Both the position numbers and the translations under genes were made by a program. Below, piece by piece: positions 1 to 64,000 of a DNA stretch of 64,000 bases. Below the pieces are notes generated by a model. It did not search any database. It was not told where the DNA came from and worked only from the letters and a program-made list of their open reading frames with translations. The stretch covers positions 1-64,000 of the forward strand of contig CAMSCJ010000001.1 in the NCBI GenBank assembly GCA_947056845.1, read 5' to 3'. The stretch is from an uncultured Mycoplasmatota bacterium (GTDB taxonomy: Bacteria > Bacillota_I > Bacilli_A > RF39 > UBA660). Position 1 is the first letter of the stretch. Each line of letters opens with the position of its first letter.

Positions 1-40
1 CTGCCAATAATTCTATTAATGTAAATCCCTTTTTTCTCAT
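1..40 (-). CDS. pseudopilin-like protein, N-terminus only (runs off left edge)
   Basis: Only the first 13 codons lie in the window, reading MRKKGFTLIELLA. This is a class III prepilin leader: short basic segment, Gly-Phe cleavage site, then the hydrophobic helix with Glu at +5. The start has a good ribosome binding site (AAGGAG, about 6 nt upstream). It resembles the leaders of the two pseudopilin-like genes at 18.6 and 20.9 kb, so it is probably a third family member. The rest of the protein cannot be seen. Confidence 0.75.
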   Translation of the reverse strand, partial: MRKKGFTLIELLA

Positions 41-187
41 ATCCTACTCCTTAGTATATTCTATGAATATAATTGCAACATTGTAATTTCTAAATTTCAA
101 TATATTGTTATTATTTACTCATTTTTATACATTTTATTATAATATTCAAACATTATTTTTTGAAGTTTTTTAATGTTATAAAACATT

Positions 188-229
188 AAAACTGTTATAA
201 AATTTAAAAATATATTTTATAACAGTTTT
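188..229 (-). terminator. rho-independent terminator
   Basis: A perfect stem of about 15 bp (AAAACTGTTATAAAA and its complement) encloses an A/T loop. A T-run follows in the minus direction. It lies just downstream of the YgjP-like gene. Confidence 0.7.
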
Positions 230-241
230 TTATAAACTTAA

Positions 242-883
242 TTAACTATTTAATTGTTTTCTAATTATTTTATAATTTGGACAATATTTTGAAACAGTTA
301 CCCAAAAAGCTTTTGAATGATTAAAGTGTATAAAGTGTGACAACTCATGAATAATAACATAATCTAATTTACTTATATCATATTTTATTAAATTAGTGTT
401 TAGAGTTACTGTATTACTAGCTCGATTACAAACACCCCATCGAGTTTTCATTTTTCTAATACGCAATTTGGGATAAGGAATTTTATCTTCAAATAAATTA
501 TAATTATAATCTAATCTTTTTAAAAATAACTCTTTTACCTGAATCTGCAACCATTTATTAAGAGCTTGGTCATTTTTAATATATATAATAGAATTATTTA
601 CATCAATTTCTACCTTTTGAAAGTTTTCGCTGAAAATTAGTTCATATTTTTTACCCAATAGCATGAAACTATTTTCTACTTCACTTTTACTAATTATTTT
701 TTTTAATGCTCTTCTTAGAAAGTTTTGATTGTTATCTAATAATTTTTTAATATAACTTTTACTGGAAAAAAAGTTGGTTGTAACATAAATCGTTTGGGCA
801 TCTTTCAGCCTAATGTAAGTGTTTTTATTATTTTTTTTTACAATTTCTACTTCAAATATTCTATTATCTAGTTGATACTTCAT
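242..883 (-). CDS. YgjP/DUF45-family metal-dependent hydrolase (SprT-like)
   Basis: A protein of 213 residues whose C-terminal third carries the zincin signature HELSHFIHFNHSKAFW, that is HExxH followed by a third His. This is typical of the YgjP/WLM (DUF45) group of predicted metallopeptidases. The preceding RMKTRWGVCN segment is also usual for the family. Substrates of these proteins are generally unknown. An upstream in-frame ATG exists, but the start at MKYQ is better because AGGGAG lies 6 nt upstream of it. The gene is a single unit ending before a strong terminator. Family assignment is firm; the biological role is not known. Confidence 0.85.
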   Translation of the reverse strand: MKYQLDNRIFEVEIVKKNNKNTYIRLKDAQTIYVTTNFFSSKSYIKKLLDNNQNFLRRALKKIISKSEVENSFMLLGKKYELIFSENFQKVEIDVNNSIIYIKNDQALNKWLQIQVKELFLKRLDYNYNLFEDKIPYPKLRIRKMKTRWGVCNRASNTVTLNTNLIKYDISKLDYVIIHELSHFIHFNHSKAFWVTVSKYCPNYKIIRKQLNS

Positions 884-944
884 ATAATACTCCCTATTCA
901 TTTATAAATTTATTATAACATAATATATAAAAAAGGACTAGTTT

Positions 945-2393
945 CTACATAGAGAAAATAGTCACAATAATTAATAATAAAACTACAACGATAAATAACT
1001 GTAATAATAATTTCCAAATGTTTTTAAACCACTCTTTATAAGAAATATTGAAGTATCCTAAACCTGTAATAAGTAATACACTAGTTGGAGCTATAAACAT
1101 TACTAAACCATATAATGTTTGTATAACAATTGACGCTAAAAATCTTAATTCTACAGTCGCTCCTGTTAAAATAACAGTTGGTGTATATAGTGTATCTACT
1201 AAAACAGAAAAATTATTATAAAAGAAACTTGAAACAATTGTTGTAAAAGAAAGGATTATTGTATTAAATTTATCAGATATATTCATCAAATACTCAACTA
1301 TAGTTGTAACAAAATTAGATGTTGCCCCATTTTTAAATAATATAGCTAAAACTAAATTTGAGCCAATTATATATAAGATAAGCTTAGCATTCGATTTTAT
1401 TCCTGTTTCAAAACCTTCTAAAATAGCATTACCTTTAATTTTATATATAATAACAAATAAAATAATTATAAATAAAGTGAAAACTGATATAAATGGTAAA
1501 TTCCAATATCCAATTGCAGGAATAGTACCTAAAATGCTAGAAACGATAGGAAAACCATTTACTTCTGTTCCCATTATTTTCTCATAAAAATCTAAAAATG
1601 GAGTCGGATTAGCGTTAGTTCCTAGAACATCATCCCATTTAAAACTACCAATCAGAATTAATACAAATGATGCAATAAGAATTATAAATAAAGGTTTCCA
1701 ACTTTTTTTACTACTATCATTTTTTTCATAAAGTGGGATTTCATCATTTTTATTTTTAGAATTTTTCAAATCATTCTTACCTCTATGTAAAATAAACATA
1801 ACTAATAAAAATAATAATAAAATTAATAAAATAATTCGATCAGGAAAAATTGAAGTATTATATGTGTAGTCACTATTATGGCTCAAATATCTATTTAAAT
1901 AATAGCTTATATCAGTACCATAAATGCTACCCATCATTCCTACCAAAATTGAACCTATAGTCGCTAACATTGTTGTAATTTTACTAAAACCTAATGATAA
2001 GAAAATCGTTGCAATCAAAGGTATAATGAAAAAGAAAGCCAAATTTAAGCCAACAAGAGACGACAATATACCAAACACAAGTGTCATAATGATTAACAAT
2101 CTAAGTTCTTTTCCTTTTAATTTAGACGTTATATCGTTAATCATTTTATTATAAACACCTGTTTTATTTATAATTCCATAAAGGCCTCCAACAACCAACA
2201 TAAATACTATACTTGGTAAAGCTAAATCAAAGACAGTTAATGGAATAAGTGTTAAATCAAATAATCCTACTGGTGTAATGTTACCAGATATAAACGTCGC
2301 ATTATCATATTCACCAACTGGTATAACCCACGATAAAAATACTGCAATAAAGAATGTAATCAATAAAATTTTCAATAAATTATTTTTTTTCAT
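945..2393 (-). CDS. YfcC family (C4-dicarboxylate-carrier-like) membrane transporter
   Basis: About 482 residues with a dozen or so hydrophobic segments and a charged cytoplasmic loop rich in Lys/Asn/Asp in the middle. The N-terminal stretch LSWVIPVGEYDNATF, followed by helices ending in GATSNFVTT and PTSVLLITG, fits the YfcC family of the anaerobic C4-dicarboxylate carrier superfamily. Members are predicted to carry amino acids, peptides or dicarboxylates, but the substrate cannot be read from sequence. The start MKKNNLLK has an AGGAGG site 8 nt upstream, so a longer in-frame extension is not needed. It is transcribed divergently from the radical SAM gene. Confidence 0.8.
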   Translation of the reverse strand: MKKNNLLKILLITFFIAVFLSWVIPVGEYDNATFISGNITPVGLFDLTLIPLTVFDLALPSIVFMLVVGGLYGIINKTGVYNKMINDITSKLKGKELRLLIIMTLVFGILSSLVGLNLAFFFIIPLIATIFLSLGFSKITTMLATIGSILVGMMGSIYGTDISYYLNRYLSHNSDYTYNTSIFPDRIILLILLLFLLVMFILHRGKNDLKNSKNKNDEIPLYEKNDSSKKSWKPLFIILIASFVLILIGSFKWDDVLGTNANPTPFLDFYEKIMGTEVNGFPIVSSILGTIPAIGYWNLPFISVFTLFIIILFVIIYKIKGNAILEGFETGIKSNAKLILYIIGSNLVLAILFKNGATSNFVTTIVEYLMNISDKFNTIILSFTTIVSSFFYNNFSVLVDTLYTPTVILTGATVELRFLASIVIQTLYGLVMFIAPTSVLLITGLGYFNISYKEWFKNIWKLLLQLFIVVVLLLIIVTIFSM

Positions 2394-2511
2394 ATCTGTA
2401 TCCTCCTTAATAATTATAACAAAAAAAAATATTATAGCAAAGATAAACATTAATAATTTCATCAATTTTACACAAATGCTAATGCATGCTATAATTGACT
2501 AGGTGATAAAA

Positions 2512-3450
2512 ATGCTAGAACAAACATTTAAATATTCTAATAATAACAAAAGATATCATACCCTAGATTATTTTTATAAACAAAAATTTGGTAGTAAAAT
2601 TTTTAAAGTTAGTTTAAATGCAGGGTTTTCTTGCCCAAATATTGATGGAACGGTTGGCCATGGTGGATGCATTTATTGCTCTAATAGTGGAAGTGGCGAC
2701 TTCGCTGGGGATAAAAATGATGATTTAATAACCCAATTCAACAAAGTAAAAAATAACTTACATCAAAAATGGCCAGAAGCAAAATATATTGGTTATTTTC
2801 AGGCTCATACTAATACTTATGCACCCGTTAATATATTAAAGGAAAAATACGAAAGTATTTTAAAATTACCAAATGTTGTTGGCCTATCAATTGCAACAAG
2901 ACCAGACGCCATTACAGATGAATGCCTAGAGTATTTAATAGAGTTATCTAAAAAAACTTTTCTTACTATTGAATTAGGCCTACAAACAATTCATAAAAAA
3001 ACGTCATTATTAATCAATAGATGTCACAACCTAAAAACATTTGAGGATATGGTAAATAAATTAAGACAATATAATATTAATGTCGTTGTACATATTATAA
3101 ATGGGCTTCCCTTTGAAACTAAAGATATGATGATTGAGACAATAAAATATATAAATTCTTTAGATATTCAAGGTGTCAAAATTCATGCGTTGCACATTTT
3201 AAAAAATACCAAATTAGCAGAACTATATAAAAAAAGCACATTCCCTATTTTGACAAAAGAACAATATATTGATATTGTCTGTGACCAATTAGAATATTTA
3301 AGGCCAGAGATTGTCATTAATAGAATAACAGGTGATCCAGTCAAGGAAGATTTAATAGAACCAACTTGGCTAATTAAAAAATTTTGTGTTTTAAATGATA
3401 TTGATAAACAACTAGTTCAAAGGGGTACATACCAAGGTTATAAATTATAA
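2512..3450 (+). CDS. TIGR01212 family radical SAM protein (YtqA-like)
   Basis: 312 residues. The N-terminus has the family-specific iron-sulfur cluster site SCPNIDGTVGHGGCIYCSN, with Cys-x12-Cys-x2-Cys spacing instead of the classical CxxxCxxC. It is followed by GYFQAHTNTYAP and the AdoMet-binding barrel segments (LSIATRPD, ELGLQT, HIINGLPFET). This matches the YtqA/TIGR01212 group, which binds a 4Fe-4S cluster and AdoMet; its substrate is not established. The ATG was chosen because GGTGAT lies 4-5 nt upstream. The gene ends in a terminator shared with the convergent gene. Confidence 0.9.
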   Translation: MLEQTFKYSNNNKRYHTLDYFYKQKFGSKIFKVSLNAGFSCPNIDGTVGHGGCIYCSNSGSGDFAGDKNDDLITQFNKVKNNLHQKWPEAKYIGYFQAHTNTYAPVNILKEKYESILKLPNVVGLSIATRPDAITDECLEYLIELSKKTFLTIELGLQTIHKKTSLLINRCHNLKTFEDMVNKLRQYNINVVVHIINGLPFETKDMMIETIKYINSLDIQGVKIHALHILKNTKLAELYKKSTFPILTKEQYIDIVCDQLEYLRPEIVINRITGDPVKEDLIEPTWLIKKFCVLNDIDKQLVQRGTYQGYKL

Positions 3451-3453
3451 AAG

Positions 3454-3479
3454 AAAAAGTGGAATTAAGCCACTTTTTT
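3454..3479. terminator. bidirectional terminator between convergent genes
   Basis: The stem AAAGTGG/CCACTTT has a 7-nt loop. T-runs follow on both strands. It lies between the radical SAM gene and the convergent membrane-anchored protein. Confidence 0.7.
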
Positions 3480-4572
3480 ATTTGAATACATAAGGACTTT
3501 CCTTACTGCCATCACCTGACACATAAATAACATCATTATTAAGATAAATGCTTGCTCTTACTAATTTTGAAATGCTAGAATTAGACGTATTTATAATTCC
3601 TCTCGTAATTTGATACACATTATGTGTATCAACAGCATTTGGGGTTATTGTCCACCACTCACCTGAATACTTAGATAAATAATTATAATTTTGACAAGCT
3701 CCATCTCTGACCTTTTCACAGTTTGAATCAAGACTGGCCATTATAAACTCATTAACCTGAATTAACCCAATATTTTGGTCCTCAAATAGTTCAGAACATT
3801 CCGTCTTACCATCATTAGTAGTATCCCCAATAAACCTTTTACCAATGCATAAATCTTTAGTAGTTATATATTTTTTATCATCATCACTAAAGCTATTATA
3901 TAAATCATTTAAAGCTTTATTTATTCTACTTAACTCATAATTATTAATTCCTACTGATGATTTGGCCTCAACATTATATCGATTATCCCAAACATTTCGT
4001 AGTTTAGTTTCATCTTGTAATAATTTTATATTTCCATCAACATCAATTTTCAAAATACGCCATGTTTGACCAGCAAAGCTAACATAGTTGTTAAGATATT
4101 CTCCACGATAAATATATTCGTTATTTATTGTATATAAGCCATCACCAGATTCAACAATTCCCTGATTAGCAATAATATAATCCTTTAAAGTTGATGTTTT
4201 ATATGCCTCTCCACAATCTAAATATGGGATATATAAATACTCTGAGTTTTGTTGTCTAACAATAACATGACCACTACATTTAGTATCTTTATTTTTTAAA
4301 TATTTTGACAATTCTTTCATATTTTTATTAGCGACTAAATCGTCAACCTCAACTGTTATAATTTCATTGCCAGTTGGTAAAGAAATATCTATATCTTTAT
4401 CCTTTAAATACTCCATAGTTGCCTTTTGCATTTTATCTTCTATTTTTTGATAACTTAACTTATTTCCAATTATTAATTTTACAATACCTATAATTAGTAA
4501 TATACCAACAAAAGCACCTATTACAATGAACATATATTTAAACAGTTTCTTATTAACATTTGCTAAATTCAT
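3478..4572 (-). CDS. membrane-anchored extracellular protein with DUF6273-like domain
   Basis: 364 residues. One N-terminal transmembrane helix (about residues 13-36) is followed by an extracellular domain. The segment FAGQTWRILKIDVDGNIKLL and the later GEWWTITPN and VRASIYL stretches resemble the DUF6273-type module that also ends the pseudopilin-like proteins of this window. Paired cysteines suggest disulfides. The fold has no known enzymatic role, so a surface or adhesive function is only an inference. The start is at MNLANVNK, with an AGGGGAG site upstream. Confidence 0.65.
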   Translation of the reverse strand: MNLANVNKKLFKYMFIVIGAFVGILLIIGIVKLIIGNKLSYQKIEDKMQKATMEYLKDKDIDISLPTGNEIITVEVDDLVANKNMKELSKYLKNKDTKCSGHVIVRQQNSEYLYIPYLDCGEAYKTSTLKDYIIANQGIVESGDGLYTINNEYIYRGEYLNNYVSFAGQTWRILKIDVDGNIKLLQDETKLRNVWDNRYNVEAKSSVGINNYELSRINKALNDLYNSFSDDDKKYITTKDLCIGKRFIGDTTNDGKTECSELFEDQNIGLIQVNEFIMASLDSNCEKVRDGACQNYNYLSKYSGEWWTITPNAVDTHNVYQITRGIINTSNSSISKLVRASIYLNNDVIYVSGDGSKESPYVFK

Positions 4573-4643
4573 ATTATTCTCCCCTTAAACATCATAATTA
4601 TAGCAAAAAAACAAAAATAATACAATAGACTATTCTTGTTCCA

Positions 4644-4757
4644 TTACAGTAATTTACGTAAAAATTCCCCTGTATAACTTTCTTTTACTTTACAAATTTC
4701 TTCTGGTGCTCCACAGGCAACAATATTTCCACCATTATTTCCACCCTTTGGACTGTC
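4644..4757 (-). pseudogene. displaced copy of the uvrA 3' end
   Basis: Reading on the minus strand gives GGNNGGNIVACGAPEEIC, continuing to EFLRKLL and a stop. This is the last 35 or so residues of UvrA, almost the same as the end of the intact uvrA at 6680. Most base differences from the intact copy are synonymous. It therefore looks like the tail of a related uvrA allele that was once functional, not random decay. It sits on the far side of the 615-residue gene, so that gene is flanked by two uvrA ends. Confidence 0.85.
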
Positions 4758-4759
4758 AA

Positions 4760-6607
4760 TTAATGCTTATATATTTTGTATGGAATTTGTTTTTCTTTAA
4801 TAAGCATTTCTTCACACCTTTGAGCCTCACGATACCATTTGTTATATATAAAAAATCTTTTTTCCCATATATTAGATGGATAATTTTCATATTGATCTAA
4901 AACATAATCTTTATTCAAAATAGAATCATAACCATCAAATGAAAGAAAAGAATAATGTGCTTTATAAAGAGACATTGCTAGCTCTTTTAATTCAAAAGCC
5001 AAATTCTTATCATCAATATAGAGCTTATCAATAAATTTCATTATTTCTTCTCGATTAACAACAGCGCCTTCCAATCTACATAAAGCAACATAATATTCAT
5101 AATAACGGGCAAGCATTAATGTTATAGCTGCTTTAGTAGGAACATAATTGTTGCTTAATACTTCTATTTCAGTTCCAGTCTTTTGATCATAAAGCCTAGA
5201 ACTGTTCATACAGCCTATAAAACCATCACTCATATATCTATACATTTGAGCTATAACAAATGAAAAATTATCATCGCAAATATTAATCTTAGAAAACAAA
5301 CAATTTTTAGCTTTTTCTATTGCTGTTTCAAAATCAAACCTATGTTTTCTTTTGTCTTGAATGTCTCCAACTTTAAGATAAAATACTGTATCTTTTATTA
5401 CAGCATCTAATAACTCTTGATTACCGTTTCCTAAAACATTAAGTGCCTCATTTTTTAATATATTATCCATTTCTTCAAAACTATATAATGGCTTATTATA
5501 GTCTGTTAATAAATCAACAAATGTTGGTTCAATATATTTTCTACCACCAAACCATAGAGAAATTTTATCAATATCCATGTTATCCTTTGTCATATTTAAA
5601 TTGCATTCATTATTAAGCAAAAGTAACAAATTATAATTAACTAATAAATTTATAGTTTCAAATCTTGATAAATTTTTTTGGTTAATTAAATTATTGAATC
5701 TTTCAGGTATTTTTGATTCATTTACCGAGATATTAGGCATAAATACATAAGGTTCAATACGTACAATGTCATAATCTTCTTTATTTTCAATAAAGCAAAC
5801 ATTATAAAAAGCGATAAATTCACCTTTTTCATTTTTTACTGGTCTTACAAAATTATGCCTAATACTATATTCGGTATTTTTAGTTTCTTTTTTAAAATGT
5901 AAATTTTCTAATTTACCAAATATTTGTTGTAATTTTTTATTATCTTTTATAATATTATATAAGCTAATAGTATTATTTATATTAGAAAAATAACTGCTTG
6001 CTTGGTATCCTACAATCTCGCTATACCTATAAATTATCCTACTAGTTTTGTCAAAAACTGTCGTTTTAACTTTAGACGCCGCTGGATTATCATTATATAA
6101 CGTATATGTTTTAAAACTCTCTAGATCATAAAAATTAAAATTTTTTGGTGTATTTTTAATGCCTTTTTTTAGGCAACACTCATGATATTTTTCTAAAGTG
6201 TCATACACCATTGTTAGTTGACCAAAACAGTTAAATACAGCATCGAAAACGAATGTTAGGTTGCAACCACTATAATAATCATTAACACATTCATCAATGA
6301 AAATATCCATACCTTCTATAAATGAATTATAAGTAAAAGTATTTTCAGCTATTAATTTACAATACCTATTATCATTTGAACGATATAGACCATAAACAAA
6401 ATTAAAAATTGACTCTGACATATAAACAATATACTCGCAGGGATGCGCACCAAGAGCTTTTCTAGTTTCACTAAACCCATTAATCTCAAGAATTTTATTT
6501 AAAAACTCACTAATTTGACTGCTATTATCAATCAATTTTTCTTTATATTTTAACAAATTTTTTTGTTGTTCTTCAGATAATTTTACCCCTTTAATTTCTT
6601 TTTCCAT
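4760..6607 (-). CDS. hypothetical protein of 615 residues lying between two uvrA 3' ends
   Basis: I do not recognise this protein. It has no signal peptide or transmembrane helices. It appears largely alpha-helical and is rich in Asn, Lys, Tyr and Phe, with scattered cysteines. No P-loop, HExxH, nuclease or HTH motif was found. The start at MEKEIKGV is preceded by GAGTTGAT. The gene lies exactly between the intact uvrA 3' end and a second, slightly diverged copy of that end, so it was probably acquired as cargo of an insertion at the uvrA terminus. A defence or phage-related role is possible because of this setting, but the sequence itself gives no evidence for it. Confidence 0.6.
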   Translation of the reverse strand: MEKEIKGVKLSEEQQKNLLKYKEKLIDNSSQISEFLNKILEINGFSETRKALGAHPCEYIVYMSESIFNFVYGLYRSNDNRYCKLIAENTFTYNSFIEGMDIFIDECVNDYYSGCNLTFVFDAVFNCFGQLTMVYDTLEKYHECCLKKGIKNTPKNFNFYDLESFKTYTLYNDNPAASKVKTTVFDKTSRIIYRYSEIVGYQASSYFSNINNTISLYNIIKDNKKLQQIFGKLENLHFKKETKNTEYSIRHNFVRPVKNEKGEFIAFYNVCFIENKEDYDIVRIEPYVFMPNISVNESKIPERFNNLINQKNLSRFETINLLVNYNLLLLLNNECNLNMTKDNMDIDKISLWFGGRKYIEPTFVDLLTDYNKPLYSFEEMDNILKNEALNVLGNGNQELLDAVIKDTVFYLKVGDIQDKRKHRFDFETAIEKAKNCLFSKINICDDNFSFVIAQMYRYMSDGFIGCMNSSRLYDQKTGTEIEVLSNNYVPTKAAITLMLARYYEYYVALCRLEGAVVNREEIMKFIDKLYIDDKNLAFELKELAMSLYKAHYSFLSFDGYDSILNKDYVLDQYENYPSNIWEKRFFIYNKWYREAQRCEEMLIKEKQIPYKIYKH

Positions 6608-6679
6608 ATCGATCAACTCATTTCTAATTGAAATTATATCATAAATTAATTATATAACAAATTATATTGTACTGATTGT

Positions 6680-9490
6680 TTAAAGTAATTTTTTTAAAAA
6701 TTCCCCTGTATAACTTTCTTTTACCTTACAGATTTCTTCTGGTGCTCCACAAGCAACAATATTTCCACCGTTATTTCCGCCTTCTGGTCCTAAATCAACA
6801 ACATAATCAGCAACCTTTATAACATCTAAATTGTGTTCAATAACAATTACTGTATCACCATTATCAACTATTCTATTTAAAATAGCCAGTAATTTTTTAA
6901 TGTCGTCAGTATGTAAACCCGTTGTTGGTTCATCTAAAATAAATAAGCTTTTACCAGTTGGCTTTTTTTGTAATTCTTTCGCAAGTTTTACACGCCCAGC
7001 TTCACCGCCACTTAAAGTTGGTGCACTTTGTCCTAATTTTACATAAGAAAGTCCAACATCCATAAGCATTTGCAATTTATTTTTAACTTTAGGAACATTT
7101 TCAAAAAACTCTAAAGCTTCTTCAACACGCATTTCTAAAACATCATAAATACTTTTACCCTTATATTTTACTTCTAAAGTTTCACTATTATATCGTGTTC
7201 CACCACATACTTCACATGGAACATAAACATCTGGTAAAAAGTGCATTTCAATTTTTTTAACGCCATCTCCCCAGCAGGCTTCACATCGACCACCTTTGAC
7301 ATTAAAAGAAAATCTCCCCTTATCATAACCACGTAGTTTGGCTTCCTTAGTTTCTGTGAAAACATCTCTTATATCATCAAAGACACCTGTATAGGTTGCT
7401 GGATTACTTCTAGGAGTTCTACCTATTGGGGCTTGTGAAATATCAATCACTTTATCGATATTTTCTAAACCCTTAATACTTTTAAATTTACCGGGTTTAA
7501 GTTTAGTTTTATATAAATTACTAGCGACTGCTTTATACAAAATTTCATTTATTAAACTACTTTTTCCGCTTCCACTTACACCAGTTACACAAATAAATGT
7601 CCCTAGTGGAAATTTGACATTAATATTTTTTAAATTATTTTCACTAGCACCTTTAATCTCTAAATATTTTTTATTGCCTTTTCTTCTCGTTTTAGGTACT
7701 TCTATTTTTAGTTTTCCACTTAAATATTGACCAGTTAAACTATTAGGATTTTTCATAACCTCATCAGGTGTTCCTTTTGCCACTACTTCACCACCATGAA
7801 TACCAGCAAGAGGACCAATATCAACTAAATAATCACAAGACACCATTGTATCAGTATCATGTTCAACAACGATTAAAGTATTTCCTAAATCACGCATTTC
7901 TAACATCGAATTAATAAGGCGCGCATTATCTCTTTGATGTAGACCAATACTTGGTTCATCTAAAACGTATAAAACACCTGTTAAGCGAGAACCAATTTGC
8001 GTAGCAAGACGAATTCGTTGAGCCTCACCACCTGATAACGTTCCAGCACTTCGATTAAGTGTTAAATATTCAATCCCAACATTAATTAAAAATTCCAAAC
8101 GGGAATTAATTTCTTTTATAATTAATTCTGAGATTTCTGTTTGCTGTTTATTTAATTTTAAATTTTTAAAGAAATCATATAACTCTCTAATACTAAGTTT
8201 TGTTAATTCATAAATATTTTTCTTCCCAATTAAAACAGATAAAACTGAAGAATCTAATCTTGCACCTTTACAAGTTGGGCATTCTAATTCAGTCATATAT
8301 TGTTCAATCCATTCTCTAATCCAAGCACTTTTTGTTTCAATATAACGTCTTTCTAAATTAGTAATAATACCTTCAAAATAATCTTTTTTAGTTCTAGTAT
8401 TTCCTGTTTTTGAAGAATAATTAAATTCTAATATATCTTTTGACCCATATAAAATAATATTAAGTTCTTCCTTTTTTAAATCTTTAACGGGTTTATTTAA
8501 ATCTATACCATAAAACTTAGCCACAGTATTTAATTCTGTATTGGTAATATTATTTGATTCATCTGTATTAACAGCGACAATTGCTCCTGCATTAATACTA
8601 AGTTCGCGATTGGGAATAACTAAATCTTCATCGATTTTATATTTAATACCTAAACCTTTGCAATCCGAACAAGCTCCATAAGGCGCATTAAAAGAAAACA
8701 TTCTAGGTTCTAATTCAGGTAGCGAAAAATCACAATCTGGACAAGCATATTTTTCACTCATTAAAAAATCTTCGCCATTAACCACATTAATTAAAACCTT
8801 ACCATGTGATAATTTACAAGCATTTTCAATTGACTCATATAAGCGACTACGAATTTCAGGTTTAATTATAAGTCTATCAATAACAACTTCAATATTATGT
8901 TTTTTGGTTTTAGATAGTTCAAATTCCTCTGATAAATCATATTCTTCTCCATCAACACAAATACGAACATAACCATCTTTACGTAATCCATCAATTAAAT
9001 CTTTAAAAGTACCTTTCTCGCCATGAATAACTGGTGCCATAACTCTAATTTTAGTTCCAACGCTTAAATTCATGACCTGAATAGTCATTTCTTCAATACT
9101 TTGACTAGTTATGGGTTTATGATGATTTGGGCAATATGGCACACCAATTCTAGCATATAAAAGTCGCAAATAATCATATATTTCTGTTACTGTTCCAACC
9201 GTACTTCGTGGATTTTTATTAGTTGTTTTTTGATCAATACTAATAGCAGGACTTAAACCCTCAATCGAATCAACATCAGGCTTATCTGTTCCACCTAAAA
9301 ATTGACGAGCATAAGCACTTAAACTTTCAACATAACGTCTTTGTCCTTCAGCATAAATCGTATCAAATGCTAAACTACTTTTTCCACTACCGCTGACACC
9401 AGTCATAACAATTAACTTATTCTTTGGTAATTCTATATCAATATTCTTCAAATTATTTTCTCTTGCACCTTTTACAATTATTTTATCCAT
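6680..9490 (-). CDS. uvrA: UvrA excinuclease ABC subunit A
   Basis: 936 residues, the usual length. It is the damage-recognition ATPase of nucleotide excision repair and works as a dimer with UvrB. Both ABC modules are intact: Walker A GVSGSGKSSLAFD near residue 31 and GVSGSGKSSLINE in the second half, signatures LSGGEAQRIRLA and LSGGEAGRVKLA, and Walker B VLDEPSIGLH and ILDEPTTGLH. Zinc-binding cysteine pairs (CPDC with CSDC; CEAC with CEVC) are present. No uvrB is visible next to it. The C-terminus EFLKKLL is duplicated beyond the adjacent 615-residue gene. Confidence 0.98.
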   Translation of the reverse strand: MDKIIVKGARENNLKNIDIELPKNKLIVMTGVSGSGKSSLAFDTIYAEGQRRYVESLSAYARQFLGGTDKPDVDSIEGLSPAISIDQKTTNKNPRSTVGTVTEIYDYLRLLYARIGVPYCPNHHKPITSQSIEEMTIQVMNLSVGTKIRVMAPVIHGEKGTFKDLIDGLRKDGYVRICVDGEEYDLSEEFELSKTKKHNIEVVIDRLIIKPEIRSRLYESIENACKLSHGKVLINVVNGEDFLMSEKYACPDCDFSLPELEPRMFSFNAPYGACSDCKGLGIKYKIDEDLVIPNRELSINAGAIVAVNTDESNNITNTELNTVAKFYGIDLNKPVKDLKKEELNIILYGSKDILEFNYSSKTGNTRTKKDYFEGIITNLERRYIETKSAWIREWIEQYMTELECPTCKGARLDSSVLSVLIGKKNIYELTKLSIRELYDFFKNLKLNKQQTEISELIIKEINSRLEFLINVGIEYLTLNRSAGTLSGGEAQRIRLATQIGSRLTGVLYVLDEPSIGLHQRDNARLINSMLEMRDLGNTLIVVEHDTDTMVSCDYLVDIGPLAGIHGGEVVAKGTPDEVMKNPNSLTGQYLSGKLKIEVPKTRRKGNKKYLEIKGASENNLKNINVKFPLGTFICVTGVSGSGKSSLINEILYKAVASNLYKTKLKPGKFKSIKGLENIDKVIDISQAPIGRTPRSNPATYTGVFDDIRDVFTETKEAKLRGYDKGRFSFNVKGGRCEACWGDGVKKIEMHFLPDVYVPCEVCGGTRYNSETLEVKYKGKSIYDVLEMRVEEALEFFENVPKVKNKLQMLMDVGLSYVKLGQSAPTLSGGEAGRVKLAKELQKKPTGKSLFILDEPTTGLHTDDIKKLLAILNRIVDNGDTVIVIEHNLDVIKVADYVVDLGPEGGNNGGNIVACGAPEEICKVKESYTGEFLKKLL

Positions 9491-9637
9491 AATTCAACTC
9501 CTACACTTATATAGTTTCAACAAAATTGATATTATTATAACACAATTTATAATTATTAAAATACTTTTTATAAATATATAATAGCATACATTTGTTTGTA
9601 ATTCAAGAAAAAAGAAGAAATTTTTCTTCTCTTGATA

Positions 9638-10201
9638 TTACTTAATAACAAGTATAAATATTAAAAGAATAATTATATATAATATAATCGCAAAAATTAA
9701 AAAGCCAATACTAACCCCACCATTGGATTCACACATACCACTTAATTGGCGATACGAATAATTAGGATAATCAAAACGATATTGTTTAATTTTCTTTTTT
9801 ACATAAGCAATATAATAGTTTTTAAAAATAAAACCGCCAACAATCCTTATCAAAATCATCCCAATAATACCTGTATAAAAACTAAGAACAAAAGAAATAA
9901 TTCCAAATGCCCAAAATTTACGATAACAAAAATAATATGATCCAAATAATAAAGCTGGAAAAGAAAAGCCACCTTGTATTAAATTTTGATAATTCGGTCC
10001 AATATAATCTTTTATTAATTGGATATCTAAATCATCATCTGTTGTCGTAAATTCCCCATTTTTAATGTGCTCATGATCATTTTGCTCATAAGTTTTAGTT
10101 ATAATTTTATCATTAATATTACTATTATTATCCTTGCCACACCAACGACAAACACCATTATCACATTCTTCTAATAAACAGTTACAATATTTACATCTCA
10201 T
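9638..10201 (-). CDS. zinc-ribbon membrane protein, DUF2628-like
   Basis: 187 residues. An N-terminal zinc ribbon (MRCKYCNCLLEE followed by CRWCGK) is joined through an acidic linker to IGPNYQNLIQGGFSFPALLF. This is the typical DUF2628 entry into a membrane region with several helices, and a further helix ends the protein. Such proteins occur widely in Firmicutes without a defined role. The gene stands alone, divergent from the following small gene. Confidence 0.6.
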   Translation of the reverse strand: MRCKYCNCLLEECDNGVCRWCGKDNNSNINDKIITKTYEQNDHEHIKNGEFTTTDDDLDIQLIKDYIGPNYQNLIQGGFSFPALLFGSYYFCYRKFWAFGIISFVLSFYTGIIGMILIRIVGGFIFKNYYIAYVKKKIKQYRFDYPNYSYRQLSGMCESNGGVSIGFLIFAIILYIIILLIFILVIK

Positions 10202-10300
10202 AAAATCACCTAAGTTTTCACAATAATTATATCACATAATTATATTTTTATACTGATATTACATTTTAAAAATTTTTATATACATATAATATTTATATGA

Positions 10301-10329
10301 TTGACATTTTTATTAAATTTGTTTATAAT
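10301..10329 (+). promoter_or_regulatory. SigA-type promoter
   Basis: A consensus -35 TTGACA (10301-10306) and -10 TATAAT (10324-10329) are separated by 17 nt. They lie about 25 nt upstream of the start of the 118-residue gene. Confidence 0.85.
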
Positions 10330-10354
10330 ACAAGAACGAAAAAGGAGGATTTTT

Positions 10355-10711
10355 ATGTCAGAAGATATAATTACTATATCCCAAAACACCAAATATTCGC
10401 TTTATGGCATAATTAAATCAGAGGAAAGTACAGCTAGAACACTTCTTATACTAAAAATAGATAATAATAAAATTAATATTGGCGAATTAATTAATAGTGA
10501 TACATATCATGAATGGGTGGAAGTTAATGAACAAGCAATTGCTATTGTAGGAAAAGATAGTTCGTCTAAAAACCAGTATTTAAAAACCCTATTTTATATT
10601 CCAGATAAAAGTTTTGTTTCAAACGATTCAAATAACTTAATAACCAAATTTAAAGAATTGTTTGGAATAAAGGACAATAATCAAAAAGTAAAAATATATA
10701 AAAGAAGCTGA
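10355..10711 (+). CDS. small cytoplasmic hypothetical protein
   Basis: 118 residues from MSEDIITISQ. The start is set by AAGGAGG at a standard distance, and a near-perfect promoter precedes it. The predicted protein is soluble and mixed alpha/beta, with no known motif; the segment TYHEWVEVNEQAIAIVG suggests a small beta-rich domain. The strong promoter, strong ribosome site and its own terminator imply good expression. Function unknown. Confidence 0.6.
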   Translation: MSEDIITISQNTKYSLYGIIKSEESTARTLLILKIDNNKINIGELINSDTYHEWVEVNEQAIAIVGKDSSSKNQYLKTLFYIPDKSFVSNDSNNLITKFKELFGIKDNNQKVKIYKRS

Positions 10712-10735
10712 TTTTAATTTTAAAAATCAGTTTTC
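10708..10735. terminator. bidirectional terminator
   Basis: The stem CTGATTTT/AAAATCAG has a 7-nt loop and T-rich tails on both strands. It lies between the small gene and the convergent dxs, overlapping the dxs 3' end. Confidence 0.7.
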
Positions 10736-12586
10736 TTTTTTTCTATATAATTTTTTTATTTCTAATATAATACTATCAATATCCAGATGCTCTTGAACCA
10801 ATAGTTCATCAACTGTGCCATGATCAATAAATTTATCTTGATACCCTAAAATCTTAATTTTTTGTCTAAAACCTAGATTATTTAATTCATATAATACTTG
10901 TTGCCCAAAACCACCAATAATATTATTATCCTCTAATGTTAAAACATTATAATTTTGTTTTACTATTTTCTTTAAATATTCCCTATCTAATGGTTTAATA
11001 AATAAAGCATTAATAATAATTGGATTATATTTTTTGAAAATTTTTTCTTTAGCTAAACAAGCTAATTCAACCATTTTACCAGTAGCTAAAATAACAACTG
11101 TATCACCATCACTAACATTCTCCCATTTACTACTTTTTATCTTTTTAATAGGTTCTAATTTAAGTGTATTACTCCCTCTTGGATAACGAATAGCCACAGG
11201 ATTATTTTTACTAAATGCATACTCTAATAAAGCATCCAGTTCTTGAACGCATTTCGGTGCTAAAATTTCTATATTTGGCATCATATTTAAATAGGATAAA
11301 TCAAAAACTCCCTGATGTGTTTTACCATCATTACCAACTAATCCAGATCGGTCAATTGCGAAAACAACTGGTAAATTTTGTAAACAAACATCCATTAACA
11401 ATTGATCAAAACCACGTTGTAAGAATGTAGAATAAACAGCAAATACTGGCTTTAGTCCATTAGCTGACATACCACCTGCTAATGTAACTGCATGTTCTTC
11501 CGTAATACCAACATCGAAAATGCGATTAGGAAAAATTTCGGAAAATTCGCTTAAACCAGTTCCTGTAATCATAGAGGCAGTTATTGCAACAATTCTTTTA
11601 TCTTTTTTGGCAAGACTAACTAAAGATGAACCAAACACGTCAGAATATGTCAAACTACTTTTACTAGATATATTCCCTGTTTTAATATCAAATTTTGAAA
11701 TCGCATGAAACCTATTAGGATTTTGCAAAGCTGGTAAATAGCCAAGCCCTTTTGTTGTGACAACATGCAAAACTATCGGTTCATTTAAATTTTTTATTTT
11801 TCTTAATATTTTATTTAAGTCTTTAATATTATTGCCATCAACAGGTCCAATATAGCGGATACCCAAATCCTCAAAAAAGATTGGTGTAAAAAAAAGACTT
11901 TTGAAACTATTTTTTATTTTTCTTGCAATGTTCACTAATTTATTACTATTCTTGCGATCTAATTTATAATGAACCTTCTCCTTTAATTTATTATAAGATG
12001 GTGTAAGTCTTACTTTATTTAAACATTTTTGTAAACCACCTACATTTAAAGAAATACTCATTTCATTATCATTTAAAATAATAAGCATCTTACTATGATT
12101 AAAACCTAAGTCATTTAAAGCTTCATAGACCATTCCCCCGGTTAAAGCTCCATCACCAATAACAGAAATTACATTATAATCTTCACCTTTTAAATCTCTA
12201 GCCCTAGCCATACCTAAACTAGCAGAAATAGAATTACTACTATGCCCTGTATCAAAAAAATCAAAGGAACTTTCTTCTCTTTTAGGAAATCCACTTAAGC
12301 CCTTATATTGTCTTAATGTATTAAATTTATCTTTTCTATCCGTTAAAATTTTATATACATAGCTTTGATGACCTACATCAAAAACAATTTTATCTTTTGT
12401 AAAATCAAAATTATATAAAAGCGCAATTGTAAGTTCAACTACTCCTAGGTTGGATGCTAAATGACCACCTGTTTTAGATATATTATTTATTAAAAATTCT
12501 CTAATTTCTGCTGCTAACTGGTTTAATTCTGATAAACTCAAATCTTTTATATCGGAAGGATTATTAATTTTATCTAGTAGCTGCAT
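10727..12586 (-). CDS. dxs: 1-deoxy-D-xylulose-5-phosphate synthase
   Basis: 619 residues, full length. The enzyme condenses pyruvate and glyceraldehyde 3-phosphate in a thiamine-diphosphate-dependent reaction, the first step of the MEP isoprenoid pathway. Visible motifs: GHSSNSISASLGMA near residue 113, the ThDP/Mg site GDGALTGGMVYEALND near 143, GPVDGNN, the catalytic-Glu segment GITEEHAVTLAGG near 363, and RSGLVGNDGKTHQG. The C-terminal transketolase domain is complete (TLEDNNIIGGFGQ). It is a stand-alone gene with a convergent neighbour; other MEP genes are not in the window. Confidence 0.97.
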   Translation of the reverse strand: MQLLDKINNPSDIKDLSLSELNQLAAEIREFLINNISKTGGHLASNLGVVELTIALLYNFDFTKDKIVFDVGHQSYVYKILTDRKDKFNTLRQYKGLSGFPKREESSFDFFDTGHSSNSISASLGMARARDLKGEDYNVISVIGDGALTGGMVYEALNDLGFNHSKMLIILNDNEMSISLNVGGLQKCLNKVRLTPSYNKLKEKVHYKLDRKNSNKLVNIARKIKNSFKSLFFTPIFFEDLGIRYIGPVDGNNIKDLNKILRKIKNLNEPIVLHVVTTKGLGYLPALQNPNRFHAISKFDIKTGNISSKSSLTYSDVFGSSLVSLAKKDKRIVAITASMITGTGLSEFSEIFPNRIFDVGITEEHAVTLAGGMSANGLKPVFAVYSTFLQRGFDQLLMDVCLQNLPVVFAIDRSGLVGNDGKTHQGVFDLSYLNMMPNIEILAPKCVQELDALLEYAFSKNNPVAIRYPRGSNTLKLEPIKKIKSSKWENVSDGDTVVILATGKMVELACLAKEKIFKKYNPIIINALFIKPLDREYLKKIVKQNYNVLTLEDNNIIGGFGQQVLYELNNLGFRQKIKILGYQDKFIDHGTVDELLVQEHLDIDSIILEIKKLYRKKEN

Positions 12587-12746
12587 AAAAACACGACACT
12601 TTCTTTTAACATTATATAATAATTGGTAAAAAAAAGAAAGTTATAAAATTTTGATAAAAACACTTTCTACTTAAAGATAAATAGTTATTGATTTAAAAAG
12701 ATACATTTTATATATTAAATTATTCAATACCTAAATATTAAAATTT

Positions 12747-13068
12747 TTATCTTAAAGATTCGATTTTCTCTATAGGCATATTAGTATATTTGGAAATAAG
12801 TGAAACATCAACATTTTCTATTAACATATTTTTAACAATTTCGCGTTTACTTTGATTTATTCCAACTTCAACACCATCATCATAAGCGTCCTCATAATGC
12901 TCTTTTTCTTCCATCATTAATTTTTCTATATCTTCCATTTTTTCATACTCCTTACTATCTAAATTATATATTTTTATTTCTTCTAATATTTTCTTATAAA
13001 TTTTATTCTTGATTACTAAATATTTTTTTAAACAAGTAATCATTTTCTAATGTATATATTTTGTTCAT
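12747..13068 (-). pseudogene. Rpn-family nuclease remnant with internal deletion
   Basis: From 13068 the sequence reads the Rpn N-terminus (MNKIYTLENDYLFKKIFS) and then meets a stop. The C-terminal part (KIYKKILEEIKIYNLDSKEY through VDVSLISKYTNMPIEKIESLR) follows in another frame. The central PD-(D/E)XK nuclease core, present in the intact paralogue at 19869-20690, is missing. The upstream flank (GTTAACTT, TAATTAAATTATA) matches the flank of the intact gene. The 98-codon reading frame alone would encode only the C-terminal tail. Confidence 0.75.
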
Positions 13069-13292
13069 TTGTTAACTTGTAATTAAATTATATATAACGC
13101 AATTTAAATTGTCAATATATATTTTAATTTATCTCCTTTCATATATAAATATATACATAACTCATTTAAAATCCTTTTTTATTTTTCTTTATATTACTTC
13201 TTTATTATATATTTTTGTTTTGATAATTGTAATGTTATAATTTCAATATTAAGTAAGAAAAAAATCTCTAAGACTCATCTTAAAGATTCTAT

Positions 13293-13655
13293 TTAATCTA
13301 TCACAAAATCAAATGATACTGCATCAGATAAATCATAATTAACACTAGTTTCTATTTTAATATCACCATCAATATAAATAGTTTTATCTATTTTAACATT
13401 AAAGGTACAAATAATATTATTACTAGCATCTTTAACAATAATTTCTAAATAATTTATATAAACATTTTCTGGCGAATTATTTACAAGCGTTGCTTTAAAT
13501 GTTGAAACATTATTTTTGGTTATAATGGAAGGATTTTTTAAATCAATGATATTACTTTCACCTGAAACACTTAATAAGATAGTATTTTTAATAGCTACTA
13601 AATGCAAAGTAATAGCTATTAAAATAACACCTGCTAAATATTTTATATATTTCAT
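13293..13655 (-). CDS. small exported/anchored protein at the end of the spoVA operon
   Basis: 120 residues. The N-terminal hydrophobic segment (KYLAGVILIAITLHLVAI) is a signal peptide or anchor, followed by a small beta-rich domain (FKATLVNNSPENVYINYLEI ... FNVKIDKTIYIDGD) reminiscent of FxLYD-type domains. Its start overlaps the spoVAE stop (TAATG), so it is translationally coupled to spoVAE. Position implies forespore expression with spoVA, and the product may sit at the forespore membrane. The family is not recognised. Confidence 0.6.
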   Translation of the reverse strand: MKYIKYLAGVILIAITLHLVAIKNTILLSVSGESNIIDLKNPSIITKNNVSTFKATLVNNSPENVYINYLEIIVKDASNNIICTFNVKIDKTIYIDGDIKIETSVNYDLSDAVSFDFVID

Positions 13656-14005
13656 TAATCTTTAGGATTAAAAATTAAAGATAAGAAGAATGAAATTACA
13701 ATTGCTGATATAATTCCAGATGAAGTTAGGTCAAACATTCCCATAGCTAGTCCCATAAAGCCAAATTCAGCGGCTTTTTCTAAAGCGCCATGAATAAGTA
13801 AGTGACCAAAACTTGTAATTGGAACTAAGGCACCTCCGCCAGCCCATAAAACAAATTTATCATAAATATTGAATAAATCTAAAAATGCTCCAATAACTAC
13901 AAATAAGGCTGTTATATGACCGGGAGTAAGTTTGGTATTGTCTAAAATAATTTGACCAATTAAACAAACGATTCCTGCAAAAATAAAGGCATTAACATAT
14001 ATCAT
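13655..14005 (-). CDS. spoVAE: stage V sporulation protein AE
   Basis: 116 residues, hydrophobic, with several helices. It has the SpoVAC/AE fold features PGHITALFVVIGAFLDLF and GGGALVPITSFGHLLIHGA. With SpoVAC and SpoVAD it forms the spore inner-membrane channel that moves dipicolinate into the forespore and releases it in germination. The start overlaps the spoVAD stop (ATGA), indicating translational coupling. The order VAC-VAD-VAE is the conserved core arrangement. Confidence 0.93.
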   Translation of the reverse strand: MIYVNAFIFAGIVCLIGQIILDNTKLTPGHITALFVVIGAFLDLFNIYDKFVLWAGGGALVPITSFGHLLIHGALEKAAEFGFMGLAMGMFDLTSSGIISAIVISFFLSLIFNPKD

Positions 14006-14991
14006 TCTATTACCTCCAAACTAATCGCGTGGGCAATACTTGGAATGGTCATTTTTTCATTAACCATTGTAGGAGACATTAAAGCCCCTGTTGCTACTAA
14101 TAAAACTCTAGTTATTTCTTTCTTTTTCATCTTATTAAAAATATATCCATAAGTAACAAGTGGGGCACAAGCTGGCCCACTAGCCCCAGCATAAACTGGT
14201 TGATTATCTAAATCAAAGATCATACAAGCAGTATCATCATAATTTTTTAATTTAATATTGTATTCTGTTTCCATATATTCTTTTAAAATTTTTTTACCAT
14301 AAATACCTAAATCCCCTGTTAAAACTAAATCATAATAATCGATTTCTCTTTTTGTATCTCTAAGGTGTTCATATATTGTTTGAGCTGCAGCTGGAGCCAT
14401 AACTGCTCCCATATTATAAACATCTTTGATACCCATATCGATTACAGAACCAACTGTACCACTTTCTATTCTTATTCCTTTTTTATCACTAGATAAATAA
14501 GCACTAGCTCCACCAGTCGTAGTGAATGTTGTTGTCTTTCTTTTTGGTCCACCATATTCAATTGGATATCTAAATTGTTTTTCAGCTGAATTATTATGTG
14601 ATGAAACTGAGCAAACACAGTTTTTGATAATTTTTTTATCAACTAAGGAAGAACCAATAATAAGACCTTCAGTACTAGTTGCACAAGCATTATAAACACC
14701 TAAATATGGTATTCCAAGTTTACTTGCAGCATAATTTGAAGAGGTCAATTGATTCATTAAATCTCCAGAGATATGTAAATCAATATCAAAACGTGTTCGC
14801 CCTATTTTATTAAGTAAAATATCAATCGAATCTTCTATTAATTTAGATTCAGCTTGTTCCCAGGTTTTAAGTCCAAAGTAAAAATCATTATAACTTTTAT
14901 CAAAATAACTTTGTAATGGTCCATTTTTTTCATAAGGTCCTGTTACAGTTCCTGTATCATTAATATATACATTATCAAATTTTATTGTCAT
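14002..14991 (-). CDS. spoVAD: stage V sporulation protein AD
   Basis: 329 residues. A thiolase-fold protein that binds Ca-dipicolinate in the SpoVA channel complex. Motifs typical of SpoVAD: DIDLHISGDLMNQLTSSN, GVYNACATSTEG (the degenerate thiolase nucleophile region), the Gly-rich TTGGASAYL, and GASGPACAPLVTYG. It lies 3 nt downstream of spoVAC and overlaps spoVAE by 4 nt. Length and motifs match the family. Confidence 0.96.
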   Translation of the reverse strand: MTIKFDNVYINDTGTVTGPYEKNGPLQSYFDKSYNDFYFGLKTWEQAESKLIEDSIDILLNKIGRTRFDIDLHISGDLMNQLTSSNYAASKLGIPYLGVYNACATSTEGLIIGSSLVDKKIIKNCVCSVSSHNNSAEKQFRYPIEYGGPKRKTTTFTTTGGASAYLSSDKKGIRIESGTVGSVIDMGIKDVYNMGAVMAPAAAQTIYEHLRDTKREIDYYDLVLTGDLGIYGKKILKEYMETEYNIKLKNYDDTACMIFDLDNQPVYAGASGPACAPLVTYGYIFNKMKKKEITRVLLVATGALMSPTMVNEKMTIPSIAHAISLEVIE

Positions 14992-14994
14992 ATT

Positions 14995-15435
14995 TTAACC
15001 TCCAAATATTATAAGTCGTAAAAGTCCAAAGACATAAGCACTAACAACTCCAAAAATGATTACCGCTCCAGCAAGCTTAAACATACTAGCACCAATTCCC
15101 GTAACTAATCCCTCTTTTTTGTAATCTAAGGCAGCACTCATCATCGCATGCGCAAAACCTGTGATTGGTATAAAAAGCCCCGCTTTACAAAAGTTAACCC
15201 ATTTATCAAAAAAGCCAAAACAAGTAAGCAAGCACCCTATAAATATTAAAGTTATTATCATATAAGTTCCTGCCTCTTTAGTTGGTATATCTAAGTAGTA
15301 TGAATAAAGTTGCAAAATAAATTGACCTAAGACTCCCATAAGTCCACCTGATAAAAAAGCAATCATTCCATTATACATTCTATTTTCTTTTGGTGTATGT
15401 TTATCCACTAATTGTTTGTATTTATTTTTTTCCAT
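14995..15435 (-). CDS. spoVAC: stage V sporulation protein AC
   Basis: 146 residues from MEKNKYKQLV, chosen because AGGAGG lies upstream; an in-frame extension to 15483 would cover the promoter. Membrane protein with several helices and the segment KAGLFIPITGFAHAMMSAALD conserved in SpoVAC, the mechanosensitive component of the dipicolinate channel. First gene of the spoVAC-VAD-VAE operon. A SigF/SigG-type promoter lies immediately upstream. Confidence 0.95.
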   Translation of the reverse strand: MEKNKYKQLVDKHTPKENRMYNGMIAFLSGGLMGVLGQFILQLYSYYLDIPTKEAGTYMIITLIFIGCLLTCFGFFDKWVNFCKAGLFIPITGFAHAMMSAALDYKKEGLVTGIGASMFKLAGAVIIFGVVSAYVFGLLRLIIFGG

Positions 15436-15452
15436 AAAATTCCTCCTAAATT

Positions 15453-15482
15453 TATTATGAAAGGAATTTTTAATTATATACA
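15453..15482 (-). promoter_or_regulatory. SigG/SigF-type promoter of the spoVA operon
   Basis: On the minus strand TGTATA and CATAATA are separated by 17 nt, ending about 18 nt before the spoVAC start. The -10 matches the SigG consensus CATNMTA fully and the -35 matches TGMATA at five of six positions. spoVA is a SigG regulon operon in other spore formers. Confidence 0.6.
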
Positions 15483-15518
15483 AAAAAATAATCTATTAAG
15501 TTTTTTAATAGATTATTC
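15482..15518 (-). terminator. terminator upstream of spoVA
   Basis: A 13-bp perfect stem AATAATCTATTAA/TTAATAGATTATT is followed on the minus strand by seven Ts. It would insulate spoVA from minus-strand transcription coming from 15.8-16.8 kb. Confidence 0.65.
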
Positions 15519-15539
15519 ATAAAATATTTCTTTGTTCGC

Positions 15540-15568
15540 TTGTATCGATTGTTAACTAGTAGTATAAT
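15540..15568 (+). promoter_or_regulatory. promoter of the 29-residue peptide mRNA
   Basis: The -35 TTGTAT (15540-15545) and -10 TATAAT (15563-15568) are separated by exactly 17 nt. The predicted transcript has a leader of about 58 nt before the ATG at 15633. Confidence 0.75.
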
Positions 15569-15599
15569 TAGTTTTGGAAATACTAACTGCCCTTTACTT

Positions 15600-15623
15600 G
15601 CCTCTAACTTTTAAGAAGGAGGC
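15600..15623 (+). promoter_or_regulatory. hairpin sequestering the ribosome binding site
   Basis: GCCTC (15600-15604) can pair with GAGGC (15619-15623), with a few more pairs inside. The second arm is the core of the ribosome site AAGAAGGAGG (15613-15622). Such masking of the Shine-Dalgarno is common in type I toxin mRNAs. Confidence 0.5.
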
Positions 15624-15632
15624 TTGATATTT

Positions 15633-15722
15633 ATGAGGAAAAAGAATTTATTAATCTCGTTTCTAATACTAATTATCATTTTATTAATAGTCTCTTTATT
15701 GATTCTAGTAGTAAAAAAATAG
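15633..15722 (+). CDS. 29-residue hydrophobic peptide, putative type I toxin
   Basis: The peptide has a basic N-terminus (MRKKN), about 22 hydrophobic residues (Leu, Ile, Val) and ends VVKK. This is the form of membrane-acting type I toxins of the Fst/TxpA/BsrG kind, though no direct relationship is claimed. Support for a real gene: a consensus promoter at 17-nt spacing, a very strong ribosome site 10 nt upstream, the hairpin masking that site, and a convergent antisense gene overlapping the 3' end of the ORF. It lies alone between spoVAC and a surface protein gene. An alternative is a small regulatory membrane peptide. Confidence 0.7.
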   Translation: MRKKNLLISFLILIIILLIVSLLILVVKK

Positions 15723-15833
15723 TACTCAATTTACTTACGTAGATTCAGTACTCTAACCATTTAACTTGGGACAAGTACTCAAAACGCTAAGTTCAAGTAT
15801 TTCCCTTTTTTATTATATGCAGGTCTCCTTGAC
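15713..15833 (-). ncRNA. antisense RNA to the 29-residue peptide mRNA (putative antitoxin)
   Basis: A near-consensus promoter on the minus strand (15840-15868) should start a transcript near 15833. That RNA runs into the peptide gene and ends at a hairpin formed by AGTACT repeats (15721-15726 and 15747-15752, with inner TAC/GTA pairs), followed by seven Ts opposite the last Lys codons (15713-15719). The predicted length is about 120 nt. It would pair with the 3' end of the ORF and the 3' untranslated part of the mRNA. This is the arrangement of txpA/RatA and bsrG/SR4. Confidence 0.65.
15763..15812 (+). terminator. probable terminator of the peptide mRNA
   Basis: Inverted arms AACTTG (15763-15768) and CAAGT (15794-15798) are followed by a CCC and six Ts. 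The hairpin has a large loop and is less convincing than the antisense terminator. Confidence 0.4.
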
Positions 15834-15839
15834 ATATTC

Positions 15840-15868
15840 ATAATAACATATTTATACATTTTTGTCAA
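15840..15868 (-). promoter_or_regulatory. promoter of the antisense RNA
   Basis: On the minus strand TTGACA (15868-15863) and TATTAT (15845-15840) are separated by 17 nt. This is one of the best SigA-like promoters in the window, and it points into the peptide gene. Confidence 0.8.
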
Positions 15869-15886
15869 AATAAATAATATAGAAGT

Positions 15887-16816
15887 TTAATTACTATTTT
15901 TTGTATGTTTAGATTTTTTCATTTTTAATAACATAAGCATAATAGCTATTAATGAAAAAAGAACTGTTAAACCAAATATTTGCATATTTGTATCTAATGT
16001 TTTAGGGTTATTAACCATATCCTTATTCTCTAATGATGAATTACTATCATTAGGATTTCTATCAATTTCCTCATACTTATCATCATTTGAGGGTTTATTA
16101 TTTTCTTCGTTATCAACTATTTCTGTATTAGAAATATTAATATTTTTTTCACCTAAACATGTTGTTTGACCATCTTCTAATTGCTTACAATTAGCTCCAA
16201 AAATAAGATCATTTGTATCAGTACTACCAATATTATCCTTTAATATTGAATTAGCAATATTAGATTTATTAATAACCTTTGTTATATTGTTATTTGCGAA
16301 TGCTAATTTTTCAATTCTTACGACACTACTTGGTATAGTTATGGCTTCTATATTATTATTATAAAAAGCTTTTTCACGAATTGATGTAACAGTATCTGGT
16401 ATTATTATACTTGTTATATTTTTGTTAGCGAAGGCATCGTTAGCTATTGTTATGCTATAAATCAATTCAACACCAGTATGCAGAGAACCATCATACTTAT
16501 CTAAATTAGTGGGAATTACAACATCTGTTATTGTCTCAAAACCATATTCATTTCCTTCATAACATTTATATTCATTTATTTCAACAATTTGTGTCATATC
16601 CGACCAATGACAAACAGGCATACATAAATTATTTCCATCTTCAGTCGTCTCACATATATAATCATCACATTCCTCTATTGGTCCAGCCATATATCTAGCA
16701 TACCCAAAACAATAATCAGGTGTTTCTTCTAATGCCTTAACATTATCTTTTATCAAAAAAATTATTAATATAACTAATACTTTTAATAAACCTTTAAATT
16801 GAACACTTATTTTCAT
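15887..16816 (-). CDS. BspA-type leucine-rich-repeat surface protein with sorting signal
   Basis: About 309 residues. A signal peptide is followed by a Cys-rich stretch (CDDYICETTEDGNNLCMPVC). Next come at least two LRR_5/BspA repeats (FANKNITSIIIPDTVTSI and FYNNNIEAITIPSSVVRI), an Asn/Asp-rich linker, then NPKTLD, a hydrophobic helix and a basic tail (KMKKSKHTK). NPKTxD followed by a helix and Lys-rich end resembles a sortase sorting signal, so the protein is probably attached to the wall. BspA repeats often mediate adhesion. The start at MKISVQFK has GGGTGGT upstream. Confidence 0.75.
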   Translation of the reverse strand: MKISVQFKGLLKVLVILIIFLIKDNVKALEETPDYCFGYARYMAGPIEECDDYICETTEDGNNLCMPVCHWSDMTQIVEINEYKCYEGNEYGFETITDVVIPTNLDKYDGSLHTGVELIYSITIANDAFANKNITSIIIPDTVTSIREKAFYNNNIEAITIPSSVVRIEKLAFANNNITKVINKSNIANSILKDNIGSTDTNDLIFGANCKQLEDGQTTCLGEKNINISNTEIVDNEENNKPSNDDKYEEIDRNPNDSNSSLENKDMVNNPKTLDTNMQIFGLTVLFSLIAIMLMLLKMKKSKHTKNSN

Positions 16817-16876
16817 AAATACCACCCTTAATTATTTTAACACCTTCACAAAATAAATGACATTAATTAATGTTAT

Positions 16877-16909
16877 AAAAAGACAAACTAAGCTGCTAGT
16901 TTGTCTTTT
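16877..16909 (-). terminator. terminator overlapping the end of sigF
   Basis: A perfect 13-bp stem, AAAAGACAAACTA and its complement, has a 6-nt loop and a T-rich tail. The last codons of sigF form one arm. Confidence 0.8.
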
Positions 16910-17559
16910 AACTTCATTAAAACTTTTTTCTCTTTTCTTGATACTTGTACTTGCGTCATTCCTAAAATTTGAGCGGTTTCTGTTTGTGTCATATCACACA
17001 TATATCTTTGCTCAATTAACTCCCTTTCTAATTCAGGTAATAAAGAAAGTTCGTTTCTAAGCGCAATTAAATCATCAAGATTATTTGTCCTCTGCTCACT
17101 TACAGAATCATACAAGGTAATTTGTTTTCCATCGTTATTAATCGGTTCATCTAAACTTTGCAAAACGTTAGTTGATTGCATGGCTTCAGCAATGAAGTAT
17201 TCATCAATTTCTAAATAATTAGAAAGTTCTTTTATTGTTGGTTGTCGCATTAATTTTTGTGTTAATAATATTGAGGCCTTTTCAATCTGTAAATTTAATT
17301 TGGTTATATCACGGCTTATTTTAATTCCCTTATCTTCTCTTACAAATTTTTTCATTTCTCCTAATATATATTTATAAGCATAGGTTGTAAATTTAGTATT
17401 AAAATTTGTATTATACTTTTTATAAGCGGTAGTTAAACCCTTTGCACCTGCTTGAAATAAATCCTCTTTATTAGGATAATTTTTAAAATAGTTCAAATGT
17501 GAGATAGAATAAATTAGATTTTTACTTTCTTCTGTAATTTGTTCTAAACTTTGATTCAT
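16888..17559 (-). CDS. sigF: RNA polymerase sporulation sigma factor SigF-like
   Basis: 223 residues. It is a sigma-70 factor of the SigB/F/G group, with region 2 (EDLFQAGAKGLTTAYKKYN, FTTYAYKYILGEMKKFVRED) and region 4 ending GMTQVQVSRKEKKVLMKL, close to SigF. In Bacillus, SigF is the first forespore sigma and is held inactive by SpoIIAB. Here it follows the spoIIAA-like gene after only 9 nt, with GGAGG in the gap, and no spoIIAB is present between them. SigG is the main alternative, but its location after a spoIIAA-like gene favours SigF. Confidence 0.85.
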   Translation of the reverse strand: MNQSLEQITEESKNLIYSISHLNYFKNYPNKEDLFQAGAKGLTTAYKKYNTNFNTKFTTYAYKYILGEMKKFVREDKGIKISRDITKLNLQIEKASILLTQKLMRQPTIKELSNYLEIDEYFIAEAMQSTNVLQSLDEPINNDGKQITLYDSVSEQRTNNLDDLIALRNELSLLPELERELIEQRYMCDMTQTETAQILGMTQVQVSRKEKKVLMKLKDKLAA

Positions 17560-17568
17560 TTAGCCTCC

Positions 17569-17916
17569 TCATACATTAATTAATTGTAAAGCAGTTAATT
17601 CATCAGTTATTTCATTAGCGTATTTAAGCAAACGACTATTTTTAAATTTTTTTCTAACTTCATCGTTATTAATCCCACATACCATTAAATTTCCTTGATT
17701 GTTCCTTAAAAGCTCATAACTATAAAATAAAGTACTAATACCTTTAATATCAATATAGTTAAGATTTTCAACATTATAAACAATATTTTTAAAGCCATTC
17801 TTGGCAATTAAATTTGTAACCTTTTCATTTAAAATACCAACTGTTTTTTTATTTAGAACCCCTTTTAAACGGATGAAAAAGATGCCACGTCTAAACTCTG
17901 TTTCTACCTCTAACAT
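17569..17916 (-). CDS. spoIIAA: SpoIIAA-like STAS protein lacking the phosphorylatable serine
   Basis: 115 residues, a STAS domain that aligns without gaps in its core to SpoIIAA. In Bacillus subtilis the motif is D56-S57-S58-G59, and Ser58 is phosphorylated by SpoIIAB. Here the same positions read D56-I57-K58-G59 (NYIDIKGIS), so both serines are gone. The partner kinase/anti-sigma gene spoIIAB is also absent from the operon. The gene keeps its sporulation context: two Spo0A-box-like sites upstream and sigF directly downstream. It may act on SigF in another way, or be a remnant under weak constraint; its even codon use and intact frame argue for function. Confidence 0.8.
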   Translation of the reverse strand: MLEVETEFRRGIFFIRLKGVLNKKTVGILNEKVTNLIAKNGFKNIVYNVENLNYIDIKGISTLFYSYELLRNNQGNLMVCGINNDEVRKKFKNSRLLKYANEITDELTALQLINV

Positions 17917-17963
17917 ATATCACCTCGCTATTCTAATTTAGCACATATTTTTTTATTTTATAC

Positions 17964-17999
17964 AAATTCGACAAAACTAGATTGTTTTTTAAGTCGACA
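17964..17999 (-). promoter_or_regulatory. two Spo0A-box-like sites upstream of the spoIIAA-sigF operon
   Basis: On the minus strand TTTTGTCGAATTT (17976-17964) contains a perfect TGTCGAA Spo0A box. TGTCGAC (17999-17993) is a second site with one mismatch. They lie about 50-85 nt before the spoIIAA-like start, as in the Spo0A-activated spoIIA promoter. A SigH -10 could not be assigned with confidence. Confidence 0.6.
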
Positions 18000-18034
18000 C
18001 ATTTTGACTTAATAATATATTATATAAAACTACA

Positions 18035-18496
18035 TTATTTAATTCTTTTCAGCATTTTAGTTTCCTCTAATAACTTATTAGTTTTAATTAAATCCCATTT
18101 TGGTGTATCAAAAATAAATGTATTAATATCACTAATATTAGTACCATTTATATTTTCATAAACAAATGGTTCTTCTTTAAAATTATCAGTATTAGATATT
18201 TTTAGAGAAAAAATAGAATTAAAATTATTAATTTTTATTTTTAAACTAGACAATGGATAATAATTTTCTAAATCAATAATATAATAATCTAAAAAATTAT
18301 AATTGAAATCTAATTTTTGATCAGCTATATATATATCAATATTATCAATATCAAAAACCTCTAAATTATAAAAATAAATATATCTAATTTCTTTGACCAT
18401 TCTATACTCATACATATAAGTTGGTTCCTTAAAAAAATTATTGATTGTATTTAAATGTAGATTAAATAATAAATTTATAAATAACAATATTTTCAA
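18035..18496 (-). CDS. exported hypothetical protein
   Basis: 153 residues with a short signal peptide (MKILLFINLLFNLHLNTI) and a beta-rich domain full of Asn, Asp, Ile and Tyr. No recognised motif and no cysteine. It precedes the Spo0A-box region of the spoIIAA-sigF operon in the same orientation, with about 120 nt between, so it is probably a separate unit. Function unknown. Confidence 0.5.
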   Translation of the reverse strand: MKILLFINLLFNLHLNTINNFFKEPTYMYEYRMVKEIRYIYFYNLEVFDIDNIDIYIADQKLDFNYNFLDYYIIDLENYYPLSSLKIKINNFNSIFSLKISNTDNFKEEPFVYENINGTNISDINTFIFDTPKWDLIKTNKLLEETKMLKRIK

Positions 18497-18593
18497 AACT
18501 TCTCACCTCTAAACATAAATATAGTTTGTAAATTCAAAAAATCCTTTAAAAAAACAAAAAAATTGCGAATTTCTTCACAATTTTAATTTTATA

Positions 18594-19688
18594 TTATGAA
18601 ATGTATGATTTATTCACCGTTATTACAGGGCGAATGCCAATTTGGGAATTAATCACAGTATAATCATCTAAAGAACCAGCTCTACGTACTGGCCATGCAC
18701 GATCTAAATCAACAAAGCTATTAGTCCAATATCCTCTCATATTACTGATATTATTTCCTGTCGCATTATTAATACAGCCATACGAAACACAGTCATTAGA
18801 TGTATGATCATACAGCCAGCCATAATTTCTTTCAGTTGGTATTTCTTGCGTTAATGTATCAAAATAATACCACGAACTAGTGCTAGTTTCTACAAAGTCT
18901 GTTTTTCCTGTTATAGTATTTATCTCATTAGCTGTTATTAGTCGTGGATTTAAACTACTATTCCATCCTGTTATATCACTAACTAATTGTGCATTTCTAT
19001 TATTCCAATTATCTACTGTTGCTGTCGTGTTATGATCTAGTATCATCGTATAATTTTCTCCATCATCTTCGTAAGCATACCATTTCATACAACCCACTTT
19101 TGTTTCTGTAACACTATTCACATTACTTGCATCACAATATTTTATTAAATCAGTTGGATCTAAATAAACTACTGCTTTAACACCTGTATAACCATCCCCG
19201 CTTGGTTTTTCACTTGTTGGCCCTTGTACTACTGGGGTATTTCCACCATCATCATTTTGTGTACACACTGCTATAGAGTTTTTATAATTACAATTAAATC
19301 CATTTATTTTTAAATTTTCTGCTACTATATTACTACCATTTGACCTTATTTTAATGGTTCCACTCTTTGGTTTAGTTCCTTTAAATTCTAATGTTTTTAG
19401 TTCATCTAAATTATATCCTGTTAAATTTGTCGCTTGTAAATCACAACTACTACCATTACAATCAAATACTAATTCTGCACTAGGTAAAGACCCTCTATTT
19501 TGTAACATAAAATTCGATACATAAGTTTCTGCTGACTCAATTATTCCGTATGTTGAATCTTCTGCAGCGCTTAATCTTGCCTTATTTAATATTTTTAATA
19601 TTTGTGGTACTGCTATTAAAGCTATTACTGCAAGTATTACAATTACTGCTAATAATTCTATAAGGGTAAAACCATTTCTCTTTTCCAT
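18594..19688 (-). CDS. pseudopilin-like surface protein, copy 1
   Basis: 364 residues. Class III prepilin leader MEKRNGFTLIELLAVIVIL, N-terminal helix (to about residue 40), then a pilin head with a disulfide-type pair (FDCNGSSCDL). A linker rich in Gly/Pro/Thr (about 140-165) leads to a C-terminal domain with CDASNVNSVTETKVGCMKWY, a GYWTNSFVD segment and GIRPVITVN, resembling the DUF1566/DUF6273 type. The N-terminal 140 residues are nearly identical to copy 2 at 20891, whereas the C-terminal parts differ. No prepilin peptidase or assembly ATPase is in the window. Probably a displayed or adhesive protein. Confidence 0.75.
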   Translation of the reverse strand: MEKRNGFTLIELLAVIVILAVIALIAVPQILKILNKARLSAAEDSTYGIIESAETYVSNFMLQNRGSLPSAELVFDCNGSSCDLQATNLTGYNLDELKTLEFKGTKPKSGTIKIRSNGSNIVAENLKINGFNCNYKNSIAVCTQNDDGGNTPVVQGPTSEKPSGDGYTGVKAVVYLDPTDLIKYCDASNVNSVTETKVGCMKWYAYEDDGENYTMILDHNTTATVDNWNNRNAQLVSDITGWNSSLNPRLITANEINTITGKTDFVETSTSSWYYFDTLTQEIPTERNYGWLYDHTSNDCVSYGCINNATGNNISNMRGYWTNSFVDLDRAWPVRRAGSLDDYTVINSQIGIRPVITVNKSYIS

Positions 19689-19883
19689 ATACTGCTCCCT
19701 TGTCTATTATATAAATTGAAATATAACATTAACTATTATCTATTCAATACTTCTCTTTTTATTCTTTACAGTATTTATTATATATTTTTTCATTATTTTA
19801 TGGCTAATTTTAATGTTATATTTTTTGAAGATAATTTATTAAAAAGACAAAAAATCTTTAAAATATTTCTATCTTAAAGATTC
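19261..19883. repeat. tandem duplication, copy 1 (pilin 5' half and upstream region)
   Basis: Nearly identical to 21588-22210, at a constant offset of 2327 bp. The repeat covers the first ~140 codons of the pilin gene, about 190 bp upstream, and the last codons of an Rpn gene (ESLR and stop). Confidence 0.9.
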
Positions 19884-20690
19884 TATTTCTTTTACTGATA
19901 AATTCGTATACTTTGAAATTAATGAAACATCAACATTTTCTGTTAACATATTTTTAGCTATTTCTTTTTTGTTTTGAATAACGCCTTGACTTATTCCTTG
20001 ACTTATTCCCTCTCTTTTTCCAACTTTATAAGCCGTATCATAATGCTCTGTTTCATTCATCATTAGTCTTTCAATATCTTCCATTTTCTTATACTCCTTA
20101 CTATCTAAATTATATCTTTTTATTTCTTCTAATATTTTTTTACAAATATCACTTGTAATTGTCTTATCTAATTCATTTATATTTTCTGTATTAAATAAAT
20201 TTACTAATTCATAATATTTATTTTCTTTATTATTTTTATTAACTTTGGTTAAATCAAATATTTCATATTCTAACTTTTTAGTAAATATTTTGTTTTTTAC
20301 TTTCAATCTAACACTATTTTTGATTTTACTATTAAATAATGGATAATTAATTATGGCATAGACTTTTATACTTTTTAAATTCTCGTAATCTTCACCTTCT
20401 TCTAAACAATGGTTAGTTATTATATTAGATGAATAAAATAGTAATCTATCTTCAAAATTATGTCTATCGATATTTTGTAACTCTAATATAACAATTTCAC
20501 CATCAACATTGAGTAGCATATCTACAATTCCTACTTTTCCTTCTTTATGAGTTTTAATTAAATAGGTATTTAAATATTCGATTTCTTTAGCTTTAATATC
20601 AAAAAAACTAAATAATAATTGTTTTAAATATCCTTCTTTACTAAATATTTTTTTAAATAAGTAATTATTTTCTAATGTGTATAATTTCAT
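19869..20690 (-). CDS. Rpn family recombination-promoting nuclease/putative transposase
   Basis: 273 residues, full length. PD-(D/E)XK core near residues 55-75: GIVDMLLNVDGEIVILELQN, with the Asp, the Glu-x-Gln and the preceding Lys region in place. Then an alpha-helical domain (KMEDIERLMM) and a variable repeat (GKREGISQGISQG). The end is VDVSLISKYTNLSVKEIESLR. Rpn proteins are DNA endonucleases that raise RecA-independent recombination. It lies between the two near-identical pilin genes, and a trace of its 3' end occurs beside copy 2, so it took part in, or was carried by, that duplication. The window holds two further paralogues. Confidence 0.85.
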   Translation of the reverse strand: MKLYTLENNYLFKKIFSKEGYLKQLLFSFFDIKAKEIEYLNTYLIKTHKEGKVGIVDMLLNVDGEIVILELQNIDRHNFEDRLLFYSSNIITNHCLEEGEDYENLKSIKVYAIINYPLFNSKIKNSVRLKVKNKIFTKKLEYEIFDLTKVNKNNKENKYYELVNLFNTENINELDKTITSDICKKILEEIKRYNLDSKEYKKMEDIERLMMNETEHYDTAYKVGKREGISQGISQGVIQNKKEIAKNMLTENVDVSLISKYTNLSVKEIESLR

Positions 20691-20890
20691 ATTTGTTAAC
20701 TTATAATTAAATTATACTTTTTTTATGTTTCTTAGTCAATAGTATCGTATTTTTTATTTTGACAATTTTTATAAAGTAAATTTAATTTTAGTTGTTATTT
20801 GCACCTCCATACTTTTAATATAGTATAAAAGTTCTTAAAATCCTTTTTAAAATGCAAAAAATTGCGGAAAATACGCAATTTTATTTTATA

Positions 20891-22015
20891 CTATGAAATC
20901 TTATTTTTTGGGACTGTTATTACAGGGCGGACACCATTATTGTAATTAACCATGCGTCCCGTTAAATAACCACTATATGTTATATTCCAAACACCATAAG
21001 TTTGATAAAAAACTGTTGAACTAGTCCAATATCCAATATCACTTGTTCCCATTGAATTATTTAAACAACCATATAATTTGCAATCTGAATTTGTTCTGTC
21101 GAATAGCCAACCGTATTTACTAGGTGAAGGCCATGGACTTGGTTGAGATTCAGTTTTTGTTTCAAAATAAATTGAAACACCTGATGTAGCAGAATTCCAG
21201 TTATCTTTGCCTATTATTTTAACAATTTCATCAGCTGTTATTAATCTTGGACTTAAACTACTATTCCAATTAGATGTATCATCTGCTAATGAAGCTGCAA
21301 CTTCGCCCATACTGCTATTATCTCCACTTGAATTCCAAGCTACTAATGCTGTCGTGTTATGATCTAGTATCATTGTATAATCTGCTCCATCATCTTCGTA
21401 AGCATACCATTTCATACAACCAACTTTTGTTCCTGTAACACTATTTACATTACTTGCATCACAATATTTTGTTAAATCATTTGGATCTAAATAAACTATT
21501 GCCTTAACACCTGTATAACCATCCCCACTTGGTGTTTCACTTGTTGGTCCTTGTACTACTGGGGGATTTCCGCTACCATCATTTTGTGTACACGTTGCTA
21601 TAGAGTTTTTATAATTACAATTAAATCCATTTATTTTTAAGTTTGCTGCTACTATATTACTACCATTTGAACTTATTTTAATGGTTCCACTCTTTGGTTT
21701 AGTTCCTTTAAATTCTAATGTTTTTAGTTCATCTAAATTATATCCTGTTAAATTTGTCGCTTGTAAATCACAACTACTACCATTACAATCAAATACTAAT
21801 TCTGCACTAGGTAAAGACCCTCTATTTTGTAACATAAAATTCGATACATAAGTTTCTGCTGACTCAATTATTCCGTATGTTGAATCTTCTGCAGCGCTTA
21901 ATCTTGCCTTATTTAATATTTTTAATATTTGTGGTACTGCTATTAAAGCTATTACTGCAAGTATTACAATTACTGCTAATAATTCTATAAGGGTAAAACC
22001 ATTTCTCTTTTCCAT
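20891..22015 (-). CDS. pseudopilin-like surface protein, copy 2
   Basis: 374 residues, organised as copy 1: leader MEKRNGFTLIELLAVIVIL, pilin head with paired cysteines, Gly/Pro/Thr linker, and a C-terminal domain with a GYWTSSTVFYQTYGVW segment and GVRPVITVP. The first 140 residues match copy 1 almost exactly. After residue 150 the two share only family-level similarity, with insertions (for example SSGDNSSMGEVAASLADD). Conserved display stalk and diverged tip suggest different ligands, or antigenic variation by recombination through the shared 5' half. Confidence 0.75.
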   Translation of the reverse strand: MEKRNGFTLIELLAVIVILAVIALIAVPQILKILNKARLSAAEDSTYGIIESAETYVSNFMLQNRGSLPSAELVFDCNGSSCDLQATNLTGYNLDELKTLEFKGTKPKSGTIKISSNGSNIVAANLKINGFNCNYKNSIATCTQNDGSGNPPVVQGPTSETPSGDGYTGVKAIVYLDPNDLTKYCDASNVNSVTGTKVGCMKWYAYEDDGADYTMILDHNTTALVAWNSSGDNSSMGEVAASLADDTSNWNSSLSPRLITADEIVKIIGKDNWNSATSGVSIYFETKTESQPSPWPSPSKYGWLFDRTNSDCKLYGCLNNSMGTSDIGYWTSSTVFYQTYGVWNITYSGYLTGRMVNYNNGVRPVITVPKNKIS

Positions 22016-22210
22016 ATACTGCTCCCTTGTCTATTATATAAATTGAAATATAACATTAACTATTATCTATTCAATACTTCTCTTTTTATTCTTTACAGTA
22101 TTTATTATATATTTTTTCATTATTTTATGGCTAATTTTAATGTTATATTTTTTGAAGATAATTTATTAAAAAGACAAAAAATCTTTAAAATATTTCTATC
22201 TTAAAGATTC
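21588..22210. repeat. tandem duplication, copy 2
   Basis: Partner of 19261-19883 at a 2327-bp offset. At its right end the copy stops inside the last codons of an Rpn gene (TTAAAGATTC). This marks the boundary of the duplicated unit. Confidence 0.9.
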
Positions 22211-22241
22211 AGAATAATAACAAAAATACATTATCATTATA

Positions 22242-23633
22242 TTAATTAAAAATCATAATTTTATCTTTAGTATTCTCATTTACCTTAACAGTAACTTGAC
22301 CACCAAATAAATAATTATAATTATATACATCATGTTCCTTTAAATCACAAATAATAATATTAAACATTTCACTTAAATTAAATCTTTTTTTATTATACGG
22401 ATGAATTTCTAAATTAATATTTCTTGTACCATGACTAGTATATTTTACTACTTCTGTTAATTTACTATAATAATCGATTGATACAATTACTTCATTGTCT
22501 TCTAAAGTATCATCAATAACAATTTCGTTTTCATACATGTCATGGATACGTAAATTATTTTCTATTTGAATAGTCTCTGTATAATTATCAAGTTTAATAT
22601 CTGGCAATTTATCATAAAAAGTAAATTCAAATAAGGTTGATATAAAGATTATACCTCCTATAATTGTAATAACAAGACTTGTAAAAAAAGGCCATATATA
22701 AGTTCTTTTCCGAGTAATAATAAGGCGATTAAGGGTATCAAATAACCAACTACTACCAATACTTAAGCCTAAAAAAGCAATAAATATTCCTAGAATTGGT
22801 ACACCTTTAATTAAAAAATATAAACTTATACCTGTTGCTGTAAAAAGACCAACAATAACTGAACAAAGAGGAATCATAATAACAATTATAAAAAATATTT
22901 TTAGTATGACTGAAAAAACACTACTTGATTTTTTTTGTTCATTTTTTTTATCATCTTGATTATATAACGTATCAATATTAGAATATTTATTATTATCTAT
23001 TTTATTAACGTTTTTTTTTACATCATTTGGTGTTTCTACATTGTTTATTGTTTTTTCACTATTAAAATATTTCTTAAAGAAAATAACTCCAACCAATACA
23101 CAACATATAATATAAAATAACCACATAATAATATTCCATACAATATTTAATCCAAAGTCAAAGGGATCAAAAATACCTCCTAAAATAGAGCTACCTAAGC
23201 CTTTTAATAAATAGAAAGGAATTCTAAGAATACCCAAAATAATTAAAAAGACAAAAGCCTTAAGAATTATTTCAAAAATAGTTTCTAGCGTCAAATTATT
23301 ACCTGAATTTTTAAAATCGTTAACAACATTAGTTGTTGTATCAGCTAATTTTTTAGCTCCCCTTTTAATAAAATCTTCAGTCGTATTAGCAACTTCCTTC
23401 GCTTTTTTACTAAATCCATTATCATAATCAGGATTTATTTTATAAGACTCTAATATTTCTTTTACTAATGAGTCAATATTTCCAAATTCTAAAACAGCTT
23501 GTTCTTCCGTTTCGCCATTTTTAACTTTTTCATTTATAATGTCACTATATTCATTTATGATATCTTTTCGCTCATTTTCATTTAAAACTTTTAATCGTTT
23601 TTCTAATTCACTAATAAATTGTTTTTTAGTCAT
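22242..23633 (-). CDS. DUF1700 (HAAS) family membrane protein
   Basis: 463 residues. The N-terminus (MTKKQFISELEKRLKVLNEN through EEQAVLEFGN) is the HAAS/DUF1700 helical domain. It is followed by several transmembrane segments and a C-terminal extracytoplasmic beta-rich domain that looks like DUF4097. The start overlaps the end of the PadR gene by 8 nt. The pair PadR plus DUF1700 is a recurrent two-gene module in Firmicutes, where the membrane protein is controlled by, and may signal to, the regulator. Confidence 0.85.
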   Translation of the reverse strand: MTKKQFISELEKRLKVLNENERKDIINEYSDIINEKVKNGETEEQAVLEFGNIDSLVKEILESYKINPDYDNGFSKKAKEVANTTEDFIKRGAKKLADTTTNVVNDFKNSGNNLTLETIFEIILKAFVFLIILGILRIPFYLLKGLGSSILGGIFDPFDFGLNIVWNIIMWLFYIICCVLVGVIFFKKYFNSEKTINNVETPNDVKKNVNKIDNNKYSNIDTLYNQDDKKNEQKKSSSVFSVILKIFFIIVIMIPLCSVIVGLFTATGISLYFLIKGVPILGIFIAFLGLSIGSSWLFDTLNRLIITRKRTYIWPFFTSLVITIIGGIIFISTLFEFTFYDKLPDIKLDNYTETIQIENNLRIHDMYENEIVIDDTLEDNEVIVSIDYYSKLTEVVKYTSHGTRNINLEIHPYNKKRFNLSEMFNIIICDLKEHDVYNYNYLFGGQVTVKVNENTKDKIMIFN

Positions 23634-23949
23634 TAACCTTACACTCCTTTATAAATTTATTTACTGATTCTGAAAATAATTCCCAACTTTTCAATAACTC
23701 ATGCATTTGCTTAATCCCAAGTTCAGTAATTTTATAGTATTTTCTAGGTGGTCCCTCCGTTGATTCTACTAAATATGTATCAAAATATCTTTCGTTAGTT
23801 AATCTTTTTAATAATGGATAAATTGTCCCATCATTAACATCAACTACTTTAGAAACTTCCATAATTAGTTCATAACCATACATATCGTGTTTACTAACCG
23901 ATAATAGTACAATAAGTTCAAGAACACCCTTTTTAAATTGTGTATTCAT
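23626..23949 (-). CDS. PadR family transcriptional regulator
   Basis: 107 residues. Winged helix with the PadR features YGYELIMEVSKV, DGTIYPLLKRLTNERY and PPRKYYKITELG, then a short C-terminal helix. It is the first gene of a two-gene operon with the DUF1700 protein. A palindrome (TACTTG-7-CAAGTA) overlaps the -35 region of its own promoter, so negative autoregulation is likely. Such regulators often respond to membrane or phenolic stress; the inducer here is unknown. Confidence 0.92.
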   Translation of the reverse strand: MNTQFKKGVLELIVLLSVSKHDMYGYELIMEVSKVVDVNDGTIYPLLKRLTNERYFDTYLVESTEGPPRKYYKITELGIKQMHELLKSWELFSESVNKFIKECKVND

Positions 23950-23965
23950 GCCTCACCTCAATATA

Positions 23966-23997
23966 ATTCTATACCCACTACTTGGTATTGTCAAGTA
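23966..23997 (-). promoter_or_regulatory. PadR promoter with overlapping operator
   Basis: On the minus strand TTGACA and TAGAAT are 17 nt apart. The inverted repeat TACTTG-N7-CAAGTA (23979-23997) covers the -35 and part of the spacer. Confidence 0.6.
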
Positions 23998-24066
23998 CTA
24001 AAATATTTTTTATAGTAAAAGTTCTATTTCTATGATAAAATAACCTTAATTTAGGTGGTGAAAAAT

Positions 24067-25197
24067 ATGTATACCTATAAGGAATTAGATTTGATTGATA
24101 CTAATGATAGACATTTCTTCTACTTTGAAGATAAAATAACACCTTTAAAATTAGAACTCGAGAAATTAGTGCAAAGTTTAGACTATATGCATAATAAAGA
24201 ATTTGCTGATAAGGTTTTATTTCCTTATGAAGTTAAATTTAATAATGCTGCCGAAACTTATAATGATGATGTCTCTTTAATAAATGAAACTATTAATAAT
24301 AAAGATATTGCAACAACAGAAAAAGAAAAAAGAATTTTAAATTTATATAATGGTTATAAATATATTTTAAGAAATAATATGGCTATCAATAAAGAAAACT
24401 TAAGGCATCTTTATACTATTTTATCAAATGGCCTAATTAATGACTATGATCGAGTAAATATGGGAGAATATTATCGAAATGGAAGAAATACCATTACCTC
24501 TCCCTACTTAGATAAACCCGATATAGAATGTTTCGATTATAAAAAATTATCTAAATATATGGATATTTTATTTAATTTTATAAATACAAATAATAATTTT
24601 GAATTACTCACTAATTATTATATTAAATCACAAATTATCCACTTTTATTTTGTTTATTTACACCCCTATTTTGATATTAATGGGAGAACAAGTCGTACTA
24701 CTAGTATGTGGTATTTATTAAATAATAAAGCCTATCCTTATATTATTTTTAATCGTTGTGTTATGTTGCATAGAAATAAATATTGTATTGCTATCGAAGA
24801 TGCTATAAAGTATCGAAATCTTACTTTTTTTATCAATTATATGCAACAACGAGTAATTGAAGAATTGGAAAAAGAATATCTTATTGATAGTATTAATAGT
24901 TCTAATAATAATCTTAGTACTACTGATATTCAAACATTACAATATATTATTTCATTTAATGGACCAAAAAATGTAAATCATTTTGCTTATATGTATAATA
25001 ATTACAATGAAAAAAGAACAAAAAAAGAAATTTTGGAAACAATGATTAATCCTTTAATAGAAAAAGATATTCTTAAAATAATTCGAACTACTAATAAAAA
25101 TATATATGGTAATAAACCAAATTTTATTTTTGATATTAACTATAATAATATTGATATAGATAAAGAAAAAGTTAAACATTTATCTTTAGATATTTAA
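24067..25197 (+). CDS. Fic family protein with C-terminal winged-helix-like region
   Basis: 376 residues. The Fic core is near residue 205: HPYFDINGRTSR, against the consensus HxFx(D/E)GNGRxxR. The first Gly is replaced by Ile but the catalytic His, the acidic residue and both Arg are kept. Fic enzymes transfer AMP or another nucleotide to protein hydroxyl groups. A perfect (S/T)xxxE(G/N) inhibitory motif was not found; NNAAETYND may be a degenerate form. The C-terminal 100 residues look like a winged helix (TDIQTLQYIISFNG, ILETMINPLIEKDILKI). The start is set by AGGTGGTG 6 nt upstream. Monocistronic. Confidence 0.8.
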   Translation: MYTYKELDLIDTNDRHFFYFEDKITPLKLELEKLVQSLDYMHNKEFADKVLFPYEVKFNNAAETYNDDVSLINETINNKDIATTEKEKRILNLYNGYKYILRNNMAINKENLRHLYTILSNGLINDYDRVNMGEYYRNGRNTITSPYLDKPDIECFDYKKLSKYMDILFNFINTNNNFELLTNYYIKSQIIHFYFVYLHPYFDINGRTSRTTSMWYLLNNKAYPYIIFNRCVMLHRNKYCIAIEDAIKYRNLTFFINYMQQRVIEELEKEYLIDSINSSNNNLSTTDIQTLQYIISFNGPKNVNHFAYMYNNYNEKRTKKEILETMINPLIEKDILKIIRTTNKNIYGNKPNFIFDINYNNIDIDKEKVKHLSLDI

Positions 25198-25227
25198 CCT
25201 TTTCTTTTTAATTTTATTATGGACAAA

Positions 25228-25255
25228 ATAAATAAGTTTTTTTGAAACATATAAT
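25228..25255 (+). promoter_or_regulatory. possible SigE-type promoter of sigK
   Basis: CATATAAT (25248-25255) matches the SigE -10 CATACAMT with one mismatch. An ATAAAT lies 14 nt upstream. sigK is SigE-dependent in other spore formers. The -35 match is weak. Confidence 0.4.
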
Positions 25256-25274
25256 TATTTGGGATGTGATTTAT

Positions 25275-25976
25275 GTGTTAAAAAAACTTTTTAAATTGTT
25301 ATTTAAAGATTTTTATCTTTTTACAGCTGCCTACTCTAATAATGTTTTCCCTGATCCACTATCTAAAGAAGAAGAAGATTATTATGTTGAAAAATGTCGA
25401 TTGGGTGATGAAGATGCTAGAAATAAATTAATAGAACACAACTTAAGGCTAGTCGCCCATATTGTAAAAAAGTATGAACATAAACGTGATGATGCCGACG
25501 ATCTAATTAGCATTGGAACAATTGGATTAATTAAAGGTATTGATAGTTTCTCTTATAAACATGGCACTAGAATAACTACTTATTGTGCAAGATGTATCGA
25601 AAATGAGATCTTAATGCATTTTAGAAGTGATAAAAAAAATAATAAAAATGTTAGTATTAATGAATCAGTCGGTTTTGATAAAGATGGAAATGAAATAACT
25701 TTATTAGATATTTTAAAAACACCAAAACCTGATTTTGCTACTGATTTACATAATAAACAAAACTTAGATTTACTAAAAGAATATTTTGATATATTAAATG
25801 AACGCGAGAAAGAAGTTATTATCAAACGTTATGGTTTATTTGGAACTGATGAGGTAACACAAAAAGAAATCGCTAAAGAATTAGGTATTTCTAGAAGTTA
25901 TGTTTCACGTATTGAAAAAAGAGCACTTACTAAAATGCTCCGTGAATTTCTGAAAAATAAAAATCATACCTTTTAG
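25275..25976 (+). CDS. sigK: sporulation sigma factor SigK
   Basis: 233 residues from a GTG with GGATGTGAT 4 nt upstream. The match to SigK is strong: LSKEEEDYYVEKCRLGDEDA, LIEHNLRLVAHIVKKYEH, DLISIGTIGLIKGIDSF, TYCARCIENEILM and region 4 EVTQKEIAKELGISRSYVSR. A hydrophobic N-terminal stretch of about 20 residues (LFKLLFKDFYLFTAAYSNNV) resembles the pro-sequence cleaved in pro-SigK. SigK directs late mother-cell genes such as coat genes. The reading frame is uninterrupted, so there is no skin element in sigK itself in this genome. Confidence 0.93.
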   Translation: MLKKLFKLLFKDFYLFTAAYSNNVFPDPLSKEEEDYYVEKCRLGDEDARNKLIEHNLRLVAHIVKKYEHKRDDADDLISIGTIGLIKGIDSFSYKHGTRITTYCARCIENEILMHFRSDKKNNKNVSINESVGFDKDGNEITLLDILKTPKPDFATDLHNKQNLDLLKEYFDILNEREKEVIIKRYGLFGTDEVTQKEIAKELGISRSYVSRIEKRALTKMLREFLKNKNHTF

Positions 25977-26929
25977 TTTGCTAAATAATAAGCATAGTAT
26001 TCATCAAATGTTATACCTAAATTGTGAATTTTAGTAGCGACTTCAACACCAACATAACGATATCTGCATGGTTCAAAATCATAACCAGTAATATCCTTCT
26101 TATCCTTAGGATATCTTAAAATAAACCCATATTTATAAGAGTTATCCTCTAACCATTTAAACTCTTCAGTATCCGCAAAAGTATCTTTGGTGGCATTATT
26201 AGTTGTAATATCAATTGTATATCCTGTCTGATATTCTGAAAAACCAGGTCGCGCAGCTAATGTGTCGGCTTTTTTTACACCATATCGATCAACATAACGA
26301 TTATAAGTTTCTTTTTGTTCATCATAAGTTCGATAGCCAGAAGAAATAATGAGTTTTTTATCACTATTTTTAGCGGCATCAAACATTTCAATAAATTTTT
26401 GATAAGCCTCATTTTTCATTTTATTTTCTCCATAGCAATACCAATTTTTAACATCAACAATATCACTTGGATCATAATTTTCTGGTAAATAGTGATATTT
26501 ATTAACAAGCATTAATTTACCATCATCTATTTTAGTTTCAATTGCGTTATCATAGTAATCGTAATTTGCTTTAACATTAACAATACTAACAATATGGTCT
26601 AATGACTCACTATCATGTTTTTGATAATATTCTAAATAGGCATCTAAATTTTTTAAAATAAAATATTTCTGTTTAAAAAAATCTACTAAATGTTCATTAT
26701 AATCTTTTTCTAAAACTAAATCTTTGATTGTATCATCCTGACTTAATAAATACTCTAATGCTTCATCTTTATAGCCATGGTTTTCTAATTTATATTCATA
26801 GCTAGCAAGGAGTTTTTGATGTTCTTTATTTTTCTTAACACCAATGATAATACCTGTTGTAATAACAACGGTTCCCGCCAAAGCAATTAAACCAATTTTT
26901 ACATTTTTTTTAAGTCGACGTTTTGCCAT
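25973..26929 (-). CDS. VanY/M15B-like protein with all zinc-binding histidines lost (pseudoenzyme)
   Basis: 318 residues. A cytoplasmic basic stretch (MAKRRLKKN), a transmembrane anchor (about 12-32), a helical linker, and a D-Ala-D-Ala carboxypeptidase fold. Active VanY enzymes carry PGHSEHQTGLAVD and EPWHYRY. Here the same places read PGFSEYQTGYTID and EPCRYRY, so His becomes Phe, Tyr and Arg; the Asp remains. The scaffold (SGYRTYDEQ, YGFILRYPKDKKDITGY) is otherwise well kept, which suggests a peptidoglycan-binding role without catalysis. An intact homologue is at 53080. It lies tail to tail with sigK. The start MAKRR is set by AGGGAAG. Confidence 0.8.
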   Translation of the reverse strand: MAKRRLKKNVKIGLIALAGTVVITTGIIIGVKKNKEHQKLLASYEYKLENHGYKDEALEYLLSQDDTIKDLVLEKDYNEHLVDFFKQKYFILKNLDAYLEYYQKHDSESLDHIVSIVNVKANYDYYDNAIETKIDDGKLMLVNKYHYLPENYDPSDIVDVKNWYCYGENKMKNEAYQKFIEMFDAAKNSDKKLIISSGYRTYDEQKETYNRYVDRYGVKKADTLAARPGFSEYQTGYTIDITTNNATKDTFADTEEFKWLEDNSYKYGFILRYPKDKKDITGYDFEPCRYRYVGVEVATKIHNLGITFDEYYAYYLAN

Positions 26930-27196
26930 CATCTTCCCTACTTTCACTATACTACCTATTGTAATAATAGCATTATCATGTTTGAATGTCAATATGTGTA
27001 AAGAATACTTTAATTTTTAAATATAGCTTGACTTTTTAATATAACACATATAATAAAATTGAGAATCGAATATAAGTAAGGCTACTTCTAACATAAAAAA
27101 TAATTTATATAATCTTTTATGTTAATGGCAATTTATATTATCCAAAAGATTTTAATATCCTTATTAATTTATAGCTTTTTTATTAAACGATTTGTA

Positions 27197-27365
27197 TTAT
27201 CGTAATAAGCCTCTAATAATATGTTCTTTATCTACTATATAATAATAAATTCCTGCATTTTTAGCACCAATTTTATCAATCTTAATACTGTCTCCTATCA
27301 TTATACAATTTTTTTAATTCATATCACCAATTGCTAGTTCCAATGATTCTAAATCAATCTTTATT
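27197..27365 (-). pseudogene. HAD hydrolase C-terminal remnant
   Basis: The frame reads KIDLESLELAIGDMN, a stop, then CIMIGDSIKIDKIGAKNAGI and IYYYIVDKEHIIRGLLR. The second part is the motif IV end of a YjjG-like HAD phosphatase (IGDSxxxDxxGAKNAG). The N-terminus with motif I is missing. The rest of 26930-27533 shows no other gene. Confidence 0.7.
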
Positions 27366-27533
27366 GGCATCTTCCTTTGCAATCTGGAAAATAAAATTAT
27401 TTTAAATACGAGTTTTCTATCCATTAATTCATCTTATTTGCCCTAAATACGTAAGTAATCATATCTTCTAAAAAAAACAAACTTATTTATAGAATTATTT
27501 ATTAAAAAAATCTGAAAAAAAAGAAATTATTAA

Positions 27534-28106
27534 TCAAAATAATTTCTTTTTCATAACATGACCTAAATCAACTACATCATTACTATTACATAATAAATTA
27601 TTATAAAATACAGTTAAATACTCTAAATTGGGCATTATATCATTTTGTCTATTATAATAATTACTTAGAACCAAAGCATTTCTAAAATAAGCGAAATTGG
27701 CTTTAAAATTATCATTATTTATAGTATAACCAAGACTATTTAAATACTTAATCATAAAAACAGCTATTGCTCTAGTATTACCATCTCTAAATGGATGCGT
27801 TTGCCAAATATCAGATGTAAATTTAGCAAAACTTTTGGCTTTTTTATCTAATAATAAATTTTTATAATCTTTTTCTTTTTCCACATTAAAATCATAGAAT
27901 AATAAATTTTTTATTTCATGATAATCAGCATATATAACCGTTTCATTATTTATAATTGGTTCTTTTTTAGTTAAATTACATAAACGAAACTGTCCAGCAA
28001 AATCATAAATATCATGAAATAAATATATATGAATGTTTTTAATTGTATCAATATTAAAGGAGAAATCATCATTATTAACCAATTCAACAATTCGCTGACT
28101 TACCAA
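27534..28106 (-). CDS. Fic/DOC family protein with uncertain or damaged start
   Basis: 190 residues from a TTG. Fic motif HPFRDGNTRAIAVF, common in a Firmicutes subgroup in which the last Arg of the classical motif is not kept. FHDIYDFAGQFRLCN is the usual upstream element. The same frame stays open further upstream and encodes a sequence like the normal N-terminus (YYARCFKSKSRKNNQ), but no ATG, GTG or TTG with a ribosome site begins it. A good site (AAGGGGG) instead leads to an ATG in another frame that stops after 16 codons. The gene may have lost its start through a small indel. Confidence 0.65.
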   Translation of the reverse strand: MVSQRIVELVNNDDFSFNIDTIKNIHIYLFHDIYDFAGQFRLCNLTKKEPIINNETVIYADYHEIKNLLFYDFNVEKEKDYKNLLLDKKAKSFAKFTSDIWQTHPFRDGNTRAIAVFMIKYLNSLGYTINNDNFKANFAYFRNALVLSNYYNRQNDIMPNLEYLTVFYNNLLCNSNDVVDLGHVMKKKLF

Positions 28107-28220
28107 ATTTAAATTTTGTTGATTGTTTTTTCTTGATTTTGATTTAAAACATCTAGCATAATAATCCCCCTTTATGGGGAACTATTATAGCATTAATTTA
28201 TTATGTAAGTAAAGTTATTT

Positions 28221-28366
28221 TTAAAGTTTTATATTACCACCTAAAATATCAGTCGCATATTATTTTTGATAGCAATTGCTATTAAACAATACCCATCTTC
28301 GCTAGTATAACCAGTCTTTAGTCCATTTGATTCATCATAAAATTTAGCTAATTTAATTGCATTTAC
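28221..28366 (-). pseudogene. dacF fragment with internal deletion
   Basis: 28221-28250 matches the 3' end of the intact dacF (30949 onward). It then continues directly as 28251-28366, matching the dacF KTG-box region (about 31369-31486). Roughly 390 bp between them and the 5' part are missing. A block of 2.6 kb with an ATPase and a HAD-like gene separates the fragment from the intact gene. The remainder of 28107-28400 holds only the lost N-terminal coding sequence of the Fic gene. Confidence 0.85.
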
Positions 28367-28400
28367 ATTTTACAATAAAAGCGTTTCGTTGGATCTTTTA

Positions 28401-29597
28401 TTATTTTTTCAATAACCAATCTACTACATTTATTTTTGTTATTCCATCATAGTCAGTTTCTAAATCCATATCTAATGTTAATAAATATTTTGGATAATGA
28501 TCTCCTGTTTTTTGTAATGATTTTAATTCCCGTTCTAATACCCTTTCATCTCTAACTGTTAATGCGACTTGATAGTATTTTAGACCATCTCCATTTTCGG
28601 CAACAAAATCCACTTCTAAATCATCAACCTTCCCGATATAAACTCTATATCCTCTTCGCAATAGTTCTAGATAAACTATGTTTTCTAATATATGTCCCAT
28701 ATCACTATTAGCCTTTTTACCTAGCAAGTAACCTCGGAGCCCTATATCAACTGAATAATACTTATAATCTCGTGCTAATAAATTTTTACCCTTAACATCA
28801 AATCTTTCAGCTTTATATATTAAGAAACTTTCTAAAAATGCGGTTATGTAATTTTCAACAGTATGATTACTTGTAGAAATTCCCTTGCTTGTTAATGTAT
28901 CACTTATTTTTTTTGTTGATATTGGGCTACCTATACTATCAAATATAAATTTTAAAACATTTTCTAATAACATTTTATCAGTTATATTATTTCTAGCCAT
29001 AATATCTTTATATACAATAGTAGAAAATATTCCATCTAAATATTTATCTAAATCATTGGGATTTGATTTTAATATAGCTATATTTCCTGGCATACCACCA
29101 AATTTCATATATTCAAGAAATAATTGTTGATAGTTATTATCATTAAACACGGACACATATTCTTTAAATGATAAAGGTAACATTTTTATTTCTATATATC
29201 TACCAGATAATAATGTTGCAAGTTCTCCAGATAATAAATAAGCATTTGAACCAGTTATATAAACATCAACATTTTTCTTTATATATAAACTGTCAACAGC
29301 CTTTTGAAATTCAGCAACATTTTGAACTTCATCTAAAAAAACATAATATTGTTTTTTAGAATCTATTTTTTTATTTATATAATTATATAATTCTTTATAT
29401 CCTTCAAAATTATAATCTGCATCTTCTAAATTGATTTGAATTACTTGATCATCTCCTATTTTATTTTGTTTTAAATAATTTATAAATAATTGAAACAATG
29501 TAGATTTTCCGCATCTTCTTATACCAGTAATAACTTTTATTAAATCCTTATCTTTCCATCTTTTTAATTCTTCAAGATATTCTGTTCTCTCAATCAT
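28401..29597 (-). CDS. AAA_14/DUF4143 family ATPase
   Basis: 398 residues from MIERTEYL, with AGGTGAG upstream. Walker A GIRRCGKSTLF near residue 25, Walker B YYVFLDEVQN, sensor YITGSNAYLLSGELATLLSGRY (split here as YITGSNAYLL and SGELATLLSGRY), then a DUF4143 domain with VDFVAENGDGLKYYQVA (a PD-(D/E)XK-like Asp...Gln-Val pattern). This is a large family in gut bacteria, often many copies per genome, with unknown role. It lies between a dacF fragment and a palindromic upstream region. Confidence 0.88.
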   Translation of the reverse strand: MIERTEYLEELKRWKDKDLIKVITGIRRCGKSTLFQLFINYLKQNKIGDDQVIQINLEDADYNFEGYKELYNYINKKIDSKKQYYVFLDEVQNVAEFQKAVDSLYIKKNVDVYITGSNAYLLSGELATLLSGRYIEIKMLPLSFKEYVSVFNDNNYQQLFLEYMKFGGMPGNIAILKSNPNDLDKYLDGIFSTIVYKDIMARNNITDKMLLENVLKFIFDSIGSPISTKKISDTLTSKGISTSNHTVENYITAFLESFLIYKAERFDVKGKNLLARDYKYYSVDIGLRGYLLGKKANSDMGHILENIVYLELLRRGYRVYIGKVDDLEVDFVAENGDGLKYYQVALTVRDERVLERELKSLQKTGDHYPKYLLTLDMDLETDYDGITKINVVDWLLKK

Positions 29598-29645
29598 TTT
29601 TCTCACCTCTTATATAAGTATATATTAAAATCAACATAAAGTCAA

Positions 29646-29669
29646 CTTTTGGAAAAGTTTTTCCAAAAG
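29646..29669. repeat. palindrome upstream of the AAA_14 gene
   Basis: CTTTTGGAAAA and TTTTCCAAAAG form 11-bp arms with a 2-nt centre. A further TTTTTTGGAAA half-site lies about 25 bp downstream at 29685. It may be an operator for the gene at 28401-29597. Confidence 0.5.
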
Positions 29670-29876
29670 TGATAATTATCGACATTTTTTGGAAATTATT
29701 ATAAATATAAGAAAACATGTTTAGTTTGCAAAAACTTCAAAATTGACCAATTTATAAATAACTAAAGAGTTTTTATATATGATTATATTATCAAATTATT
29801 ATTTGACAGTAAACAAACCTGATGATGTTATATTAATAAAGTTTTTTGTTAAATTAAAAACATTACAGGAGGATTT

Positions 29877-30890
29877 ATGTTAAAAATAATAATTACCGAT
29901 TTTTTTGGAACACTTATGCCTGATGACATTCAAGCTGCAGAATATCAATGTGGCTATAGTAGTAATTTAATAAATGATGCATTTAGAATGTCTAAAATCC
30001 TAAATAATACCCAATATAGTAATAAAATATTAGATAAAACAATTGGTTTAATTGATAACAGTATTAATGATTTTTTAGATGAAGGTAATATCTTAAAAAT
30101 CATTACATCGAATGCTGGGCGTGCTGAAGGAATTAACTTTTTTCTAGAACAAATTGTTCCAAGATTTAAATCTATAGAAAAATATAATAATCAAATTAAA
30201 ATATATTTTGCTGATATGGAAGAAGATTCAAATAATTCTATATTAGAAAAAAGTAATTTATTTAAGGAAAATAATAAAACTTCCTTTATCTATAACAATA
30301 TTAAATTTGGTTTGCTTAATAAAAAAGAGGATATTTTTGATATAATTCAGCAACAATATAATTTAATTGATGTTAACTTATTTTCTCTTGGCAATGATAT
30401 TAAAGATTTACCTATGTTAATTAAATGTATTGAACTTGGTGAAATAAGTTTAATAATAAAACAAAATTTATATATTTCACCTGAATATGTAAATAAGTCA
30501 CTTGATGAAATCATTAGTTATAAAGTGTGGATTGATTATTTTATTATGATTGCAAATATGGCATTTAAAGAAAAAACTAATTTTTTAACTTATGGATATA
30601 AGGACAAACGAATGTTTATTAAGAATATAGAAAATCAAATATCTTATAATAAATTGGTAAGTTTTAAAAAAATGGAATTATATCATTCTTTAATTAATCA
30701 ACAATTGGATATTGCTCAATTACTAAAAGAAAAAGTAATTTACGATATAACAAATCAACCATTTTATGATATAGATTATAATGCATATAAACTTTTTATA
30801 GAATGTTTAATTAATAAATTAAAAATAAATCCTACATTTAGAGATTTTAAAGATAGAACATTAGCAGTATCTAAGAAAATGCTAAATTAA
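29877..30890 (+). CDS. HAD-superfamily-like protein with altered motif I
   Basis: 337 residues, start supported by CAGGAGG. Motif I is IIITDFFGTLM: the nucleophile Asp8 is present, but the second Asp of DxD is Phe10. Motif IV is LFSLGNDIKDLPMLIKC, intact. A separate helical C-terminal region follows (about 210-337). Loss of the general acid makes ordinary phosphatase activity doubtful. The gene has its own terminator and points towards dacF. Confidence 0.7.
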   Translation: MLKIIITDFFGTLMPDDIQAAEYQCGYSSNLINDAFRMSKILNNTQYSNKILDKTIGLIDNSINDFLDEGNILKIITSNAGRAEGINFFLEQIVPRFKSIEKYNNQIKIYFADMEEDSNNSILEKSNLFKENNKTSFIYNNIKFGLLNKKEDIFDIIQQQYNLIDVNLFSLGNDIKDLPMLIKCIELGEISLIIKQNLYISPEYVNKSLDEIISYKVWIDYFIMIANMAFKEKTNFLTYGYKDKRMFIKNIENQISYNKLVSFKKMELYHSLINQQLDIAQLLKEKVIYDITNQPFYDIDYNAYKLFIECLINKLKINPTFRDFKDRTLAVSKKMLN

Positions 30891-30905
30891 AAACTTATAA
30901 CTAAC

Positions 30906-30938
30906 AAAAAATTATCAATTAAGATAATTTCTTTTTTA
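30906..30938 (+). terminator. rho-independent terminator
   Basis: The stem AAATTATC/GATAATTT has a 6-nt loop followed by CTTTTTT. It lies just after the HAD-like gene. Confidence 0.7.
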
Positions 30939-30947
30939 TAAATTTTT

Positions 30948-32102
30948 CTAAAGTTTTATATTACCACCTAAAATATCACATAAATACCTTAAAAACAATT
31001 CAAATATATTACATTTTTCAATATCTTCTTTAACAGTGATATTTACTTCTTTTTGTTCATTATCATCAAACTTAACAATCAATTTTCCTACTATATCACC
31101 TTTTTTTAGTGGTGCCTTTAATTCATTTAATTTAATTTCATAAGTGGCATTTTTAGCATTTTCGGTTTTTCTATTTAAAAATGTAATATTTTCAGTTGGA
31201 ACAATTTCAACATATTCCTGTTTTCCTTTATCAACTAAAACTTTATCTAAAATACTATCAGTTGATAAAACCTTTTCAGTTGAATATTGAGCAAATCCAT
31301 AGTCTAACATTGATGTAACTTCAGCATTTCTAGTTTTACTATCTGGTTCATTCATTGCAACAGCAATAAGTCGCATATTATTTTTAGTAGCAGTTGCTGT
31401 TAAACAATACCCAGCTTCGCTAGTATAACCAGTCTTTAGTCCATCTGCTCCATCATAAAATCTAACTAATTTATTTGTATTAACTAACCAAAATTCTTTA
31501 TCAGTACCTTTTCTTAAATAATCTTCATAAATGGAAGTATATTCTAAAACTGTTTTATGTTTTATTAATTCCCTAGCCATCATAGCCATATCATAAGCAC
31601 TTGAATAATGATTAGCATCATCTAGTCCATGAACATTTTTAAAATTGGTATCAGTTAAGCCTAATTCTTTAGCTTTATCATTCATCATATTAACAAATGC
31701 GTCTTCAGTACCAGCGATATATTCTGCCATAGCTACAACCGCATCATTTCCACTAGCAACAGCAATTCCCTTAAATAAATCTCTAACAGCCATCTTTTCA
31801 TTTGTTTCAAGTAATATTTGTGAACCTCCCATACCAGAGGCATTAGCACTCACCGTTACAATATCATCCCAACCAATCAAACCTTTATCAATATGTTCCA
31901 TAATAATTAACATTGACATAATTTTCGTCATAGAAGCTGGATGTAACTTTTCATGGGAGTTTTTTTCAAATATAATTTCACCAGTTTCAAACTCGATTAA
32001 AATCGCACTTCCGGCATTAGGAGCCAAATCTATTTCTTCTGCCCTTATATTTAGGGGTAAAAACATACATAAACATAATATAATACTTATTATTTTTTTC
32101 AT
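30948..32102 (-). CDS. dacF: D-alanyl-D-alanine carboxypeptidase (S11, DacF type)
   Basis: 384 residues. A signal peptide ends near IRAEE. Penicillin-binding motifs: SxxK in HPASMTKIMSM, SxN in ASGNDAVVAM, and KTG in DGLKTGYTSEAG. It has a C-terminal PBP5-type beta domain (LKAPLKKGDIVGKLIV) and a weak terminal amphipathic stretch. The enzyme trims stem-peptide D-Ala outside the membrane. In Bacillus, dacF precedes spoIIAA and acts in the forespore; here it is about 13 kb away. A partial copy lies at 28221. Symbol tentative among S11 paralogues. Confidence 0.85.
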   Translation of the reverse strand: MKKIISIILCLCMFLPLNIRAEEIDLAPNAGSAILIEFETGEIIFEKNSHEKLHPASMTKIMSMLIIMEHIDKGLIGWDDIVTVSANASGMGGSQILLETNEKMAVRDLFKGIAVASGNDAVVAMAEYIAGTEDAFVNMMNDKAKELGLTDTNFKNVHGLDDANHYSSAYDMAMMARELIKHKTVLEYTSIYEDYLRKGTDKEFWLVNTNKLVRFYDGADGLKTGYTSEAGYCLTATATKNNMRLIAVAMNEPDSKTRNAEVTSMLDYGFAQYSTEKVLSTDSILDKVLVDKGKQEYVEIVPTENITFLNRKTENAKNATYEIKLNELKAPLKKGDIVGKLIVKFDDNEQKEVNITVKEDIEKCNIFELFLRYLCDILGGNIKL

Positions 32103-32207
32103 AATTCACCTCTAATAAAGGTTATGAAAAATATGTCAAGATATGAAAAATATTTAACTATAAAAATAAGTATATACAAAATAAAGTGCGTAATTACACA
32201 CTTTATT

Positions 32208-33299
32208 CTAAAATTTATCTAATTCATCTAAAGTTTTATCTATCTTTCGATCATTTATCTTATTAACAATTACTATAATGATTATTAAAAGAAATAAAAC
32301 ACCAAGAATAATGCTACCAATAACAATATATTTTTTATCAATATGAAAAGTTTCTTCTTTATCTGTTATTAATTTTTCAGTATTTTGTTTTTTAGCATTA
32401 ATTACATAAGTTGTTTTTTCATTATTTTCAGCCGTTACTTCAATCTGTACCGTGTAATTGTTTTTCTCTAAATCATCAGCACCAATGACAGTATAACTAG
32501 CTTTACTATCTTCCAATTCTAATTTTAAATCTAACGTATTAACATCATCAGCAATTTTTATATTATAATTATATTTTTGTTTATCGAAGGAAATTTCATA
32601 ACCTTCTATTATTAGAGATTTTAAATAACTATTACTAGATTTATCTATTTGTGAATTAGGGTTATTAGGTACCACTATATCTGGTTGTTTATTAACTGGC
32701 TTATTATCACTTACGATATTTTCAGGTTCTTTAACAACTTGATTTTCCGCTTTATTTATTTTAATTGTCTTAACATCATAGACACTACCTGTGATAAGAC
32801 TGGGACTTTCAAAGTTATATTCTTCACCAGGATTTGGAACAATCAATAAACCCGCTTCTACATCTTTAAGTCCCACATTAGTAACATTACTTTCTGTATT
32901 CTTGACAAAAAACTTAGCATTTACTTCATAATTAGAGCAATGTAATATAGAGTCAGAGCATTTGTTTGGTGAAGTTGGATTATCAGCAATTTGACTTATA
33001 ATATAATATTTTCCATCCTCTTGATAAACTTCGGAATCCCAATCATTTGAAATAATATTAGTTATAACAAGATCGTCATCGTCAAATAACAATTCATAGG
33101 TAACTAACATAATGCCTAATTCATTAGTATTTTGTCCATTATGATTTTCAAAATTTATATTGAATGTTAATACAATTTCCTCACCTATTTTAGACTCTTC
33201 AACGCCATTAATACTTGCTTCTTTTATCGAAAGGGCCTTAACTTTAAATGGTATTAATATAAATAGTAATAATAAAATACTTACAATATTTCTTTTCAC
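32208..33299 (-). CDS. membrane-anchored surface protein with cadherin-like beta-sandwich domain
   Basis: 363 residues. Signal peptide (SILLLLFILIPFKVKA), an N-terminal cohesin-like beta domain (about 25-180), and a Pro/Asn/Lys-rich linker. A cadherin-like beta-sandwich follows (NSYLKSLIIEGYEISFD ... YNIKIADDVNTLDLKLELED). The end is a transmembrane helix and a short charged cytoplasmic tail (KINDRKIDKTLDELDKF). Bitopic surface protein, probably structural. Alone between dacF and the toxin island. Confidence 0.75.
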   Translation of the reverse strand: MKRNIVSILLLLFILIPFKVKALSIKEASINGVEESKIGEEIVLTFNINFENHNGQNTNELGIMLVTYELLFDDDDLVITNIISNDWDSEVYQEDGKYYIISQIADNPTSPNKCSDSILHCSNYEVNAKFFVKNTESNVTNVGLKDVEAGLLIVPNPGEEYNFESPSLITGSVYDVKTIKINKAENQVVKEPENIVSDNKPVNKQPDIVVPNNPNSQIDKSSNSYLKSLIIEGYEISFDKQKYNYNIKIADDVNTLDLKLELEDSKASYTVIGADDLEKNNYTVQIEVTAENNEKTTYVINAKKQNTEKLITDKEETFHIDKKYIVIGSIILGVLFLLIIIIVIVNKINDRKIDKTLDELDKF

Positions 33300-33437
33300 G
33301 ACTTTACCTCCATCAATTACGAAAAATTATAAACTACTTACTACACATTAGTTAACAAACTATTTACTACCTATACAAATTATAACAATTATTTAATATT
33401 CTTTCAAGTATAATAAAATAATTATTAGTTATTTTAG

Positions 33438-33551
33438 TTAAAATAAACTACAAATTAAAATAATTAACCCAATTAATAAAATTAAAATTATAATAAGTGG
33501 AATACATAATAATAATTTTTTATATAAATGTTCATTATTTTTATCATTCAT
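33438..33551 (-). CDS. 37-residue membrane peptide
   Basis: Starts MNDKNNEHLYKKL and continues as a single helix of Ile and Leu with two Cys. AGGTGA lies 4 nt before the ATG. Last gene of the toxin island in the direction of transcription; possibly a small immunity or accessory peptide, but that is only positional. Confidence 0.5.
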   Translation of the reverse strand: MNDKNNEHLYKKLLLCIPLIIILILLIGLIILICSLF

Positions 33552-33633
33552 GTGTCACCTACTTCCGAATTTAGTTATATATTTATGCAAAATAGGTAGT
33601 GACTATATTAATAAAAATTAAGTTGTTTAAAAA

Positions 33634-34359
33634 CTATTGTTTATTTCCATCACTATATTTCCATTTATCCATTTTAGTAGGTTTAAATTCTTTTTCAAAA
33701 AATTTAATTCCAATTGATTTTAAATATTCATATTCTTCCTCATTATCACAATAAATAAAACATAAACTTTCGTGTGATATTGTTTCTAAAAAACAATAAC
33801 CATCTTTAAAAAAGCAAATATCTTCTAAAGAATCAGGATAGCCCCAATCATATAGTGATTTTTTATTTACTAATTCCGATTTTATACTATCAGTTAATTT
33901 TATTGTATATGTATCGCTATGATAAACACCAGGGTTTCCAAGAGCATTATCGTTTTTTTTACAATTAACAATATTTACTTTGTTTTTGTTCAACCATTTT
34001 AAAGTCATTTCATTATAATAAAGCCATACTATTGCACCAGAAGTCATACCCCATCTATTATGATAACTTATCATTTTACCAATTTCATCACTTTCATATT
34101 TTTTTATATAATTATCATTAAAAATTTGTTCATCATTCTTAAATTTTTCATATATTTTTTCCAAAAATTCATCAGAATACTGTTCTATAATTTCATCTAC
34201 AGAATAACCACTACTAGATAATATAATATTGATATTTCGTTTTGTATCAACTTCATGTTGATTATATCGTTTTATTAATGATATAAAATTACAATTTTTA
34301 AATATGTAATCCATTAAAACTTTATATGTTTCTCCTATTATTTCTTCTTCAACTAACAT
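33634..34359 (-). CDS. putative immunity protein, MLVEEE family, copy A
   Basis: 241 residues. N-terminus MLVEEEIIGETYKVLMDYIF, a Cys after it (KNCNFISL), a segment with YSDEFLEKIYEKFKNDEQIF and a C-terminus ending FFEKEFKPTKMDKWKYSDG. Three other genes in the island (35405, 40105, 40919) share this plan. All are cytoplasmic and lie downstream of RHS tips, the place of immunity genes. I do not know a named family. Copies differ mostly in the middle third, as expected for toxin-specific partners. Confidence 0.7.
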   Translation of the reverse strand: MLVEEEIIGETYKVLMDYIFKNCNFISLIKRYNQHEVDTKRNINIILSSSGYSVDEIIEQYSDEFLEKIYEKFKNDEQIFNDNYIKKYESDEIGKMISYHNRWGMTSGAIVWLYYNEMTLKWLNKNKVNIVNCKKNDNALGNPGVYHSDTYTIKLTDSIKSELVNKKSLYDWGYPDSLEDICFFKDGYCFLETISHESLCFIYCDNEEEYEYLKSIGIKFFEKEFKPTKMDKWKYSDGNKQ

Positions 34360-34382
34360 TTTATTAATTCTCCTCTTTTGTT

Positions 34383-34820
34383 TTAAAAAAATTTAATATT
34401 TTCTTTTTTATTTATATCAACGATATTTGAAAAATTATATTTAAGGGCATTTTCTTTTATTATATTTAAATATTTAATATCTTTAGAATAAACTTCTACA
34501 TATTCACAATCAGTAATGTTTAATATTAACTTACAATTGCTATTTAAAAAGTCATCATAGTTTTTTATATTATCATCATAATCAGTATTTTTATCATATA
34601 ATTTTAAAGTTAAAAAGATTGGATAATATTTATTTGATTTTATTAAATCTTTAAATTCTAAACCAGAGTAAATATCTTTATTAAATAAAAATTCATTATT
34701 TCTTAAAAAGACTTCTTCATAACCAAGTTTGAAAATAAAATCTTCTAATTTAATTCCTTCTAAAATCTCATTTAATACTGTTCCCCAAACATTTGGGATT
34801 TTAAATTCTATTCCTATCAT
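34383..34820 (-). CDS. DUF2691-like protein
   Basis: 145 residues. The start MIGIEFKIPNVWGTVLNEIL is the characteristic DUF2691 opening (GIxFEIPNxxG). The rest is acidic alpha/beta with a Tyr-rich middle. DUF2691 proteins are seen next to polymorphic toxins, which suggests immunity. It overlaps no neighbour; the next gene starts 24 nt away. Confidence 0.65.
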   Translation of the reverse strand: MIGIEFKIPNVWGTVLNEILEGIKLEDFIFKLGYEEVFLRNNEFLFNKDIYSGLEFKDLIKSNKYYPIFLTLKLYDKNTDYDDNIKNYDDFLNSNCKLILNITDCEYVEVYSKDIKYLNIIKENALKYNFSNIVDINKKENIKFF

Positions 34821-34895
34821 ATTAAATCCTCCTACAAAAATTTATTATCTAATAATCATTTGCACATTATTATTATATTTTTTATTATTTTATCT

Positions 34896-35345
34896 TTAGC
34901 TGTTGTTAATTAAATCTTCTCTTACAGAAATATAACCTTCGTGAGTCGTGGTGCATAATAGAATTGAATCGTTAGTATCAAAAAACGCTATATCATCATA
35001 ACCAAAATCTGTTATTTCAAAATATTCTTTATTATCATTAGAAATTGAATATATACAAAAAGTTTTTAGATTATATAAATATTCAAATAAACGCTTTGAT
35101 GATTTTATTTTAAATAGTTTATTTTTAGCTATAGTTCCTGTTTGCCACCATTTTGAAACAATTGCTTCAGAAATAATATCATCCTTTAAATAATCCAACA
35201 TTTTATTACTATTTCTTTCATCTAATAATACAATTTCTATATAAGCACATTTATTTTCTATTTGTTTTAATATTTTTACATAATCTTTATGATTATTAAG
35301 TTTAGTTGTATAATCTATTAAATTATTCAAATTATAATTTTTCAT
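34896..35345 (-). CDS. hypothetical protein, possible immunity protein
   Basis: 149 residues from MKNYNLNNLIDYT. Helical N-terminal half, then a beta-rich C-terminus with EITDFGYDDIAFFD and CTTTHEGYISV. No signal peptide. The gene sits among immunity-like genes and has their composition. No family recognised. The ribosome site of the chosen start is weak. Confidence 0.5.
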   Translation of the reverse strand: MKNYNLNNLIDYTTKLNNHKDYVKILKQIENKCAYIEIVLLDERNSNKMLDYLKDDIISEAIVSKWWQTGTIAKNKLFKIKSSKRLFEYLYNLKTFCIYSISNDNKEYFEITDFGYDDIAFFDTNDSILLCTTTHEGYISVREDLINNS

Positions 35346-35404
35346 ATAAAATCCAACTTTCAATTTTTAATATATTTTAACAATTAATCTAATTTTTTTT
35401 ATAA

Positions 35405-36121
35405 TTATTGTTTATTCCCATCACTATATTGCCATTTTTCCATTTTGGTAGGTTTAAATTCTTTTTCAAAAAACTTAATTCCAATTGATTTTAAATAATC
35501 ATATTCTTCTTTATTTTCACAGTATATAATACATAACTTTTCATGAGCAACAGATTTAAGCCAACAATCACCATTAGATTTAAAAAAACATATATCTTCT
35601 AGCAATGAATTGGGATATTGCCAATTATAAATTGATTTTTTTAAAATTATTTCCTGTCTAAATTTGCTTGTTAAGCGAAAATAATAAATATCACTATAAT
35701 GATCAATACCATCATCATCAGTATAATAATACTCTTGTTGATTGCAAATCATATTATCTTTATTCTCTTGTAACCATTTTATTTTCATTTGATTATAATA
35801 AAATATTTTTACTTTGTTGGATGTAAATGCTCTTTTATAATTTTCTTCCTCTATTTGTGAGCCAAAAACTCTTGGTTTATCAAAAATTTGTTCATTATCT
35901 TTAAACTTTTCATAAACCATATTTAAAAAATCATCTGAATAATTTTTCATAATATCATCTGCAGTATAATTTTCTGTTGATAAAATGATATCTAAACTTT
36001 TTTTTGTAGATTTTGCATGATAATCTCCTAAATCAAACAATGAAAAAATTGCACATTTATTAAAAATATAATTCATTAATTTCTCATAGATACTTCCAGC
36101 TATTTCTTCTTCAACTAACAT
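35405..36121 (-). CDS. putative immunity protein, MLVEEE family, copy B
   Basis: 238 residues. Same N- and C-terminal blocks as copies A, C and D (MLVEEEIAGSIYEKLMNYIF; EFKPTKMEKWQYSDG). It has a distinct middle with YYYTDDDGIDHYSDIYYF. It lies directly downstream of the duplicated membrane immunity gene at 36203. Confidence 0.7.
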   Translation of the reverse strand: MLVEEEIAGSIYEKLMNYIFNKCAIFSLFDLGDYHAKSTKKSLDIILSTENYTADDIMKNYSDDFLNMVYEKFKDNEQIFDKPRVFGSQIEEENYKRAFTSNKVKIFYYNQMKIKWLQENKDNMICNQQEYYYTDDDGIDHYSDIYYFRLTSKFRQEIILKKSIYNWQYPNSLLEDICFFKSNGDCWLKSVAHEKLCIIYCENKEEYDYLKSIGIKFFEKEFKPTKMEKWQYSDGNKQ

Positions 36122-36202
36122 TTTATATCAAACCACCTAAACTACTTTTTAATTACTATATCATATATTATAAATTTTTTGTCATTATATTCTTATATTT
36201 TA

Positions 36203-36688
36203 TCACTCAATTATTTCTACAATTTGCCCTATTTCTATATGTTTATAATAATATACTTTAATTTTCAATCCTTCAGATATAAGTTCCCCGTAATAACTAA
36301 AATGTATAGTATCACCATTATCATTTTTACAATATATAGATTGTTCTTCCAGTCTATCTGATTTTGTATAAGCATTTTCAACAATACATTCCTCAATTTC
36401 ATATTTATTTTTAATTATATTTGGTAATTCTTTAAGATACATTATTATTCCAACATATATCACAAAGAAAATCCATAGTGACATTATAATTATGATAGCA
36501 ATATTATACCGCAATGGATATTTTTTCATCCACTCTTTTGCAAATTCTGCAGCTTTTTTATCTGTAAAAATATTTTCTTTCTTTATAATATATTTTAGAA
36601 TTTTTATTATAAAATATATTGCGAGAATTAAGCCTATTATATAAAAAATATAATGTTCTAATATAAGCAACTTTGTAATTAAATACAT
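36203..36688 (-). CDS. two-helix membrane immunity protein, duplicate of the one at 43118
   Basis: 161 residues from MYLITKLLI, with GAGGTGAT upstream. Two transmembrane segments (about 10-32 and 65-90) precede an extracytoplasmic domain ending YYYKHIEIGQIVEIIE. It is clearly paralogous to the protein at 43118-43603, which follows the main RHS toxin. It follows a copy of the same toxin tip (36710-37018). Toxin tip and membrane immunity protein were therefore duplicated together. Confidence 0.75.
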   Translation of the reverse strand: MYLITKLLILEHYIFYIIGLILAIYFIIKILKYIIKKENIFTDKKAAEFAKEWMKKYPLRYNIAIIIIMSLWIFFVIYVGIIMYLKELPNIIKNKYEIEECIVENAYTKSDRLEEQSIYCKNDNGDTIHFSYYGELISEGLKIKVYYYKHIEIGQIVEIIE

Positions 36689-36709
36689 AATTAAAATATC
36701 ACCTCGCAT

Positions 36710-37018
36710 CTATTCAGACCAACAAACTCCTAATTGATTATATTTAACTTCATTTATTGCATTTTGTATATAACTGCTAATACCACCTATGCCTATTGAA
36801 AATAGGTCACCTGATACATTAGATATTAAACCTTTTTTCATTACATTAAAACTCATATTTTTAACCGTATCATTTTGTAATTTAGTTAGACCTGATTGAT
36901 AAATTGCACTATAACTATTTCTTTCAGTCGTAATTCCAGATATTTTAACTGTAATAAGGCCAGATACACCCACAATAGACGAATCTATAAATACATTTGT
37001 AATAAAATTTTTCTTCTT
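36710..37018 (-). pseudogene. orphan copy of the main RHS toxin tip
   Basis: The last 85 or so residues, from GVSGLITVKISGIT to NQLGVCWSE, are almost identical to the C-terminus of the 2074-residue RHS protein. Upstream the frame stays open to a stop at 37019-37021 and reads KNFITNVFIDSSIVGVSG, a diverged form of the main protein's LKNVAVDAALGGVSG. There is no RHS core in front of it. This is a silent tip, not an expressed toxin. Confidence 0.8.
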
Positions 37019-37026
37019 CTATTTTA

Positions 37027-37456
37027 TTATTTATTTTTATAATATTCAACATTTTTTAATGTTAAATTTTCTAAGTTATAATTTCTTAATTCGTTATCAA
37101 ATTCTTTTTTGTTATATGGACCATATCTTTTTTGTTGTTCAGTATCTAAAATCCAGTAATACACTTTGGATTTATCTGGTATTTCATAATCATTGTAATC
37201 ATTTTCTAATTTTAAACCATATTGTTTAGCTATGACATATCTATCATTCCACGCAACTTCAACTACCTTAGCTGATATTATTTGTTCATCGCTTTGCCAT
37301 CCATCCTCTGGAACAATTACAATTTCATGCTTGGAACTTCTAACTAAAATATAGCCATTAATAAGATTATATCTATAATCGGAGTATCCTGGAAAACAAC
37401 TAGTCGTTAAAATAGAAACATATACAAGTAGCAACAACAAAATAAATCTCTTCATT
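37027..37456 (-). CDS. lipoprotein, DUF3997-like, putative immunity protein
   Basis: 142 residues from MKRFILLLLL, with AGGAGG upstream. A lipobox (SILTTSC) follows the signal peptide. The small domain reads GYILVRSSKHEIVIVPEDGW and YYWILDTEQQKRYGPYNKKEF, as in DUF3997 proteins. A membrane-anchored extracellular lipoprotein directly after an orphan toxin tip is a likely immunity protein against a toxin that acts at the surface. Confidence 0.65.
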
Positions 37457-37468
37457 CTATATCTCCTC

Positions 37469-38484
37469 CTATTGACACGGATTGTATTGGAAGTCAACAT
37501 ATATTTTATATGAATTTATGACATCAAAATATTGATCACTCCAAGCCATATTATTACCTACAGTAAATACAAAACCCTTTAATCCGTCGTTAAAATATCC
37601 AGTTTCGAAGTCAAAATCATATTTGTCATAAACATTTATATCTAATAAGCCACAACCATTAACAACATTACCACTTATATTTACTGTTGCTTCATGAAAA
37701 GATCCTTGTAAATCTAATGAACTAAAAGTCACTAGCTCTGAGGCATCAACTTTTCCTGTGTTTACTTCATTAGTTATTTTCTTTACCTTTTCTTTAAATT
37801 TGGTATCATTTTTTATTTGTTTAGCAACATTTGAATCATCTTTAAAATATAAATCATTTGGATTTTTTTTAGTTGCATGTTTTATGAATTTTGCAGAAGT
37901 ATTCATTCCCACAACTTCTAAAGCTTTGGAGACATCACCCCATGCCTTTTTAGCAAGCCATTTTATTACAAAATGTCCAGTATAATCAGTTGAATTTATT
38001 GAATTATTATTACAGTATGCATATAGATTATTTCCTAGCAACATATTATTTTGAATAAAAATATCATCACTATTCAAAAACCTACCCCATAAAGGATTAT
38101 AATATCTACTATTTAAATAATATAATTTTGTTTCTGTATCATAATAATAACTTCTATATCTAAATGGATTAATATTAGCTATATGATTTAAATTATTTTG
38201 TATATCATTACCTATTCCATCTGTAATTTTTATATTTACTCCCCAGGAATTATATTTATATTTTGCTACAATATTATAATTCCTATCTAATATTCCAATA
38301 ATAACTATTATCATTATATTTAAAGCCAATTAAATCATTTGTATTATCTCGCATAAAATATAAAATATTATTATCTTTTGTTTCAAAAACAATATTAGTT
38401 CCTTCTAAATAATATTTTGTTTCTTTATTGTTTACTATCTTACTTGTTCTAATACCATCTTTGTTATATTTAATATAACATTTT
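37469..38484 (-). pseudogene. orphan RHS core with tip D, frameshifted
   Basis: The RHS core DNA begins near 38484. A small deletion at about 38310 removes the codons for NIYYYIKNAQND, present in the other copies, and shifts the frame. The remaining frame (37469-38329) has the core YYYDTETKLYYLNSRYYN and a 165-residue tip. The tip contains NPNDLYFKDDSNVAKQI and NVYDKYDFDFETG and is homologous to tip C at 38771, but clearly diverged. No promoter or ribosome site precedes the cassette. It is probably a recombination donor or a relic. The DUF3997-like lipoprotein follows. Confidence 0.75.
38072..38484. repeat. RHS core repeat, copy 4 (orphan D)
   Basis: Near-identical at DNA level to 44302-44730, apart from the small deletion near 38310. 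The junction at its outer end reads ATATAACATTTT. Confidence 0.85.
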
Positions 38485-38624
38485 TCTATTTGTTTTTAAA
38501 TTATTATGTCATATAATATTTGGAAAATTTAATATTATTTTTAGATAGCGTAATTTTTCAATTCAATTATATTTTTATTATCTAAAGATTAACTAAAAAT
38601 AGTATTCACAACCAATTAAAAGTA

Positions 38625-38753
38625 TTACATAACCATAGATATTGCAAAAATTAATATGAGAAACAAATCTATTATAAGTAAAGCAATTGGAAATAAAATT
38701 ATAGCAATGATAATATCTTTAATCACATTTAAAACTATTTTTGAGAATTTCAT
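38625..38753 (-). CDS. 42-residue membrane peptide
   Basis: Starts MKFSKIVLNVIKDIII and continues with a long hydrophobic helix (AIILFPIALLIIDLFLILIF). GGGTGA lies 5 nt before the ATG. It begins 18 nt after the stop of orphan cassette C, the place of an immunity gene. The rest of 38485-38624 shows no gene. Confidence 0.5.
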   Translation of the reverse strand: MKFSKIVLNVIKDIIIAIILFPIALLIIDLFLILIFAISMVM

Positions 38754-38770
38754 TTATTCACCCATTTCTA

Positions 38771-39727
38771 CTATTTGCAGTTTACACAATAATCAAAATC
38801 TATATAAATGTAATAATTGTTTATAACACCATCCTCTTGTTGAACCCATGCAAAATTATTTATAAAATTTGTTGGCCAACTTTTAATTGAACTAAAGGAA
38901 TCTAGCGAATACTCTGCATAATCAAAATCATATTTATCTATTATAGTAATTGATAAATTGCCTGTACCATTCTTTAATTCACCATTAATAAACATTGAAC
39001 AATTATGTAATCCTAACTTTAAATCGCGGTCATTAAATGATAATGGCTCATAATAATTGTCAAATTTTTTATCTGGATTAAATAAGGCTATATCATGCAT
39101 CGTATTAGTAAAGTCATCAGATTTTTTAATTTTATTTGCAATTTTCGAATCATTGCCATAATATAAATTTTTAGGATTACTTTGTAATGAATGATTAAGC
39201 AATTTAGAGGCTGTAGGTGCTCCCATGAAAAATCCAGCAACAGTAGAACCGATTTTTCCAAAAAATCTTTCTATAGGATTTACTATGTTTTTTTTAATGA
39301 AATTTAATATAGGTCCATGACCTTTAGTATCATTTAAATTTATTGGATTATTGTCACAATATAGATATATATTATTTCCTAACAAGTTATTATTTTGAAT
39401 AAAAATATTATCACTATTCAAAAATCTACCCCATAAAGGATTATAATATCTACTATTTAAATAATATAATTTTGTTTCTGTATCATAATAATAACTTCTA
39501 TATCTAAATGGATTAATATTAGCTATATGATTTAAATTATTTTGGACATTATTACCTATTCCATCTGTAATTTTTATATTTATTCCCCAGGAATTATATT
39601 TATATTTTGCTACAATATTATAATTATTATCTAATATTCCAATAATATCATTTTGGGCATTTTTTATATAATAATAAATATTATCATTATATTTAAAACC
39701 AATTAAATCATTTGTATTATCTCGCAT
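38771..39727 (-). CDS. orphan RHS core with tip C
   Basis: 318 codons from MRDNTNDLIGF; the homologous frame is open further to about 39856, without a start. It has the RHS core (FRYRSYYYDTETKLYY, RYYNPLWGRFLNSD), the variable hinge, then a tip of about 200 residues (NPKNLYYGNDSKIANKI, NLSITIIDKYDFDYAEY) paralogous to tip D. The toxin class is not recognised. There is no promoter or ribosome site, so it is probably silent until recombined behind a full-length RHS gene. Confidence 0.75.
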   Translation of the reverse strand: MRDNTNDLIGFKYNDNIYYYIKNAQNDIIGILDNNYNIVAKYKYNSWGINIKITDGIGNNVQNNLNHIANINPFRYRSYYYDTETKLYYLNSRYYNPLWGRFLNSDNIFIQNNNLLGNNIYLYCDNNPINLNDTKGHGPILNFIKKNIVNPIERFFGKIGSTVAGFFMGAPTASKLLNHSLQSNPKNLYYGNDSKIANKIKKSDDFTNTMHDIALFNPDKKFDNYYEPLSFNDRDLKLGLHNCSMFINGELKNGTGNLSITIIDKYDFDYAEYSLDSFSSIKSWPTNFINNFAWVQQEDGVINNYYIYIDFDYCVNCK

Positions 39728-39856
39728 AAAATATAAAATATTATTATCTTTTGTTTCAAAAACAATATTAGTTCCTTCTAAATAATATTTTGTTTCTTTA
39801 TTGTTTACTATTTTACTTGTTCTAATACCATCTTTGCTATATCTAATATAACATTT
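39415..39856. repeat. RHS core repeat, copy 3 (orphan C)
   Basis: Near-identical to 44302-44730 and 42252-42680. Upstream junction ATATAACATTTT as in orphan D. Confidence 0.9.
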
Positions 39857-39891
39857 TAATTATTAATTTACAATTGTTATGATTTATTTAG

Positions 39892-40062
39892 ATTGTTCAA
39901 CAATTCTAGTATTACAAATCATATCCGCAATTGTTGTATTTTTTTAAAATATCAATAACCATTCTATAACTAAGGTACTTGTTAAAGGCCAATCGCATAT
40001 TAAAACAACTATCAGTGAAGGAATTTTATTATTTTTATACTTAATATTATAAACTTATTTTG
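39892..40062 (-). pseudogene. RDD-protein remnant
   Basis: The minus strand reads NNKIPSLIVVLI, then WPLTSTLVI and TTIADMICNTRIVE. These match in order the C-terminal half of the RDD protein at 42731 (NDEIPSIIIILM ... GDMLCRTKIIE), with frameshifts and a stop. As at 42731, it lies immediately upstream of an orphan RHS cassette. No other gene is seen in 39857-40104. Confidence 0.65.
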
Positions 40063-40104
40063 TATAAAATCCAATTGTTTATTAATAATCTTTAAACTTA
40101 ATAT

Positions 40105-40818
40105 CTAATTTTTATTATGATCTCCATATTCCCATTTACCCATTTTTGTTGGTTTAAATTCTTTATCAAAAAACTTAATACCAATTGATTTTAAATATTC
40201 ATATTCTTCTTTATTTTCACAATAAATAAAACATAATTCCTAATGTGCTACTGTTTCCAAAAAACAGTAACCATCTTTAAAAAAACATATATCTTCAATG
40301 GAGTTTGGAAAACACCAATCATATAACGATTTTTTACTTAATAACTCTTTTTCTGTTTCAGTATTCATTTTTAGATAATACGTATCATAACGACAAATAT
40401 CACCAAAATCATATTTATGAATAACCATTTTAATTTTATCAATATTAGATTCATTTTTAATTTTCCATTTTTCAACAACATTATTATGATAAATATGTTC
40501 TACACTTTGTGTAATAGATATCCATCTTTTAAAATAATCTGGATGCCCATTTTCATATTTTGCCATATATTCAGTATCAAATATTTCCTCATTATCTTTA
40601 AATATTTCATATATTTCATTTAAAAATTTATCAGAGTATTTATCAATAAAATCATCTATTGAATACCCACTAATTGATGACATAATATTTATGTATCTAG
40701 ATGTAATTTCTTCATGTTGATCATGACGTTTTGTTAATGATATTGAATCACATTTTTTAAATATATAATTCATTAAGTTTATATATACATTTCCTACTAT
40801 TTCCTCTTCAACTAACAT
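40105..40818 (-). pseudogene. putative immunity protein, MLVEEE family, copy C, nonsense mutation
   Basis: Opens MLVEEEIVGNVYINLMNYIF and follows the family plan. At 40240-40242 a TAG replaces the Glu codon that follows Ala-His in the other copies. Beyond the stop the same frame continues with the family's end (FIYCENKEEYEYLKSIGIK, EFKPTKMGKWEYGD) to a natural stop at 40105. A single substitution therefore truncates the protein to 192 residues. It lies directly after copy D. Confidence 0.8.
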
Positions 40819-40918
40819 TTTGTATCAAACCACCTAAACTACTTTTTAATTACTATATCATATATTATAGGCCTATCTTATATAAACAACAATTGTTTTT
40901 TTTTGATAATTTTTAAAT

Positions 40919-41632
40919 TTATTGTTTATTCCCATCACTATATTGCCATTTTTCCATTTTAGTTGGTTTAAATTCTTTATCAAAAAATTTAATTCCAATT
41001 GATTTTAAATATTCATATTCCGCTTCATTATCACAATAAATAAAGCATAAGCCCTCATGAGCAACTGTCTCTAAAAAGCAATAACCATCTTTAAAAAAAC
41101 ATATATCTTCAAGTGAATTAGGATAATGCCAATCATATAATGACTTTTTACTTAATATCTCACTTTTTAATTCATCATTTAATATAAGATAATATATATC
41201 ATTAAGATAAACTTGCTCATTACCAAAATTATGAATATTTTTAGTATGATTAAAAATATTTTTCTCATTTTTTATTAACCATTGTTTTGTAATGTTATTA
41301 TAATAAATTCTTCTTATACTACCGGAAATAGTTAACCATCGTTTAAAATCGTTCTTGATACCATCTTCAAATTTTTCTTTATAATCATTATTAAAAATTT
41401 CTTCATTATCTTTAAATTTTTCATACATTTTATTTAAAAAATTATTAGAGTATTTTTCCATTATATAATTTATTGAATAGCCACTTGTTGATAATATAAT
41501 ATCTATCTTTCTATTTGTACTTTCTTCATGTTGATCATGCTGTTTCATTAATGATATAGAATCGCATTTTTTAAATATATAATTAATTAACTTTTCATAG
41601 GTACTTCCCAATATTTCTTCTTCAACTAACAT
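40919..41632 (-). CDS. putative immunity protein, MLVEEE family, copy D
   Basis: 237 residues from MLVEEEILGSTYEKL. GAAGGGA lies upstream, and a longer frame into the preceding tip is not needed. It begins 22 nt after the stop of orphan cassette B and is its likely immunity gene. It shares N- and C-terminal blocks with copies A-C. Confidence 0.75.
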   Translation of the reverse strand: MLVEEEILGSTYEKLINYIFKKCDSISLMKQHDQHEESTNRKIDIILSTSGYSINYIMEKYSNNFLNKMYEKFKDNEEIFNNDYKEKFEDGIKNDFKRWLTISGSIRRIYYNNITKQWLIKNEKNIFNHTKNIHNFGNEQVYLNDIYYLILNDELKSEILSKKSLYDWHYPNSLEDICFFKDGYCFLETVAHEGLCFIYCDNEAEYEYLKSIGIKFFDKEFKPTKMEKWQYSDGNKQ

Positions 41633-41654
41633 TTTTCCACATTCCCTTCTTATG

Positions 41655-42734
41655 TTATGGTAAATACCATATATGTGGATGGTTATAGCCATCCCAAGGA
41701 TGATAATGTGGATAATAACCTGCTGCTCCACCTCTATGTGCTGAATGATGATAACTATCATCCCATTCTGATGCTACAAGTTTAGCATATAATTGATTAT
41801 CGCACATAATATCTCCCCAACTATTTACATAGGATATTGATTCTTCAATTGACAATCGCTCACCTCTCATTACATCATACTTTGTTCTCCATGCCACAGT
41901 ACATGGTTTATACTCATCAATTGTTGGAGCATACGGAACAACTGTATCGACTTTAGTATCTTCTTGTACTTTAATAGCGTCTCTTTTTGGTTCATCTATA
42001 GTTAATGTATGTTTTTTTAAATTTCTAGCAGCACTAATTGCTTTGGGAGCAAGAATTTCAACTGTTTTTGTTGCTGCGTATGCACCTACTACTGCTGCTA
42101 TCACCTTAAGGGTACCTTCTACTATTTTGGGAAGTGCAAGTTCAAGCAAATTGCCAGATTTATCAGTATTTACAATTGGATTATTTAATGTATAGGCAAA
42201 CAGATTATGCATTAATGGATTACCACCGAGTTCTCCTCCATAAGAATCCATATTCAAAAACCTACCCCATAAAGGATTATAATATCTACTATTTAAATAA
42301 TATAATTTTGTTTCTGTATCATAATAATAACTTCTATATCTAAATGGATTAATATTAGCTATATGATTTAAATTATTTTGGACATCATTACCTATTCCAT
42401 CTGTAATTTTTATATTTACTCCCCAAGAGTTATATTTATATTTTGCTACAATATTATAATTACTATCTAATATTCCAATAATATCATTTTGAGCATTCTT
42501 TATATAATAATAAATATTATCATTATATTTAAAGCCAATTAAATCATTTGTATTATCTCGCATAAAATATAAAATATTATTATCTTTGGTTTCAAAAACA
42601 ATATTAGTTCCTTCTAAATAATATTTTGTTTCTTTATTATTTATTATCTTACCTGTTCTAATACCTTTTTTACTATATTGTATATTGTAACATTTTAATA
42701 ACAAGTTTTCAATTCTTATATAAGTTAATATCAA
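41655..42734 (-). CDS. orphan RHS core with His-rich tip B
   Basis: 359 codons. The N-terminal part is the RHS core (GTNIVFETKDNNILYF ... NSRYYNPLWGRFLNMD). After the hinge (LNNPIVNTDKSGNLLEL) come a hydrophobic helix, an acidic linker and a C-terminal domain ending AGYYPHYHPWDGYNHPHIWY. The clustered His at the very end suggests a metal-dependent nuclease-like tip, which is an inference. The frame opens inside the 3' end of the RDD gene. There is no promoter of its own, but transcription from the upstream operon is possible. Confidence 0.75.
   Translation of the reverse strand: MILTYIRIENLLLKCYNIQYSKKGIRTGKIINNKETKYYLEGTNIVFETKDNNILYFMRDNTNDLIGFKYNDNIYYYIKNAQNDIIGILDSNYNIVAKYKYNSWGVNIKITDGIGNDVQNNLNHIANINPFRYRSYYYDTETKLYYLNSRYYNPLWGRFLNMDSYGGELGGNPLMHNLFAYTLNNPIVNTDKSGNLLELALPKIVEGTLKVIAAVVGAYAATKTVEILAPKAISAARNLKKHTLTIDEPKRDAIKVQEDTKVDTVVPYAPTIDEYKPCTVAWRTKYDVMRGERLSIEESISYVNSWGDIMCDNQLYAKLVASEWDDSYHHSAHRGGAAGYYPHYHPWDGYNHPHIWYLP
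42252..42680. repeat. RHS core repeat, copy 2 (orphan B)
   Basis: Near-identical to the core of the full-length gene (44302-44730) and to orphans C and D. Confidence 0.9.
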
Positions 42735-43099
42735 TCTTCTTTTTCAATAATTTTTGTCCTACAAAGCATATCACCAACAAGTTCTTTTTTTAATAATATT
42801 AGCACTAAACCTATCGGCCAAGTTGTTACTATAAAAAAGTTCCTCATTAAAATAATAATTATTGATGGAATTTCATCATTTTTAAATCTTATTTCCAATT
42901 TCATAATTTTTTTACCAATACTAGATTTATATATTATATCGCTAAATATTAGAAAACCCATTATACTATTATATAAATAATACACTATATCAATATCATT
43001 TGTATTGTGACACGATAAAATGAATATTAATTTTATAATTGATAAAATTGTTACTATAATAAGGTCTATTAGAAAAGCTATAAATCTTTTTTTTGTCAT
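42731..43099 (-). CDS. RDD family membrane protein
   Basis: 122 residues from MTKKRFIAFLIDLI, with AGGTGA upstream. RDD hallmarks: Arg in KKRFIAFLID, Asp in the first helix, and GKKIMKLEIRF between helices; a third hydrophobic segment follows (FFIVTTWPIGLVLILL). It lies between the membrane immunity gene and orphan cassette B, overlapping the latter by 4 nt. A degraded copy lies in the same position before orphan C. Confidence 0.75.
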   Translation of the reverse strand: MTKKRFIAFLIDLIIVTILSIIKLIFILSCHNTNDIDIVYYLYNSIMGFLIFSDIIYKSSIGKKIMKLEIRFKNDEIPSIIIILMRNFFIVTTWPIGLVLILLKKELVGDMLCRTKIIEKED

Positions 43100-43117
43100 T
43101 TTTTTCACCTTATATCC

Positions 43118-43603
43118 TTAATACTCAATTATTTTTACAATTTGACCTATTTCTATATGTTTATAATAATACGCTTGAATTTTTACGTCTTTAGTTAAAG
43201 GATTTCCTGCATAAACAAAATGTATAGTTTTTCCATCATCATCTTCGCAATATAAAGACTGTCTTTGAGTATTATTTGATTTTGTATAAACGTCCGAAAC
43301 AATGCATTCAACAATTTCGTATTTATTTGTAATTATATTAGGTAAATCCGCTAAAAAAATTGTGCTAACATATATAATAAGAAAGATGTATGCTAACATA
43401 ATTATAATGTTAGCAATGTTATACCGTAATGCATTTTTTTCATCAACTTTTTTTGTAGAGTGCGAAACATCCTTATCTACAAAAATATTTTCTTTTTTGA
43501 TAAAATATTTAAAAATTTTAACTATAAAATAAATTGCAAAAACCACAGCTATTATATAAATAACATACTCCTCTAATATAATCCAATTTGTAGTTAAATG
43601 CAT
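43118..43603 (-). CDS. two-helix membrane protein, presumed immunity protein of the main RHS toxin
   Basis: 161 residues from MHLTTNWIILEE, with GAGGTGAT upstream. Two transmembrane segments (YVIYIIAVVFAIYFIVKIF and NIIIMLAYIFLIIYVS), then a domain ending YYYKHIEIGQIVKIIEY. It begins 20 nt after the RHS stop. A paralogue is paired with a copy of the same toxin tip at 36203-37018, which strongly links this protein to that tip. A membrane location fits a hydrophobic tip that may act on membranes. Confidence 0.78.
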   Translation of the reverse strand: MHLTTNWIILEEYVIYIIAVVFAIYFIVKIFKYFIKKENIFVDKDVSHSTKKVDEKNALRYNIANIIIMLAYIFLIIYVSTIFLADLPNIITNKYEIVECIVSDVYTKSNNTQRQSLYCEDDDGKTIHFVYAGNPLTKDVKIQAYYYKHIEIGQIVKIIEY

Positions 43604-43622
43604 ATATAATATCACCTCGCAT

Positions 43623-46600
43623 CTATTCAGACCAACAAACACCTAATTGATTATATTTAATTTCATTTATTGCATTTTGTATATAACTGCTAATACCACC
43701 TATGCCTATTGAAAATAGGTCACCTGATACATTAGATATTAAACCTTTTTTCATTACATTAAAACTCATATTTTTAACCGTATCATTTTGTAATTTAGTT
43801 AGACCTGATTGATAAATTGCACTATAACTATTTCTTCCAGTCGTAATTCCAGATATTTTAACTGTAATAAGGCCAGATACACCGCCAAGAGCTGCATCTA
43901 CAGCTACATTTTTTAAAAAACTATCTTTACTAACTTTTTCACCTTTAGTAACTTTATTTAAACCTTGAGTAACTACTGAGGATGTACCTCCTCCAATAAC
44001 TCCACTTATTACAGGACCAAATTTAAGTGAATGACTTATCATCGTAGCACTTCCACCAACCCCAGATCCAACATATTCTTGCCATGGTGAAAATTTAGGC
44101 TTTCCAGACATTACACTATTTACAATATCACTTCCTAGTTTTCCAAGTACCCCAGCCACAAAACCTATGCCACCACCAATAAGTAAGGATCCAAATATTC
44201 CTTCTCCAGTATCATCAGTAAAAATAATAGGTTTGTTGCTACAATATGCATATAGATTGTAACCAATAATATCGTTATTTGCTCCTATTGTTCCATCACT
44301 ATTCAAAAATCTACCCCATAAAGGATTATAATATCTACTATTTAAATAATATAATTTTGTTTCTGTATCATAATAATAACTTCTATATCTAAATGGATTA
44401 ATATTAGCTATATGATTTAAATTATTTTGTACATCATGACCTATTCCATCTGTAATTTTTATATTTACTCCCCAAGAATTATATTTATATTTTGCTACAA
44501 TATTATAATTACTATCTAATATTCCAATAATATCATTTTGAGCATTCTTTATATAATAATAAATATTATCATTATATTTAAAGCCAATTAAATCATTTGT
44601 ATTATCTCGCATAAAATATAAAATATTATTATCTTTTGTTTCAAAAACAATATTAGTTCCTTCTAAATAATATTTTGTTTCTTTATTGTTTACTATCTTA
44701 CTTGTTCTAATACCATCTTTGTTATATTTATAATTAATAGTATTATTTGAATCTTGATAACTATTTAAACTTCTTCCATTAATCCAACTTAAATTAATAT
44801 TCCCTATTGTTATTGGATTACCTATTTCATCATAAGTTATTTCTTCGTTATTATATTTTGTTAATTGGTCTTTCCAATTTAAATTATTATATTGATAATT
44901 ATTTGTTTCTAATAAATTATCATTTAAGTCATATTTTTTAATTGTTTTAATATTTCCTAATGTATCATAGTCATAAACAATTTTTTCATTTGTTATATAG
45001 TCTTCTTCACTAATAAGTTCATTATAATCATCATAACAATATTTATTTTCTAAGATATCATTATGATATATATTTGTAATATTATTTAATTTATCATATT
45101 TATAAGAATATTTATCAGCATTATTACTAATACTTTTTAAAATTAATGATGTTCTTTTTCCATTAGTTACATATTCATAATTAGTATTATAGTTATTATT
45201 AATGTTGCTATTATTTAATCTACCTAAGGCATCATAATTATAGTTTATAACTGTATCATCTAAATTAATTTTTGTTATTTCATCATCACTATTAAATGTA
45301 TTTTGCATATTATGTTCGATATTATCTAATTTATATTTTTTATTTACAACATTATCATTAATATCATAACCATATTTAATTTTAAATTTATCAATACTAT
45401 ATTCATATAATCTTTTAGCTACATCATAGGTATATTTAATTGTATTATTATTAGATATAATTTTGATTAAATCGCCATTATTATTATATTTATAGTTATA
45501 ACAATCATCCATTTTGGTAAATTTTTTAAGACGATTAAATTCATCATAATCATAACTTATTGTGTGACCATTACCATAAGTTGATGATAATAAATTGCCA
45601 TTATTAATTTCATAATTATTAGTTATTAAATTATTACTGTCAACATTAATTGTTTTCGTATTTAAAAATTCATCATAGTTGATTTGATAATCGCGACCAT
45701 CTTGACTAATTTTCGATAATAAATTATTGGCATTATATTCATAGTTGACACTTCTATTACCTATAGATACTTGTGTTACTTGTTTTGAATCATTATATGT
45801 ATAATAAGTTGTTATGTCGTTAGCATTAGTTACTGAATTAGTTAAACCAGTTGTCTCATCTATATCATAAAGAGTTTCATTAAAATTAGTATCAATAGTT
45901 TTAGATACAAATTTACCACTTTCAGTATATTCAGCTCTATTTTCAATAAAATAACTATCAGTAATAGCTTCAAAATAAAATTCAAAACTACTAGTATTAT
46001 CTGTTAGTGTTGATAAAGTTAAATTAGTTCCATTATAATTAAGATAAGTATCTGTTACTTTATTTTTAATATAATAACTACCATTATCATTTTTATTTAA
46101 AGTAAATAATGTATTATCGCCTTTAATTTCTGATGTTATAAAATTATTTTCATTAGCTGCTAAATATTTTTTAGTGATTATTGAGTGTTTAATTCGATAA
46201 TAATCTTTATTATCAACTGTAACTTTTTCTAAAATCCATTTATGATGACCACAATCATCATCATTTAAAGAAACAGAATCTTTAATAAGTCTTAAATCTT
46301 TATTAGTACCCTTAAGTCTAATTTTATATAAAGAATTAGTGTTAATTTCACCTATTCCACGATTAGTAATCCTAGTTATAATTGGATTACCTTTAGAATC
46401 ATACACATATTCATTAGATACTCCAGTACTTGAAATACCTTTAAGAACACGATTGGTAACAAGATTATCATATTCAAATTTGAAATTTTTACCTTTAGGA
46501 TTAGTCATTTGAATTAATTGATTATTTTTGTCATAATTAAACTTATCTACATTATTATTTAAGTTTTTAGCAAATATAACATTTCCATTATCATCATATT

Positions 46601-49600
46601 CATAATCAACACTACGAACATCTTTAAATAAATTTAAATTTGTTATATAAAAAGCATTAGCATTTAAACCTTGAATAAAACTCATACGTATTTCTTTAAA
46701 ATCCCAAAGGGCTGTAAAACTATATGAAAAATATTGCCATTCATTTTCGTTTGGATTAAAAGTTTTATTGTAAATTGTATCAGTAGCAATTTCTTGAACG
46801 GGCATAAAATTGAAAATAACATTATTTTGGGTTGGTGCCCCTAAATCTTCTATACCAATTAAACCTTCATTTTTATACCAAAATGATAGTGTATAAGTGT
46901 CTCCTGCTTTACCTTTTATATTGAAAAATTGCGAAAAATCAGTAAAATAAGCAGGATTCATATTAACTTTTAAGGCTTTTTGATTATTATTGATATCAAC
47001 AACTTGGAAGGTACTATTTGTTTCAATCTCCATATTGGCCTGTCGATCGAAAACCCTTAAACTCCAATCACTTAGACCATTAGAAAAATCAGAATTTTCT
47101 AAAATATTATAGTTATTAGCAACCTCACCTATTTCTAATTGAATATCATCGACATAATAATGACCTACTTTACTACAAATAATAGATATTTTTAAATCAC
47201 TAGTAGCTGTTTCTGGATAAAAAATGGTAACGTCACCACGTTCAAATTCATTATTATTTAAAATTTCATCACCAATTTTTTGAATTATTTTTCCAGTTGA
47301 ATCTTGGTAACTTACTGATAAATAGATGGGATTATTACTAGTTTTTAAATAAGCACTAAATGTATAGTAATTGCCTTTTTTTACATTTATATTTTTATAA
47401 ATAGTAGCATTATCTTTTTTGGCATTTATATGTAAACTTTTAAAACCACTATTAGCGCAAGTTTCACTATCAGTAGTAATTGCCAAACTAACATTAGCGT
47501 CTCCGACAAAATTTAAATTACCATTTTCAAAACTAGTATCTGTTAAATAGTTTTTAACATATTTTAAAGGTATTTCATTACTCAATAATTTATTGGTATA
47601 TTTAGTATAGCCATTAAAAGTCTCACCATATTTTAGCGACATTCCATAAGCATTATTTATATCATTACTATTTTTTAGATTACTAATTGAAACAGGATTA
47701 CCATAATTATTAAAAGTTATAGTTTTAATTTTGCCTTTAGGATCTGTAAAAGTTGTTGCATTAAATCCATATTCTATATTATGAAAATTACCTAAGGTAC
47801 CATTAATTCCGTATTCTGATACTTTTTTTAAACGATAAGGCGATTGTGAATAATATTCATAACCAATTTTTTTACCACTTACATCAGTTATACTTGATAT
47901 CAAATTATTTTTATTTGTTAAAGTCGTTGTTCCTCTTAAACTAACAATACTTATTAGATTATTATTAGTATAATTTAAAGTTACGGTTTGTTCAGGACTA
48001 GTAATTATAGTAGTGTTTTGATTATAAGTAATATTTATAGTAGCATTATCAGCATCAACAATTTTAATTATGCGGTTGTTTGTATCATAATTGATGGTAT
48101 TTTTACTATTATCAGTTTTTATAATTTCTGTCAAATATCCTACATTATTTTTAATAGCAAATTTCATTTTGTTGTTGTCTTTATCAATTAAAAGATATTG
48201 ATTAGTACTTTTTTCAATTCTAAGATCTAAACCATCTTCATCAAAGAATGTATTTTCATACTCAGTTGTTGTAAATCCACTACTTTCATCATATTTCGTT
48301 TTTTGATTTAAAAAATAATGTATCGTTCCATCACTATCAACATATTCTAAATATTTTCTATCATCAATAGTCGTTTCTTTAATTGTTTGTGATAAATTTA
48401 AGCGGTATCCAAGCCCATAGCCTAAATTACTATTTAAAACGACATCATTAGTATTATAAACAAGATCTAAAGATACTGGTAAATTTCCGCCTATAGTTTG
48501 TCCAATATTGAATATACCTGTAAGATTACCATTATAGTTATTATGATAAATAGTTCCAGCTGTTAGGGGATGATTTTGATAATACATGTAGTCTTCTAAG
48601 CCATTTTGATTTCGATAAGTGATTGTTAAAAGTGGTTTCGGATTTCCTCCTGTTACTTGATTATCTTTAGAAAAGAACATTGGGATAGCATCTGTTCGAT
48701 AAACCTCTTTATTCAATTTCAACATAATGCCAAAATTTGGTGTATCTGCATACCACTTTCTAACTAAATTGGTAATTTCTGCACCTACAACTGATAAAGA
48801 AATACTTCCATCAGGTTCACGACTATATAACCTACTACTTTCAAAAGTTCCCTCAACTCGAGAATCAAATTTTGAATTCATAGTACTCCAATTAGCAGAT
48901 ACTTCATCCCAATCTTGAGTTACTCTATATACGTTAATAAAATCCTTATCAAATGTATGTGTATAATCTGGATAACCCCTTAATGATAAATCGGCTCTAA
49001 TAACCTGGCTACCAGTTCCAATCGTTGGTAACTCAAACTTGATTAACGAACGATTAACAACATCCTGATTATTTACTCTTTCTACACCTACTTTTAAATA
49101 GTCACGACCATTTCGGTTGACATTAGTATCATTTGGGTAGATATATGTATCATAAACACTATTATTATTACCGTAATTTATAATTGTTGGATCGATATAA
49201 ATTGGATATATACGATTTTCATCATTTATCCATTCTTCATCAATCAATAGTTTTAAAATATATTGATTATCCCTTAGTTCTAAATTGTAAGAAATATTAT
49301 TATTAATGTTTTTAGCGCCATCTATCATATAAGGAATATCAAATGTAAAAATAGTATTTTCATTAGTTTTGGCACTAATGCTTCCATCACTATTTTTTTT
49401 AAGGACTAAATTAGTATCAATTAAAAAGATAAAATTTTTTATATTAGCTAATTTATTATTTAAAATAATATTTTCTTTTATCTTATTAGCTGATATATTA
49501 TATTCTAAATCAATGCCATCATAGACATTTAAATATTTGATAATATTTTGATTATTAATTAATGTATAATTACCAATATTTAGTAATTTTAAATTTAAAT

Positions 49601-49847
49601 AATAATCCTTATCTTCAATTGTCATTAAATTTTCTTCTAATAACTTATTAAATTTAACTTTAAAATTATTACTTCTATTAGAAAAATAATTACTATTTTC
49701 TATTAATGTATTATCAATTTCTTCATATTTTCCATCTTTTAAATAATGAATATCTTGATCATACACTTTAGCAATAATCTCACCATTTTCTTGTAAAAAA
49801 TGCTTTTCTCTTTTTTTTCGTTTATTCACTAACTCAATTTCACGCAT
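43623..49847 (-). CDS. giant RHS/YD-repeat polymorphic toxin
   Basis: 2074 residues, start supported by AAGGAG. Domains in order: N-terminal region without signal peptide; DNRLRE-like domain (about 220-395); first RHS repeats; two carbohydrate-binding-like beta domains (about 767-912, 915-1075); ricin-B-like domain (about 1170-1300, SLYKIRLKGTNKDLRLI); many YD repeats; RHS core (about 1800-1850, YYYDTETKLYYLNSRYYNP); and a variable tip (about 1885-2074). The tip is rich in Gly and hydrophobic segments (GSLLIGGGIGFVAGVLG), so it may be membrane-active. RHS shells enclose and deliver C-terminal toxins. The route out of the cell is unclear. Downstream follow a membrane immunity gene and orphan tips. 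Confidence 0.9.
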   Translation of the reverse strand: MREIELVNKRKKREKHFLQENGEIIAKVYDQDIHYLKDGKYEEIDNTLIENSNYFSNRSNNFKVKFNKLLEENLMTIEDKDYYLNLKLLNIGNYTLINNQNIIKYLNVYDGIDLEYNISANKIKENIILNNKLANIKNFIFLIDTNLVLKKNSDGSISAKTNENTIFTFDIPYMIDGAKNINNNISYNLELRDNQYILKLLIDEEWINDENRIYPIYIDPTIINYGNNNSVYDTYIYPNDTNVNRNGRDYLKVGVERVNNQDVVNRSLIKFELPTIGTGSQVIRADLSLRGYPDYTHTFDKDFINVYRVTQDWDEVSANWSTMNSKFDSRVEGTFESSRLYSREPDGSISLSVVGAEITNLVRKWYADTPNFGIMLKLNKEVYRTDAIPMFFSKDNQVTGGNPKPLLTITYRNQNGLEDYMYYQNHPLTAGTIYHNNYNGNLTGIFNIGQTIGGNLPVSLDLVYNTNDVVLNSNLGYGLGYRLNLSQTIKETTIDDRKYLEYVDSDGTIHYFLNQKTKYDESSGFTTTEYENTFFDEDGLDLRIEKSTNQYLLIDKDNNKMKFAIKNNVGYLTEIIKTDNSKNTINYDTNNRIIKIVDADNATINITYNQNTTIITSPEQTVTLNYTNNNLISIVSLRGTTTLTNKNNLISSITDVSGKKIGYEYYSQSPYRLKKVSEYGINGTLGNFHNIEYGFNATTFTDPKGKIKTITFNNYGNPVSISNLKNSNDINNAYGMSLKYGETFNGYTKYTNKLLSNEIPLKYVKNYLTDTSFENGNLNFVGDANVSLAITTDSETCANSGFKSLHINAKKDNATIYKNINVKKGNYYTFSAYLKTSNNPIYLSVSYQDSTGKIIQKIGDEILNNNEFERGDVTIFYPETATSDLKISIICSKVGHYYVDDIQLEIGEVANNYNILENSDFSNGLSDWSLRVFDRQANMEIETNSTFQVVDINNNQKALKVNMNPAYFTDFSQFFNIKGKAGDTYTLSFWYKNEGLIGIEDLGAPTQNNVIFNFMPVQEIATDTIYNKTFNPNENEWQYFSYSFTALWDFKEIRMSFIQGLNANAFYITNLNLFKDVRSVDYEYDDNGNVIFAKNLNNNVDKFNYDKNNQLIQMTNPKGKNFKFEYDNLVTNRVLKGISSTGVSNEYVYDSKGNPIITRITNRGIGEINTNSLYKIRLKGTNKDLRLIKDSVSLNDDDCGHHKWILEKVTVDNKDYYRIKHSIITKKYLAANENNFITSEIKGDNTLFTLNKNDNGSYYIKNKVTDTYLNYNGTNLTLSTLTDNTSSFEFYFEAITDSYFIENRAEYTESGKFVSKTIDTNFNETLYDIDETTGLTNSVTNANDITTYYTYNDSKQVTQVSIGNRSVNYEYNANNLLSKISQDGRDYQINYDEFLNTKTINVDSNNLITNNYEINNGNLLSSTYGNGHTISYDYDEFNRLKKFTKMDDCYNYKYNNNGDLIKIISNNNTIKYTYDVAKRLYEYSIDKFKIKYGYDINDNVVNKKYKLDNIEHNMQNTFNSDDEITKINLDDTVINYNYDALGRLNNSNINNNYNTNYEYVTNGKRTSLILKSISNNADKYSYKYDKLNNITNIYHNDILENKYCYDDYNELISEEDYITNEKIVYDYDTLGNIKTIKKYDLNDNLLETNNYQYNNLNWKDQLTKYNNEEITYDEIGNPITIGNINLSWINGRSLNSYQDSNNTINYKYNKDGIRTSKIVNNKETKYYLEGTNIVFETKDNNILYFMRDNTNDLIGFKYNDNIYYYIKNAQNDIIGILDSNYNIVAKYKYNSWGVNIKITDGIGHDVQNNLNHIANINPFRYRSYYYDTETKLYYLNSRYYNPLWGRFLNSDGTIGANNDIIGYNLYAYCSNKPIIFTDDTGEGIFGSLLIGGGIGFVAGVLGKLGSDIVNSVMSGKPKFSPWQEYVGSGVGGSATMISHSLKFGPVISGVIGGGTSSVVTQGLNKVTKGEKVSKDSFLKNVAVDAALGGVSGLITVKISGITTGRNSYSAIYQSGLTKLQNDTVKNMSFNVMKKGLISNVSGDLFSIGIGGISSYIQNAINEIKYNQLGVCWSE
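44302..44730. repeat. RHS core repeat, copy 1 (full-length gene)
   Basis: About 430 bp, encoding from KYNKDGIRTSK to the PLWGRFLNSD motif. It recurs nearly unchanged at 42252-42680, 39415-39856 and 38072-38484. What follows the motif is different each time. Confidence 0.92.
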
Positions 49848-49905
49848 AATTATCCACTCCTTTTAAATTAAGTTTTATAAACTCATTAAGATAAAAGAAA
49901 TGATT

Positions 49906-51051
49906 TTATGCAGTTCTACGCCATGCGTATACTTCATATCTTAATGGGGTAACACTATGCGTATGGTTATTTAAACTATGAGTATGATTATTTAAGGTAT
50001 GGGTATGCCCTTGACCATTACTTGTGTTATTATTACCAAGCCAATATTCATTAGCACTACCTTTATTTTGCCAAACATAATTGGCGCCAAATTCTCCAGC
50101 TGTAATACTACTTTTTGCACCTCTATCGATTAATATATTATTTGGAAGTTGACTCGTTGATAAAACGGTACTACTTGTATTGCCATTTGCTCCACCTGTA
50201 ACTCCATTAGAACCTCCAGATGTATTACTTCCAGCGGTTGTTCCACCTGTTCCTGCATATAAATAATATCCATTTATTCTCACCCAAGTTCCTCCAAACA
50301 ATGTTGCTGGACTTGTATTATTTTGAGACATATAAATACTACCAATTGGATATATAAAATTGCAAATATCCTGCTTTGTTAATTGATTATTACCACTATT
50401 AGTTGTTATACTATTGACGATTAAATTACCATTACTATCAAGACTAAATTTATTATTTCTTGATAATAGGCAATCAATATTAGCGTTATTAACCTCTAAA
50501 TTAAGTTTATCACCTGTTTGCGTAAAGGCATCCTTAAAATAAATATCATCTAGTGAAAAGTCAGAATTTTCCTGTATAGCATTTTCTTCCTCATTTAATG
50601 CATTAATGACATTTTCATTATCATTATAGGCCAATGTTATAATCGCATTTTCATAATTTGTATATATATAAGATGTATCATCAAATAGTTCGATACCTAA
50701 ATTTGATGATAATATATTCCTATTTTCGTCTAAAGTTTGGTTTGTATCTTTTGTGTTATCTATAGAAGGTGCAACCAAACTTTCATTGTTTAAAATGTTT
50801 AATGTGATTTCATCACCAGCTTTCATAAATGAATTTTGATAATCATTTACATGAACAATATACTCCTTTCTATTTAAAGTTTGATTTTTAGAACTATTAT
50901 TATCAACATAAATAATAAGTTCCTCATTTTCTGGTATAATTGTGTCAGAACTAATTTCAATTTTTAATTCACAAAGTGAATCTTTTTGTATTTTATTTAA
51001 AATAATTTCGTTCTTACCACTAATTATTTGTTTATTCGTATTAATAAACAT
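49906..51051 (-). CDS. phage collar/Gp10-C-like protein preceding the RHS gene
   Basis: 381 residues. The N-terminal 200 residues are acidic and Asn-rich, of unknown fold. From about residue 235, YPIGSIYMSQNNTSPATLFG and GTWVRINGYYLYAGTGG are the typical start of the Gp10-C/tail-collar receptor-binding module of phage baseplates and fibres. Gly-rich loops and a His repeat (GHTHTLNNHTHSLNNHTH) follow, as seen in trimeric collar folds. No signal peptide. It lies 58 nt upstream of the RHS gene in the same operon, so the two products may work together in display or targeting. Confidence 0.8.
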   Translation of the reverse strand: MFINTNKQIISGKNEIILNKIQKDSLCELKIEISSDTIIPENEELIIYVDNNSSKNQTLNRKEYIVHVNDYQNSFMKAGDEITLNILNNESLVAPSIDNTKDTNQTLDENRNILSSNLGIELFDDTSYIYTNYENAIITLAYNDNENVINALNEEENAIQENSDFSLDDIYFKDAFTQTGDKLNLEVNNANIDCLLSRNNKFSLDSNGNLIVNSITTNSGNNQLTKQDICNFIYPIGSIYMSQNNTSPATLFGGTWVRINGYYLYAGTGGTTAGSNTSGGSNGVTGGANGNTSSTVLSTSQLPNNILIDRGAKSSITAGEFGANYVWQNKGSANEYWLGNNNTSNGQGHTHTLNNHTHSLNNHTHSVTPLRYEVYAWRRTA

Positions 51052-51262
51052 CAACTCCTTTTCTTTTTTTACAGTATATTATATTTCAAAATGTTAAATC
51101 GTCTCATAACACTTGTCACTCTAAAATCTGTAAAAAAGAAAATATACAATTTATATAATAAATATATCCAATATATTTATTATTATAATTTAGCACAGAA
51201 TTGCATTAAACAACCTTTTTTATGTTTGAATTGTTATAATACAGTTTAAAATACTGTTTTAA

Positions 51263-51299
51263 AGAAAAAAAAAGCACAATCAAATCATATATGTGCTTA
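51263..51299 (-). terminator. terminator
   Basis: The stem AAGCACA/TGTGCTT is followed on the minus strand by nine Ts. It separates the zincin-like gene from the Gp10-like/RHS operon. Confidence 0.75.
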
Positions 51300-51323
51300 A
51301 AACTAAATAATACGAATATATTT

Positions 51324-52954
51324 CTATTTATGTTTATGATTATTATTAACTAAGTAATCTCGCATATTATTTTTTATTTCATCAATATCACCTTTTTGTT
51401 CTAATAACTGTTCACTAGATAGATTATATTGACTCATTAAATCATATTTTTTATTTATGTAGCTAATGAAGGCATCAAAATTATCTTTACCAAATTTTTC
51501 ATAAAAGTATTCTATATTTCCACTTTCTTTTCCTTTTATAAAGGTATCAAAATTTTCATCAACAAAATCATCTATTAAAGGAAACAATTTATCATAAATA
51601 AGATTATTTTTTAAAACATCTAGACCTAAATATGAATATTTAACTAATATTTTTTTTATTATTGAATTATATATTTTCCAAGCTAATTTTTCTACTAATA
51701 CTTCATCCAATATACCTAAATTTTTTTGACAATTTATATTATCACTAATATGAATCATTTCATGAATCAATGCTTGGATATAATCACTATTAGCATTAAA
51801 ACAGTATAAGGGAGCAAATTTTAAGATTCGAATATTTGGTTTATTATAATCCAAACAAAATGTTTTAATGTTACTACTAGTACTTTCATACAATTTGCCA
51901 TAATCGTCTAAAATTAAATTTTTTAAGAAAAAAACTAAATATTCTAATGTTATATCAAAACCAGCTGAGGTAAAATAATTATATATTTTTTTTAATATTT
52001 TATTTATTTCAGGCAATTCTCCAATGGTAGATAATAAATATTTATCACGTAATGTTTCACGATATTCTAAAACCATATCTATCTTTTCATTTATATTTTC
52101 TTCAGAAATATTACAATCATTAAAAAGATAAGTTTTTGTTGCTTGTACATTTGAAGAATTTTTTTTGATTTAATAAAATCAATTCCACCTACTTTAAATG
52201 AAGAATCGGCATATACAGTATTTTTAAATAATTCTAAGCAAAATAAATCCGAATAACTTTTTATACTAGTACTTTCATTAGTGCCTAATTTTTCTTTATC
52301 ACTATTGTTAACTAAACCATTATCTAATAAAAATTTAATAAATTTTCTATATAAATTAATACTTGTTTCTTCTTCTCTTTTAGCTAGACTTTCTTGATTT
52401 CGATAAAATTTATTATATCTTGTATGAATATAGTTTCTATAATTATTAAATTCTAAAGCAAGTGTCATCCGATAGTCATTTATATCTTTAAAAACAGAAA
52501 ATAATTTTTGATCAGTTCGTATCTTAGTTAATAAATCCTCATCGCTTTCTAATTTAAACCCTAGTTCTGTATATAAATTTTTAACAACTTCTTCAGTTAT
52601 AGAATTTCTTAATTTATCGCCACTATCAAATATAACATCAAAAGGTAGCGAAATTTCAATACTGAACATATATAAATCTTTTTTTTTATTTTTAAAATTA
52701 TCATCATCATATTTAATATTAAACTTATCAAATAATTTTTTTATCAATTCATCATTTTTCTTATCAATTAATCCATCTAAATAAGTGGATTTTTCTTTAT
52801 CTTCATCATAAAATACGATTAAAGCATCATTAAATCTTTCCTTAATTTTTTCTTGTTCTTCACTATCATGATATTTTAGAATTTCCTCAATAATAATATC
52901 TTTGATATTTAAATAAAAATCATCAAAGTTACATAATAAATCAAATTCATCCAT
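51324..52954 (-). CDS. zincin-like protein encoded in two frames (frameshift at an A8 tract)
   Basis: The frame from MDEFDLLCNFD (52954) runs to a stop at 52091. At the run of eight As (minus strand, 52166-52159) a -1 shift enters a frame that reads NSSNVQATKTYLFNDCNISE. It continues without a break through the MVLEYRETL start at 52076 to 51324, about 543 residues in all. The second part has ALIHEMIHISDN, an HExxH zinc site, and a likely third ligand in LDEVLVEKLAWKIY. The first part is helical and charged. The cause may be a sequencing indel, phase variation or ribosomal slippage on A AAA AAA. The substrate is unknown. It precedes the toxin island. Confidence 0.7.
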
Positions 52955-53079
52955 TATTATCACCATTTTTATAATAGCAAATTTACCTATAAAATTCTAT
53001 AATCTTTACATTATATTATAGATTATTTACATTAAGTTATATAATAAAAAACGATTCATAAAATTTATTGGTGATTAAA

Positions 53080-53664
53080 TTGAATAATAATTTTTATGAA
53101 AATATTTCTTTAATTGAAAATCCTGATGATTTATTAGTTTTAGTTAATAAAAATCATAAATTATATGAGGATTTTATTCCTAATAATTTAGAAATGATTA
53201 ATTTAAATTATGCGGTTGGTAAAAAATTTTTAAGAAGTGATGCAAAAGCATCTTTTGAAAAATTATGTGAAGACGCTAAAAAGATAGGTTATGATATAAA
53301 AGCCGAATCAACTTATCGCGATTATGATTATCAAGAAAAGTTATATAGTAATTATGTGAAAGAATATGGCAAAGATTATGCTGATAAATGTTCAGCAAGA
53401 CCCGGACATTCAGAACACCAAACAGGCTTAGCAGTTGATGTTCGAGGTTCAGTTAGTGATTACAACGATTTTGAAAAAACAAAAGAATTTATATGGATGA
53501 GGGATAATGCTTACCAATATGGTTTCATTTTAAGATATCCTAAAAATAAAGAACATATAACAGGTTTTAAATATGAACCTTGGCATTATCGATATATTGG
53601 TGAGTATGCTAAAGATGTTTATCAAAAAAAATTAACGCTTGAAGAATATTTAAAAACTAGATAA
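53080..53664 (+). CDS. VanY/M15B D-Ala-D-Ala carboxypeptidase, soluble
   Basis: About 194 residues from a TTG start, with GGTGAT 4 nt upstream; no signal peptide is evident. All catalytic elements are present: AESTYRDYDYQEKLY, SARPGHSEHQTGLAVDV (His and Asp zinc ligands) and YEPWHYRYIGE (catalytic Glu region and His ligand). It removes D-Ala from peptidoglycan precursors or cross-bridges. It contrasts with the degenerate homologue at 25973. The lack of an export signal suggests an intracellular precursor-trimming (VanXY-like) role or non-classical export. Confidence 0.88.
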   Translation: MNNNFYENISLIENPDDLLVLVNKNHKLYEDFIPNNLEMINLNYAVGKKFLRSDAKASFEKLCEDAKKIGYDIKAESTYRDYDYQEKLYSNYVKEYGKDYADKCSARPGHSEHQTGLAVDVRGSVSDYNDFEKTKEFIWMRDNAYQYGFILRYPKNKEHITGFKYEPWHYRYIGEYAKDVYQKKLTLEEYLKTR

Positions 53665-53684
53665 AAATTTTTATCTAGTTTTTA
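53652..53684. terminator. bidirectional terminator
   Basis: Perfect palindrome AAAAACTAGATAAAAA and its complement, with T-runs on both strands. It lies between the convergent M15 and M29 peptidase genes. Confidence 0.8.
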
Positions 53685-54909
53685 TAAGTCTCTTATTAAA
53701 ATTACCATTTTCAAATATAGTGACTTCTTCATTGTCAATTGTCTTACCAGTAATAGTTAAATCATTTGTTCCAATCATAAAATCAACATGACCATCTGAA
53801 TTATTTAAACCTAATTTTTCTTTTTCATTATCATTTAAATCAGTACTATTTAAAAGACAAGTTGGAAAACCTTTTCCTAAAGCTAAATGACAAGCGGCAT
53901 TTTCATCATATAGTGTTTCATAAAAGATAAGACCAGAATTCGATATTGGTGAATCGTAATCAACAAGTGCTACCTCACCTAGATAGTCCATATTAGGAAA
54001 TGAACTAATAATGCTATTTAATAAATCTTGGTTTGAATTAGAAACCGCTTCGATAACTTTCCCATCTTTAAAAACTAATTTTAAATCATCAATAATACCA
54101 CCATTATAAACAAGAGGTTTTGATGAATAAACTATTCCATTTGTTCCAAATTTATCAGGAGAAGTAAATACTTCTTCAGTTGGAATGTTTGCCACATAAT
54201 CTCGTCCATCTTGTAATTTTTCTAGTCCACTAGACCAAATGTGATCTTTTAATAATTTAATATTTAAATCAGTTCCTAAACTATTTTGATAATGTAAACT
54301 CTGTAATTTTAAATTATTTAAAGCAATACATCTTTCTTCTAGTGTTTTTAGTTTTAAATTCCAACTATCAATTGGATTTTCTGTATCAACTAAACAACAT
54401 TTAAAAATAGTATTCCACAATTTTTCTAATGCCTTATCATCATTTGGAAATATTTTATTAGCCCAAGGTTTTGTAGCAACACTAGCTATACACCAACCAA
54501 TTTCTGAATTTAGTTGTCTTTTTTTATATAATGGTCGACTAGATCTAAACATTTTAGCCGTACTAGCTAATTTATTTTCATCGATATCAACCATTAAATC
54601 AGAATCATCAGCATATAACATTAAAAACGCGGCATCTTTTTTAGCATATTCATCAAAAACTTTTTTATTATAAAATGTTGTATTATTTAAACTATCAATA
54701 TCCCATTTTTTTAATAAAGTATGTTGTATGTAAGCATCTTCATAGTCGAAATAGATATCGGTTGTACCAAATTCTATCGCTTTTTCCACCAATACTCTAA
54801 CAAAATCAATTGCTTCAATTGGGAATGAAATTAAAAGTGGTTGATTTTTTTGTAGATTAACACCTTTTTCTAATAAAATACGAGCATATTTTTCATATAA
54901 TTCATTCAT
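53671..54909 (-). CDS. M29 family aminopeptidase (AmpS/PepS type)
   Basis: 412 residues, family length. Cytosolic metallo-aminopeptidase of broad specificity. Conserved segments: GVNLQKNQPLLISFPIEA at the N-terminus, VANIPTEEVFTSPDK in the middle, and in the C-terminal metal site GEVALVDYDSPIS, FYETLYDENAACHLALG and DGHVDFMIG. These carry the Glu, His and Asp ligands. A single gene with its own ribosome site; its role is peptide turnover. Confidence 0.93.
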   Translation of the reverse strand: MNELYEKYARILLEKGVNLQKNQPLLISFPIEAIDFVRVLVEKAIEFGTTDIYFDYEDAYIQHTLLKKWDIDSLNNTTFYNKKVFDEYAKKDAAFLMLYADDSDLMVDIDENKLASTAKMFRSSRPLYKKRQLNSEIGWCIASVATKPWANKIFPNDDKALEKLWNTIFKCCLVDTENPIDSWNLKLKTLEERCIALNNLKLQSLHYQNSLGTDLNIKLLKDHIWSSGLEKLQDGRDYVANIPTEEVFTSPDKFGTNGIVYSSKPLVYNGGIIDDLKLVFKDGKVIEAVSNSNQDLLNSIISSFPNMDYLGEVALVDYDSPISNSGLIFYETLYDENAACHLALGKGFPTCLLNSTDLNDNEKEKLGLNNSDGHVDFMIGTNDLTITGKTIDNEEVTIFENGNFNKRLIKTR

Positions 54910-55028
54910 TAAATATTCTTCCTTTCTAGATAAATTATATATATTATTATGCGTTATTTCAAGGAAATTTATTAAAATTATTTAAAAAATCAAAATTATA
55001 GTGTATGATTAATTTGGATGTGATTATA

Positions 55029-55877
55029 GTGAAAAATTATTATATTAATAAAGAATATATTCTAATAGAGTACTTAATGAATGATTTAAAATATTCACAT
55101 AAGGAAGCTAAAAAGAAATTAACAAATGGCAATATTTTAGTTAATCAAAAAAAAGTTACACAATATAACTTTAAATTAAAAATTAATGATGTTATTACTA
55201 TTACTAGCTTTAATTCTAAATTAAATGATAACATAGATATCATTTATGAAGATAAAGATATTATTGTCGTAAATAAACCATCAAATTTATTAACCATTAG
55301 TACAACAAAGGAAAAAGAAAAAACACTATATCATATAGTAAGTGCCTACTTAAAAAAATTAAATAAAAATGCTAAAGTTTTTATAATCCATCGTTTAGAT
55401 AAAGAAACATCTGGAATTGTTATTTTTGCTAAGAATGAGAAAACAAAAAAATTATATCAAGATAATTGGGATTCTTTAGTTAAATATCGCGGTTATGTAG
55501 CACTTGTAGAAGGAATAGTCAAAAAAGAAAATGACATAATAATTCAATATTTAAAAGAAAATGAAAATTTTTATGTCCACCCAACAAATAGCAAGCTAGG
55601 TAAAAAAGCCATTACACATTATAAAGTATTAAAAACTAATCAGCAATATTCATTATTAGATATTGAAATAAAAACGGGAAGAAAAAATCAAATTCGTGTA
55701 GCTATGCAAAGTATTGGTCATCCTATCATTGGTGATCAAAAATATGGGTATGATAATAAATTCACAAATATCTTTGGATTGCATGCTTATAGATTAGTAA
55801 TTTGGAATCCAGTTACTAAAAGAATAATGACTTTTCAGACAAAGATTCCAGCGACATTTGAAAAATTAACTAATTAA
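55029..55877 (+). CDS. RluA family 23S rRNA pseudouridine synthase (RluD-like)
   Basis: 282 residues from GTG, with GGATGTGAT 4 nt upstream. An S4 RNA-binding domain (LKYSHKEAKKKLTNGNILVN) is followed by the catalytic domain with IHRLDKETSGIVIFAKN. The Asp in HRLDxxTSG is the nucleophile. GRKNQIRVAMQSIGHPIIGD is the usual C-terminal element. It isomerises uridines in rRNA; the exact position cannot be read from sequence. Confidence 0.92.
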   Translation: MKNYYINKEYILIEYLMNDLKYSHKEAKKKLTNGNILVNQKKVTQYNFKLKINDVITITSFNSKLNDNIDIIYEDKDIIVVNKPSNLLTISTTKEKEKTLYHIVSAYLKKLNKNAKVFIIHRLDKETSGIVIFAKNEKTKKLYQDNWDSLVKYRGYVALVEGIVKKENDIIIQYLKENENFYVHPTNSKLGKKAITHYKVLKTNQQYSLLDIEIKTGRKNQIRVAMQSIGHPIIGDQKYGYDNKFTNIFGLHAYRLVIWNPVTKRIMTFQTKIPATFEKLTN

Positions 55878-56062
55878 TCTTCTTTTATCTCACCAAGTAG
55901 CTTTTCAAATTTAACATATTTTTGCAATAACAGATTATCAAGCTCGTTAATATATTTACTATAAATCTTATTTCCTGACTTCTTATCTAAATTAATAATA
56001 TCATTTTTATAATTATCTAATTGTGATAATATCTTATAATACTTTTTTATAAAATAATTCAT
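55874..56062 (-). CDS. small helical hypothetical protein
   Basis: 62 residues from MNYFIKKYYKIL, with GAAGTGAT upstream. Highly charged, all-helical, no motif. It overlaps the end of the convergent RluA-family gene by 4 nt. Function unknown. Confidence 0.5.
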   Translation of the reverse strand: MNYFIKKYYKILSQLDNYKNDIINLDKKSGNKIYSKYINELDNLLLQKYVKFEKLLGEIKED

Positions 56063-56168
56063 AAAATCACTTCTCTCTTTATTCATTATAACACAATTGT
56101 CGCATGTAAGGGACAAAATTTACGAATATTCTTTTTAATGAGAAAATTATATATAGGTGAAGTAGTAT

Positions 56169-56614
56169 ATGATTTTCGAAAAAATAAAGGAATTAAGAGA
56201 AAATAGCGAGCTAACCCAAAGAGATATAGCAAAAATATTAAATGTCAGTAAATCAACTTATAATCGTTGGGAAACTGGTGAAGCTTTTATTCCTCTCCAC
56301 CACCTAAATAAACTATGCATTTATTATAATGTAAGCATGGATTATATAATAGGGCTTTTAGGTTATAAAAGCAAAAATTCTAGTACCTTGCCACTAAATA
56401 AAACTACTATAGGAGCAAGATTATTAACATTTAGAAAAGAAGCAAAATTAAGTCAGAATGCTTTAGCAAAAATACTAAATACATCCCATTAACGATTAGT
56501 GCTTATGAACATGGCAAAACTTTACTACTTACTGTTTTTGCATATCAAATTGCAACACAATTTAATATTTCTCTTGATTGGCTATGCGGTAAAAGCGAAA
56601 AAAAGAATAGATAG
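56169..56614 (+). pseudogene. XRE regulator with two HTH domains, frameshifted
   Basis: The first HTH domain is intact (LTQRDIAKILNVSKSTYNRW, then MDYIIGLLGY). The second starts as IGARLLTFRKEAKLSQNALA. At the CCC at 56485-56487 the frame is lost and a stop follows at once. In the next frame the domain continues as PLTISAYEHGKTLLLTVFAY and SLDWLCGKS to 56614. A single-base deletion explains this. The first HTH could still act alone. Confidence 0.75.
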
Positions 56615-56626
56615 TCTATTCTTTTT
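56600..56626 (+). terminator. rho-independent terminator
   Basis: The stem AAAAGAATAGA/TCTATTCTTTT has a 3-nt loop. It ends the HTH gene. Confidence 0.75.
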
Positions 56627-56630
56627 TGAT

Positions 56631-56758
56631 TTAAACAAATTTACAACATGGACCGTTATCTATGTTACAAACTTGATTTTCTTCTGAACATGTATATTGT
56701 GGAGTATAACTATGATTGTAGATGTGACGATTTATAACATGAGTATGTATTGGACATA
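56631..56758 (-). pseudogene. C-terminal half of a cotD-like spore coat gene, separated from its 5' half
   Basis: The frame reads CPIHTHVINRHIYNHSYTPQ, then TCSEENQVCNIDNGPCC and a stop. This is a His/Cys-rich CotD-type end. No start codon or ribosome site is available: upstream the frame meets the mazF stop codon after nine more codons. The matching 5' half, ending at the equivalent residue, is at 61456-61656. Removal of 4702 bp between the candidate att cores joins the halves in frame (EVPQ-V-CPIHTH). Confidence 0.82.
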
Positions 56759-56786
56759 CGTGTGATTGCCCTTTTTTGATAGACTA
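56741..56786 (-). other. candidate attachment site (recombinase-proximal end)
   Basis: Minus strand: GTCTATCA arm, spacer, ATCACAC, core GT (56759-56758), then coat-gene sequence ATGTCCAATAC. The same arm occurs inverted (TGATAGAC) at the other end of the element. Confidence 0.65.
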
Positions 56787-57116
56787 CATTTCTATTATTC
56801 CATTGATAATATCTATAATTTCTTCTAATTCTTCCTCTTTTACTTTTTCAACAAATGATAATTTACGCGCTTTAAAGTCTACACTTCTAACATGTTCACA
56901 CAAAACAGAACCTTTAACTTTTTTCGTGTTTATTAATTCATAATGAGTAAAAAATTTCTTTGTATTTGTAGTAATAGGACACAAAACTACTAATCCAGTA
57001 TATTTATTGTAATTATCTCTACTAATAACTATTGCTGGCCTTGATCCTGTTTGTTCATGACCAATTGTTGGTGCGAAATCCATGTAACAAATATCCCCTT
57101 GCTTTGGTATATACAT
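56784..57116 (-). CDS. mazF: MazF-type mRNA interferase toxin
   Basis: 110 residues. PemK/MazF fold with GDICYMDFAPTIGHEQTGSRPAIVIS at its start (the RPAIVIS strand and its preceding QTGSRP loop are diagnostic), then VVLCPITTNTKK and LCEHVRSVDFKAR. The enzyme cleaves mRNA at short motifs and is neutralised by MazE. Its start overlaps the mazE stop (TAATG). It is the last gene before the attachment site, so loss of the element would remove the antitoxin and toxin genes together. That is an addiction arrangement. Confidence 0.92.
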   Translation of the reverse strand: MYIPKQGDICYMDFAPTIGHEQTGSRPAIVISRDNYNKYTGLVVLCPITTNTKKFFTHYELINTKKVKGSVLCEHVRSVDFKARKLSFVEKVKEEELEEIIDIINGIIEM

Positions 57117-57376
57117 TAGTCAAATTTTTCCTTTCCTAAATCTTCACCCCAATCGAATGGCTCGACACTACCTTTTTCATTATCAGATAAACTATTAAAC
57201 ATTTCAAATCTTTCTTCCAAAGTTAGATGTCTTTTTTTAGGTTTTGATATAATAATTCTGTCTTTTTCTTGTATTAAATCAACCTTATCATTTGTTTTTA
57301 TATTTAGAGTTTTTAAAATACTACTAGGAATTCTAATTCCATCTGAATTTCCCCATTTTTGAATTCTTGCTTCCAC
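57116..57376 (-). CDS. mazE: MazE-type antitoxin, AbrB/SpoVT fold
   Basis: 86 residues from GTG, with GGAGG 7 nt upstream. N-terminal swapped-hairpin DNA-binding domain (RIQKWGNSDGIRIPSSILKT, VDLIQEKDRIIISKP). A disordered acidic C-terminus (GSVEPFDWGEDLGKEKFD) should bind MazF. It forms an overlapping pair with mazF and probably autoregulates. Confidence 0.9.
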   Translation of the reverse strand: MEARIQKWGNSDGIRIPSSILKTLNIKTNDKVDLIQEKDRIIISKPKKRHLTLEERFEMFNSLSDNEKGSVEPFDWGEDLGKEKFD

Positions 57377-57454
57377 GACATTGCCTCCATTCATTTATAG
57401 TATATACAAAGTTTATACATTTGTCAATTATATTTTACCATTATTATACCCAAA

Positions 57455-59023
57455 TTAATAATTATTACTAAATGTTACCTTAATATTTATAGTTTTATCT
57501 TCAAATATTTCAATTTTATCAATTATATTAATTATTAATTCTCTACTAAGTTCTTTCATAGATAAAAATTTATTAATATATTCTAATATTATTTTATTTC
57601 TAGATTCTTCATTTATAGTATTATTAATATTATTATTTAATTCGTTATATTTTTTTTGTTTAATTTTTAGTTCTTTTTCTAGTTTTAATTTAACTCTTTC
57701 AAATTGTTCTTCAGTTATTTTTTTGTTTAATTTATCAATATAAATAATGTCCAAATTATCATTAATTTGTTTTAAATCATTAGAAATTATTTTTAATTCT
57801 TTTTTATTATTAATTTTATCATCATCTTTTAAATTATTCAAAGCACTATCTTTAATTTTATCCTGATTAATATAATTTAAACATATTTCAGTTAAAGAAT
57901 TAGTAATTGCTTTTTCTAGCTCATCATAGTTATTTGAATGAGTTGTACATAACTTTTGCTTCATATTAGTTCTATAATAATTACAAATTGTATAACATCT
58001 ATTATCTTTTTTTCTTCTTGATTGAATTGATATTCTATGTCCACAATCCCCACAATATAATAATCCATCTAATAAATGGTTTTCTTTTTTTTCATTTCTC
58101 CCTTTATTTTTAGGTATTCTTTTTTGAACTTCATAAAATATCTCTTTATCAATGATTGCCTCATGAGTATTTTCAACAATTATATAATTTTCTGAATTAT
58201 TTTTAATCACTTTTTTTACTTTATAATTTACTTTGCTTCTTTTATTTTGAACTAAATCTCCTAAATACATTTGATTGGTTAAGATATCTCTTATTGTTTT
58301 AGAATGCCACTGTCCATACTTTAGATTATAATTATTTCTCCATTCAAAGTTATAATACTGAGCAGGCGTTTTAATTCCTTCATTAGTTAACTTTTTGGCT
58401 ATTTTAAAGAATGATAAACCTTCTAAACACATATCAAATATTCTTCTAACAACACTTGCTTGTTCAACATTCACTACTAAGCGATTTTTATTATTCTTAT
58501 CTTGATCATATCCAAATGGTGTTCTACCTCCTACCCACTTTCCTTCTTTCATTTTTGCCTTTAAACTAGATTTTATTTTTTTTGAAATATCTTTAGCATA
58601 CATGTCATTCATAATAGCTTTAAATGGAGCAATATCATTATTTGAACTATCTAAAAATGTATCTATATTATCAGTAACGGCAATATACCTTACATTATGT
58701 TCTGGAAAATACTTTTCAATTAAATTTCCTGTCCCAATATAATCTCTACCAAGTCTAGACATATCCTTTGTAATTACCATATTTACTTTACCTAGATCAA
58801 TATCATTCATTAATCTATTAAAATTTGGTCTATCAAAATTTGTTCCAGAATATCCATCATCAATATAAATATCATAAATTCTTAAATTATTTTCTTTAAC
58901 ATATTGAAGTAATAAACTTTTTTGATTTGTAATACTTTCGCTCATCTCATTTTTATCATCATCTTCTCTAGATAATCTTATATAAAGTCCAACATTATAT
59001 ACCTTATTTAAACGCTCTAGCAA
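57455..59023 (-). CDS. large serine recombinase
   Basis: 522 residues, TTG start overlapping the end of the preceding small ORF. Resolvase domain with the nucleophile Ser in GLYIRLSREDDD, then DGYSGTNFDRPNF and ITKDMSRLGRDYIGTG. The recombinase domain has VVRRIFDMCLEGLSFFKIAK. A zinc ribbon (LLYCGDCGHRISIQ ... CTICNYY) and a C-terminal coiled coil (NDLKQINDNLDIIYIDKLNK) follow. This is the architecture of integrases that make single-step att site recombination, including those of skin-like elements. It lies about 0.7 kb from one element end, with mazEF between. Confidence 0.95.
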   Translation of the reverse strand: MLERLNKVYNVGLYIRLSREDDDKNEMSESITNQKSLLLQYVKENNLRIYDIYIDDGYSGTNFDRPNFNRLMNDIDLGKVNMVITKDMSRLGRDYIGTGNLIEKYFPEHNVRYIAVTDNIDTFLDSSNNDIAPFKAIMNDMYAKDISKKIKSSLKAKMKEGKWVGGRTPFGYDQDKNNKNRLVVNVEQASVVRRIFDMCLEGLSFFKIAKKLTNEGIKTPAQYYNFEWRNNYNLKYGQWHSKTIRDILTNQMYLGDLVQNKRSKVNYKVKKVIKNNSENYIIVENTHEAIIDKEIFYEVQKRIPKNKGRNEKKENHLLDGLLYCGDCGHRISIQSRRKKDNRCYTICNYYRTNMKQKLCTTHSNNYDELEKAITNSLTEICLNYINQDKIKDSALNNLKDDDKINNKKELKIISNDLKQINDNLDIIYIDKLNKKITEEQFERVKLKLEKELKIKQKKYNELNNNINNTINEESRNKIILEYINKFLSMKELSRELIINIIDKIEIFEDKTINIKVTFSNNY

Positions 59024-59190
59024 TTCTTATCATCTTCTAGAGAAAATCGCATACATAATGGTACTTCGCATTTTTCATTTTTACAAATCATTTCAATATA
59101 TTTTTTTAATTCCTTATTCAAAATTTTTATTAATATTTCATTTATATCTTTATCTTCATTATAAATATAGTTAATTTTGTACTTATCCAT
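59017..59190 (-). CDS. 57-residue protein overlapping the recombinase start; candidate directionality factor
   Basis: From MDKYKINYIYNEDKDINEIL to FSLEDDKNC. Charged and helical, with three cysteines (MICKNEKCEVPLCMRF). The stop lies just inside the recombinase TTG start (7-nt overlap), indicating translational coupling. Size and position fit a recombination directionality factor such as SprB (58 residues), but no sequence similarity is claimed. The ribosome site (AGGTG, 11 nt away) is loosely spaced. Confidence 0.6.
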   Translation of the reverse strand: MDKYKINYIYNEDKDINEILIKILNKELKKYIEMICKNEKCEVPLCMRFSLEDDKNC

Positions 59191-59353
59191 AAATTTTAAG
59201 CACCTCAATTAAATTTATGGATAAATAATTAATTTTAGTAATAATAAATTAGATAATTTTTAAATTATACATAATATTTAGTATTATAAGCATCATTCTA
59301 AAAGTTCCTAATACATATTCTATTATATATTTAAATAAATAGTTAACCATGAT

Positions 59354-59399
59354 AAAAATTATCCTAAAATTTTCAATCTTATAAAAATATAGGATGATT
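59354..59399 (-). terminator. probable terminator
   Basis: ATCCTA/TAGGAT arms with a 24-nt loop and a T-run on the minus strand. It lies between the kinase remnant and the small ORF. 59200-59430 shows no gene. Confidence 0.4.
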
Positions 59400-59453
59400 A
59401 ATTTTTTATTTAATGATTTTTAATTTATCAAAAGAGTAATATATAAGCCTATA

Positions 59454-59929
59454 TTAAATATTACTTTTTATTTTTTTAAATAGTTCCTCTACTTGCTTAT
59501 CTAGTTGTTCATCTGTTTCAATCTCAAAAAATATTTTATCAGCAGGAAAAATAATCTCCTTGATTTCTTCTTCATAATCAAAATAATCTTTTTTAGTTGC
59601 TCTCGAATAATTATCATCTTTACCAAATTGACTCTCACTATAATCGATCCTTCTTAATATTATATCCTGATTACAAACTAAATTAACATAATAACATTTG
59701 ACATTTTATTTTTTTGCCTTTTTTGAAATAACATTATGTTGTCTTATAGTGTTCGCATCTACGATAATATTTGAATGATTCTTAATCAAATATTCCATTT
59801 GTAAATATGCTAACTTGTGAACAATATCTTGATTAGTAGAATCAATCCCTATACTATCTAAAAATCTTCGCGTTCTATCATTCGATATAATTGGTATTTG
59901 CTTTTTTTCTGAAATTAGTTTCTTATTCT
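59454..59929 (-). pseudogene. P-loop kinase-like remnant (no P-loop, internal stop)
   Basis: One frame reads KKQIPIISNDRTRRFLDSIG, then EYLIKNHSNIIVDANTIRQH and SKKAKK. After a TAA it resumes as NVKCYYVNLVCNQDIILRRI and later DDNYSRATKKDYFDYEEEI, to 59454. This is the body of an AAA-type small-molecule or polynucleotide kinase. The N-terminal glycine-rich P-loop is missing: the frame begins exactly at the end of the Fic gene. Deletion plus nonsense mutation make it non-functional. Confidence 0.75.
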
Positions 59930-60666
59930 ATTTCAAAATTTAATAGTTTTTCACACATTGCTTCATATAAATCTTGTTCATGTTTAATAGTATCAATTAA
60001 AAACATTTTATCTTTTTCGTATTCCTTTAAGCCTCTCATATAATAAGATTTATCATCATCTAAAACTATGAATGGCACGATATTATTTCTTAAGCATTCT
60101 TTAAACATAATAATTCTACCAACTCTACCATTTCCATCTCCAAAAGGATGAATTTTCTCAAACTTATAATGAAAATCAATAATATCTTCTAAAGTAATTT
60201 TAGTTTTAGAATTATATTCGTGAATTAACTCATCAATTTCTTTTTCTACATCTGCCGGTGCAGTTGTATTGATAACATTAACAATCCCAATTATATTAGG
60301 AACTATTTTAAATCCTCCAACATTATATCTAGGGTTTTCTTCATCACTAGTATTTCTCTTTAATATCTTATTCATTTCGATAATCATTTCTTTAGTTAAT
60401 AAATCATCTACATTATCTAACATATAATCAAATAATTTAAAATGATTTTTAGATTCTGTTAAATCATCAAGTTTAATCAAATCATCACTTTTAGGAATAA
60501 AAGATGACGTATCAAATATTGCCTCTGTCTGATCACTAGTTAATCTACTACCTTCAATCTTATTTGAATTATAAGAAAAATTAACTTGTGAATAATGGTA
60601 TATATTTCCTTTAAATTTAGATTCTTTTTGACTAATTAATTCATTTTTAATTTTAGCTATCTTCAT
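59923..60666 (-). CDS. Fic family AMP-transferase-like protein
   Basis: 247 residues. The Fic motif is fully canonical: HPFGDGNGRVGR, near residue 173. An N-terminal inhibitory motif is present (SNKIEGS, matching (S/T)xxxE(G/N)), so the enzyme is probably self-restrained in the class II manner. It lies inside the recombinase element, 3 nt downstream of the gluzincin gene, and is followed by the kinase remnant. The target is unknown. Confidence 0.9.
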   Translation of the reverse strand: MKIAKIKNELISQKESKFKGNIYHYSQVNFSYNSNKIEGSRLTSDQTEAIFDTSSFIPKSDDLIKLDDLTESKNHFKLFDYMLDNVDDLLTKEMIIEMNKILKRNTSDEENPRYNVGGFKIVPNIIGIVNVINTTAPADVEKEIDELIHEYNSKTKITLEDIIDFHYKFEKIHPFGDGNGRVGRIIMFKECLRNNIVPFIVLDDDKSYYMRGLKEYEKDKMFLIDTIKHEQDLYEAMCEKLLNFEIE

Positions 60667-60669
60667 AAA

Positions 60670-61350
60670 TTATCTCCTTTTAATATCAATATTGATTAAT
60701 TTTTCATTATAATAATCTACTGCCTTAGTAACTAAGTCCTCACTTAATTTTTTAATAGTCTCTTCAGATTTTATTTCTATTAAAAAGTCATCATTCCCTA
60801 AAGTTTCTATTAAATAACTAACCATCAAATAAGCATAATCATAACTATCATATTCATGCATCCCAAATTCATAAATTAACTCATGCATTGGAGGTATATC
60901 TATTTTATTAACATATTCATCAAGTAAGTATTTAAGCCCTTTACTATAAGTCCCATCCAAATATTTTGCAACTCCTTCAGTTAACCATTCTGGTTGTCTG
61001 CCATAGATAATACCTTGAATAGCGTGAATTTCTTCATGAAAAACAACATTTTTATATTCCTCTTTACTCCATTCATTTTCATTAGGATTATCTTTTGGTT
61101 CAAAAAAATTTAAAGAGTTGTCTTCATCCTTATAACAAGCACACATATAATCAGGCATACTATCAAAACCTCTATTTTTCATTCCACATGCCAAGTCATC
61201 AATAGTATCATAAATATATATATTGAAATTAAATTGTCCATTATCTTCTACATTAAAAAAATCTAATATTTCTTGTTTGTTAGAAACTAATATTTTTTCT
61301 ACTTCCTCTTGATAATTTTTATTTCTATTTGTACAAATATATTTATTCAC
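60670..61350 (-). CDS. gluzincin-type metallopeptidase (peptidase MA-like)
   Basis: 226 residues from a GTG with GGATGTGAT 4 nt upstream. Active site VVFHEEIHAIQG (HExxH), followed about 15 residues on by EWLTEGVAKYL, whose Glu is the third zinc ligand. This is the peptidase-MA-like gluzincin pattern. No signal peptide is visible, so it is probably cytoplasmic. First gene of the element after the coat-gene junction; the next gene (Fic) starts 3 nt downstream. Confidence 0.78.
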   Translation of the reverse strand: MNKYICTNRNKNYQEEVEKILVSNKQEILDFFNVEDNGQFNFNIYIYDTIDDLACGMKNRGFDSMPDYMCACYKDEDNSLNFFEPKDNPNENEWSKEEYKNVVFHEEIHAIQGIIYGRQPEWLTEGVAKYLDGTYSKGLKYLLDEYVNKIDIPPMHELIYEFGMHEYDSYDYAYLMVSYLIETLGNDDFLIEIKSEETIKKLSEDLVTKAVDYYNEKLINIDIKRR

Positions 61351-61381
61351 AAATATCACATCCATAATAATTATATCACAC

Positions 61382-61407
61382 AAAAAGGCATTCCTTTTCA
61401 AAATGCC
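61382..61407 (-). terminator. terminator just inside the element
   Basis: The stem GGCATT/AATGCC is followed on the minus strand by TTTTTG. It would stop transcription entering from the 5' half of the coat gene. Confidence 0.65.
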
Positions 61408-61439
61408 CTTAGTTTATACTTATTTTCTTCAATTTATCT

Positions 61440-61480
61440 GGTCTATCATAAATTATCACACTTGTGGAACTTCATGATAG
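61440..61480 (-). other. candidate attachment site (far end of element)
   Basis: Minus strand: coat-gene sequence GAAGTTCCACAA, core GT (61461-61460), then GTGATAATTTATGATAGAC. The TGATAGAC arm is the inverted partner of GTCTATCA at 56780. Confidence 0.65.
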
Positions 61481-61656
61481 AATTCTTTTTCGATACATTT
61501 ATTAATAGTAGGTTCAACAATACATTGTTCTCTTGTTTGGTTCATATTACAGCAATCACGTCCCATTTGTGGCATTGGTTGAGGAGCCATCATACCACCA
61601 TCGCAACATCTGTCAAATTGTGGCATAGGTCCACAACAATTTTTATTAAATAACAT
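61456..61656 (-). CDS. 5' half of a cotD-like spore coat gene
   Basis: 66 codons and an accidental stop. Cys/Met/Pro-rich (NKNCCGPMPQFDRCCDGGMM, DCCNMNQTREQC), then VEPTINKCIEKEFYHEVPQ, which is the CotD-type consensus leading to the HTHVINRHIY block found at 56.7 kb. The TGA stop lies 2-3 nt past the proposed crossover. GGGGGAA serves as the ribosome site. As it stands, it makes a truncated coat protein. After excision of the element, a 107-residue protein would be made. Confidence 0.8.
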   Translation of the reverse strand: MLFNKNCCGPMPQFDRCCDGGMMAPQPMPQMGRDCCNMNQTREQCIVEPTINKCIEKEFYHEVPQV

Positions 61657-61681
61657 GAACATATTCCCCCTTATCTACCTT

Positions 61682-61690
61682 TATGATATG
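61682..61690 (-). promoter_or_regulatory. possible SigK -10 element of the cotD-like gene
   Basis: The minus strand reads CATATCATA, matching CATANNNTA. The -35 AC element is not clear at the expected distance. Confidence 0.35.
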
Positions 61691-61741
61691 AAGGTAAATA
61701 TTTTTTGAATATGGTATTTGCCTTAATAAATCGATTTATTA

Positions 61742-63049
61742 CTAAAATGGCATTTTAAAATTACCATTTTTCATTTGCTTCATCATAGTTTTCATTTGTT
61801 CAAATTGTTTTAGCAGACGATTAACTTCCTCAACAGTTCTACCAGAACCTTTAGCAATTCTTAATTTTCTAGTTGCCTTAATAATTTCTGGATTTTTCCT
61901 TTCTTTTGGCGTCATTGATAAAATAATAGCCTCTAAATGAGCCATATCCTTAGGATTTATTTGAACTTTATTTAATCCCATTTTACTAGCTCCAGGAATT
62001 AATTTCAATAAATTCTCTAGTGGTCCTAATTTTTTAATTTGCTTTAATTGACTTAAAAAATCTTCTAAATCAAATTTCCCATTTTGCATTTTTTTAGCAG
62101 CACTCATGACTTCATCTTGATCAATAACAGCTTCTGCTTTCTCAATCATAGTCATAATGTCACCCATATCTAGAATACGAGTAGCCATTCGATCAGGATG
62201 AAATTCTTCTAATCCATCCATTTTTTCACTAACACCAATAAACTTAATTGGAACATTAGTTAAATGTCTAACAGATAATGCAACACCACCTCTAGTATCA
62301 CCATCTAATTTTGTCAAAATAGCGCCTGTCAATTTTAAACTATTATTAAATCCTTCAATAACGTTAATAGCGTCCTGACCTGTCATACTATCAATAACCA
62401 AAATTGTTTCGTGAGGATTGACAGTACTAGTAATATCAGTTAACTCTTGCATTAACGTTTCATCAATGTGAAGTCGCCCTGCTGTATCGATTAATACATA
62501 ATTAAATCCATTCACCTTAGCGTATTCTACCGCGTTTTTAGCGATATCAACAGGATTATTTTTACCTTCTGAATAAACCTCAATATTTAATTCTTTACCT
62601 AACTGTTTTAATTGATCAATAGCCGCTGGTCTATATACATCACAAGCTACTAATAACGGTTTTTTATTATGTTTTTTTCTTAAAAAATTAGCCAATTTGG
62701 CAATTGTTGTAGTTTTTCCACTACCTTGCAACCCTACTAACATTAATATAGCGGGATTACCCAAAGTATTTAAAGGCGCACTTTCCCCACCTAATAAATC
62801 GACTAACTCATCTTTAACAATTTTAACAAATAATTCACCAGGTTTTAAACTTTTTTGAACTTCCTCACCTAATGCTTTTTCTTTAACATTATTTATAAAT
62901 TCCTTAACAACTTTATAGTTAACATCGGCTTCTAATAAAGCTAGCCGAATTTCTCTTGTTACTTCACCAATATTTTCTTCGGTTATTTTACCATAACCTT
63001 TAATTTTTTTGATGGCATTTTGTAATCTATCTCCTAAACTTTCAAACAT
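61742..63049 (-). CDS. ffh: signal recognition particle GTPase Ffh
   Basis: 435 residues from MFESLGDRLQ, with GGTGAT upstream. N domain, then G domain with GLQGSGKTTTIAKLA (P-loop), ACDVYRPAAIDQLKQLG, IDTAGRLHIDE and TKLDGDTRGG. Met-rich M domain at the C-terminus (MTPKERKNPEIIKATRKLRI, QMKTMMKQMKNGNF). It binds signal peptides and the SRP RNA, and docks with FtsY. The gene before it is not the usual ylxM but the 152-residue unknown. Confidence 0.97.
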   Translation of the reverse strand: MFESLGDRLQNAIKKIKGYGKITEENIGEVTREIRLALLEADVNYKVVKEFINNVKEKALGEEVQKSLKPGELFVKIVKDELVDLLGGESAPLNTLGNPAILMLVGLQGSGKTTTIAKLANFLRKKHNKKPLLVACDVYRPAAIDQLKQLGKELNIEVYSEGKNNPVDIAKNAVEYAKVNGFNYVLIDTAGRLHIDETLMQELTDITSTVNPHETILVIDSMTGQDAINVIEGFNNSLKLTGAILTKLDGDTRGGVALSVRHLTNVPIKFIGVSEKMDGLEEFHPDRMATRILDMGDIMTMIEKAEAVIDQDEVMSAAKKMQNGKFDLEDFLSQLKQIKKLGPLENLLKLIPGASKMGLNKVQINPKDMAHLEAIILSMTPKERKNPEIIKATRKLRIAKGSGRTVEEVNRLLKQFEQMKTMMKQMKNGNFKMPF

Positions 63050-63082
63050 TTCTATCACCTTTTTAAATTATATAATAAAATT

Positions 63083-63112
63083 AAAAAAAAGACTATATTT
63101 TATGTCTTTTTT
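63083..63112 (-). terminator. terminator between the 152-residue gene and ffh
   Basis: AAAAAAGAC/GTCTTTTTT arms with a T-run on the minus strand. It overlaps the end of the upstream gene. Confidence 0.65.
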
Positions 63113-63551
63113 GTATACTTTTTTGACTATATCTTTCTCTTATATTAGAAATCAAATATATAAATTCACTATCTAATTCATTATTATCAATAAATTCGTC
63201 ATAAGAACTAGCCTTATATAAATCTTTTCTTTGTTCAAATTTTCTTTTTACGGTTTCAGTCATTTTAATATCACCTTTATCTAATAAAACATTAGTAATT
63301 GTAGCTATGTTTTTTCTATTAATATTGGCCTTACTTAAAACAATATAATTTATCGCATGAAAATATATCAAAACGGAATTGGATTGATCAATAATTGTTC
63401 CTTTGATTATGCCATAATTTATATCGTTAGCTTCAAAATTAATAATATTAGTGTTACTTTCCATAAAAAATTTTACATACGGATTAGCCATATATTGATC
63501 ACTATTTTTAAATTGGCTATATATATTATTTAAAACTTCATTATAATTCAT
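63093..63551 (-). CDS. hypothetical protein upstream of ffh
   Basis: 152 residues from MNYNEVLNNI, with GGGTGAT upstream. Soluble and mixed alpha/beta; NYGIIKGTIIDQSNSVLIYF suggests a small sheet, and the end is basic (RERYSQKSIQKRHKI). No motif or family recognised. It has its own terminator before ffh. Confidence 0.55.
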   Translation of the reverse strand: MNYNEVLNNIYSQFKNSDQYMANPYVKFFMESNTNIINFEANDINYGIIKGTIIDQSNSVLIYFHAINYIVLSKANINRKNIATITNVLLDKGDIKMTETVKRKFEQRKDLYKASSYDEFIDNNELDSEFIYLISNIRERYSQKSIQKRHKI

Positions 63552-63604
63552 ATTATCACCCATATATAATATATGAGTAAATTTATTAATGGTTTTTCTA
63601 TATT

Positions 63605-64000
63605 TTATAAAGTACTTATTTCTTCGTTGGTTAAACCAGTTATTTTTGAAACAATGCTGATATCTATATTTTCCGTTAACATCAATTTTGCAATTTCTAT
63701 TTTCCCCTCTCTTTTTCCCTCTCTTTTTCCTTCCTTTTTCCCCTCTTCCTTACCATCAATATAAGCATCCTCGTAATGTTCGCTTTCCTCCATCATTAAT
63801 TTTTCAATATCTTCCATCTTCGCATACTCCTCACTATTTAAATTATATCTTTTTATTTCTTCTAAGATTTTCTTGTAAATTTTACTTTTAATTATTTCAT
63901 TTAAATTATTAATATTCTTAGTATTGAATAGATTTATTAATTCATAATATTTATTTTGCCTATTATTTTTATCTACCTTTGTTAAATCAAATATTTGATA
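63605..64000 (-). CDS. Rpn family nuclease, C-terminal part (runs off right edge)
   Basis: The frame continues from the window edge with YQIFDLTKVDKNNRQNKYYE, then KIYKKILEEIKRYNLNSEEY and KMEDIEKLMMEESEHYEDAY. Next come a Lys/Glu/Gly repeat (EGKKEGKREGKREGK) and the end IDISIVSKITGLTNEEISTL. This is the C-terminal two fifths of a third Rpn paralogue. The repeat lies where the paralogue at 19869 has GISQGISQG, so this hinge varies by short tandem repeats. Confidence 0.8.
   Translation of the reverse strand, partial: YQIFDLTKVDKNNRQNKYYELINLFNTKNINNLNEIIKSKIYKKILEEIKRYNLNSEEYAKMEDIEKLMMEESEHYEDAYIDGKEEGKKEGKREGKREGKIEIAKLMLTENIDISIVSKITGLTNEEISTL

Follow-up and report, generated by a model that had tools for sequence, protein, structure and literature searches.

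Dismantling of the SpoIIAA–SpoIIAB–SpoIIE phospho-switch and retention of a remodelled STAS protein upstream of sigF in a lineage of uncultured bacteria

How can sigma-F be controlled when its operon has no room for the gene of its anti-sigma factor? In Bacillus subtilis, the SpoIIAA–SpoIIAB–SpoIIE switch silences sigma-F until septation; textbooks present it as the first checkpoint of endospore formation. SpoIIAB is both the kinase of the SpoIIAA serine and the anti-sigma factor of SigF, and SpoIIE is the phosphatase. Galperin et al. 2012 (PMC3533761) count spoIIAA, spoIIAB, sigF and spoIIE among the genes shared by all spore formers of the bacilli and clostridia. The question is raised by a stretch of 64,000 nucleotides from an uncultured bacterium, referred to here as the window, in which an earlier note had described a gene for a SpoIIAA-like STAS protein followed almost immediately by sigF, with no spoIIAB between them. 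The open reading frames and the sequence bear this out (Table 1).

Table 1. Features of the STAS–sigF locus and its surroundings in the window.
Feature	Position	Strand	Length	Basis or remark
ORF near the spoVA genes	12747..13043	-	98 aa	
ORF next to spoVAE	13293..13655	-	120 aa	No family found
spoVAE	13655..14005	-		TIGR02839, 3e-39
spoVAD	14002..14991	-		PF07451, 4e-123
spoVAC	14995..15483	-		TIGR02838, 1.5e-48; downstream of sigF, same orientation
BspA-type leucine-rich-repeat surface protein gene	15887..16825	-		Between sigF and spoVAC
sigF	16888..17559	-	223 aa	ORF; SigF/SigG-group sporulation sigma factor, short N-terminus
Gap from STAS stop to sigF start	17560..17568	-	9 nt	Sequence; spoIIAB would not fit
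SpoIIAA-like STAS gene	17569..17916	-	115 aa	ORF; PF01740 and TIGR02886 matches
TAAATT, -10-like, conserved	17935..17940	-		Family consensus
GTATAA, -35-like, conserved	17958..17963	-		From the family consensus aligned at the 0A box
Perfect Spo0A box TTTTGTCGAA	17967..17976	-		Upstream of STAS; sole perfect box of the window (0.15 expected)
Degenerate Spo0A-box-like site TGTCGAC	17993..17999	-		Sequence; about 20 nt upstream of the perfect box
ORF upstream of STAS	18035..18496	-	153 aa	
Prepilin-like gene	18594..19688	-		N-terminal methylation motif
PD-(D/E)XK nuclease family transposase gene	19869..20690	-		
Prepilin-like gene	20891..22015	-		N-terminal methylation motif

The same layout recurs in about 146 distinct STAS–sigF pairs of the lineage, and is therefore neither a chance arrangement nor an assembly accident. 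Across these 146 pairs, sigF starts within a few tens of nucleotides of the STAS stop codon or overlaps it slightly; at 28 SpoIIAB-positive outgroup loci, 409–572 nt separate STAS from the first sigF residue in the alignment. One relative has a metK-like gene between STAS and sigF (loci L060 and L014), with the pair about 1.5 kb apart. Downstream, spoVAC follows sigF directly in many relatives, without the intervening BspA-type gene.

Other neighbours were noted in passing. The 120-aa ORF shares one base with the end of spoVAE, and the 98-aa ORF resembles the C-terminal part of the PD-(D/E)XK transposase. The two prepilin-like genes are paralogous; their N-terminal halves are nearly identical and their C-terminal halves have diverged. 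The 153-aa ORF, which has no convincing Pfam family, is a shortened relative of a secreted coiled-coil protein of about 470 aa, whose gene immediately precedes STAS in many related genomes. This longer protein was considered as a replacement regulator and rejected as a general partner, since it is reduced to 153 aa in the window and is absent in many relatives.

The STAS protein has the STAS fold by its match to PF01740 (4.8e-13; 49.2 bits, cut-off 22.6). It also matches the NCBI model spore_II_AA (TIGR02886; 3.3e-14), at 52.8 bits and so below the equivalog cut-off of 114.75. Its solved relatives are SpoIIAA structures (1th8, 1tid and 1auz were aligned), and the solved structure nearest to its AlphaFold model (pLDDT 93.6) is 1thn_B (TM 0.91), the SpoIIAA chain of the SpoIIAA–SpoIIAB complex. 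With SpoIIAA it shares the fold and the place directly upstream of sigF; it lacks an equivalog-level score, the D-S-S-G serine, a cognate SpoIIAB and a cognate SpoIIE. For the sigma factor, the best NCBI model is spore_sigF (TIGR02885; 2e-52, 178 bits) and the best PDB match is 1l0o_C (1.8e-35). As the score falls below the equivalog cut-off of 321, the assignment as SigF relies on the best-matching model and on gene order, with STAS upstream, spoVAC-AD-AE downstream, and a distinct SigG-like gene elsewhere in the genome (G000:C3). The low score is ascribed to a fast-evolving lineage with a shortened N-terminus.

The absence of spoIIAB extends well beyond the operon. The source genome (1.67 Mb, 90% complete) yielded only four matches to the SpoIIAB model, all of them histidine-kinase-type ORFs of 350–421 aa and three with HisKA, and no protein that matches the small-HATPase model HATPase_c_2. 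Since this genome is only 90% complete, the negative result is carried by the order as a whole: at E ≤ 1e-12, none of its 241 genomes (217 of high quality) has a SpoIIAB match, while the class has 64 positives among 296 genomes, 58 of them over the curated cut-off. The SpoIIE domain is likewise over its cut-off in none of 98 family genomes; the sole weak match is an ordinary PP2C of a relative. Thus the earlier note's reading that spoIIAB is missing has held in profile searches of the whole genome and of the order, and a second, complete spoIIAA-AB-sigF operon is precluded by the presence of a single STAS gene in the genome. In terms of gene content, the SpoIIAA–SpoIIAB–SpoIIE phospho-switch is dismantled throughout the lineage, with both SpoIIAB and SpoIIE absent. 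Reduction or absence of spoIIAB and spoIIE in the order RF39 was already described by Field, Bowerman and Hugenholtz 2024 (PMC10868615), who also give SpoIID as reduced or absent in ML615J-28. Like the RF39 of that paper, the present lineage has lost spoIIAB and spoIIE and kept Spo0A and SpoIID; by this gene content, it is probably the GTDB order RF39.

The residue on which the kinase acts has gone as well. In phmmer alignments, Y54-I55-D56-I57-K58-G59 falls on F-M-D-S-S-G of SpoIIAA (1th8 and 1auz), so that Ile57 and Lys58 occupy the places of the phosphoserine and the next serine of D-S-S-G, in agreement with the earlier note. Position 57 is Ser in all 28 SpoIIAB-positive outgroups, whose motif reads D-S-[STA]-G without exception; Ser or Thr stands there in just 14 of the 146 family pairs, where the column ranks 114th of 115 by entropy and is thus the second most variable. 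Lys58 was examined as a conserved functional replacement and discarded: it is found in 61 of the 146 pairs only, scattered over the SigF tree with many gains and losses, and is a feature of clades. The proposal that kinase gene and serine were lost coherently is strengthened on two counts, namely the absence of SpoIIE and the near-freedom of position 57 in this lineage set against its invariance in SpoIIAB-positive relatives.

Changes in constraint were mapped by setting the column entropies of a family subsample of 28 (mean identity 37%) against those of the outgroup (41%). At this similar divergence, the two sets of entropies give a correlation of 0.65 for SigF and 0.15 for STAS. A specific loss of the SpoIIAB-binding surface in SigF was sought and dismissed, as its column conservation barely differs from that of the outgroups. 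In STAS, constraint has been lost at columns 57, 54, 66, 20, 61, 95, 94, 64, 65, 58 and 22, a set that takes in the phosphosite and the helix following it. It has been gained at E7, R10, G11, I12, F14 and R16, which lie in the β1–β2 hairpin according to strand positions in the AlphaFold model, and at C80, E106 and L107. Judged from the alignments, conservation in STAS has shifted away from the face that meets the kinase and towards the N-terminal β-hairpin and the C-terminal helix (E106), a change of the kind that would be expected for a changed binding partner.

The same columns bear on the idea that an unrecognised, divergent anti-sigma factor or kinase still acts together with a phosphatase, either on another residue or by other recognition of the STAS protein. 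Sensor kinases are plentiful in the source genome, one relative has a PP2C, and profile searches can miss extreme divergence. However, a search of 58 genomes for a small HATPase (E ≤ 1e-6) gave one match only, inside an ORF of 622 aa whose C-terminus is receiver-like, and position 57 and the kinase-facing positions 54, 61, 64–66, 94 and 95 are all relaxed, with no joint shift to a new Ser or Thr. Such a hidden kinase and phosphatase are considered improbable.

Could the STAS gene instead be a relic of sporulation that is decaying in the lineage? Some genera have a degenerate STAS or have lost it, and some lack SigF, SpoIIR and STAS altogether: among 41 genomes scanned for sigma factors, G005, G033, G036 and G038 have no SigF, SigG, SpoIIR or confident STAS match. 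A STAS remnant in G057 (C8:28373-28576, locus L307), a genome without SpoIIR and without a full Spo0A match, looks like a relic after the loss of sporulation. In the lineage at large, a single-protein query found STAS in 106 of 145 family genomes. In most close pairs, its dN/dS is about 0.02–0.1, mostly lower than that of SigF from the same genomes, which means that the protein is under strong purifying selection and is not decaying. The hairpin residues are near-invariant despite a mean pairwise identity of 37%, and even in drifted copies that lack the D..G motif the hairpin can still be read, with G-I-x-F-x-R-L in two of three inspected. The rest of the program also persists. In the source genome, Spo0A (268 bits) and SpoIID (306 bits) exceed their curated cut-offs, SpoIIR (144 bits) falls just under its cut-off of 152, and YlbJ (TIGR02871) has a match below cut-off; sampled genomes with SigF keep SpoIIR too, and most also keep SpoIID and YlbJ. 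On gene content, the sporulation program remains in these uncultured gut bacteria, which probably form spores. A relic is disfavoured for the clade of the window, and general decay is very improbable.

Selection on STAS does not make it indispensable. Five genera have a sigF without STAS (G008, G013, G015, G024 and G039; four of the five genomes are at least 90% complete), and no STAS was found elsewhere in these genomes. As several genera keep sigF in this way, sigma-F function cannot depend on STAS throughout the lineage.

Most of these operons also carry a predicted site for Spo0A. Of 148 relatives, 134 have TGTCGAA within 230 nt upstream of STAS, where 3 would be expected. The site almost always sits on the same strand as STAS, at 50–100 nt from its start. 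The family consensus also shows a weak second TGTCGA upstream of the main box and, downstream of it, nTATAA-N17-TAaAtT. In four of the five STAS-less genomes, TTGTCGAA lies shortly upstream of sigF; the fifth, G039, has just a reversed site further upstream. Among at least four SigF-positive genera without STAS, three retain the Spo0A box. With the box before sigF in most STAS-less genomes, Spo0A control would mostly accompany sigF, with or without STAS. The earlier suggestion that SigF is controlled in some other way is thereby supported on its transcriptional side, by boxes predicted in most relatives and kept before most of the STAS-less sigF genes examined.

A further promoter-like element was seen upstream of the lineage's spoIIR genes (L277–L306; L285 in the source genome): TG[A/T]ATAAAA, about 14–16 nt and then CA[A/C/T]TAT, common to most of 24 aligned loci and resembling forespore-type (SigF/SigG) promoters. 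No promoter pattern of the classical SigF type known from B. subtilis was found upstream of these spoIIR genes. The GTATAA -35-like element is common to the sigF promoter and the lineage's spoIIR promoters, so that autoregulation of sigF is possible.

These observations could be taken to mean that SigF is under transcriptional control alone, through Spo0A gating and possibly GTATAA/-10 autoregulation, with a STAS function unrelated to SigF and an adjacency that merely reflects operon history. The widespread Spo0A box, its retention before STAS-less sigF genes, the persistence of SigF without STAS in at least four genera that are at least 90% complete, and the GTATAA element shared with spoIIR all fit this account. 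So does the lack of a usable co-variation signal in direct-coupling analysis of STAS and SigF (146 pairs, Neff 76–127), in which the pair did not stand apart from a SpoVAC control. Yet STAS and sigF have stayed tightly coupled across very divergent genera, beyond what operon history requires. Moreover, Spo0A acts before the asymmetric septum; transcription alone would therefore leave forespore restriction unexplained, as SigF driven by Spo0A would already be made, and unrestrained, ahead of septation. Transcription as the sole control is rated rather unlikely.

The reading preferred here, with somewhat better than even confidence, combines the dismantled phospho-switch with a Spo0A-gated sigF and a STAS protein repurposed as an accessory partner of SigF. 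Spo0A~P would gate sigF, mainly by transcription; with less certainty, the STAS protein co-produced with SigF may serve as a non-phosphorylated partner that modulates sigma-F. In its simplest form, again with less certainty, STAS would bind SigF itself through the new conserved surface; direct binding of this kind was one of the earlier note's two suggestions. The stronger version, in which STAS is now a direct sigma-F partner (anti-sigma or co-factor) acting through the N-terminal β-hairpin and stands in alone for the three proteins of the phospho-switch, is possible but on balance doubtful. A fused STAS–SigF ORF was looked for, and none was found.

In comparison with known systems, the locus resembles the spoIIA operon of Bacillus and Clostridia in having STAS directly before sigF, an upstream Spo0A box, spoVA genes nearby and the SpoIIAA fold. 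It differs from that operon and its SpoIIE in the lack of spoIIAB, SpoIIE and the phosphoserine, in the moved conserved surface and in the dispensability of STAS in some genera. The STAS fold is also shared with RsbV–RsbW, RsbS and other single-domain STAS regulators, which act by binding partners; these depend on a Ser/Thr that can be phosphorylated and on a GHKL kinase, whereas the STAS protein of this lineage has neither. The locus is a genuine variant of a known system and is found across the lineage. The fate of SpoIIAA and its phosphosite, selection on STAS, the operon layout, the promoter and the loss of STAS in some genera go beyond the main text of Field et al. 2024, and no publication on STAS remodelling was found among open-licence PMC papers. 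The gene loss is thus partly published; a retained, re-specialised and sometimes lost SpoIIAA and a Spo0A-gated two-gene operon appear to be new.

A practical consequence concerns the prediction of spore formation from genomes. In one spore predictor, spoIIAB was present in every genome called spore-forming, and RF39 genomes scored 0% (PMC12536801); such predictors may misjudge this lineage. For the biology of sporulation, a large gut lineage that has the rest of the cascade without the switch suggests that the checkpoint can be dispensed with. Its genera, in which STAS is kept, drifting or lost, offer natural experiments on how compartment-specific sigma-F activity may be achieved without a phospho-switch.
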